A DNA stretch of 34,286 nucleotides from a virus, in the IMG/VR virus record IMGVR_UViG_3300009285_004569, positions 1 to 34,286 of that record. The stretch is one strand, 5' to 3'. The notes under the pieces are model-generated. The model searched no databases. It saw only the letters and a list, made by a program, of their open reading frames with translations, and was not told the origin of the DNA. Both the position numbers and the translations under genes were made by a program. Below are positions 1-34,286 of the stretch, piece after piece. Every line of letters begins with the position of its first letter. Positions within the stretch are counted from its first letter, which is position 1.

Positions 1-9
1 CATTTGCAT
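1..9 (-). CDS. Start of a further tail-region gene, cut by the window edge
   Basis: An AGGAG ribosome-binding site at about 20-24 is followed on the minus strand by in-frame ATG codons at 9-7 and 3-1. This is consistent with another gene downstream of the 471-aa tail protein. Only three codons are visible, so the product cannot be named. An ATG at 19-17 sits too close to the Shine-Dalgarno sequence to be the preferred start. Confidence 0.4.
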
Positions 10-41
10 AAATATTCATCTCCTTTTGAATTATTATAGCG

Positions 42-1457
42 CTAAACCGGTCGCCAGGCAACTACGAAAAGTTTGAAAACCGCCTTGTGCAAAAAAACGC
101 TACCATCAACTTGCGCCGCTCTGCAATCAAGATAAATTTTCGGCTCGGTAGTTTCGTCGATTTTAATAGAAAAATCATGACAAATTACCGGATAGCCTGC
201 GATGTTGGAAGCTTGAATATTACTTTGCAACGCGCCATTATAATATTGCGTAAATGCTGCTATTGCGGGCGCGCCAGTCCAATATGATGAGCCGATCTGA
301 TAGCCGGAATCATTCGGCCAAAAACAATACACCACGTTTGCCCAAAAACTATTCGATTGCGGATTTGACGTCCAGGGAAAAATCGCCTTGGTTCCACCAC
401 AGGGCACCATAAACGTTGAAACAACGTCCTGCCCGGCAGTTGTAGATTTTTTCTTATTTTTTATGCCAATAAAATAGCCGGTAGGTGTGAAGTCATCAGT
501 TTTCATAATCGGCACCGCTGCCAACCGAAACGCAACCTCAAAAACGCCTGAGTAGTTATTAGTTACTCGGCGCAGATCAATACAATAATCATCTGCTTTT
601 CCATCTGCCCAGTCGGGGATACATTGTGATTGCCTCTCCAGAGTGACAGCCGGCCCAACAGCCTGGTCAACCAGACTATCGCCCGCTATCAAAACAATTG
701 TATTGTCGGTCACTGTTGACACCACGACATTTTTATCATTCAGTCCACCTGCTGAGCCGGTGATTTTGACGATATCGTCTTTCTTGAAATTTCCGAGTTT
801 GCCAGCAGTATCCTCTATTGAATCGGGATTAGTATTGTGGAAGCTGACAGTGGTAGAATTTTTTACATAGCAATCCGCTCCCAGTATACTATCACACACC
901 TCGACTAGGTCATCGGTTTCCGTTAGTACGTTAAGCGCCGTACCCTCAAAAGGCTTTCTCCAATAGCCAATAATCCGCGAGTTGATTCCATCATGGTTAT
1001 GCCCGTATTTTTGGGCGGCGTGAATAGAGCGCATAATGCGCCCATTATAGGTAGTGCCAACGGTTAGTTTGCCCTTAGGGTCGAACACCTCTACATAATA
1101 ATCATAGGCCAACCCATCCTTCGTTCCTGCAGCGCAAACGGCGAATGTTTCATAGTTATTATCATTTGTCAACACCTGCATAATTTCTACTAGATGCGAG
1201 TTATAAATGGTCGTTCCCGCTGTAACGTCGCTAAAATCGTATGTATTAGCAGCTACGAGCCCCATTTTTCCGGTGTGAGCAAAATCAGTTGCGGTAAACG
1301 ATATTTGCCCATCTGCAACCTGGTTGGCAGGATGGATAATTCCTGCCACGGCCTCTCGAAGGCCATCAACGCCATTTTGCAAAATATTACCAACGTAATA
1401 ATAAATCGTTTCGCCTGCCTTAACGAGAGAGGCCGTCGCTGTTTTTAATGGCCACAT
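42..1457 (-). CDS. Putative tail fibre / tail-tip structural protein
   Basis: The product is 471 aa, has no signal peptide, and is rich in Thr, Asp, Tyr and predicted beta strand. Near residues 151-162 it has a GHNHDGINSR motif, a pattern frequent in phage tail fibre and tail appendage proteins. Residues about 203-274 contain an ITGSAGGLND segment that resembles domains in the two preceding tail proteins. Its ATG directly follows the TAA of the 914-aa gene (TAAATG), so the two are translationally coupled. Position after the tape measure and two tail-tip proteins supports a distal tail or receptor-contact role. The family itself was not recognised, so the structural role is inferred from context and motif. 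Confidence 0.55.
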   Translation of the reverse strand: MWPLKTATASLVKAGETIYYYVGNILQNGVDGLREAVAGIIHPANQVADGQISFTATDFAHTGKMGLVAANTYDFSDVTAGTTIYNSHLVEIMQVLTNDNNYETFAVCAAGTKDGLAYDYYVEVFDPKGKLTVGTTYNGRIMRSIHAAQKYGHNHDGINSRIIGYWRKPFEGTALNVLTETDDLVEVCDSILGADCYVKNSTTVSFHNTNPDSIEDTAGKLGNFKKDDIVKITGSAGGLNDKNVVVSTVTDNTIVLIAGDSLVDQAVGPAVTLERQSQCIPDWADGKADDYCIDLRRVTNNYSGVFEVAFRLAAVPIMKTDDFTPTGYFIGIKNKKKSTTAGQDVVSTFMVPCGGTKAIFPWTSNPQSNSFWANVVYCFWPNDSGYQIGSSYWTGAPAIAAFTQYYNGALQSNIQASNIAGYPVICHDFSIKIDETTEPKIYLDCRAAQVDGSVFLHKAVFKLFVVAWRPV

Positions 1458-4202
1458 TTAAGGGCACCAAACCTTTCCAGGGTCGTTTGTACTGGGAATC
1501 AAACCCTCTTTTGTTGAGCAAATTCCGTTATAATAATAAATTGCGCCAACGGTTAATAATCCGCCGGCATCGCCGATCAAGATTTTATTTACATTATCCA
1601 ATAGGCCAGTGATCGGAATATCCACAATCATAAAATAATCATCAACTTCTATCGGGCCTCCTGATTTTAGGCCCAGAATTTGAATGAAATCACCGATGAT
1701 TGCCGTTGAAAAGTCAACGTATCCACCGGTATCCTGTAGAATTTTTGTTACCCCGCCGGTCAAAACAGTCGCCTCTCGTATGCCATTTCCATCGGCCCAG
1801 AACCCCCAGGTCGCTCGCTCTGTTGCATCTGAGGTATCGTAATCGGCGTGAGCGTTCGGCTGAGCATCGCATGTCGCCCAATATTCCTCATCTATCAATA
1901 AAAGTGGCTTCGGATCAATCAACACAATCTCATCGGCGTCTGTTATGCTGGCGATCTCAAGCCATGCGGTGCCATTAGGAAGATCATCGTCCTCCCAACC
2001 CCAGAAAATCTCTAAATGATCGCCTGGTGAAATGAGATTAAAATCTACAGCGCCATAATCCTCTGGTGAAATATCCTCTATAGCACTTAATCCCCCGCCA
2101 ACGGAGGTGCATTTTATTCTCCGATAGGCATGATTGGCCTGTGCCCACCGAGCGCAGTGATTCCAGAGCTGGTCAATATGAAGGAAGCTGCACGGACATA
2201 GACTTTTCTTCATATCTATCCCGATTTTTTCGAGATAAACAAGTTGGTTTTTTATCCAGGAATAGCCCTCGTGCGTGAGCTTACCGACTGCCGTCAACTC
2301 CTTGGCGCTGGCGTTCATTGGCAAATCCATCTGTATCCGATACAACGGATACATGTATCGCCAGAGCATGATGATTGCCAGGTTCACGGCGGCATCATCA
2401 TCGGCCACCCAGTCCATTTCAGGCTCTACCACGAATTCGCCGTTATTGTAGATTTTGCTCTGCGCACTGTCTTGCCGCCCCTGTTTTGCAAAATCATCGT
2501 CGGTTTGCCCGCTAAAATCCATGCAATATTTGTATTTCACAATATTTGCGATTTTAGCGGCTTCACTTTCGAGCTTGAAGCTCCCCGCCAGAATATCCTG
2601 AACCGCTCCGATACTCCAATCAACGGTGAGCAGGTCTATTGGGTAGGTGCGGATTGCCCGCTCAGTCGGGATGTTGAGCAGCTCAATCTCGATCACAGAT
2701 TCGGATGTCACCGGCGTCGCAATAGAATTGAGTAGAGGTGAAACTCGATACAATCTCAACATAAAATTGCGGCATATATCTTTGATTATACGCTCTGGGC
2801 TGGTCGGTTTTTCGATAACATGGCAGCCCTCATAGTCGAGTTGAGCCGCTTTTTTATAGGCTCCGGCATAGGTATCCTCGAAGACATGATCTCGACTCAA
2901 GATAAATTTGTCTAGGTAACCTGTATGTTCCAAAATAAAATCGTCAACGATTTCAACAGGGTTCGTTATAAGTGCGTCATCGGCGTTGATTTTGCCCAGA
3001 ATGTCAACAGTCACGTCGGGCCAGTCCCGTGTTACGTCGCCTAAAATGGTAATGGTTGGCGCTGTTTCGTTAATTAATGTTTCGGTATCCCGCAAAACAA
3101 TTTTATCATAATAGGCTGCCTCAACATCATAAATCCCGTCATTGCTAACGGTTCCAATGACTTCAATCGTCCGGTCATCCACGAAAAGCGCAAGGCCGCC
3201 TGCATTGTCAGTGATATACGGTTTCCCTCCAACGTTAGCATGAAATACCAGCCCTCCGACGCGGTAAGAATGTTTATGCCGCCATTCCCAGACATAAGTA
3301 TCACCTCCGCCGGAACCTTTGCCACGAAAATCAACATAAGTTACGCCCTTCGTAGAATCCCACGTGACCGCATAATCGGGAGCAGGATCGGCTGGGCCGG
3401 GAATAATCGGCCAGGCATCAGCGTCACTATCGTGAAAATAGAACCTTGCAATCCCGCTGATTTGATGGCTGGCAACGGCGTAGAGATTATGGCTCACGCT
3501 ATCGGGTTCGGCTAGAGCGTTATCCTCCCTCGCTCCGTCGAGGCAAAACAGTTCCATAAACCCCTTATCAGTGATACCCTGTGAATCCACCTGGCCATAA
3601 ACTATCGGGAAATATTTATCTTCATTATTGCTTGAAATATCAGGCCAAATCTCTTGTGTCGCCTGCGCCATGCCTTGCAGATCCTTGAAAATTTCCCTGA
3701 AACAATCCGTCACCACCAGCGACATGCAATCATGGTCAAAATTAAAATCGCTGATTTCGCCGCTGAAAATGATGGAGTAGTGATAACCCCTCGGCTTTAA
3801 GATAACATTAACTCGGTATCCAATAAGCCCCCGTTTCACGGGCGAAAAAAATGATTGCGCATATTCAGCTAGAGCGCCCGCAACGTCAAGAAGTTCAATT
3901 TTTAGTGTGCTTTTGACTAGAAATCCCGCATCATCTATATCTGCCTGCGGCAATTCCTTATTAGCCATGCCAATGCTTTTGATTAGCCCGCTATACGCTC
4001 CATTGATACCGTCAAGTTCTTTATTAGTTTCGATGGGCGAAGCCTCGTCCTGTGGATAGTCATAATACGCGCTTGCCAGGCCCGCATCAACGCTGCAATA
4101 ACGCAAATAGGCGGGGTCGCCGTTGGCGTCAGTTGTTTCAATCACAACGAAAATACAGTATTCGATTTTATGATTGGCTATGGCAGTGCTGAAATCGCTC
4201 AT
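1458..4202 (-). CDS. Large tail protein, probable tail hub / tail-tip component
   Basis: The product is 914 aa from the ATG at 4202, which overlaps the preceding stop as ATGA. A longer reading to 4229 exists, but the ATGA junction decides the start. The first ~180 residues have a layout seen in phage tail hub proteins: an initial beta domain, then text such as YRVNVILKPRG, then FSGEISDF and SLVVTDC. This resembles DUF2163-like tail-tip proteins, but that assignment is tentative. About residues 332-386 hold an IEVIGTVSNDGIYDV segment shared with neighbouring tail proteins, and the last ~100 residues hold a related one. The gene is large for a hub and lies two genes after the tape measure, where siphoviruses keep baseplate and tail-associated proteins. 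No peptidase or lysin motif was seen. Confidence 0.55.
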   Translation of the reverse strand: MSDFSTAIANHKIEYCIFVVIETTDANGDPAYLRYCSVDAGLASAYYDYPQDEASPIETNKELDGINGAYSGLIKSIGMANKELPQADIDDAGFLVKSTLKIELLDVAGALAEYAQSFFSPVKRGLIGYRVNVILKPRGYHYSIIFSGEISDFNFDHDCMSLVVTDCFREIFKDLQGMAQATQEIWPDISSNNEDKYFPIVYGQVDSQGITDKGFMELFCLDGAREDNALAEPDSVSHNLYAVASHQISGIARFYFHDSDADAWPIIPGPADPAPDYAVTWDSTKGVTYVDFRGKGSGGGDTYVWEWRHKHSYRVGGLVFHANVGGKPYITDNAGGLALFVDDRTIEVIGTVSNDGIYDVEAAYYDKIVLRDTETLINETAPTITILGDVTRDWPDVTVDILGKINADDALITNPVEIVDDFILEHTGYLDKFILSRDHVFEDTYAGAYKKAAQLDYEGCHVIEKPTSPERIIKDICRNFMLRLYRVSPLLNSIATPVTSESVIEIELLNIPTERAIRTYPIDLLTVDWSIGAVQDILAGSFKLESEAAKIANIVKYKYCMDFSGQTDDDFAKQGRQDSAQSKIYNNGEFVVEPEMDWVADDDAAVNLAIIMLWRYMYPLYRIQMDLPMNASAKELTAVGKLTHEGYSWIKNQLVYLEKIGIDMKKSLCPCSFLHIDQLWNHCARWAQANHAYRRIKCTSVGGGLSAIEDISPEDYGAVDFNLISPGDHLEIFWGWEDDDLPNGTAWLEIASITDADEIVLIDPKPLLLIDEEYWATCDAQPNAHADYDTSDATERATWGFWADGNGIREATVLTGGVTKILQDTGGYVDFSTAIIGDFIQILGLKSGGPIEVDDYFMIVDIPITGLLDNVNKILIGDAGGLLTVGAIYYYNGICSTKEGLIPSTNDPGKVWCP

Positions 4203-5257
4203 AAATCCAAGTACCCTATAGGATCGCAATCCAACGAAAAGTCCACGTCATAGTTTTGCATATCATCATCAGGGTTGCCAGCTATATTTTGAGTGACTTT
4301 GAATTTCGCTGGCAGCCGCACCATATCCACATAAGGCCGCCCATTTAGGCCGGTTCCGTACACAGTGCGGAGCTCGTCCTCTATGAAAATAAATGGCTGA
4401 TACCCGCCAGCGGTCGCCTGCCGGATTTTCTGCATTTGCAGCCAGGCAATTTCGCTCATTTGATCCATATCGGCGCTAAAGTTTTTTCGGTGTCCGCGTT
4501 TCGCAGCCCAGACCTGGCCATATTCCGTCTCTAGCCGCGCTCCAGCAAACTCAACCGTGCGTTTTATCGGGAATTGCGGTCGTCTGGTGAACGCTCGCAT
4601 AGGCCCAAAATAGAATTTCCCCAAAAAAATCTTATCAGTTATGTCGCCGACAGGCTTTCGGAGTCGTACCCATAGCCAATAGATCGGTGTCAGCCCTGCA
4701 ACTCCCAAATATTTAGGCACCTGCAAATGAGGATAAATTTCCAGGTCATATTGATCGGTAATTGGCCGAGTGATATATGTCGGATTGGCAGTCGGAAACC
4801 AATCATTCCATTGTCCGCTAGTCCCGCCTGGAAGCTGATTCGGGTCAATCAATATTTCGGTATCCGCCAGAATAATAACCAAATTACTAACGGAGCCTGG
4901 TTTAGAATCAATTGTGTAGGCGCCGTCATTTGAGGCGCTTCCGGTGATTGTGATAATCTCTCCTGGTGCGAATCGGCTCATAAACCCGCCGGCAACGCTA
5001 TGAATTGACGGAAATATTTCGGTCGGAGTCGCTGCCACAAATGATATGTCGCTCGCTGAAATATAATTCAGGCTGGGATTAAAAATACACGGTTGCCCTA
5101 TGCGCTCATTGTAAATATTGGAAAATGGGTAGTTGACAAAATCGTAGAGGCTCCCAGCGGTGTTGGCTAAAATCGTATTTATACCAGCAGTATTTAGCAC
5201 CTGGAGCTGGTCCTCTGAGAGCAAACAATAACGCGGAACTGACGTTCTGTCAGCCAT
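4199..5257 (-). CDS. Putative distal tail protein (Dit-like by position)
   Basis: The product is 352 aa and starts 3 bases after the tape measure stop. In siphoviruses the gene immediately after the tape measure usually encodes the distal tail protein or its analogue. The sequence is beta-rich with no membrane segment. Residues about 89-141 hold an EIITITGSASNDGAYTI segment that recurs in the next two tail genes. The C-terminus (residues ~305-352) alternates hydrophobic strands and ends in a DVDFSLDCDPIGYLDL tail. No family was recognised with confidence, so the Dit call rests on order and size. It overlaps the next gene by 4 bases. Confidence 0.45.
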   Translation of the reverse strand: MADRTSVPRYCLLSEDQLQVLNTAGINTILANTAGSLYDFVNYPFSNIYNERIGQPCIFNPSLNYISASDISFVAATPTEIFPSIHSVAGGFMSRFAPGEIITITGSASNDGAYTIDSKPGSVSNLVIILADTEILIDPNQLPGGTSGQWNDWFPTANPTYITRPITDQYDLEIYPHLQVPKYLGVAGLTPIYWLWVRLRKPVGDITDKIFLGKFYFGPMRAFTRRPQFPIKRTVEFAGARLETEYGQVWAAKRGHRKNFSADMDQMSEIAWLQMQKIRQATAGGYQPFIFIEDELRTVYGTGLNGRPYVDMVRLPAKFKVTQNIAGNPDDDMQNYDVDFSLDCDPIGYLDL

Positions 5258-5260
5258 CGT

Positions 5261-7939
5261 TTACCACCTGTCGTAGCCTGGTCGTTCACGGCGCGCTCTG
5301 TCAGCGCCACCCTGAATTAATGTTGAGTTTTTTAGGCTGTCACTCATAATTTTTTGGAACTTGTTTGACGTGAATAATCGTTCAAACCCATCGCTATCAA
5401 TAGCGTCGATATTAAAATTCATAATAACCGGCGCATTGCTCCTGCCGCTCGCACCTTCGGCCAGTTCAAACAGCCGCGCCTGTTGGCGCTCATTTAGGAT
5501 CATCTCCTGGCCATGAGCCGTTATCGGAATAGCCTCCCCACGCGGGCGTGATATGATACCGCCCTCAGCCGCGACGGGCGTTTGCGCAATAGTCGTCACT
5601 CCAGCGGCGGCAGCCATCGCCGCAAGCGCCGCCGCCGATGCGCCCAGACCCGCGGCCATTGCCATAGCGGGCGCTAGTAACAGATTCGCTGGATAAGCTA
5701 CCGCTATCATCACGTTCGCAAATTGCGCGGCGGCAGCTGTCCCCGCACTAGCAGATATAGATGCCGTGGCCGCCGTGGCCTCGACTTTCTTTTTTATCAG
5801 AGACATAATTATATGCTGGACCAACATCTGCGTCATCATCTGTAAAAATGTTCCAGTAATGCTTTTAGCGATATTTTTAAATGTTTCGGCGCTCAATTTC
5901 CCGCTCCAAATCGCCTCGTTAGCAGCGCCGGCAATTCCCTGCGAGGCCATCAGCGCCGCATCTGTCAGCGTTTGAGTAGCCGTTGCCGCATAGTCCACCT
6001 GCGCCTGTATCCCCTCGGATGTCATGGTTGTGTTGACGCCATACGCCTCGGCCAGCGATGCCAGCATCTCATGTTCCTGCGTCCAGGTCTCCATTCTGCG
6101 CTCAAGCAGGTCTTTTTCGGCATCGGCGGCTATTTGCGCATTCTCAAAGTCGGTCTCCATCATGTCCTGTTTCATATCGGCGATTAATTGCAAGTTATCG
6201 GCTATGAAAGCGGTTTTTTCATCATCAATGGCTTTTATTTCTTCAGCGGCTATTTTAGCCATATCCCAGTCGTTTTGAAGATTCCAATCCGTCACTTCTC
6301 TTTGTGCCTCGGCTGTTTTTTTTGCGAGTTCGATTGCGGCGGTGGCGGATTCCTCTTGGATTTTCTTGGCCTTCATGGCCTCAATTGCCGCCGCATCGGA
6401 TTTTTGTGCAGGCAATAGCTCTGGCGCAAGCGGGCCGAATATCTGTGGTATAGGTGGGCCAAGCACAGGCCCACTGTACTGCTTCCTCTGCATTTCAGCC
6501 AGCATCTCATCAATTTCTTTATGATACCCGCTCAAATCCAATTTTGGCGTTATGACCGGGTTGGTAATATCATTTAATTCAGTCAGCATCTCCTGTTTGC
6601 CCGATTGTAAAGCATTTGTAATCGCTTGGTTAATGTTTTTTGCGACTGTAACAGGTAATTCTACTGTCTGATAGAATATATTTTTTGTTGTTTTCCAGGC
6701 CCATTCATCAAGCTTATTTAATTTGTTGTAGACATTGACTATGGCATCACCATACCATGTCCACGCGTACGCGGTCGCTTCTAATGCTTGCCCCAACAAT
6801 CGAGCATTTATAGCAATGTCATCTGTAATTCGCTGAATTAATTTTAGCGTTGTTTCGACTTCTTTCACCTCAAGTTTATCTCCAAAAAAGCCTTTTAAAA
6901 AGCCTTCTCCAGCGGTTACTAACCCAACATTCAGGGCTGCCATCGTTCGCCGCAACGCCTGCGCCGGCGTCTGCATGGTCTCAAACGCCGCAGCCGTGCT
7001 GTTAGCCGATTTCGTTATTTCGTCTAAAATCCTGGCAAATTCAGTGCCTTGCGGCCCTGTCAAAATCATGGCCGCTTTTAGACTTCGGATATTCGGGAAG
7101 AGTTTAGATAGTTCCGTTGCGCTCCCGCTGGTCGCCTTTGCTATTTCCTGGAGCATCGCCGGCAGCCCCTTAGTCGCTAAGCCCGCTTCGCTCATGTCCA
7201 GCCCCAGTTTTTTAGCGGCTTGAGCTGCCTGGCTCGATGGCGATAGAAATTCCATCAAGAGCATATTCAGAGCGGTCACTGATTCAGCCGTGTTCACGCC
7301 CGCTTTTGTCAGTGTCGCCAGAGCCGCCGTTCCGACCTCAAGCGGTGTCCTGGTTTGCGCCAGCGCTGTAGCAACGTCACCAAATTGCGCCGCCAGTTCT
7401 GGGATGGTCGTGACGCCCAACTCAACCGTTTTGAAGAAAATGTCACTCACCCTGGCGGCTTCGCTGACCGGCTTTTGGTAAGCATTGAGCGTCGCCGTCA
7501 ACAGCTTAACGGTGGCAGGCAGTTCGGCCACGCCACCAGTCGCCAGCCGATTAGAAACGTCCAGAAATTCCTTGAGTTTAGCGGTAGGTATCCCACTGGA
7601 AAGAGCCTCATAGGCGGCTTTACTCTCTGAAACCACGTCCCGACCGAATCGAATTGAAAACGTTTTTAGCTCCTCACCCAGCCCTTTGATTTGTTTTTGA
7701 GAGAGCCTGGCAATAGAGTTAACCTCGGCTAGTGCATCTCCGAATCGCAAAGCTGATTGAATGGCCTGTTTCGTGATCATTGCCCCGAAAGCGGCAGCAG
7801 TCGTCAAAGCTACGCCCTTCGCCCAGCCGCCAATCATGGTTTTAGCCTGGTGCAAACCAATAGCCAATCCGCTGGGATCGGCGCCAAATTTGACGTTTAT
7901 TCTCGGCGTTTGCGGCCCGCCGCTTTTAGGCAATGCCAT
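5261..7939 (-). CDS. Tail tape measure protein (TP901-like)
   Basis: The product is 892 aa. Residues about 60-330 match the core of TP901-type tape measure proteins: FGDALAEVNSIARLSQ, the repeated small-residue helices around YEALSSGIPT, TLNAYQ, and the AALATLTKAGVNTAES to LGPxG-like stretch. A long Ala/Lys/Glu helical region follows (about 500-640). A hydrophobic Ala-rich segment lies near 730-790, expected for the part that enters the host envelope. The protein sets tail length and is ejected with the DNA. It is preceded by a strong AGGAGG ribosome-binding site (about 7949-7954), which lies within the last codons of the frameshifted chaperone reading frame. The order tube, chaperone, tape measure is canonical. 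Confidence 0.9.
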   Translation of the reverse strand: MALPKSGGPQTPRINVKFGADPSGLAIGLHQAKTMIGGWAKGVALTTAAAFGAMITKQAIQSALRFGDALAEVNSIARLSQKQIKGLGEELKTFSIRFGRDVVSESKAAYEALSSGIPTAKLKEFLDVSNRLATGGVAELPATVKLLTATLNAYQKPVSEAARVSDIFFKTVELGVTTIPELAAQFGDVATALAQTRTPLEVGTAALATLTKAGVNTAESVTALNMLLMEFLSPSSQAAQAAKKLGLDMSEAGLATKGLPAMLQEIAKATSGSATELSKLFPNIRSLKAAMILTGPQGTEFARILDEITKSANSTAAAFETMQTPAQALRRTMAALNVGLVTAGEGFLKGFFGDKLEVKEVETTLKLIQRITDDIAINARLLGQALEATAYAWTWYGDAIVNVYNKLNKLDEWAWKTTKNIFYQTVELPVTVAKNINQAITNALQSGKQEMLTELNDITNPVITPKLDLSGYHKEIDEMLAEMQRKQYSGPVLGPPIPQIFGPLAPELLPAQKSDAAAIEAMKAKKIQEESATAAIELAKKTAEAQREVTDWNLQNDWDMAKIAAEEIKAIDDEKTAFIADNLQLIADMKQDMMETDFENAQIAADAEKDLLERRMETWTQEHEMLASLAEAYGVNTTMTSEGIQAQVDYAATATQTLTDAALMASQGIAGAANEAIWSGKLSAETFKNIAKSITGTFLQMMTQMLVQHIIMSLIKKKVEATAATASISASAGTAAAAQFANVMIAVAYPANLLLAPAMAMAAGLGASAAALAAMAAAAGVTTIAQTPVAAEGGIISRPRGEAIPITAHGQEMILNERQQARLFELAEGASGRSNAPVIMNFNIDAIDSDGFERLFTSNKFQKIMSDSLKNSTLIQGGADRARRERPGYDRW

Positions 7940-7942
7940 TAC

Positions 7943-8703
7943 CTAGCTCCTCCTGTAGGTGAATGGGCATATCGTGATTTGATGAGCATTTTCACTCTCT
8001 TGTTGCTCGCGTAATTCGCAATAGGCGATAAACTCTATTCGCTCAGCTCGGTCAAGCTCCTGATAGTTTTTTCCGTAAATACGGAAAGGGTCTGTTCGTT
8101 CAAGGGCGCGCATTTCGCGATACCGCCATAGGCGGAAATCGCCTTTGATAAGTTTTTTTTAGCAGCCTCGATATCTCCATTGCGAATGAGTCCCGTCAGC
8201 CTGATTTTTTCGATAAATTCCTTAACAGCCGTTAAATCCAGCCCCGCAGCATTTATCTCTTCGCTAACCGCCAAAAGCCATTTTTCGCCTTTTCTATCCT
8301 CGTAATTCAGATCATTAGGGCGCTCTTTCATGTTAGGAGGACAATTTATCAGCCCGAACATTTCAGGTGTATTGTCGAAATTTATTCGCTCTCCGGTGGA
8401 CGTCTCAGCGTCGGTTGCGATCCGATAAAATGTATACACCATCTGCAGTTGGCCATACCACACGCACAAATTAAAATACACAGGGTCTTCGTCGTTAGAC
8501 TCGCTTTCAATACCCTGTTCAATGCGTTTTGGATGGTTATCCGAAAAGTAAATTTTTGGCGGGAAAAGGGGCTTAACAATCCGCAAATATTCGCTGCCAA
8601 AATCAGGTAAATTGATATTAATAAGTAACTCAGGCCATTCGGGCAACGGCCTAAATAATTGTTTTTCAACTGGCCTGACCAGAGTTTTAGCTCCAATTTT
8701 CAT
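7943..8703 (-). CDS. Tail assembly chaperone, -1 frameshift fusion product (gpGT-like)
   Basis: Reading 184 codons of the upstream frame, slipping -1 at the A AAA AAC heptamer (8152-8158) and continuing to TAG at 7945-7943 gives a 253-aa product. The added 69 residues contain the segment QELDRAERIEFIAYCELREQ, which has a normal protein-like composition and no stop. Lambda gpG/gpGT and many other long-tailed phages make the same kind of fusion between the tube and tape measure genes. The short form binds tape measure and the long form recruits tube subunits. The -1 frame is open through the whole overlap and past the zero-frame stop into the tape measure ribosome-binding site. The frameshift is inferred from sequence and has not been measured. 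Confidence 0.82.
8035..8703 (-). CDS. Tail assembly chaperone, unshifted form (gpG-like)
   Basis: The zero-frame product is 222 aa, from the ATG at 8703 with an AAAGGAAA ribosome-binding site to TAG at 8037-8035. It lies between the tail tube and tape measure genes, where siphoviruses encode the chaperone. The first ~150 residues are shared with the frameshifted form, and the last 38 residues are specific to this form. The sequence itself does not show a clear family signature. The call therefore rests on position, the -1 slippery site near its 3' end, and the coding-like frame that continues past its stop. Confidence 0.78.
   Translation of the reverse strand: MKIGAKTLVRPVEKQLFRPLPEWPELLININLPDFGSEYLRIVKPLFPPKIYFSDNHPKRIEQGIESESNDEDPVYFNLCVWYGQLQMVYTFYRIATDAETSTGERINFDNTPEMFGLINCPPNMKERPNDLNYEDRKGEKWLLAVSEEINAAGLDLTAVKEFIEKIRLTGLIRNGDIEAAKKNLSKAISAYGGIAKCAPLNEQTLSVFTEKTIRSLTELSE
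8117..8158 (-). promoter_or_regulatory. Programmed -1 ribosomal frameshift site
   Basis: The heptamer A AAA AAC (8158-8152) sits in the correct phase (AAA AAA AAC). After a 9-nt spacer comes a hairpin whose arms are GCGAT/ATCGC (8138-8142 with 8117-8121) and CCGCC/GGCGG (8131-8135 with 8123-8127). It has a TAT loop and a small TT/T internal bulge. Heptamer, spacing and stem match known -1 frameshift signals. Confidence 0.85.
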
Positions 8704-8732
8704 TGCGATTTCCTTTCTGTTACTCCCCCCCC

Positions 8733-9236
8733 CTATGAGGTTACGGCGCTCTCTGTAAATCCGTAATGTTTTAATTCCAGGCTCGTAATTTTATTTCCGC
8801 CATCAGTGTTCAACGAGTATGACATACCGGGAGTTAACCGGCATTTCGCAAATGTCACTCGCCGTTGTGTGGCAGCGCCGGGGGCTAATGGGAATGTAAT
8901 ACGAAGGCCGACCATGGCCATCCCGCCATTAGCGGCGTTCACCGAAACAGCGCCAGAAAAATCGCCCTTCACGAATTTCTCGGCTCGCGTCACGTCTGTT
9001 AGCAGTGTCGAGGTGTCATACCAGACATCGCTCAAAGTGGCTTTGCCCGGCTCGTCCTTGCCCTCAATTTCGCCAGAATCATCATCAATGGCGCCCTTAT
9101 CCATCCTGGTTTCGCTACTGGTGTGTTTGTCGGTATATTCCACGGTCCCCGCGAACGCTTTAAATTCCAGCGTTACGGCGGCTCCATCGAAAAATTCTAT
9201 CACGCAGTTTTTGAGGCTGATATTATTATTTCCCAT
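8733..9236 (-). CDS. Putative major tail tube protein
   Basis: The product is 167 aa, beta-rich, with few Cys and no signal peptide. Residues 1-45 start with a strand-rich stretch (CVIEFFDGAAVTLEF). The middle has Gly/Asp-rich turns, and the C-terminus has an ITSLELKHYGF strand pattern. Size and position fit the tube subunit: it follows the tail terminator and precedes the frameshifting chaperone and tape measure. The stop codon is followed at once by a run of nine G on the coding strand. The family was not directly recognised, so the call is by gene order and fold-like composition. Confidence 0.65.
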   Translation of the reverse strand: MGNNNISLKNCVIEFFDGAAVTLEFKAFAGTVEYTDKHTSSETRMDKGAIDDDSGEIEGKDEPGKATLSDVWYDTSTLLTDVTRAEKFVKGDFSGAVSVNAANGGMAMVGLRITFPLAPGAATQRRVTFAKCRLTPGMSYSLNTDGGNKITSLELKHYGFTESAVTS

Positions 9237-9245
9237 ATCACACCG

Positions 9246-9719
9246 TTATTCGTAGTTGAAAATAACTTTAATTGTTAATCCTCGCCCAACCAGATTGGGA
9301 TCGGCGAGGTTGTTCGTTGACTGATGAATGGCGATAAAATAGCCGATGATGGCCTCACCATCGCTCCATTTTTTTACCGGCCACGAAACAGTCGTTTTGC
9401 AGGCAATGGCAAGCCGACTCTCCCAGTGGTCTATGTCGAAGGCATTTTTGCCCGATTTAATACTCTTCTCGTCGAAAATACTCACTTGCGCCAGGCACTC
9501 AACCGAGGCGGCGTCCTCTGGCGAACCGATTATCCTGGTGTCGAGAAAATCCAGTATCGCGAAGGGTACCTGCGGCGTTGTCGCTGCAAATGCCTGGTTG
9601 GAGCGGCGAATTGTCGGCAACTGAAAATTGATTTCACCAGGCGAATTTAGTTTCGTTTTTACGAAATCTAAAACGCTCTCATGGAGCCAATAAAACAGTT
9701 TGCCATCAATCGCTGCCAT
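9246..9719 (-). CDS. Putative tail terminator / tail completion protein
   Basis: The product is 157 aa. The N-terminal ~30 residues form a helix (KLFYWLHESVLDFVKTKL). An alternating beta region follows, with FAILDFLDTR and CLAQVSIFDEKS, then a strand near the C-terminus (GLTIKVIFNYE). Helix followed by a beta sheet, with this length, is typical of siphovirus tail terminators, which sit between the gp10-like connector and the tube gene exactly as here. It starts 3 bases after the stop of the upstream gene. Sequence identity to a named family could not be judged. Confidence 0.55.
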   Translation of the reverse strand: MAAIDGKLFYWLHESVLDFVKTKLNSPGEINFQLPTIRRSNQAFAATTPQVPFAILDFLDTRIIGSPEDAASVECLAQVSIFDEKSIKSGKNAFDIDHWESRLAIACKTTVSWPVKKWSDGEAIIGYFIAIHQSTNNLADPNLVGRGLTIKVIFNYE

Positions 9720-9722
9720 CGG

Positions 9723-10250
9723 TTACATCCCCGCGTTTTCCATCATATCACGCATAGACTCTTTGCGTGCGTTAGCTCTGTATTTAGCGACATCTTTTCG
9801 TGCTCGTTCCAATTCGCGCGCCTGCGGTTTTTCGAGTTGCGCCCAATACCTAGCCGTTTCTTTTCTAGTCATTCCAATATGAATGGAAGCTAAATATTTT
9901 TGCAGCTCAATAGAATATGGTTCTTTTAGCAAATTGCCAGTCAGCTCTGCCAGGCTTATCCGCACCATCCCGTTAGGCGCTTGTTTGCTGGAGCCATACT
10001 CCAACGCAGTTATATAGTTGATCTCGTTGTATACGTGACATTCAAGCCCGCCATAAAGCGCTTTAATACGCCAAGCCGCTCGCGCTGCGCCGGTATCAAC
10101 CGGTGTTCGCTGTTTAACGACGGCTAGAAATTGCAGAGCGACCGCTTTATTTGCCTTCTCTATCGGGACATGCGCTTCGCGCGCAAAACGATCCAGCGCG
10201 GTAAAAAAATTAGCCGCTTCAATGTCCATTTTCATGAACGGTTTCGCCAT
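9723..10250 (-). CDS. HK97 gp10-like head-tail connector protein
   Basis: The product is 175 aa. Residues 45-60 carry the RTPVDTGAARAAW signature of the HK97 gp10-like family. An NEINYITALEYGSS segment (about 91-104) follows, also typical of that family, where the Y-x-x-x-L-E-Y-G motif follows the TPVDTG block. The C-terminal third is basic, helical and longer than in the smallest family members. The start overlaps the upstream stop by one base (TAATG). Members act at the head-tail junction between the closure protein and the tail terminator. Confidence 0.8.
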   Translation of the reverse strand: MAKPFMKMDIEAANFFTALDRFAREAHVPIEKANKAVALQFLAVVKQRTPVDTGAARAAWRIKALYGGLECHVYNEINYITALEYGSSKQAPNGMVRISLAELTGNLLKEPYSIELQKYLASIHIGMTRKETARYWAQLEKPQARELERARKDVAKYRANARKESMRDMMENAGM

Positions 10251-10630
10251 TATGCTGCCTCAATTCGTCTAGCCATGAGCTGCCATCGTTGCCCAAACGT
10301 CAGCAAATCCACTCTCAAAACCTGCCACCAGTCGTCGCCGTACAGGAACCGGTCATTCGGCTGACACGGGAATTTAACATCGGTTGTTTGCAGACGCACC
10401 AAAATATCGCCATTTTGGTATTGCCCGGCGCTTGCATTTAATTCCCGCTCGGTTATGCCTCTAACCAGCGCATTATTGATGACCTCATCAAATGCGCCAA
10501 ATTCAGCGGTTCCCTGTCCCGGTTCAGAATCGAGTCGCCCGGTGTGGTGGTAAAAAATAGTCCAGGTTTTTACGGCCACCTTACCGAGTGCTGTTTCATG
10601 CCACCGTTTAAATTGTTCATTCCAGGTCAT
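10250..10630 (-). CDS. Putative head closure / head-tail adaptor protein
   Basis: The product is 126 aa from the ATG at 10630, which overlaps the upstream stop as ATGA. An upstream extension to 10702 would overlap the previous gene by 76 bases and is not preferred. The C-terminal half has the layout DRFLYGDDWWQVLRVD then RWQLMARRIEA, like SPP1 gp16-type head-completion proteins, in which a small beta barrel ends in such a strand pair. Between a gpW-like protein and an HK97 gp10-like protein, a stopper/adaptor role is expected. The specific family is inferred. Confidence 0.6.
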   Translation of the reverse strand: MTWNEQFKRWHETALGKVAVKTWTIFYHHTGRLDSEPGQGTAEFGAFDEVINNALVRGITERELNASAGQYQNGDILVRLQTTDVKFPCQPNDRFLYGDDWWQVLRVDLLTFGQRWQLMARRIEAA

Positions 10631-10908
10631 GAGCTGACTCCAAAAACTCTTGACGTTATGAACCCGCCGCCGCCCTCTGCAACTCGAAGCCGTTCCTCCC
10701 AATACGCGAGGCGCTCCTGATATTCAGCGATTAGCTCTCGCAGCGCCAAAATTTGAGCAGCTGGATTGATGGATTCGCCATCAACCGAATAGGGCATAGC
10801 CAGCTCATCAGTTCCTCCCATGAGCAACTCTATTTTACCCTCGGCGCCTTCGATTTTTGTTTGAAGCGCCTGGATTCGAGCTGTGATTTCAGCTGCGGTA
10901 TAAGTCAT
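10627..10908 (-). CDS. gpW-like small head-tail joining protein
   Basis: The product is 93 aa. It has an N-terminal helix (EITARIQALQTKIEGAEGKI), a short turn region with SVDGES, then a second helix (ILALRELIAEYQERLAYW), and ends with a Gly-rich tail. Helix, beta-hairpin-like DG turn and helix is the plan of lambda gpW, which attaches to the portal and DNA exit channel. It is longer than lambda gpW (68 aa). It lies upstream of the head-closure gene with a 4-base overlap. The assignment is by pattern and place. Confidence 0.5.
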   Translation of the reverse strand: MTYTAAEITARIQALQTKIEGAEGKIELLMGGTDELAMPYSVDGESINPAAQILALRELIAEYQERLAYWEERLRVAEGGGGFITSRVFGVSS

Positions 10909-10916
10909 TTTATATC

Positions 10917-11264
10917 CTACGTATAACTAAACGGATATGGCCCGCAGCGGTTAATCTGAGTATTCGTCCAGACAATATATAACTCGTATTCGCTATTGTT
11001 TGCCCAAATCGCTTCTGTGTCAGCGATTGTCATGGTGACATGTCCCGCCGCGGCCGTTGTAATTGCCACCGTCAGCGTCGCCACTAGAGTTGCATTGGCA
11101 GAGCGTGGTTTTTTGTATAGTTCGCCAGTAACGGTTCCAGCGGACAAATTAACAGCCGCTCCCGTGTCAGGATTGACGATGTATCCGTAAAGAATTTTAT
11201 CCGTGCCCTTTTTTGTGCCAAAATTCGGTGTTGCTGGAATGAATTTTATATGCGTAGTTGCCAT
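10917..11264 (-). CDS. Small beta-rich protein of the head gene cluster
   Basis: The product is 115 aa, rich in Thr, Ala and predicted beta strands, for example YGYIVNPDTGAAVNLSAGTV and YELYIVWTNTQI. It resembles the 136-aa protein upstream in size and composition. Such small immunoglobulin-like or barrel proteins are common between capsid and connector genes, but no family was recognised. Its ribosome-binding site is an unusual AGGGGGGGAG placed about four bases before the ATG. Confidence 0.5.
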   Translation of the reverse strand: MATTHIKFIPATPNFGTKKGTDKILYGYIVNPDTGAAVNLSAGTVTGELYKKPRSANATLVATLTVAITTAAAGHVTMTIADTEAIWANNSEYELYIVWTNTQINRCGPYPFSYT

Positions 11265-11273
11265 TCTCCCCCC

Positions 11274-11684
11274 CTATGCAATAGTTATTTGCGCACAACC
11301 ATCACGATAATAGGTCGGCGTCAGTTTATACCACCATTCGATGCCGTAGACATATTTTATCCCGTCGGTACCGGTCAGATCTCTGTCTATCGTTGCATTG
11401 GCCAGCGCAAATGACACCTCGCTCGTTAGCGTGGTGAACGTCCCGCTGATCGTTTCGAGCGCTGTCCCCCACGGTGTGTTGGCGTTGTAAATGTACAATT
11501 TTACCAAATCGTCGGTTGTACCATCGCCGGTCAACGAAACCTGCGCTCCAGCATCGTCTAGCAATGTAAATTTCAGCGCCATGTCACCAGCTTTGTAAAT
11601 TTTCAGAGGCGCCATTTGTAGGCATTTCCCAAACTCTGGGTGATTGGGGTCGTTACAAATCGTAACTGCTTTTAAGCCCGCCAT
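11274..11684 (-). CDS. Small beta-rich protein following the capsid gene
   Basis: The product is 136 aa. It includes KIYKAGDMALKFTLLDDAGA and VSFALANATID and ends with YRDGCAQITIA. The strand-turn pattern suggests a single beta-sandwich domain. It follows the major capsid gene by 32 bases and precedes a similar 115-aa protein, so a capsid- or neck-associated role is possible. Function is unknown. Its stop TAG overlaps the start of a seven-G run that serves as the ribosome-binding site of the next gene. Confidence 0.5.
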   Translation of the reverse strand: MAGLKAVTICNDPNHPEFGKCLQMAPLKIYKAGDMALKFTLLDDAGAQVSLTGDGTTDDLVKLYIYNANTPWGTALETISGTFTTLTSEVSFALANATIDRDLTGTDGIKYVYGIEWWYKLTPTYYRDGCAQITIA

Positions 11685-11716
11685 TTTTTTACCTCATTTC
11701 GGTAGTTTTATTTCGG

Positions 11717-13126
11717 TTACAGCGCCGGCGCCTGGCAATAGACCATTTTGCGAGGGTCTTTCACGCAGAAATTGTACCAGTCGAGGTATTTCACGCTGAA
11801 CGCAATATCCCGCCGAAAATGATCATGCTCTGTTGGCGACTGATTTCCGTAGAAAAATGCCGGCGGTTCAGCCTCAACTAGCGCGACGGCTTCGTTGATT
11901 TTTCCGGCTAGCCAAACTTTTTCGGGCGTCACAACGACAGGGGATGTTTCGGCCGTCAACAATTTGAACGCCTCGTAACTCCGTATGACATTGGTAAACA
12001 TGCTTTCAGTGAATGTCGAACGGGAAATCCTCTGTTGGTTGGTAGCGGTCCATGGCGCTGTTATATCGGTTCCCGATAATGCCTCATACCATCGCTCGTA
12101 TGTTTTGAGGATTTCGTCTGCTAAGCTGGCCTTATCGTAACTTGTAACCACAATATCCAATGGCGGAGTTGGCAGATCAAGGCTTTCGCCGCTGATCGGA
12201 TCAACCATGCCCTCAAACAGGTGCATTACAGCGTCCAGGTCGGATTTGTCCAGCAGTTCAGCCGAGCCAATTTTGTTCACCCAGCCGTTGGTATAGGGCG
12301 CTGTGCCGTAGTAGAACAGATACGATTGTGAACCCGAGTTGGCCGTTAACTCCTCATAAAAAACGCTCGTGGAGTGCGTACCGGCGATCAACTGGGTTGC
12401 TAATCCAAACAACAGCCTGATTACCAATCGTTCTTTGATCATGCGCTGTGCATACCCAATGTTAGCCGCCTCCCCATCCGCTTCGAGCAGCAGATTCAGC
12501 GTATCGCCCCGAATCGCTTCCATCGAAACATCAATGATGCAACCGCGTTTATTTGGTTTTTTGAAATAATAGCGATAACTTCCTTTACTGGTCGTCGGAT
12601 AGGCGCCCAGTTCAGGAATGATAATGTCCTCCTGCGCGAGTTGAGTACCTCGTCGATAGCGATAGCCATAGCCAATAGAAATTTCCTTCGGATCGGGTAC
12701 GATTTTCTCACCCGCTTCGATTTTGTCGAGAATTGGAGTCGACGCCTTTTTAAACCCGTCTTCCACTTTACTTTGTACAGCACTTTCGATGGTGGCAAAA
12801 TATGCGGGCAGCATGGAGGTCGTCCATTCGCCCGCGTTCGCCATCACAGAATTATCACCCGAATTGCGCTCGCTATCTCGCATGAAATTCTGGCCGGCGA
12901 ACATCTGCACCTGGTTTTTCCAGTCGGGTCCTAGCATGGCTTCGCCCAGCGACTGCGTAGATAGATACACCGGTTCAATGCGTTTGCCGTTAGCGTCCAT
13001 TTTGAAAAGCGATTTTATTTGCCGCTGAAATGCTCGCACGCGGTCAATGTCGCCCTTGAAATCGGCGCTGCTATTGATGAGGCAATGGTTTTTGATGATT
13101 GCCTTCAAATCATTGGTTTTTAACAT
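11717..13126 (-). CDS. Major capsid protein (HK97-fold, putative)
   Basis: The product is 469 aa. It comes after the protease-scaffold and decoration genes, the usual place of the capsid subunit. The C-terminal region has FRRDIAFSVKYLDWYNFCVKD followed by PRKMVY, resembling the HK97-type ending in which a conserved charged strand leads to a DP motif near the C-terminus. The middle holds a long helix (LVIRLLFGLATQLIAG) like the spine helix of this fold. The first ~130 residues are charged and could include a cleaved or scaffolding segment, but no cleavage site can be read directly. An alternative is a capsid protein of a distant family. Confidence 0.72.
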   Translation of the reverse strand: MLKTNDLKAIIKNHCLINSSADFKGDIDRVRAFQRQIKSLFKMDANGKRIEPVYLSTQSLGEAMLGPDWKNQVQMFAGQNFMRDSERNSGDNSVMANAGEWTTSMLPAYFATIESAVQSKVEDGFKKASTPILDKIEAGEKIVPDPKEISIGYGYRYRRGTQLAQEDIIIPELGAYPTTSKGSYRYYFKKPNKRGCIIDVSMEAIRGDTLNLLLEADGEAANIGYAQRMIKERLVIRLLFGLATQLIAGTHSTSVFYEELTANSGSQSYLFYYGTAPYTNGWVNKIGSAELLDKSDLDAVMHLFEGMVDPISGESLDLPTPPLDIVVTSYDKASLADEILKTYERWYEALSGTDITAPWTATNQQRISRSTFTESMFTNVIRSYEAFKLLTAETSPVVVTPEKVWLAGKINEAVALVEAEPPAFFYGNQSPTEHDHFRRDIAFSVKYLDWYNFCVKDPRKMVYCQAPAL

Positions 13127-13143
13127 GGTTCACCAGTCCTTTT

Positions 13144-14034
13144 TTAGACTATACTAATCCCAGGAATGAAGTATTCCAGGTAAAGTTTGAATTTCCCAGC
13201 GGTTACTGCCTCAACTGAAAAATCTAGATGTATTTGACGTTCTGCGAGTGTGATATTACTGAAGTTGGCAACCGCACCCGTTTGAATAATGGCATGGCTC
13301 CCAGCCGTTCCCACTGAGCTAACGACCGCAGCGGCTAATATTCCATCAACATCTTCAGTTGCTATGCCGAGCGCCATTTTTGCGTCACCTGGCCCAGTTG
13401 GAGATGTCAGTGCCGTCTCGACATAATACCAGCCATCAGTTATGATTGCGCCCGCGGGTAGCAGGCCGAGGTTGATATTGTCGGTAATTCCACCGCCCGA
13501 AACAGCGAAATCATAGCCGACTACCATCTGATATTTCCAAGTTTCTTTGCTCCCGCTTATGCCGAGTAGCTTCCCATCGGCCTGATAGCCGCCTTTCCCG
13601 ATAAACGCAGCCTCAACAGCGGTAACGGCGCTGGAATAGTTTTTGGTCACGACCGCCACGGCCATGCTCTCTATCGTAGTTTTTTCAAACTCCTGAGCGT
13701 AGAGCGCGCCGGCATTGCTTTTTGGCGTGAGCAGATCGCCCTTGGAATAGATTGCGCTGGTAACGATCACGAGCTGCACGCCGTCAAGCGTGACCTGTAT
13801 ATCGGCAGTATCTCCGTTCCGGCTGTACCCGTTAGCGACACCAGCTAGATATTTAGCGGCTTTGGCGCGGTTTTTTGCCAGTTCGATAGCCTCGGTTGCG
13901 CTAACCTCCGCTAAATCGCTCAGTGGTTTTACAACCAAATTCGTTACATCCCAATAGAGCCAATCGCCGGGCGCAATCACAGTTGCGCTCGCAACAGGCA
14001 TCTGCAGGGACAATTCGCGTTCTTTCATTTGCAT
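13144..14034 (-). CDS. Putative capsid decoration / head stabilisation protein
   Basis: The product is 296 aa. The N-terminal half has a short beta domain beginning VASATVIAPGDWLYWD, then a helix (LAEVSATEAIELAKNRAKAA) and strands around VTLDGVQLVIV. This resembles DUF2190-like capsid decoration proteins, where a parameter such as APGDxV appears early. The C-terminal half is a separate beta domain (residues about 160-296) rich in Gly and Ala. It lies directly between the scaffold and capsid genes, 17 bases before the capsid start. Decoration or head-fibre function is inferred. Confidence 0.55.
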   Translation of the reverse strand: MQMKERELSLQMPVASATVIAPGDWLYWDVTNLVVKPLSDLAEVSATEAIELAKNRAKAAKYLAGVANGYSRNGDTADIQVTLDGVQLVIVTSAIYSKGDLLTPKSNAGALYAQEFEKTTIESMAVAVVTKNYSSAVTAVEAAFIGKGGYQADGKLLGISGSKETWKYQMVVGYDFAVSGGGITDNINLGLLPAGAIITDGWYYVETALTSPTGPGDAKMALGIATEDVDGILAAAVVSSVGTAGSHAIIQTGAVANFSNITLAERQIHLDFSVEAVTAGKFKLYLEYFIPGISIV

Positions 14035-14048
14035 AGTTTTACCTTTTG

Positions 14049-14510
14049 TTAACTAAATCCAACCATTGCCAAAGCTTCCTCACGGCTGCATGGTTTGGCA
14101 GGTTCATAGTTTGCAGCGGCCGCTCGATGGTCAACGGCGCTCGGAATACCCATCAGAGGCGGTTTCGGAGCATCGCCAGTTTTAACGTACGGCTTCACGT
14201 ACATCGGCCAATTGATTTTATCCGCATTGGCAAATGTCATAAAAATCGCAGTCGGTTCACCATTGGCGTAGAAATCGCTCTCGTCAGCGTTTTGAGTTTT
14301 CAGAAATTTTCCGAACTCATTGATTTTGACCTGCTTTTGTAGGTTCAGTTCGGTTTCTGTTTTGTATTGCCGGAGAGCATCGAGTTCCGCTTTTTCTCTC
14401 ACCGCCTCGGCTGTTGTCTGTTGGTTGACGATCACGGCTCTGATAATGTCAGGCCGCATCGTCTGGATTTTTTCCAGCGTGAGCGCCTGGATAATCTCTG
14501 TTTCGGTCAT
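14049..14510 (-). CDS. Nested scaffold gene starting inside the protease gene (putative)
   Basis: An in-frame ATG at 14510 (residue 168 of the fusion) is preceded by TGAGGT, about 8 bases upstream, giving a 153-aa product. Its sequence starts MTETEIIQALTLEKIQTM. It is helical, charged and has a Gln/Lys-rich stretch, as expected for a scaffold. Lambda encodes scaffold Nu3 inside protease C in the same way. Separate expression is inferred, not proven. Confidence 0.5.
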   Translation of the reverse strand: MTETEIIQALTLEKIQTMRPDIIRAVIVNQQTTAEAVREKAELDALRQYKTETELNLQKQVKINEFGKFLKTQNADESDFYANGEPTAIFMTFANADKINWPMYVKPYVKTGDAPKPPLMGIPSAVDHRAAAANYEPAKPCSREEALAMVGFS

Positions 14511-15011
14511 GGGTTTTACCTCATTGATTGAATTGGTTTTGCTGTTAGCAAGCGTTGTTTGACAATACGGGGAATTGACATAATCCGCTGATAAAATTTC
14601 GTTAATCGCCAGGACATTCCCAGCGGCATCTTCTTCCGGCACCAATACAGTGCTGATGCCGCCTGGCAAATTATGGAGCGCGTCGTGAAAAACGATTTTG
14701 CATTTATCGGTTCCGTTGAGTAGCATATCGCCTCTAATACCCTCGTTTTCTACCCATCGGATATTCTCCAGATGCCCAAGCGCACTCTCTCGCGAACGAT
14801 TTTTATTCGCTGCGTAATCGGTTTTGAACGGCTCTGGCAGATGATCCATAAACACAATGAGTTTTTCGGGTAAAATTCTAACGGCCGCTTTCAGCACGTC
14901 AGATGAATAAATAGCCGCTTTCATTCCCATAATCAGCACATTTTTGATGATATCGCCTTCAGGTTTATTTAGCGCGTGAAATTCAGCCTGGCATGTTATG
15001 AGTTTTTTCAT
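14049..15011 (-). CDS. Head maturation protease-scaffold fusion (putative)
   Basis: The product is 320 aa. Residues ~50-155 resemble phage prohead proteases. There is a His in VFMDHLPEP, a GHLENIRWVENEGIRGDM block, a possible catalytic Ser in LPGGISTVLVPEE, and then ADYVNSPYCQTTL. The family pattern is similar: an early His, a Ser before an acidic turn, then an S-x-D-x-V-x-x-P ending. The C-terminal half is helical and charged like a scaffold, with an internal start. The gene precedes decoration and capsid genes, so processing of scaffold and capsid is the expected role. The start at 15011 has no good ribosome-binding site and lies at a 12-bp tandem repeat. Confidence 0.65.
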   Translation of the reverse strand: MKKLITCQAEFHALNKPEGDIIKNVLIMGMKAAIYSSDVLKAAVRILPEKLIVFMDHLPEPFKTDYAANKNRSRESALGHLENIRWVENEGIRGDMLLNGTDKCKIVFHDALHNLPGGISTVLVPEEDAAGNVLAINEILSADYVNSPYCQTTLANSKTNSINEVKPMTETEIIQALTLEKIQTMRPDIIRAVIVNQQTTAEAVREKAELDALRQYKTETELNLQKQVKINEFGKFLKTQNADESDFYANGEPTAIFMTFANADKINWPMYVKPYVKTGDAPKPPLMGIPSAVDHRAAAANYEPAKPCSREEALAMVGFS

Positions 15012-15033
15012 GGTGTTATGTATGGTGTTATGT
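15010..15033. repeat. 12-bp perfect tandem duplication
   Basis: The block atggtgttatgt occurs at 15010-15021 and again at 15022-15033. It spans the stop of the 68-aa membrane protein and the start of the protease gene, so the spacing between the two genes may have arisen by this duplication. Confidence 0.85.
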
Positions 15034-15234
15034 TTTGGTTAAAAATTGAAATAACAATAACCCCATTACCGGCATGGCTGCGCCGACGGCTCCCCAGATG
15101 CCGGATTTGATCTTCAAGCCTTCGATGTCGAGTTTGAGAGAAACTATTTTTTCATCCATTTTTTCGACAGCCCTCGAAAGGCGCGCCAGTTCTGTTGAAA
15201 TGAACATCGCATTTTCCTCAAATGATTCGGCCAT
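15028..15234 (-). CDS. Small coiled-coil membrane protein (XhlA/holin-like candidate)
   Basis: The product is 68 aa. Residues 1-45 form a charged amphipathic helix with heptad-like spacing (ISTELARLSRAVEKMDEKIV). Residues about 46-66 form one hydrophobic segment (GIWGAVGAAMPVMGLLLFQF) followed by a short TKT tail. Coiled coil followed by a single C-terminal membrane helix is the plan of XhlA-type proteins that accompany phage lysis genes. No endolysin is seen nearby, so a lysis role is unproven. It could instead anchor the secreted proteins encoded just upstream. It starts one base inside the preceding stop (TAATG). Confidence 0.45.
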   Translation of the reverse strand: MAESFEENAMFISTELARLSRAVEKMDEKIVSLKLDIEGLKIKSGIWGAVGAAMPVMGLLLFQFLTKT

Positions 15235-17246
15235 TATCGTCCCTCTAGTAATCGAATTCGCTGTTCCAGCGAATCTATCCGTTTCAGCATTTCCTGCATT
15301 GCCTGTAATTGATAAACTTGTAATTTGTTTACGCTATAAGAGTTTTCTTCAAATATTAAATTCCCATCAGCTAGTCTCATATATTCAAAAATAAACTCGG
15401 TTTCCCCCGCCTTTTGCGTTGCCTTACCCTCGGACTTGTCAATCTTTTTACCCTTACTCCACCATTGCCCCTTGAACGTGCCGTCCGCTTCGATGATCTT
15501 TTTTGGCACCCTGGCGATTTTAGGCAATGTATCGGTGTCTATGTATTTTCTTTGAGCGCCGTCAGGTTGGGGAATAGCTTTTGATTTTATCGCCTTCAAC
15601 GTAGCCAGTATGTCTTCATAATATACCAGCCCCTCCCTTGAACACGACGTCACGTTATTCCAATCATCGGCGTATGCGTCGTCAATGACATTTGTCGTTG
15701 CGTCCCCGAAGTCAACAAGTTTTAAACCTGGGCACCTAATTGATGTTGCGCTTACAATCTGAAAAGGCACAACGGCTGACCCTATCGTAAACGATAGCAT
15801 ATACCCATTGTTAGTACTTAAAAACACGGACTTCGTACCTGTCTGGGCTGCCGTACCGAATATATTAACACTTGAAGCTTGTAACATATATGCAAAATCT
15901 GCCGCCGCATTGGTGAAACTAGCAGAAAATGCTGTGTAATCGTGATTATATCTACCGCTTACATCATCGCCAATAGTCCGTACATATTCGGAAAAACTCC
16001 CCGTCGGAGTACCAGTAGGAGTATTCGACGGTGTGCAGGTTGGCGTATTAGTTGGTGTATTTGTTGGCGTTTCGGTCGGAGTGCTGGACGGTGTATCAGT
16101 ACTTGTGTTCGTAGGTGTTGGCGTCGGTGTAGGCGTACCATACACCATGCCGCCAGCGATTGATACGTCGCCTAATATGCGCAAATCAGCCGATACCCTG
16201 AAGCAAATATTTTCATCGTCCCAGGCAAAATGCTGCCCGTTTTTAGCGCCGCCATCGTAGAAAAATATAAAACTATCAAGGTCAGGGCCGTCAACATTTA
16301 TGTATAATCGGTCAGTTATGCCGACATGAGCATTGAAATAGCCTCCGTAACCAGGGTCACCACTGCCGATGCCCTCAACGCCAATTGCCGAAGCTGGACC
16401 ATCAGCCATGAATAAGCCGCCGATATTTTGCAATGGGTTATTTTCTGCTTTACCATAAGCACCGACATTAGTAGTGCCGGTATCGACTTTGGTATCGGAA
16501 TAAATACCGACATTCATGCCAGCTCCGAATGATTTATTCGAGAGTCTGATTCCGTATGTTGTTTCGGCTCCGGTATACCCATTGGTTAGGTTCATGTCGG
16601 CTAATATATAGTGAGTTCCATCACTAGCCCGTTTCATGTCATACCAACAGGAGGTATTGACGCTGTCAGGGCCAAACGCAATCTCAGCCGTTCGATTTAT
16701 TTTGAACAGCTGCGTTCCGTTAGGGTCTGTCATACGAAAATTTCCGTCACTGTCTAGCAATAAAATTAGATTTGTGTCTCGTAAAAACCTACCAATATCT
16801 CCGCTGGCAGCCTGATCGACCTGAAACGCTGGTTGGCTCGTATTGGCGTCCGCTTCCAGACAAATAGCCCGATCACCGCTAGGCAGGCTGAAATAACCTC
16901 GATAGCGATTTGGATCCCAGGTTCCCGTCGCTGTTGGAGTTGGCGTATCGGTTGGAGTTGGGCTTTCAGTTGGCGTATCAGTATCGCCGGGCGTATCGGT
17001 GTCTGTGGGTGTGTTTGTTGGCGTCCTAGTTGGCGTATTTGTGAACGTATTGGTTGGCGTTGGCGTGTTCGTGAAAGTGTTGGTGTTTGTTGGCGTATTT
17101 GTAGGTGTCGGCGTCGGCGTATCAGTCGCAGCGTGCAGGGGGGCACTTATCAAAGAAGCTAAAATAAGTACCCCCAAAATCGTGGCAGAGTGAGCGAAAT
17201 TCCAGAGTCGTTTAACGATGGAGAGATTTATAATTGCGTCTACCAT
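15234..17246 (-). CDS. Secreted Thr-Pro-repeat, fibre-like protein
   Basis: The product is 670 aa from ATG at 17246, which has GGAGA eight bases upstream. The GTG at 17261 lacks this. Residues 1-39 form a Sec signal peptide (basic start, hydrophobic [12 protein letters not shown], then PLHA). Thr-Pro repeats follow at ~41-108. A beta region with tail-fibre-like text ([20 protein letters not shown]) comes next, then a second Thr-Pro block (~371-415) and another beta domain. A C-terminal part includes [13 protein letters not shown] and a coiled coil ([20 protein letters not shown]). Repeated linkers and a C-terminal coiled coil resemble trimeric fibres. A signal peptide is very unusual for a virion protein. 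It may be a surface protein of the infected cell or an exported appendage. Function unknown. Confidence 0.6.
16002..16136 (-). repeat. Internal Thr-Pro coding repeat block
   Basis: Degenerate short repeats encode about 45 residues of Thr-Pro-Thr-x linker in the middle of the 670-aa protein, between two beta domains. The units vary in third codon positions, so the DNA is a degenerate minisatellite rather than an exact tandem array. Confidence 0.8.
16923..17126 (-). repeat. N-terminal Thr-Pro coding repeat block
   Basis: About 68 residues of Thr-Pro repeats, with Asn, Asp, Ser and Phe as interspersed residues, follow the signal peptide of the 670-aa protein. This is the linker between the cleaved signal peptide and the first folded domain. 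Confidence 0.8.
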
Positions 17247-18493
17247 GGCTGCGTCTCCCACGAAACGTAATTCCAGAGAATAGCGCCGGTTGCATCAGGT
17301 ACCCACGTTAAAGCTACAGCATCATTCCCTTTAATGGTCATTACCAGCCAACCAAGAGACTGTTTCGATACCCAAACTCTAACCGGCGCAGTTGTACCGC
17401 TTTCACAGGCTGTGCTTATAACTTCGCACCAGTGAACGGCATCGGGAGTCGGCGTGCTGGTAGGCGTATTAGTCGGAGTGCTGGTAGGCGTATTAGTCGG
17501 AGTTTCGGTGGGTGTATCAGTTGGAGTCGGAGTGCTTGAAGGTGTGTCAGTTGGTGTATCGGTAGGTGTATCGGTAGGCGTAGCTGTTGGTGTGCTCGTT
17601 GGCGTATGTGTCGGAGTGTCGGTTAGCGTCGGCGTGTTTGTTGGGGTATCAGTGGGGGTCTCCGTTGGCGTACTAGTCGGTGTTTGAGTAGGGGTCTCTG
17701 TCGGCGTATCGGTTGGAGTTTGAGTTGCTGTATTAGTTGGTGTATCAGTCGGCGTTTGAGTAGCTGTATTTGTTGGCGTATTGGTTGGAGTGCTGGTTGG
17801 GGTGCTCGTACATGTCCCGACGAGGTCTTCGGTTATTTCTATCTCATCAAAATATGCGCTCATGCCAGCACCGTCTTTGGCAGTTGTTATCAACAGGCAA
17901 ACAGTGGAGCTGGTTGGGTTGAAATTGGTCAGCGCTTTTCGTTGCCACGCTAACATTAACGCTGGTTTTATGTCATCACCACCGATAGCTGCCTCGCAGG
18001 CGCACTCGTTGCAGACTCCGTTTTTTAATTCCGCCATGATTACGGTGTCACCTGATATGTCAGTCGCATAAACCCATATAAAAGCCGTGTATGTCGTTCC
18101 AGGGTTTACAGTAAAATATCGCACACTGGAAACCTCATTCCCGCTCGCCGAATTATGACGCAAACTATATGTTCCAGCGTACACTGTACCAGTATTGTAA
18201 CTGGCAGTGCCACCTGTGCCACAATGCGACCATAGCGACTGCGTAGCTAGTTCAAACCCATCAGAGAATGAATCGCACGCCCACGGTGTTGACGTCGCTA
18301 ACGGCGTGCAGGTGGGAGTATTTGTCGGCGTGCTAGTAGGTGTATTGGTAAACGTGCTAGTGGGGGTAAATGTCGGGGTTTCGGTTGGGCTATCTGTTGG
18401 GGTAGGAGTATTCGTTTGCGCGCTAACGCTTCCGGCCGCAAACAATAACAATAAACCAATCAGCGGAATTATAACGTAACTTTTTTGATACAT
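17240..18493 (-). CDS. Secreted Thr-Pro-repeat protein with a beta (carbohydrate-binding-like) domain
   Basis: The product is 417 aa. Residues 1-25 form a clear Sec signal peptide ([19 protein letters not shown]). A Thr-Pro linker (27-70) leads to a domain at about 72-225 with five or more Cys and an [13 protein letters not shown]...[13 protein letters not shown]...YFDEIEI layout. This layout is common in jelly-roll, carbohydrate-binding-like modules. A long Thr-Pro linker (228-351) and a C-terminal domain (~352-417) with one Cys pair follow. It is the first gene after a strong promoter, and its stop overlaps the next gene by 7 bases. The two genes share the signal peptide plus Thr-Pro plan. 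A surface or host-interaction role is inferred. Confidence 0.6.
17441..17812 (-). repeat. Long Thr-Pro coding repeat block
   Basis: About 124 residues of Thr-Pro-Thr-x units (x = Asp, Asn, Glu, Ser, Gln, Ala) are encoded by degenerate 12-bp-based repeats. It is the longest of the four Thr-Pro blocks. A shorter one lies at 18284-18415 in the same gene. The repeats also create long open plus-strand frames of Val-Gly, which are shadows. Confidence 0.85.
18284..18415 (-). repeat. N-terminal Thr-Pro coding repeat block of the 417-aa protein
   Basis: About 44 residues of Thr-Pro-Thr-x units directly follow the signal peptide of the 417-aa protein. Confidence 0.8.
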
Positions 18494-18523
18494 TGCAATG
18501 TGTCCTTGTTACATATTTCTTAT

Positions 18524-18552
18524 ATTGTAAGATTTGCGTAACAACATGTCAA
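18524..18552 (-). promoter_or_regulatory. Sigma-70-type promoter for the secreted-protein/head-tail operon
   Basis: On the minus strand TTGACA (18552-18547) is separated by 17 bases from TACAAT (18529-18524), so transcription should start near 18517. The first gene starts at 18493 with AAGGA as ribosome-binding site. No strong terminator is seen between here and the tail genes, so it may drive the head and tail genes too. Confidence 0.8.
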
Positions 18553-18606
18553 TAGCAAATAATCAGTTTTTTTCATAATCTTTTAATAAAAATTTCTAAA
18601 AAAATA

Positions 18607-18633
18607 AAGGGCACGAATATTGATCGTGCCCTT
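18607..18633 (-). terminator. Rho-independent terminator after the MuF/immunity pair
   Basis: A perfect 10-bp inverted repeat (AAGGGCACGA/TCGTGCCCTT) with a 7-base loop is followed on the minus strand by TTTATTTTTTT. It ends the transcript from the portal/MuF region and lies 55 bases upstream of a new promoter. Confidence 0.85.
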
Positions 18634-18642
18634 GTCCTCTGG

Positions 18643-18710
18643 TAGCGAAGCTAAAATTTAGGGCTAGGCTATGTACCCAGCCCAAGGCGCAAAGGAGTTA
18701 GAAAGCGCCT
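18643..18710 (-). other. Structured intergenic segment with three small hairpins
   Basis: Between the 88-aa gene and the terminator there are three inverted repeats: AGGCGC/GCGCCT (18685-18710), GGGCT/AGCCC (18661-18683) and TAGC/GCTA (18643-18653). Together with the terminator they form a structured 3' end of about 110 nt. It may simply protect the message. A small RNA is an alternative. Confidence 0.45.
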
Positions 18711-18714
18711 GCAC

Positions 18715-18981
18715 TCAATAAATTAGCGATTTATCATATTCGGCCTTTGGGTATTCAATCAACTCTCCATTATGCTCATGGATTATGTCCATCAATACAT
18801 TATAAAATAAATCAGGATAGTACTGCAATTCCGGTTTGAGCAACATTTTCGTATTTGCAATTGCCTGATAAAGGCTCGCCAGTTCAGGCATGTCGTTGCA
18901 TTGCCAAATATAACCATCGTCAGTTGGTTCTATTGTAAATTCATATTCAGATGAGCCTATCCTTAATCGAAGTTTTATCAT
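18715..18981 (-). CDS. Small acidic protein, candidate immunity protein for the MuF metallopeptidase
   Basis: The product is 88 aa with no recognised family. It begins with a beta-like stretch (IKLRLRIGSSEYEFTIEPTD). It then has a hydrophobic helix (LASLYQAIANTKMLL) and ends with an acidic and aromatic tail. It has many Asp/Glu, few positive residues and one Cys. Its ATG overlaps the stop of the MuF gene as ATGA, it is AT-rich like the C-terminal part of that gene, and it is followed by a terminator. A small, overlapping gene after a toxin-like domain is the usual placement of a cognate immunity protein. This role is inferred only from place. An unrelated accessory protein is the alternative. 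Confidence 0.55.
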   Translation of the reverse strand: MIKLRLRIGSSEYEFTIEPTDDGYIWQCNDMPELASLYQAIANTKMLLKPELQYYPDLFYNVLMDIIHEHNGELIEYPKAEYDKSLIY

Positions 18982-21140
18982 TCCCAGACTCCGTGTAAAA
19001 TGTCAATCATTAGATCGAAGTATTCAGGGTCTTCATCTGCAAATTTGCCAGGATTTTCCGTCAAATATTGCAATCCCATTGACACTATTTCAGTCGAATT
19101 GTCACTATATATTTTTCCGCAGTACGGATCAAGGAATTTATCCTTAAAGACCTTTTCTGTTTTGTCATATTTTCTATCAGGTTGCAGGTCATTTAAAAAC
19201 GTTGGAGTTTCACCGGCTCCACGTTTGTCAAGAAATTCCTTCGCCATTTTATAAATCTCAGGATTATTATGCTCTAAATGATGGCCAAATTCATGCGCAA
19301 TCGAGATTCGTTGACGTTCATGTAGTTTAAAATATGATGTCGAAAGGTTTATTGTTTTTGTGCTGGTATTGTAAGATGCCCGTTTGCTCTCGGTCGATTT
19401 TAATACGTAAATATTTATTTTTGTTGTATCAGGATTTTTATCCGCAATCCCCTTTATCAATTTCCCTATATCCTGCATGGTTTCTCCAATAAAATCCTTA
19501 CGAGTCTTCCCGATGTTACCGCCCTTTACGTGGTTTATGCTCCACTTAGGAAGCTCTCCTTTTTTAATCGCAAGTAAATCAAAAGTCTCTTTTGTAATTT
19601 TTTCTTGTTGTTTGTATAACTCTGATAATTCATGTCCATATTGCTCAAACTCCTTGGTAAATTTTCTCCCGATAATACGCAATTCTGTTTTTCTTGTGAT
19701 TTCATCTGTGTATTTCGCCTCAATCTCCTTAATCTCTTTATTATATTGTTCAAATGATTTATCTAGTGTGCTTTTAGTTGTTTCGATTGCGCTTTTTATT
19801 TTTGTTTTTGCTTGTAATATTTCGGTTCGTATATTTTTCCCAGCCACTCCACGCATTGATACAGGCGCTGGCGGTACAACTAAAGCCTTGCTTCTCTCAG
19901 TGACCATCCCTTTTAAATCGCTTATTCTCCAAAAATGCCCCCGCTTATCAAGGCTCTGCTTAAATGTAAAATCCTTCCCAAAAACCTGCTCCACCAGCTC
20001 GAGTCGTTTCGGCGATTGCAAAATACTTTGCTTCGACTCCCGGCCGAGCTTGTCAAACCAGGTCGCAAAATCGGTTTTTCCAGGCTGAACTTTTGCCAGC
20101 CAGGGTTTATGCAACATTCCATGTTCGCCCATCGGATCGTATTCCCAGCGCTCATCACGTGAACGGCCAGCGGGCGTTATTGATGGCCGTTGGCCAATCC
20201 CACGGAGCGCCTCCATACCAATCACAACAGGCACCCAGGTACAGCGACAATTGTATTCCCACGGCGGGTTTGGCAGGTCAGAGAGCGGTCGCTGGCCTGG
20301 TTGTGGATTGTAATATCCAATTTCTTTATCCCATTTAGCGTGCCAGGGCCGCGTTCGTTTATCGAGCGTTGCCAGATATTGTTGTCCTTCGAGAACATCT
20401 TTGAAATCCTCGCAACTCTCCAAATATGCGAGCTGATGATATGAGAGCATCTCGCTCCGCGCAACAGTCATCGCCCACGAGCGGTATTTATTAAATGCCA
20501 AACGAATGCCTGCGCCCGTCGGATCCTCTACTATCAGCGGGTTGTCCAGGTCATGCGCCAGCATATTACGCAATGTTTCAGCGGCCTCCCTCGGATTGTC
20601 ACCCTGTTGGATATGATAGCTCACTACATCGCTGATGGCGCCATCAGCAAATCCCCATTTGTGTTCCACCTGCGACATTCGCTCACCCCAGCTAACGCCA
20701 GTCCTCCAGAGCGGCTTTAGCATCATTGCCTCAACGGCTTCGGCTGATGGTGGCCTAAACAATTCATCTCTAATCGCTTTTTCCAGCGTTTCGCTGGACA
20801 CGATTTCGGGATTCACTCGGAGAATAGCGGCTCTATACGGCCTCGTGAGGGTTTTCTGATAGATATTGAAGCTTGTTTCGTAGCTTTTATTGTATGCGCT
20901 GGAAAATGCTTTTTTAAAATCAGCGCGCATGTCATTTATCATGCGGCTGATGATTTTCTTTGTTTTGTCTCGGTCGCCCAAGTGCTCAGTAAAATCCAGA
21001 TATGCCCTATTAATTATGCTATTCACTCGCTTTGCGGTTATGCCGCCAGCCCGAACCGATTCCGTTTTGGCCTGCTCAAACGCCCGCGCCATGATTTTGT
21101 TTATGAGCTGTTGAGTTGGATCGGTGCGGTATTCAGGCAT
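18978..21140 (-). CDS. MuF/SPP1 gp7-type head morphogenesis protein with C-terminal HExxH metallopeptidase domain
   Basis: The product is 720 aa. The N-terminal ~215 residues are helical. Residues about 225-305 match the MuF/SPP1 gp7 minor head protein domain: ARSEMLSYHQLAYLE, LDKRTRPWHAKWDKE, then PPWEYNCRCTWVPVV, whose CRC ending is diagnostic. After a linker, residues ~440-530 are a charged helical region. The last ~180 residues hold ISIAHEFGHHLEH, with a zincin HExxH at 616-620, plus a possible third ligand Glu684 in NSTEIVSMG and a DPEYFDLMIDILHG ending. MuF proteins with C-terminal toxin domains are a known polymorphic-toxin class. The C-terminal part is AT-richer than the head-domain part, suggesting domain exchange. 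The peptidase target is unknown. Confidence 0.85.
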   Translation of the reverse strand: MPEYRTDPTQQLINKIMARAFEQAKTESVRAGGITAKRVNSIINRAYLDFTEHLGDRDKTKKIISRMINDMRADFKKAFSSAYNKSYETSFNIYQKTLTRPYRAAILRVNPEIVSSETLEKAIRDELFRPPSAEAVEAMMLKPLWRTGVSWGERMSQVEHKWGFADGAISDVVSYHIQQGDNPREAAETLRNMLAHDLDNPLIVEDPTGAGIRLAFNKYRSWAMTVARSEMLSYHQLAYLESCEDFKDVLEGQQYLATLDKRTRPWHAKWDKEIGYYNPQPGQRPLSDLPNPPWEYNCRCTWVPVVIGMEALRGIGQRPSITPAGRSRDERWEYDPMGEHGMLHKPWLAKVQPGKTDFATWFDKLGRESKQSILQSPKRLELVEQVFGKDFTFKQSLDKRGHFWRISDLKGMVTERSKALVVPPAPVSMRGVAGKNIRTEILQAKTKIKSAIETTKSTLDKSFEQYNKEIKEIEAKYTDEITRKTELRIIGRKFTKEFEQYGHELSELYKQQEKITKETFDLLAIKKGELPKWSINHVKGGNIGKTRKDFIGETMQDIGKLIKGIADKNPDTTKINIYVLKSTESKRASYNTSTKTINLSTSYFKLHERQRISIAHEFGHHLEHNNPEIYKMAKEFLDKRGAGETPTFLNDLQPDRKYDKTEKVFKDKFLDPYCGKIYSDNSTEIVSMGLQYLTENPGKFADEDPEYFDLMIDILHGVWE

Positions 21141-22885
21141 TATTCAGCGAAAGGATTGGTTATGGTAAACGTTGCGTCTATTGGTGGCCCGAGCCACCTA
21201 ATTGCTGCTTTCAAAAAATCGCCTTTATTAGCTGGTGGAATATTATGCTTGATAAACAATTCAGTTGCCCATTGGTTAAAAGCAGCATGAATTGTTGAGA
21301 TAGGCATCGTTCGCTGTTCACCTGCCTCGCAACAAGCTTTCAGGTAGTTCCCAAATAAACCCGCATAAAATTGAGGAAGCATTCTGTCATCAGCATTAGT
21401 AATAGATGCCAAGCTATCCTCCGGCGGCTCCAGCCCTTCGATCTCTTTTTTCATCTCATTCTCTATTTGCGCTTCCTCTTGGTTGTTATCAAATCCCAGA
21501 TCACGGCGGAGGGTCTGGTCGCTGATTTTATTGGCAACGGCCAGCTTTATGTACGAGTCGACTTTTTTATCCCAATCCTTATATTCATTATCGGGCAGGA
21601 TGTAACTCAAATCCATTTGAGCAGCTTCTTTTGGCAATTTGCCTTTGGCAATCCCAAATTCAATTGCTTTACGGTGAATCGCAACTGCCAGCCGCCCGTA
21701 TTTTGAGCCGATTTGAGCAAACCGTATCAATCCGATACGCTCGCTCATTTCGCCCATTGATTTGTAATCGGTGCCAGGATTGACACTAGAGTTGGGCACG
21801 CCTGATCCAGCGCCTGCGGCCATGAGCATTCGAGCGATTATGCGCTCCATTGGCTCTGTCGAGACGACGTTCATATATTTTAGATTCATCCCACTGGCCA
21901 TGTCAATAACAATGCTGGAGTTATCAAGGAATTGCACATTGTCATAGGCTTGGCGGTCGGCGTCCTGTACACTGGCATCCCGCTCAGCATCAGCACTAGT
22001 CTGCGCCTGCGATAGGTCATAGCCCGGTGGCAGCTCACGGAGCATAAGAATCCGCGCCTGGTATTCGACCATTGTCTGTGCTTTTCGCGTCACAGAGTCG
22101 GCACCGGCCAAATCATTCATCACGGGAGCCATGCCAGGATAACCACGAGGGCTCCCAGGTAGATCGAGTAATTTTAGCGACTCGTATTGTGAGCGCTCAT
22201 AAACGTTTTTCTGCGTGCCCCGGATATAATGGAGTCGGGCTTCGATTCCATTCTCATACTCAACTCCATCTATTATATATCGGCTAGAGCTGATGGTTTT
22301 AAGCTGAGCCTGTTCACCCTGATCTGTACAACTCGGCGCCTGGTTGAGTGTTTGAATATATTCGGGCTCCAAAAATCGCAAAAACAAATCACTGCCCTCA
22401 ATAAACGTCAAATAAACATCAGAGTCCGTCAGGCTCCGAGTAATGACACTCTCCATAATACCTGCGTAATCAACGGTTTTCCGCCAGGCTATTAAATAAT
22501 CCTGAATTTTCTGTTTTAGTACGTTGTCGTTGCCTTCTACCTGCACGCCTATCCCGTCAATGCCCAGGATCATTGCTCGCCAATAGGCGATAACCAGTTG
22601 CGCATATGGGTTTGTCAGTACCAATTTTCGGCAGTTTCGCATAACGACATTTCGCGGGAGCAGCCAGGGCAATGACTGCGTGTCATCAAAAGTTGCTTTT
22701 TCTCCCGCCTTTCGCCAACCCGCTGAATAGCCATAGGCGGGTCGCCGGAACCGCTGACCGTCGGGCGTTATCGCATAGTTCATGGCGTTGGCGTGCACTT
22801 GCTTAGCGATCAACTCGGCTCGGTCGGCGGCAGTGGAGATTTTGGCTTTTAGTAGACGATACGTATTTGTGAGGATTTCGTGCAT
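21140..22885 (-). CDS. Portal protein (lambda-family-like)
   Basis: The product is 581 aa from ATG at 22885. A TTG at 22903 would add six residues but has no better ribosome-binding site. The N-terminal third has YGYSAGWRKAG, then WLLPRNVVMRNCRKLVLTNPYAQLVIAYW (written as one helix here), the layout of lambda-family portals, in which a basic-helix block precedes a long membrane-distal region. Later parts include GYPGMAPVMNDLAGADSVTR, MVEYQARILMLRELPPGYDL and a Gly-rich AAGAGSGVPNSSVNPGTDYK stretch. It comes after the large terminase and before MuF, the canonical order. It forms the dodecameric DNA entry channel. Confidence 0.88.
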   Translation of the reverse strand: MHEILTNTYRLLKAKISTAADRAELIAKQVHANAMNYAITPDGQRFRRPAYGYSAGWRKAGEKATFDDTQSLPWLLPRNVVMRNCRKLVLTNPYAQLVIAYWRAMILGIDGIGVQVEGNDNVLKQKIQDYLIAWRKTVDYAGIMESVITRSLTDSDVYLTFIEGSDLFLRFLEPEYIQTLNQAPSCTDQGEQAQLKTISSSRYIIDGVEYENGIEARLHYIRGTQKNVYERSQYESLKLLDLPGSPRGYPGMAPVMNDLAGADSVTRKAQTMVEYQARILMLRELPPGYDLSQAQTSADAERDASVQDADRQAYDNVQFLDNSSIVIDMASGMNLKYMNVVSTEPMERIIARMLMAAGAGSGVPNSSVNPGTDYKSMGEMSERIGLIRFAQIGSKYGRLAVAIHRKAIEFGIAKGKLPKEAAQMDLSYILPDNEYKDWDKKVDSYIKLAVANKISDQTLRRDLGFDNNQEEAQIENEMKKEIEGLEPPEDSLASITNADDRMLPQFYAGLFGNYLKACCEAGEQRTMPISTIHAAFNQWATELFIKHNIPPANKGDFLKAAIRWLGPPIDATFTITNPFAE

Positions 22886-22967
22886 TATTTTTCTTTTACC
22901 CAATCGAGCGGTTTTGGAATGAGTATCTTCATCGGCGTTTTCAACGGAAATAATTCGTGTTTCATGT

Positions 22968-23207
22968 TTATCTCTGGCAATTGGATGTTAATTTGATTTT
23001 TTGGGCGGGTTTTGGATTGAAAATCACGTTAAAATCTACCTGAATATACAGAGTATTTCCATCGGCAGTTTGAAGCCCCACACACTGATTTTCTTTGCGG
23101 TGAGGGATCGGTTTGAGCAATCGAACGGTAGTTTTTCGCTCCTCACAAGCGCTGAAGGCGCTTAAAAAAAAGAAAAAAAGGCAAATCACCGCAAGTTTTA
23201 GCTTCAT
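22968..23207 (-). CDS. Small secreted protein, candidate lipoprotein
   Basis: The product is 79 aa. It starts MKLKLAVICLFFFFLSAFSAC, a short basic N-terminus, a hydrophobic core and a Cys at residue 20 or 21 in a lipobox-like context (FSAC). The mature part is small, basic and has one further Cys pair. It overlaps the upstream gene by four bases (ATGA). Phage lipoproteins between packaging genes are often superinfection-exclusion or spanin-like factors, but neither family is recognised. Confidence 0.5.
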   Translation of the reverse strand: MKLKLAVICLFFFFLSAFSACEERKTTVRLLKPIPHRKENQCVGLQTADGNTLYIQVDFNVIFNPKPAQKIKLTSNCQR

Positions 23208-23392
23208 TTTTGACCATGTTTTCTAATGAATTTGAAATATTCAATTTGCGCCAGCCGCGCCTGAGCAAGATTCTCGCTGCGGTATGGGCCACTAAGATGT
23301 TTTCCGCTTTTGCTGTAGATATACCAATTGCCGCCCTCTTTGCGGATTTCATTGGCCTCCAGTTCCGGTGCCGTTTTTGTTTTATTATTCAT
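23204..23392 (-). CDS. Small phage protein with a GPYRS...RLAQIEYFK motif
   Basis: The product is 62 aa from ATG at 23392, which overlaps the previous stop by 8 bases. An upstream extension to 23467 is possible, but it overlaps the preceding gene far more. The core NWYIYSKSGKHLSGPY...ARLAQIEYFKFIRKHG resembles a small family of phage proteins in which a GPY turn and a basic helix ending in IEYFK recur. Function is unknown. DNA or protein binding is only a guess from its basic charge. Confidence 0.5.
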   Translation of the reverse strand: MNNKTKTAPELEANEIRKEGGNWYIYSKSGKHLSGPYRSENLAQARLAQIEYFKFIRKHGQK

Positions 23393-23579
23393 TGGTTTTG
23401 ACTGTCTTTTGATTTTTCGCTGGTCTCCCTGGTTTTGCCTTGCCGTTAGGTACATAAACCAATGCAATTGAATTACTTGCGGTTTTCGCCATCACCAGAC
23501 ACCCATCTCTGTACGGTGCTTCCCAGAATTGGATATTGGCGAACCCATCCTCTATCGGCGTAAATTCAAGTTTTTTCAT
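23385..23579 (-). CDS. Hypothetical protein with a basic Gly-Arg-Pro tail
   Basis: The product is 64 aa, starting 20 bases after the large terminase stop. The first ~45 residues look like one small beta domain (FANIQFWEAPYRDGCLVMAK). The last ~20 residues are basic, with an AT-hook-like KAKPGRPAKN. AT-hook peptides contact the minor groove, but one short match is not enough to claim DNA binding. It overlaps the 62-aa gene by 8 bases. No family recognised. Confidence 0.45.
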   Translation of the reverse strand: MKKLEFTPIEDGFANIQFWEAPYRDGCLVMAKTASNSIALVYVPNGKAKPGRPAKNQKTVKTNE

Positions 23580-23599
23580 ATCTTTTGTCTTTTTTTTCG

Positions 23600-24919
23600 T
23601 TAAAATCTCTCGTTGAAAGCGCTTGCCAGCTGGCTCAATTTCGGCACTGTTTTTATTTTGACATTTAATTCCTGTACCGCCAGCGCCAGCGCCATTACGC
23701 CGTCATCATGGTATCCCTCTGGCGCTGAATAACTGATATGCCCGCTCGGTGATACCTCGTAATCAAATATACTCATTTCATTGTATAGCCATTGTGTCGA
23801 CTCGTCAAGCCGGATTTTCAGCATTTGATTTTCTATTGCGACCTGCAAATCCTGCACAAGCTTTCCCTTCGGGATTTTAAACATATTGCCCTCAATGGAT
23901 TCTTTAGCAGTCGCAATCCCACTTTTCCCACCAGTTGACCAATAGCCTATAATTTTGATTGGCACTTTCGCTTTATCCAGCTCTTGTTTTAGGAGCGGGT
24001 AAAACACACTGCCGTACGTTGTGGCATCGAACGACAGCACTCCAGGATAACGTTTGACATAGCCGGCTATGATTTCAGCCTGTTGGAGCCACTCGTAATG
24101 GCGGAAGCGCCTATGATCTACCATGCAATTCCGGTCGCGGTCGAAGGTCAAGATAGCGGTGTAATCGCGGTCTTTGCCCAAATCCAATCCGTGCACGAAA
24201 CGCTGACTGATTTTCGGTAGCTCAAATACAGGTGAGAATATTTTGTCTAATCCGGCGAACACCGCTCCCGCATTATCTGTAAACTCCGCCAGGTAATGCA
24301 CTCTGAAAACCGCCTCCGGCAGTTGTCGTTTCGCCTCGGCGATTTCAGCGGGATCTATATATGGATTATCGCTGGACTTGGCATGAAAGCTCGCATACTC
24401 GGGATAATCGGGATCGTTGCCTCGCAAAAATTCCTGATAAAACCAGTTCTTGCCACGCGGTCGGCTAATCAGCAGCGCTCGCCCCTTCGTGTCGGATAGA
24501 GCTGGCCGAAGCGCTTCTTGCCATACTCGAAGGCCGTCCTTGAGCAGCGCAGCTTCGTCTATCACCAGAAAGTTAATCCCCTCGCCCTCCAGGTGCTGGG
24601 GGTTGTCAGCGCTTTTGATCCAGATTCGGGAGCCATTAAGTAGCTCCACGTATTTTTCGCTTTTATTCCATGCCTTGATTAGGCACTTCGGTATGTACTG
24701 CTCAAAAAACCTCCACCCCTTCATGGCCTGGGCATATACTGGAGCCACCCACCAGATGACCTGATTAGGCGCTTCGCCTGCTCGGATGGCGGCGTCAACT
24801 CCGAGTAGAGTTTTCCCGAACCGGCGACCGGCTGCCACTATGCGAAACCGGTGCGGGTCATCTATGATCTCCGCCTGGCGCGGGAAGTCTAAGAGTTTGT
24901 AACCGTCAAGTTTAGGCAT
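23600..24919 (-). CDS. Terminase large subunit
   Basis: The product is 439 aa. Residues 31-37 hold the Walker A variant GRRFGKT, and residues 116-122 the Walker B FLVIDEA. A LISRPRGKNWF segment (150-160) follows, at the place of the ATPase coupling motif. The C-terminal RNase H-like nuclease has Asp246 in HGLDLGKDRDYTAI, Asp298 in LSFDATTYGS and Asp405/Asp406 in GYHDDGVMALALA. All these are hallmarks of the family. It translocates DNA into the procapsid through the portal and cuts it. Length is within the normal range. It precedes the portal region by a few small genes. Confidence 0.93.
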   Translation of the reverse strand: MPKLDGYKLLDFPRQAEIIDDPHRFRIVAAGRRFGKTLLGVDAAIRAGEAPNQVIWWVAPVYAQAMKGWRFFEQYIPKCLIKAWNKSEKYVELLNGSRIWIKSADNPQHLEGEGINFLVIDEAALLKDGLRVWQEALRPALSDTKGRALLISRPRGKNWFYQEFLRGNDPDYPEYASFHAKSSDNPYIDPAEIAEAKRQLPEAVFRVHYLAEFTDNAGAVFAGLDKIFSPVFELPKISQRFVHGLDLGKDRDYTAILTFDRDRNCMVDHRRFRHYEWLQQAEIIAGYVKRYPGVLSFDATTYGSVFYPLLKQELDKAKVPIKIIGYWSTGGKSGIATAKESIEGNMFKIPKGKLVQDLQVAIENQMLKIRLDESTQWLYNEMSIFDYEVSPSGHISYSAPEGYHDDGVMALALAVQELNVKIKTVPKLSQLASAFNERF

Positions 24920-25121
24920 TTAACCGTGAAAAACCAATTTGTTTGTCCATTTCGTTGTAATATTCATCATGAATCGAAGCATAGTTAGAATTTTTCGTGA
25001 CCACTATCCGTATGTCATTAAATACAAATTCTACATCTTCATTATTCCTGTTACGCAGGACCAATGCAGCGTAAATAACATTATCTATTCTATCGTGATT
25101 TTTAACTTCTAAATGTATCAA
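24912..25121 (-). CDS. Hypothetical protein (69 aa)
   Basis: This is a small protein with a beta-like start (IHLEVKNHDRIDNVIYAALV), a middle NEDVEFVFNDIRIVV, and an Asn/Tyr-rich end (SNYASIHDEYYNEM). It overlaps the large terminase start by 8 bases and is itself overlapped by the preceding Cys-rich gene by 20 bases. Such small genes just before the large terminase are often unrelated to packaging. Function unknown. Confidence 0.45.
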   Translation of the reverse strand: MIHLEVKNHDRIDNVIYAALVLRNRNNEDVEFVFNDIRIVVTKNSNYASIHDEYYNEMDKQIGFSRLNA

Positions 25122-25326
25122 GGGTTTTATCCTTTTCTTTTGTAGCTGTCGAGTTTAGGCATACTGTTACCGACCCGCCCTTCAGCGGGCATTTAGCGGC
25201 GATATATCCATCGCCATCAATCTCAGGCTCGGCCTCGTCGTTCATCAGATTACAATAGCCCCATTCGTACGGCTCCACCAGCTCGTAGAATGGGCATGTT
25301 TGGCATTCGGTTATCTCTATTTTCAT
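25102..25326 (-). CDS. Small Cys-rich, putative metal-binding protein
   Basis: The product is 74 aa with five Cys. CQTCPFY early, then CNLMNDEAEPEIDGDGYIAAK and a later CPL give a C-x2-C...C...C arrangement that could bind Zn. Its acidic centre is unlike classic DNA-binding fingers. An AAAGGG ribosome-binding site precedes the start, and a strong hairpin lies just upstream. Function not recognised. Confidence 0.5.
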   Translation of the reverse strand: MKIEITECQTCPFYELVEPYEWGYCNLMNDEAEPEIDGDGYIAAKCPLKGGSVTVCLNSTATKEKDKTLDTFRS

Positions 25327-25345
25327 TTTTTCCCTTTCTTGGTCC

Positions 25346-25373
25346 GAGGAGCTACGGCTTCCCGCAGCTCCTC
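25346..25373 (-). promoter_or_regulatory. Stable 12-bp hairpin upstream of the Cys-rich gene
   Basis: GAGGAGCTGCGG pairs with CCGTAGCTCCTC around a four-base loop (GAAG), with one G-U pair. It is not followed by a T run, so it is not a terminator. Between the tRNA and the gene at 25326 it may be an RNA-processing signal or shape the 5' end of the message. Confidence 0.5.
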
Positions 25374-25457
25374 CTATTTTGTTGTCTCTGAAAAATGGAT
25401 AACAAATTTTTATCGAGAAATTCTCGGAACAGAAATACTCGTAATTTGACTATCATA

Positions 25458-25529
25458 CGGACTTGATCGAACTCGAACCGATTACTCCAGTTTTTCAGAC
25501 TGGCGCTTTACTCGTTAAGCTACAAATCC
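25458..25529 (-). tRNA. tRNA-Phe (anticodon GAA)
   Basis: The folded cloverleaf uses these elements: acceptor GGATTTG with CAAGTCC and discriminator G; D arm GCTT/AAGC; anticodon stem CCAGT/ACTGG around loop CTGAAAA with anticodon GAA; T arm ATCGG/TCGAT with the loop TTCGAGT. Every stem pairs fully, with G-T pairs only in the acceptor and T stems. The CCA end is not encoded. The D loop (AACGAGTA) lacks the usual GG pair, so it is slightly atypical. The gene lies between two Cys-rich protein genes in one transcription unit and may be cut from a longer message. Confidence 0.85.
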
Positions 25530-25540
25530 TACAACAATTC

Positions 25541-25783
25541 CTAGTCTTTTTCGAATTCCAGGTTCGTGAGTTGTTTTTTTAGCCATTTCGCCAGGGCTTC
25601 AATTGCCGCTCTCTGTGCCGCTACGCTACGACATGCTCCGTGCTCCCTGAATACGCATTTCTCGCTTCCGTCCGGAGGCATTATTGAGCATAGCACATAT
25701 CTACATGCTTCCACACCAGGGCAATCAAAATTACACGCATACTCTCCCTCGTATATAGTAGCATAGATGTTGGTTGTTTTCAT
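25541..25783 (-). CDS. Small Cys-rich protein
   Basis: The product is 80 aa with six Cys: CNFDCPGVEACRYVLC then KCVFREHGAC. The C-x3-C-x5-C-x4-C spacing and the later C-x7-C suggest metal binding or disulfides. The C-terminal half is a charged helix (RAAIEALAKWLKKQL). It overlaps the Dam-like gene by four bases (ATGA) and ends just before the tRNA. It may act together with the methyltransferase, but no function can be read from the sequence. Confidence 0.5.
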   Translation of the reverse strand: MKTTNIYATIYEGEYACNFDCPGVEACRYVLCSIMPPDGSEKCVFREHGACRSVAAQRAAIEALAKWLKKQLTNLEFEKD

Positions 25784-26688
25784 TGTTTTTCCTCAAATAG
25801 TGACATATTGCCGCCGAACCGTCGTACGCATATTCGCCACAACTCAGGTCGCATAGCGGCACTTCTATCTATCACCCAGACGCACTCGGTACGGTCGTCG
25901 TTGACTCGGTCCTGCGTTTCGGTTTTATTTCCAGTGGGTTTTGAGCAGCTCATTTTGGCCTTGAACTTATGGCAAGGCCACTCGGCGGGCACCATGTCGT
26001 TTTCATAGCTTGAGAGTACGAAACTCCCCTGGCAGGCGCTCAGAGCAGATATGAGCGACCGGTATTGCTCATTGGTGTATTGGATTGCATATTCTTGATT
26101 CGTTCCAGAATAGGGCGGGTCGCAGTAGAACACACTCTGCGGGCTATCCCATCGCTTGATTACAGCGATAGCGTCATCGCATTCCAGGTGCGCGAGTCGG
26201 AGTCGCTCCGTATATTTGCGGAGTCGGTCGGTGGCGGTTTTTCGGTTCCACGTCATGGCCATATTACGGCCAAAAACGCTCGTTCCCCATCCGCCATGAA
26301 AAATATTTGCAAAGCTCATCGAAATGTTCGTGAAATACGCCCAGGCTCGGTCAACGTCGGCGCCGTCGGCGGCGGATTTGCAGATTTGCCTGGCAAGATC
26401 ATGCTCGGCTCTGGCATAGGGCGTGAGCGATAGCCGATAGATCAGCGCTTCGGATTTTTCTTTGTTCTGCATAACTCTGAAAAGGTTGACCAGATCGCCG
26501 TCGATGTCATTCAGAACTTCCTGGTAGTTGCAACTATTCCCGCTATTAGCGAGTGTCCAGGGTTTGGCGAAAAACACACTAGCCGCTCCACAGAACGGCT
26601 CTACATAGACAGTATGCGGCGGGATTAGCGGGATGATGTTGTGTGCCATGCGACCCTTGCCGCCGTAGTAAGAAAAGAGAGAATCCAT
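25780..26688 (-). CDS. Dam-like (D12 class) N6-adenine DNA methyltransferase
   Basis: The product is 302 aa from ATG at 26688, one base after the previous stop and with GGGAG upstream. Residues 6-12 give the FSYYGGK motif X, residues 29-34 VEPFCG the S-adenosylmethionine motif I, and residues 190-193 DPPY the catalytic motif IV. A FHGGWGTSVFGRN segment lies in the target-recognition region. This X-I-IV order is the alpha-class Dam/D12 arrangement. Target is probably adenine in a short palindrome such as GATC, but the specificity cannot be read from the sequence. No partner restriction enzyme is seen nearby, so self-protection or regulation is likely. The gene overlaps the next small gene. Confidence 0.9.
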   Translation of the reverse strand: MDSLFSYYGGKGRMAHNIIPLIPPHTVYVEPFCGAASVFFAKPWTLANSGNSCNYQEVLNDIDGDLVNLFRVMQNKEKSEALIYRLSLTPYARAEHDLARQICKSAADGADVDRAWAYFTNISMSFANIFHGGWGTSVFGRNMAMTWNRKTATDRLRKYTERLRLAHLECDDAIAVIKRWDSPQSVFYCDPPYSGTNQEYAIQYTNEQYRSLISALSACQGSFVLSSYENDMVPAEWPCHKFKAKMSCSKPTGNKTETQDRVNDDRTECVWVIDRSAAMRPELWRICVRRFGGNMSLFEEKQ

Positions 26689-26689
26689 C

Positions 26690-26923
26690 CTATACTCCCA
26701 CAATTTCAGAAACCGACGTTTCCAGTTCAAACGCTAACGCGCATATAATCTCTAGCGATGGAGCGTTTCGCCCCCTCGTATAGCGGCCTAGACTGCTCGC
26801 GTCTATTTTCGTTCTGCGCGCCAATTCAGCGATAGAAATTCCACGTTTTTTTATACATTCACGCAATTTATTACCGATATAGAGCCGAAAATATTTTGAT
26901 GATGAAAATCGGTTTTTCTTCAT
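26690..26923 (-). CDS. XRE/Cro-like helix-turn-helix regulator
   Basis: The product is 77 aa. The core RGISIAELARRTKIDASSLGRYTRGRNAPSLEII reads as two helices with the usual turn, matching XRE-type repressors (written here in parts: ISIAELARR, then SSLGRYTRGR). The C-terminus (LAFELETSVSEIVG) matches the helix that follows in these proteins. It overlaps the upstream gene as ATGA and is followed by the Dam-like gene after one base. Small stand-alone XRE proteins often regulate their own operon or the methyltransferase, but no operator was identified next to it. Confidence 0.85.
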   Translation of the reverse strand: MKKNRFSSSKYFRLYIGNKLRECIKKRGISIAELARRTKIDASSLGRYTRGRNAPSLEIICALAFELETSVSEIVGV

Positions 26924-27591
26924 TGATTTTCCAGTTCTGTTTTTTTCAATTTTATGAACTCCCTCACCTCGTCTGCCGTCAGGCCCTCTGGCAACAGCGC
27001 TTTCAGCTCCTCGCCAGTGATGCCGGCAGGCGGCAGCATAATGACGCCCTGTCCAACAAGGTTGGTATTATTTATATTCACCTCGGTTTTGTTCTCTATT
27101 TCGCCAGCACAGCTTTTTATAAACCGCTCAGCAACTTCAAACATTTTTACAGCGCTCGTCTTATTCCATTTATCATTCGGGATAACTATTGTGATTTCGC
27201 CTTTTTCGCCCTTGATTTCTTTGCGCGCTATAGGATAATCCATCTCTCGCTGTGCCTCTTTCAAAAGCGATTCGATAGTATCATCATAAAATTTTTCTAG
27301 TTTTTTCTTGTATTTTTCTCGACGTTCGTTGGCCATTGCCAAATCCCAAGCCGCGGCTCGCTCCAACCAGCGCCAGCGGTCGCGCATTTCATACCACCCA
27401 GCTGGTACACGTTGCTCGCTTTTTTCAACTTTTTCTCCATTGCCCTCGCGCCTGAATACCTCGCTCATTGTCCTGGCCGTCCCCAGCATGAGAAAAACAG
27501 TGAACCGCGCAAACCAGTCCTCTGGCTCGTCGGGAAGCCGCTTCCAAGCCCGGTCAGGGGGAAGGATGGGAAGGTTGGGATTAGGTGTCAT
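26920..27591 (-). CDS. Putative terminase small subunit
   Basis: The product is 223 aa. It opens with Pro/Asp-rich text and WKRLPDEPEDWFARFTVFLM, then GTARTMSEVFRREG, then WYEMRDRWRWLERAAAWD. This W-R-L-P...AxxxF...RT/S-L...W..RW.W.ERA.A order recurs in phage small-terminase-like proteins with an N-terminal helix-turn-helix region. The middle is a charged helix (KKKLEKFYDDTIESLLKEAQ). The C-terminus has Pro/Gly and Leu/Glu-rich segments (GITGEELKALLPEGLTADEV). It is upstream of the large terminase but separated from it by six small genes and a tRNA. The call is a family-pattern inference, not a certain match. Confidence 0.5.
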   Translation of the reverse strand: MTPNPNLPILPPDRAWKRLPDEPEDWFARFTVFLMLGTARTMSEVFRREGNGEKVEKSEQRVPAGWYEMRDRWRWLERAAAWDLAMANERREKYKKKLEKFYDDTIESLLKEAQREMDYPIARKEIKGEKGEITIVIPNDKWNKTSAVKMFEVAERFIKSCAGEIENKTEVNINNTNLVGQGVIMLPPAGITGEELKALLPEGLTADEVREFIKLKKTELENQ

Positions 27592-28480
27592 TTTTCACCT
27601 CAAGCGTCTGCGCAAACAACTCAACCTGTTTCAGTTTATCCCGATTATTCCACCTATCAATTGCCATTTCGCAATATCCGTGATCAAACTCCTGGCCGTA
27701 GCAAATTCGCTCAGTATTATGGCACGCAACCAGTGTCGAGCCGCTCCCTAAAAACAGATCAACCACCAGCCCACCTTTTTCAGTACACAAACAAATTAGC
27801 CTTTCCATCAGTTTCAGCGGCTTCACGGTGGGATGCTCTATGCGACCACCTACTCGATAATGATTTTCAGCTAAAAATGACCAGACATTAGTGAAATTAC
27901 AATATTCCGGTGATCTTGGGTAAGCTATCGTATTCATGTATTTATAGCATTTATAAGATTTTTTACTTCCTTTTATAATCGATTTATTCCCCCGCAATTC
28001 ACTCCTCAATCCCTCTATATACCTAAAAACACTCTCAATATTAACTACATCAAATAACACACTAGGCAATTTTATGTCAGTATATTTTCCCTTTGTTTCA
28101 ACATAATTAGGATTGCCTTTTCGACAGATAAAAACGCTTTCGTGTGTTCGATTAAGCGGCAGCATTGACGTAGATGAAATTCTCTTTACCCAACTAATAT
28201 GATCCTTGAATTTCAGTTCCGTTTTTCTCAATGCTACCAGCCAATCCACCATTAACGGCATTTGGATAAACAAAGCTAAAAAAGAATCCTTCCCCATTAT
28301 CGGAATAATCGATTCCAATAGCGTATCAATATCGTATTCCGACTTATCCCAATCACCAACACCTACTCCATAAGGCGGATCAAGCACCACTAAATCCGCT
28401 AGTTTTTCACCCATTAAGCTTTTAATACTTTCAGAATTGAAACTATTGCCTTGAGCAATCTTATGTCTATCTAACACCAT
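27581..28480 (-). CDS. Beta-class DNA adenine (N6) methyltransferase
   Basis: The product is 299 aa. Motif IV DPPY is at residues 34-37 (LVVLDPPYGVGVGDWD). The motif I-like VVDLFLGSGSTLVACHN is near the C-terminus, followed by GYCEMAIDRW. DPPY first and FxGxG last is the beta-class arrangement. The part between (about 90-230) would be the target-recognition domain. DPPY is usual for N6-adenine, though N4-cytosine enzymes with DPPY exist. Its ribosome-binding site lies within a small upstream gene. A second, unrelated methyltransferase (Dam-like) lies 900 bases downstream, so the phage probably carries two modification activities. Confidence 0.88.
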   Translation of the reverse strand: MVLDRHKIAQGNSFNSESIKSLMGEKLADLVVLDPPYGVGVGDWDKSEYDIDTLLESIIPIMGKDSFLALFIQMPLMVDWLVALRKTELKFKDHISWVKRISSTSMLPLNRTHESVFICRKGNPNYVETKGKYTDIKLPSVLFDVVNIESVFRYIEGLRSELRGNKSIIKGSKKSYKCYKYMNTIAYPRSPEYCNFTNVWSFLAENHYRVGGRIEHPTVKPLKLMERLICLCTEKGGLVVDLFLGSGSTLVACHNTERICYGQEFDHGYCEMAIDRWNNRDKLKQVELFAQTLEVKNDT

Positions 28481-28611
28481 ATAATCCCTCTAATTCTCGT
28501 TTCTAGGCCCGCTATTGCGTTCAAATCAACCTCATGGCAGTTTTTGTACATCAAAACCACACCACGCTCACCACTCATCTCTAAACATTCGCAGTATTTA
28601 TCACTGTTCAT
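28471..28611 (-). CDS. Small ORF (46 aa) coupled to the beta-class methyltransferase
   Basis: The frame begins at ATG 28611 and ends at TAG 28473-28471, overlapping the methyltransferase start by 10 bases. It has two Cys in YCEC and one in NCHE. The sequence is MNSDKYCECLEMSGERGVVL and continues to a C-terminal WC. It begins within the last codons of the decayed nuclease copy, whose stop overlaps its second and third codons. Coding is plausible because of the overlap coupling, but the ribosome-binding site is weak and no family is known. Confidence 0.35.
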   Translation of the reverse strand: MNSDKYCECLEMSGERGVVLMYKNCHEVDLNAIAGLETRIRGIIWC

Positions 28612-28699
28612 TTTTTTGTTCTTTCAGCCACGCCTGCAACATGAACCGCAGCGCAGCTTCCCTGCATACTCGTTTACTTGGATAGCACAGGCTGAGTAT
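28601..28699 (-). pseudogene. Decayed partial copy of the ERCC4-like nuclease C-terminus
   Basis: Directly after the TAA of the 73-aa gene, in the same frame, the DNA reads LCYPSKRVCREAALRFMLQA then WLKEQKNEQ and a stop. The functional nuclease ends FPTKAICVQAALRFMLQAWL. The nucleotides show a 32-base exact identity (28628-28659 with 28953-28984). The copy lacks the catalytic part and a start, so it is a remnant of a duplication. Read-through of the TAA would fuse it to the 73-aa protein. Confidence 0.75.
28628..28659. repeat. 32-bp direct repeat, copy 1 (partner at 28953-28984)
   Basis: The 32 bases starting ccacgcctgcaacatgaa are identical in the two copies, 325 bases apart. Copy 2 (28953-28984) is in the nuclease gene, and copy 1 is in the decayed fragment. 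The identity marks a recent duplication or a conversion tract. Confidence 0.85.
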
Positions 28700-28921
28700 T
28701 TAGGCATTTGATTTTTCGAGTTTTATGATTTTAATTATTTTCCCCTCCGCATCTACTTGAACTATTCTGCCCGATCCCCGTTGTTTATATTGTCCATCTG
28801 CGCAGCGGCCCCACCACAGGCCGCCATACAATTTAAATACCAACTCCAAGTCATCCTGAAGCTTGGTTAGCATTTCTTTACTAAGCGCAGTCCGCGCTCT
28901 ATCATCCCCTACGTAGTTCAT
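28700..28921 (-). CDS. Hypothetical protein (73 aa)
   Basis: The protein has an N-terminal helix (MLTKLQDDLELVFKLYGGLW), a middle GRCADGQYKQRGSGR, and a strand-like tail (RIVQVDAEGKIIKIIKLE). It starts 7 bases after the nuclease stop. A short ATG reading (27 aa, four Cys) overlaps its stop, in the frame next to the nuclease remnant. No family recognised. Confidence 0.5.
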   Translation of the reverse strand: MNYVGDDRARTALSKEMLTKLQDDLELVFKLYGGLWWGRCADGQYKQRGSGRIVQVDAEGKIIKIIKLEKSNA

Positions 28922-28928
28922 ATTGTCC

Positions 28929-29390
28929 TCATTTCCTGGGCGTCTCCAGCAACCACGCCTGCAACATGAACCGCAGCGCAGCTTGGACGCAAATTGCCTT
29001 TGTTGGAAAATTCATTATATGCACTCGGTATCGCACAGAATCCGCCATCATTTTTCCGATAATTGCGTTCAGGTGGGCCTGGCTCCGACACCTCTCGGTG
29101 CCGATATCCTCAATTAGCCCCTCTATTATTATTGCCGTATGCACCATCTCCGCCATACGCTCCAGCTCTCGCTGAAAACGGTCGGTAAAAATGCAACCGC
29201 AATAATCGGAAAGCGTTTTCCGCTCGACGCAGATACGGCTCTCAAAACCAACAATGGAGTAATCGCCAGTTTTGAGAGCCTGCTCACGGATAGCCAGCCC
29301 GCAATCGTCCAGGAAATACGGCGATTGCTCACGCGTATCCTGGACGATGATTAAATTATGTTTGCGGGCGAGGGTGATGATATCAGACAC
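28929..29390 (-). CDS. ERCC4-type nuclease
   Basis: The product is 153 aa from the GTG at 29390. The catalytic motif DTREQ is at residues 18-22, GDYS at 42-45 and VERK at 55-58. These are the XPF/ERCC4 (restriction-like) signature residues, with an acidic pair and Lys expected to bind metal and cut DNA. Related phage proteins act in replication or recombination. Start choice is unsure: an in-frame TTG lies at 29414, but both lack a good ribosome-binding site. The strong AGGAGG at 29434-29439 serves a 14-codon ORF whose TGA overlaps the GTG. Coupling, or a frameshift fusing the leader to this protein, is possible. The C-terminus was partly duplicated downstream. Confidence 0.8.
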   Translation of the reverse strand: MSDIITLARKHNLIIVQDTREQSPYFLDDCGLAIREQALKTGDYSIVGFESRICVERKTLSDYCGCIFTDRFQRELERMAEMVHTAIIIEGLIEDIGTERCRSQAHLNAIIGKMMADSVRYRVHIMNFPTKAICVQAALRFMLQAWLLETPRK

Positions 29391-29427
29391 CGCTGGCTGC
29401 GTATGAGCGAACAATTACATATTTCAT
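29383..29427 (-). other. 14-codon leader ORF in front of the ERCC4 nuclease
   Basis: ATG at 29427 has a near-perfect AAGGAGG six bases upstream and encodes MKYVIVRSYAASGV before TGA at 29385-29383. That TGA overlaps the GTG start (29390-29388) used for the nuclease by a few bases. The peptide may couple translation of the nuclease, or mark a sequencing or true frameshift that would extend it. Confidence 0.5.
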
Positions 29428-29445
29428 GTAAAACCTCCTTTTTAA

Positions 29446-30240
29446 TCAGATGTTTACTAATTTTGTTGCCTGATAAACCTGGCAATTTGTTTTCAGAGCG
29501 ATATGTTCACCAATGTCTTTTATTGCTTTTTTTGTTGCTTCTCTAGCGTCCACGCAGATAAAAAAACCGATTACGCTATTTTGCTCAGTCGGTTGTTTTA
29601 TGGTTAGCTGGCAAACCACGTCGTATTTTTTATCCCAGCCCGCTATGACCGGCAGGTTCATCGGCCACTCAGTCGGCAGCGTGCTCTGAGATTTTCCGAC
29701 GAGGCTGTCGAAGCTGATTGAAAATTCCTCGAATCCTTTCGTGTTTTCTATCCCGTACAGCTCCATTTTGGCTTCCCCGCCGCTTTTTAAATTCCATCGA
29801 ATTCCCTGGAGACAGGCATAAATCGCTGGCGGCATCATTTTTTCCATCGGGCGGAGCGACTCGGCAAAAACTTTATAACTGCGAGCTGATTTCAGTAATT
29901 GCAATATCACCAGCTCATCGGAGGCCGCCAATGAAAATTCGCTGAAAAAAATGGGTGAATGTTCGGCGACGATTTTTCCGTTGGTCTGGCTGACATAAAA
30001 CACGGTTTCGGGTTTGCTCATTGTTATGGCGATTAAACTCTCTATGGTTTCGTGTCGGATGACATACTCGTCGCAAAATCGGATTTTACTCTCGGTTAAT
30101 TTTCCGTTTTGGGTGATAATAAAATGCCGAAAATTTCCCTTTTCGAATGACGTTTCAGCGCGGGTCTCTTCAATTCCGTGTTTTCGAATTGTTTCGATAG
30201 CATCCTTTAGCCAGCTTGCGCCGGCATTGTATTCTGCCAT
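29446..30240 (-). CDS. Hypothetical phage protein, 264 aa (DUF2303-like candidate)
   Basis: The sequence has a charged helical start (DAIETIRKHGIEETRAETSF), a middle IRHETIESLIAITMSKPETV, then VFYVSQTNGKIVAEHSP, and a long C-terminal mixed part (YGIENTKGFEEFSISFDSLV). It ends in KNTNCQVY-like strands. The early region recalls DUF2303 phage proteins of early operons, but the match is weak and only from memory of their layout. It overlaps the upstream gene by one base (TAATG) and precedes the nuclease leader by 18 bases. No enzyme motif is evident. A replication or recombination accessory role is only a guess from its neighbours. Confidence 0.45.
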   Translation of the reverse strand: MAEYNAGASWLKDAIETIRKHGIEETRAETSFEKGNFRHFIITQNGKLTESKIRFCDEYVIRHETIESLIAITMSKPETVFYVSQTNGKIVAEHSPIFFSEFSLAASDELVILQLLKSARSYKVFAESLRPMEKMMPPAIYACLQGIRWNLKSGGEAKMELYGIENTKGFEEFSISFDSLVGKSQSTLPTEWPMNLPVIAGWDKKYDVVCQLTIKQPTEQNSVIGFFICVDAREATKKAIKDIGEHIALKTNCQVYQATKLVNI

Positions 30241-30557
30241 TATTTAACCTCCGCTTCCGCTTTGTTGGCGAAAGCTATTTCATGTTGATATTTCGGCGCG
30301 ATAGTCTGCGCCAGTTGAATCTCGCCCATCTCTCTGTCAATGTAGGCGATTTTCGTTTCGACATTATTTTTGGGCAGCGCGCAGGCAACCGCCTGTTGAA
30401 CAAACAACTGCCCATTTTTACGTTGCAGCTCGATTTTTATCGAGACTGCCCATTTTCCATCTAGAAACTCGCGTGCGACGGCATCCTGCTGGGCGGTGTC
30501 CAGCGCCTGGTCAATCACTACGATTAGTTCAGGCATTTCTCTGATAGAAAGTTTCAC
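30240..30557 (-). CDS. Hypothetical protein (105 aa), early operon
   Basis: The protein has strand-like starts (LIVVIDQAL), a helix (DTAQQDAVAREFLDGK) and beta segments (AVSIKIELQRKNGQLFV), then an acidic, Ala-rich tail. The fold looks like a small alpha/beta protein. It overlaps both neighbours (ATGA with the RHH gene, TAATG with the 264-aa gene), showing one operon. No family or active-site motif recognised. Confidence 0.5.
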   Translation of the reverse strand: MKLSIREMPELIVVIDQALDTAQQDAVAREFLDGKWAVSIKIELQRKNGQLFVQQAVACALPKNNVETKIAYIDREMGEIQLAQTIAPKYQHEIAFANKAEAEVK

Positions 30558-30751
30558 GGTTTTTTCTCCTTTTGGTCATCCGTAATTTGGTTATCCGGTA
30601 AACCATATTTCTCGCGAATTGCTTCACGGACCAATTCCGAAACGGTTACCGAGCGCTCCTCACGCACACTGGCCTCCCGCGCTAGCTGGCGAAGCCGATT
30701 GGCCCATATACGGGGAACGAGATGGTTTATGAGAACGTTTTCCTTGTTCAT
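30554..30751 (-). CDS. Small ribbon-helix-helix-like DNA-binding protein
   Basis: The product is 65 aa from ATG at 30751. An ATG at 30766 would overlap the -10 box of the promoter. The layout is a short N-terminal strand (NVLINHLVPRIW), a helix (ANRLRQLAREAS), then SVTVSELVREAIREKYGL, the strand-helix-helix plan of Arc/MetJ-type proteins. Charge and size agree. It is the first gene of its operon and has a dyad in its promoter, so autoregulation is likely. Confidence 0.65.
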   Translation of the reverse strand: MNKENVLINHLVPRIWANRLRQLAREASVREERSVTVSELVREAIREKYGLPDNQITDDQKEKKP

Positions 30752-30757
30752 GTCTTT

Positions 30758-30786
30758 ATTATACATACTGATGTATCGCCCATCAA
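30758..30786 (-). promoter_or_regulatory. Promoter with dyad operator for the RHH operon
   Basis: TTGATG (30786-30781), a 17-base spacer and TATAAT (30763-30758) predict transcription from about 30751, i.e. at the ATG of the RHH gene (leaderless message). A perfect ATACAT-ACTG-ATGTAT dyad (30761-30776) overlaps the -10 box and spacer, a likely operator. Confidence 0.6.
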
Positions 30787-31184
30787 GCCTTTATTATATA
30801 TATCAATAATTTTTTTTGGCGAACGTCAAAACTCCCACCTAACTATTTTTTCCTATTGACATTTTTGGATTATCCCTAACTACTGCTAGTTAGCTCTGTT
30901 TTATTTTTCGATATTTAAACAAAAGTCTTTAGAATCAACTAGCTGGAACTAGAATCGTTCTTTTGCCATGTTTTCCAAGTTCCGACGCCTACTGCCGCTT
31001 GGCGGGGAAGGCAATTCCGGGAACTAGGTGGAACTCGCCCCCCACCCCTATATCTAGGACCCTATTTATTTTATTTTATTATTTATAATCTCGATCCCTA
31101 TATATAGGATCTAGTTCCGTAGTTCCGCTCATATAGGCCCCGGTTAGGTTAGCGGTCAGGAACTAGGTTTTTTCTAGTTCCAAT
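30787..31184. other. Non-coding region between primase and RHH operon
   Basis: This stretch holds no convincing gene. From 30787 to about 30940 it is AT-rich, with poly-T and alternating TA tracts. From 30945 it carries the GGAACTAG-family repeats listed as the origin candidate. Confidence 0.6.
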
Positions 31185-31202
31185 CTAGTTCCGTAGTTCC
31201 GC
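30945..31202. repeat. Iteron-like GGAACTAG repeats, candidate replication origin
   Basis: GGAACTAG occurs at 30945-30952, 31020-31027 and 31159-31166. Its complement CTAGTTCC occurs at 31111-31118, 31174-31181 and 31185-31192. Shorter copies (AGTTCCG or GGAACTC) lie at 30978, 31030, 31121 and 31195. The 20-mer atctagttccgtagttccgc is present twice (31109-31128, 31183-31202). An AT-rich tract (31061-31092) and the palindrome CCTATATATAGG (31097-31108) lie inside. The last repeats run into the 3' end of the primase gene. This mix resembles an iteron-type origin. Confidence 0.55.
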
Positions 31203-34040
31203 AACTGCAACTTTATGCACCCTATAGGCCGATAATTTCCTTGCAGGCAAAAATTCTTTAACCAGTCGAAAATTGCCAAACACTCTACCGGACATGCCGC
31301 GTAAAATCATGCCGATGCTGATATGAAGTTTCTTGCCATCGAGACTCAGGTCAAAACAGTCAGGGAAACTGGATAGGAATTTCTGATTTATCGGCTCATC
31401 TGCTCTACTATCGGCGAGAAATTCTTTGGCGAGCACCTGTCGGTCGCCATACAGCTCATACCATGCCGCCAGGAAATTCTCCCACTCGCCGGCCTCCTGG
31501 TTCAGCCGCTCGAACACAAACCCTCTATTGGCGAGGAAATTTCGCTCGCCGGAAAACGCCATGATTGCGCCGATTATTTGAGTCCATCGCTCATAGCTGG
31601 CCAGCGATTTGATTTGTGCTGGCGGCCGGCCCGCTACTATCCACGATTTGACCATGATAATGAGAGCGCTCACCAGTTCACCTCTATTGACGTGCGCCCA
31701 TCCGATTATATCGGCATGTTTGAAGTTCTCGCGCTCCCATGGCTCGGCTATTTTGGTGTCGATTCGTATCCGGTAGCACCGGCGCGCGAGAGTATCTACT
31801 ACCTGCAAATTATTCCCCGTTGCCGCCCACGTAGCTTCTTGAGCGAACGATTTGCTTTCGTTGCGCCCTAACATCCGGTCTGTCCAGAGCGGATTTGTAA
31901 GCGCAAGTGCGAGCACACTAGATTTTAACGGTACTTCAATGTTATCGAAAATGAATAAATTTTGGCCTTTGGCTAGTTCGCTGGTTATCAATTTTCGGAG
32001 CTCCTCGTCTCCGACGTCACGTCGGTCGGTGGGCAGAGTTAGGAAGCCCGCGTCGCTCCCGGTGGCGATGATGGAAAACAGTTTGGCCAACAAACTTTTG
32101 CCGCTACCCATAATAGGAGCGTCAATTAGCGCCAGCGGCACCTGACCATCGAATAGGCACCGTATAAATGGCGTCAGAAGCAACCCAAAAAAATTTGCTC
32201 TATCGGCCTCAGTGTCAAATTTAAAATCTCCTAGCAATTCGTCCTCAATGAATTGCCTGGCATACGTGGCGTCCTCCGCGGTTGGCCTGTCAGCTATCGG
32301 TGGGAGCGCAAAACCGGCGGGAGGGAAATAATAGTACCGTGTTTCGGCATCATAGCCTTCCTTTGAGACAATATTCCCGTTGGTGGTGATTATCGGTGTT
32401 CTGGTGAGGAGCTTCAGCGGAGGAATATTCTGGTATGATTTTTGTTTCACCAGGTTTTTGGCAATTTCTATCGGCGGGTATGCAGGAAAAAGTTTATCCT
32501 CGCTCGGCCGCAGGCAGCACGCAATCCGGCAAATCTCCCCTCGCAGACTCTCGGCGTCATAAAAATCTATGCTGGCAAGGCCAGATTCATCTCTGATTAT
32601 GCGTGAGAGCGCGCCGGCATGAAGGAAAAGCTTTTCCGGTTTGTTGGCGGCAACCAGGGCGGCCATGAACTCATCGCTCAGTTCGGCCATGTCGCGATTT
32701 GATACAATTATTGTCGGAAGTGTACTATTTCGCGCAAATGTATCTTTTGGGGCGCGCTCTTTGAGGGCGCGGTTGACCTCGCGAGTGCCCATGCTAATTG
32801 CCTGACTAATTAATTTGGAAATTTCATCTCTATAGAGCGGATCGTAGATAGCGGGATTTTTGGCGAGGTTGTCTAAAAGCGATTCTTTTTCGATAGCGCT
32901 CCCGGCGGCATTGGCAGCGATCACGGTTTTAGCCAGCCAGATCGGCGCAGCCTGAGCGCGGTCGATCATGCGCTGGTATTGGGTTGCGCCTAGCCGATAA
33001 ACTGCTGAATCGGGATCTTGCTTACGCTCCGGATTATCGGAATCCCGCATTTCACAGGGGTCAACGACATATACGCGCTGGTCAGTAAATCCCGCCAGGC
33101 GTTTGATTGCGCTGATAGTGTTCTCATGGCCAGCTCGTCGGCCGGCTTTCGGCTCATCAAAATCAAAATTCAAAATTAAGCGCTTTGTTTTTAGCGTTTT
33201 AATCGTTTGGATTTGCTCATCAGTTAAATGCCCACCGCCAGTTGCTACGGCGTATTTTATGCCTTCTCTGTGCAGAGCCAGGCAATCGAGCATCCCCTCC
33301 ACAATAAGCAGCTGTTCGGTATTTTCGACATACTGGAGCCCAAATGGGCTGGTTTTTTTGTGATCGGCCAGAAAAAAATACTTTGGTTCCTGACCGGTCA
33401 ACGACCGGCCCCACCAGGTCAGGATTTGCCCTCGGCGGTCACGCCAGGCTCCGGTTATCCGGCCCTGCCATGCCCAGACGGAACTGTGGTCGTTGGCGGG
33501 AAGCGGCAGCACGTGGTGAGTGCGCAGAATGTCCAGCGGTAAATCAATTTTTACTGCTAGATTAGAAATCTCTTTGCAGGTGGAATAGTAACCGAAGCGG
33601 AATCGGCGCAGGGCATCATCACCGAAGCCACGCCCGTGCATGTACTCGCGGGCAGCAGCAGCCTCAGGCTCATCCTGCCACAGCCGATGTTGCAACAGCA
33701 AGTCGAACCCTTCGAGCGCCTGTTTTTCGGTTCGCTCGGCCAGGATTTGCTCCTGAGATTTTTTTTCTAGGCGCGCATAACGGGGTGTGTTGAAATTATC
33801 GGCCAGCCAGTCAATCGCCTCCGGCAGGGCAAGGTGTTTGACGGTATCCAATAGGTCGAAAATATCGCCTCCTCGCTGGCAGCTGAAACAATAAACGCTC
33901 GCCGTATCCTCATACACCTGGAGCGAGGGGCTATGGTCATCATGAAATGGGCACAGAGCGCGCTTGTTTTTCACCTGGTGGCCGAGGCGTTCGAGCACGG
34001 AAGTGACGCCGATTTGGGATTTGATTGTGGAAATATCCAT
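31185..34040 (-). CDS. DNA primase-helicase (CHC2 zinc finger, TOPRIM, P-loop ATPase)
   Basis: The product is 951 aa from ATG at 34040, preceded by AGGGA. An upstream ATG at 34103 lies inside the leader hairpin region and is not preferred. Residues 30-33 CPFH and 51-54 CFSC form the CHC2 zinc finger of primases. Residues ~245-300 hold TOPRIM motifs: LLIVEGMLD, and NFDFDEPKAGRRAG. Residues 645-649 hold Walker A (PIMGSGKSLLAK), residue ~699 the Walker B acid (LFIFDN) and ~740 an ATGNN sensor-like motif, i.e. a helicase-like ATPase. Primase and helicase in one chain are common in phages. The gene ends within the iteron-like repeats. No separate polymerase is in the window. Confidence 0.88.
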   Translation of the reverse strand: MDISTIKSQIGVTSVLERLGHQVKNKRALCPFHDDHSPSLQVYEDTASVYCFSCQRGGDIFDLLDTVKHLALPEAIDWLADNFNTPRYARLEKKSQEQILAERTEKQALEGFDLLLQHRLWQDEPEAAAAREYMHGRGFGDDALRRFRFGYYSTCKEISNLAVKIDLPLDILRTHHVLPLPANDHSSVWAWQGRITGAWRDRRGQILTWWGRSLTGQEPKYFFLADHKKTSPFGLQYVENTEQLLIVEGMLDCLALHREGIKYAVATGGGHLTDEQIQTIKTLKTKRLILNFDFDEPKAGRRAGHENTISAIKRLAGFTDQRVYVVDPCEMRDSDNPERKQDPDSAVYRLGATQYQRMIDRAQAAPIWLAKTVIAANAAGSAIEKESLLDNLAKNPAIYDPLYRDEISKLISQAISMGTREVNRALKERAPKDTFARNSTLPTIIVSNRDMAELSDEFMAALVAANKPEKLFLHAGALSRIIRDESGLASIDFYDAESLRGEICRIACCLRPSEDKLFPAYPPIEIAKNLVKQKSYQNIPPLKLLTRTPIITTNGNIVSKEGYDAETRYYYFPPAGFALPPIADRPTAEDATYARQFIEDELLGDFKFDTEADRANFFGLLLTPFIRCLFDGQVPLALIDAPIMGSGKSLLAKLFSIIATGSDAGFLTLPTDRRDVGDEELRKLITSELAKGQNLFIFDNIEVPLKSSVLALALTNPLWTDRMLGRNESKSFAQEATWAATGNNLQVVDTLARRCYRIRIDTKIAEPWERENFKHADIIGWAHVNRGELVSALIIMVKSWIVAGRPPAQIKSLASYERWTQIIGAIMAFSGERNFLANRGFVFERLNQEAGEWENFLAAWYELYGDRQVLAKEFLADSRADEPINQKFLSSFPDCFDLSLDGKKLHISIGMILRGMSGRVFGNFRLVKEFLPARKLSAYRVHKVAVAELRN

Positions 34041-34063
34041 GGTTTCCCTATGAAAATAGAAAA

Positions 34064-34088
34064 GCCCACGGCGGTTCAGGCCGTGGGC
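34064..34088 (-). terminator. Attenuator-like hairpin before the primase gene
   Basis: An 8-bp perfect stem (GCCCACGG/CCGTGGGC) with a 9-base loop is followed on the minus strand by TTTTCTATTTT, ending 24 bases before the primase ATG. The leader peptide stop (TGA, 34078-34076) is in the loop, so a ribosome finishing the leader would prevent the stem from forming. Confidence 0.7.
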
Positions 34089-34144
34089 CGGACGGAGAGA
34101 CACGATGGATATGAAGATAAAAGTGCGCTAAAAAATTGACTCAT
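34076..34144 (-). CDS. 22-aa leader peptide upstream of the primase
   Basis: ATG at 34144 has AGGGAGA about 5 bases upstream and opens 22 codons (MSQFFSALLSSYPSCLSVRP then TA) before TGA in the loop of the terminator-like hairpin. The strong ribosome-binding site and the exact position of the stop suggest regulatory translation rather than a functional peptide. It has many Ser and Leu codons. Confidence 0.55.
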   Translation of the reverse strand: MSQFFSALLSSYPSCLSVRPTA

Positions 34145-34182
34145 TGTGTCTCCCTATTGTAGAAAAATCGTGAACCTCGATT

Positions 34183-34199
34183 TCGGCTATTTTAGCCGA
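34183..34199 (-). promoter_or_regulatory. Palindromic operator over the -10 box
   Basis: TCGGCTA-TTT-TAGCCGA is a perfect 7-bp inverted repeat centred on the -10 hexamer of the primase promoter. A bound repressor would block polymerase. The XRE-type or RHH-type protein of this phage, or one outside the window, could bind it. Confidence 0.55.
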
Positions 34200-34217
34200 T
34201 CAGCGCTTCTCTGTCAA
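34189..34217 (-). promoter_or_regulatory. Consensus-like promoter for the primase operon
   Basis: TTGACA (34217-34212), a 17-base spacer and TAAAAT (34194-34189) give a strong sigma-70-type promoter, with a start near 34182. The message first carries the leader peptide (34144) and the hairpin, then the primase gene. Confidence 0.75.
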
Positions 34218-34286
34218 GGCTTCGTCTCAAAAATCCCTTCACCTTGAGAAGATTTATTTTTTCATGTTGGATTAGCACCCAAGCCA

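Follow-up and report, generated by a model that had tools for sequence, protein, structure and literature searches.

We identified a putative transcription attenuator, i.e., a terminator-gated leader between a Cro-like gene and a primase gene, near the end of a 34,286-nt viral sequence and on its minus strand. The sequence, hereafter the window, is the whole of IMG/VR record IMGVR_UViG_3300009285_004569. Judging from sequence and from comparison with one related phage, we assign this reading a probability of about 0.75. Along the minus strand, a promoter is followed by a 22-codon leader ORF, a GC hairpin with a U-run and the primase gene (ATG 34040), and the hairpin and U-run are positioned 22 bp upstream of this start codon (Table 1). 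Because the terminator sits between promoter and gene, production of primase from this promoter requires read-through. The original prediction had described a promoter, palindromic operator, leader peptide and hairpin stacked before the primase, whose expression could depend on leader translation. A terminator between a strong promoter and the primase was indeed found, and the same layout recurs in one related phage (IMGVR_UViG_3300009285_001594), whereas the palindromic operator was not upheld.

Table 1. Features of the leader region and its flanking genes, in window coordinates
Feature	Position	Strand	Description
Cro/CI-type HTH gene, 3′ end	34192-34286, runs off window	-	Translated frame
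Sigma-70-type promoter	34217-34189	-	-35 TTGACA 34217-34212; 17-nt spacer; -10 TAAAAT 34194-34189
17-bp palindrome over -10	34199-34183		TCGGCTAAAATAGCCGA; 7-nt arms, 3-nt centre; probably incidental
SL1, stem-loop or DNA dyad	34184-34164 (repeat 34183-34165)	-	AAATCG-N7-CGATTT, at predicted RNA 5′ end
Leader ORF (predicted)	ATG 34144 to TGA 34078-34076	-	22 codons, MSQFFSALLSSYPSCLSVRPTA; SD AGGGAG 34155-34150
SL2, long-range hairpin	34154-34095	-	12-bp helix by RNA folding, 34154-34142 with 34107-34095
Terminator hairpin	34089-34063	-	7-nt loop CTGAACC 34079-34073, containing leader stop TGA 34078-34076
U-rich tract	34063-34053	-	TTTTCTATTTT, directly after hairpin
Primase gene	34040-31185	-	951 aa; CHC2 zinc ribbon, DnaG N domain, Toprim

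Genomic setting and related phages

No close relative was found besides this related phage (36.4 kb; 82% identity in the primase; its coordinates are given as L107). Viral searches using the primase, a primase sub-domain, the HTH protein and DNA patterns recovered the element in this phage only, while a genome scan returned relatives at ~25% only. Short matches at chance level were all that a blastn search with the leader recovered from phages and plasmids. Distant primase relatives (31%–35% identity) were without the leader, and in L025-L029 the primase gene directly follows another coding region. A partial SRP54-type GTPase is encoded on the opposite strand where the relative's contig ends (PF00448, L107 16208-16447, plus strand), and this part is a host flank or chimeric end.

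The C-terminal half of the primase matches phage families, among them DNA polymerase/primase. An N-terminally extended version starting from GTG 34103, inside the leader (+21 aa), was considered and discarded: the window has no stop in this frame, but in the relative it does not join the primase frame. On the other side of the leader, the HTH gene ends in a TAA stop that doubles as the opening TAA of the -10 box. The relative has co-directional upstream genes ending with a Cro/CI-type HTH gene, whose last codons overlap the promoter, and this full-length gene (L107:10913-11212) matches HTH_3 (PF01381, E 2.4e-9). Elsewhere, the window carries two proteins with long TPT repeats among its structural genes (15234-18493) and a single tRNA-Phe (GAA) gene (25458-25529, minus strand).

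Promoter and terminator

The strong promoter of the original prediction is present as TTGACA-17-TAAAAT (11/12 consensus bases), scored, like the SD, by assumed rules that may not be those of the host. It ties for the best match within the scanned parts of the window and of the relative. The relative has a promoter in the same place (L107 10927-10899), again 11/12 and with a 17-nt spacer. Its distance from a conserved CGAAATCG equals that in the window, and it is kept although the surrounding sequence is rearranged, differing by an insertion of ~34 nt. RNA synthesis is predicted to start near 34182, ~7 nt past the -10 box, and no promoter-like site was found between the terminator and the primase. 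A second 11/12 promoter in the window (18552-18524) follows a terminator at 18633-18607.

The palindrome said to overlie the -10 box also exists in the window. It was looked for in the relative and is absent there, and the window contains 13 palindromes by the same criterion (7-nt arms, 0–3 nt centre); a role as operator is not supported, given this non-conservation and near-chance frequency. Just downstream of the -10 box we found a different repeat, AAATCG-N7-CGATTT (SL1), which had been overlooked previously. It occurs once per contig and is kept in the relative, while L122 carries the SL1 string alone, with the remaining element absent. The repeat could act as operator for the Cro-like protein encoded upstream, either in place of an RNA stem or in addition to one.

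The GC hairpin followed by a U-rich run likewise proved to be as described, and this combination is what defines an intrinsic terminator. Folded alone, the hairpin has 10 pairs, including one G.U, and a free energy of -20.1 kcal/mol. It was also the strongest candidate in coding-strand terminator scans of both the window (-20.7 kcal/mol, next -16.2) and the relative (-20.3 kcal/mol, next -12.9). A 9-bp terminator stem is identical in the two phages, each with TGA in the loop and a U-tract. The arrangement expected of an attenuator, i.e., a terminator between a promoter and the first gene that is kept in relatives, was thus found in the window and in one relative. Two further, near-identical GC hairpins (GGCCGGG..GGCC then TGGCTTTTTC) are located in the early region of the relative (L107 15522-15501 and 15843-15823, minus strand).

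Leader ORF and predicted RNA folding

The 22-codon ORF with a strong ribosome-binding site was present as predicted, with its stop in the hairpin loop (Table 1). In the relative, the leader ORF also has 22 codons (MILFYSAFLSSYPSCLSVSPTA), begins at GTG and is preceded by a weaker SD. The two phages share its length, its frame and the stop in the loop, with zero indels from start to stop, and in both the ORF reaches into the terminator, as in pyrBI-type attenuators. Nonetheless, the position of the stop is not clearly beyond chance. In composition-matched shuffles, an ORF from ATG 34144 reached the loop stop at a frequency of 0.59, and the chance fell to 0.21 when leader length was random; given this range (0.21–0.59), an ORF ending in the loop is a suggestive geometry rather than a statistical anomaly.

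Substitutions between the two phages did not indicate purifying selection on the leader peptide, and their pattern gives no support to a conserved peptide, which was rejected as an explanation. Synonymous changes affect 2 of the 16 identical leader residues, compared with 343/781 in the primase (Fisher p 0.046; binomial p 0.008 for a deficit of synonymous changes; leader counts are small), and yet there are 5 amino-acid changes in the leader (170/951 residues differ in the primase). Hence, conservation is at the nucleotide level and not at the peptide level. An RNA element, whether translated or not, would be expected to look like this, and a switch needing a ribosome but no particular peptide would leave the same pattern. 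A trp-type leader-peptide attenuator was also rejected, given the lack of clustered control codons (serine codons make up 6/22, of mixed types and unclustered) and of a stable alternative antiterminator helix. No helix competing with the terminator stem was found by folding, and when the 3′ arm was left out, the 5′ arm paired weakly.

These results also bear on an alternative in which the hairpin is a plain terminator of the upstream operon with constant leakage, read-through is unregulated, and the ORF and the helix at its SD are incidental. The hairpin would also end the Cro-like operon, such an ORF is not unlikely to arise by chance and there is no sign of peptide selection, all as this alternative would have it. 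In both phages, however, the promoter precedes rather than follows the terminator, and conservation extends over the whole leader, whereas a plain intergenic spacer would be expected to drift; we consider a plain terminator unlikely.

A phage small RNA was weighed as a further alternative, in which a ~125-nt transcript is itself the product and the primase mRNA arises by read-through, comparable to IsrK of Gifsy-1. The RNA is predicted to be structured (5′ stem-loop, long hairpin and terminator), and the rarity of synonymous changes is accompanied by a 31-nt run that is identical in the two phages (the longest in the primase are 47 and then 26 nt). Elsewhere on the coding strand of each phage, however, no stretch complementary to the leader exceeds 11 nt, and no Rfam family matched the leader region at its curated threshold. 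Matches to SdsR/RyeA, spanning 34053-34192 (plus) and 34056-34151 (minus) of the window and including the string UUUUAGCGCAC, remained far under the cut-offs (18.5–25.2 bits versus 37–38), and that to RyeA (E 0.0088) occurred in the window only and is absent from the relative. We treated this resemblance as chance and regard a small RNA as the least probable of the alternatives.

RNA folding revealed a second structure, SL2, that the first reading of the sequence had overlooked and that is predicted in both phages. Here, GGGAGACAC-A-AUG, comprising the SD and the start codon of the leader, forms base pairs with CAU-C-GUGUCUCUC, which lies within the ORF. The relative forms the same helix and lengthens it, keeping 11/11 shared pairs. 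Two substitutions fall in the helix, and both preserve pairing: one exchanges G.U for A-U, and the other A-U for G.U at the start codon (AUG versus GUG). Two-sided, compensatory changes were absent from this comparison of two sequences. Mean pairing of the SD and start codon was 0.91 in both phages, versus 0.68–0.69 with the leader body shuffled, and only 2/300 shuffles paired as highly in each phage; the two results are not independent because the sequences are related. Folding of successive RNA prefixes indicated that the SD-locking helix appears only at ~88 nt of RNA, and that the SD is free or weakly paired earlier. As modeled, the completed leader RNA would conceal its own start, since codons 13-18 mask both SD and start codon by pairing.

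The SL2 loop is single-stranded and largely conserved, and could be read, together with the conserved stem-loop at the predicted RNA start, as a target for protein-dependent antitermination similar to that at lambda tR1/tR′. A phage or host factor would then load at the promoter or onto the early transcript, at SL1 or the SL2 loop, and carry polymerase past the terminator into the replication genes; the ORF would be fortuitous. SL1 could be a boxB-like hairpin, and the order of Cro-like gene, terminator and replication gene in the relative also agrees with such a mechanism. On the other hand, no boxA was found above chance (best scores of 8/10 and 7/10, with shuffle frequencies of 0.15 and 0.68), and no antiterminator was recognised among the relative's scanned upstream genes, although such proteins are hard to recognise. 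We view antitermination as improbable.

A putative ribosome-loading switch and its closest known counterparts

The explanation that we favour overall, at only just short of even odds, combines the terminator-gated leader with a timing switch based on ribosome loading. Transcription from the strong promoter would end by default after ~125 nt at the intrinsic terminator, where transcription from the upstream operon probably also ends, and primase would be made only from read-through transcripts. The leader SD would be usable only while the polymerase transcribes the next ~45 nt; afterwards, pairing with codons 13-18 would shut off both SD and start codon. A ribosome loaded early would reach the loop stop and prevent the terminator from folding; as suggested by the geometry, its leading edge would extend to the 3′ arm, so that the hairpin could not close. 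If no ribosome had loaded, the RNA would close and transcription would end. The peptide product itself would be irrelevant.

From these features we infer termination in vivo, translation of the ORF and translational control of read-through, and of these, leader translation as the trigger of read-through is plausible, with the odds leaning somewhat against it. In Escherichia coli, termination fell from ~90% to <10% when ribosomes stopped a few bp upstream of the terminator (PMC4824070). Translation lowered the efficiency of a terminator situated 30 bp into an ORF by only ~10%, because RNA polymerase is seldom caught so early (PMC4824070). The first ribosome needs 100–200 nt to catch the polymerase and rarely does so within the first 100 nt, and pyrBI is named as an exception in which pausing couples ribosome and polymerase (PMC4824070). 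The distance from start codon to release in the leader is 88 nt, within the range where terminators escape ribosomes (PMC4824070). This distance is unfavourable, and a translation switch would therefore need a polymerase pause or fast loading.

A more specific proposal, which we advance tentatively and hold to be rather doubtful, is that the switch senses the rate of ribosome loading in the host, as its SD and start codon would shut within ~45 nt and the loop stop would decide transcription of the primase. If so, the onset of phage DNA replication would be coupled to the translation capacity of the host by a cis-acting RNA switch, without a regulatory protein, and the timing of phage replication would become testable by simple reporters. 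The RNA design would also be compact, with one ribosome-loading event controlling both access to the start codon and termination.

The element is likely attenuator-like and of a known kind, with the SD-locking helix, seen in two phages only, as its unusual part. Among prophages, it resembles isrK-orf45-anrP of Gifsy-1, where a prophage promoter gives a short terminated RNA and a read-through mRNA with phage genes, with alternative folds; there, the read-through mRNA is the trans target of the short RNA, and orf45 follows the terminator (PMC4825925). In contrast, the leader ORF described here precedes the terminator, and a trans target was not found in the coding strand of either phage. In lambda, too, a terminator separates downstream phage genes from a Cro-like gene or a strong promoter, in cro-nutR-tR1-replication genes and in PR′-tR′; the leader differs from these in having no nut-like boxA above chance and no antiterminator recognised among the scanned upstream genes of the relative. 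The ampC attenuator of E. coli is under growth-rate control and has a minimal ORF. The likeness here is that ribosome loading on the leader start before the terminator would report translation capacity; ampC is not known to have an SD-locking helix. In E. coli pyrBI, the polymerase pause senses nucleotides and the leader ORF runs past the terminator. The phage leader shares with pyrBI a short ORF that extends into an intrinsic terminator, whose hairpin a coupled ribosome keeps open (PMC4824070). It differs from pyrBI in that its stop is within the loop and its start is sequestered by a predicted helix.
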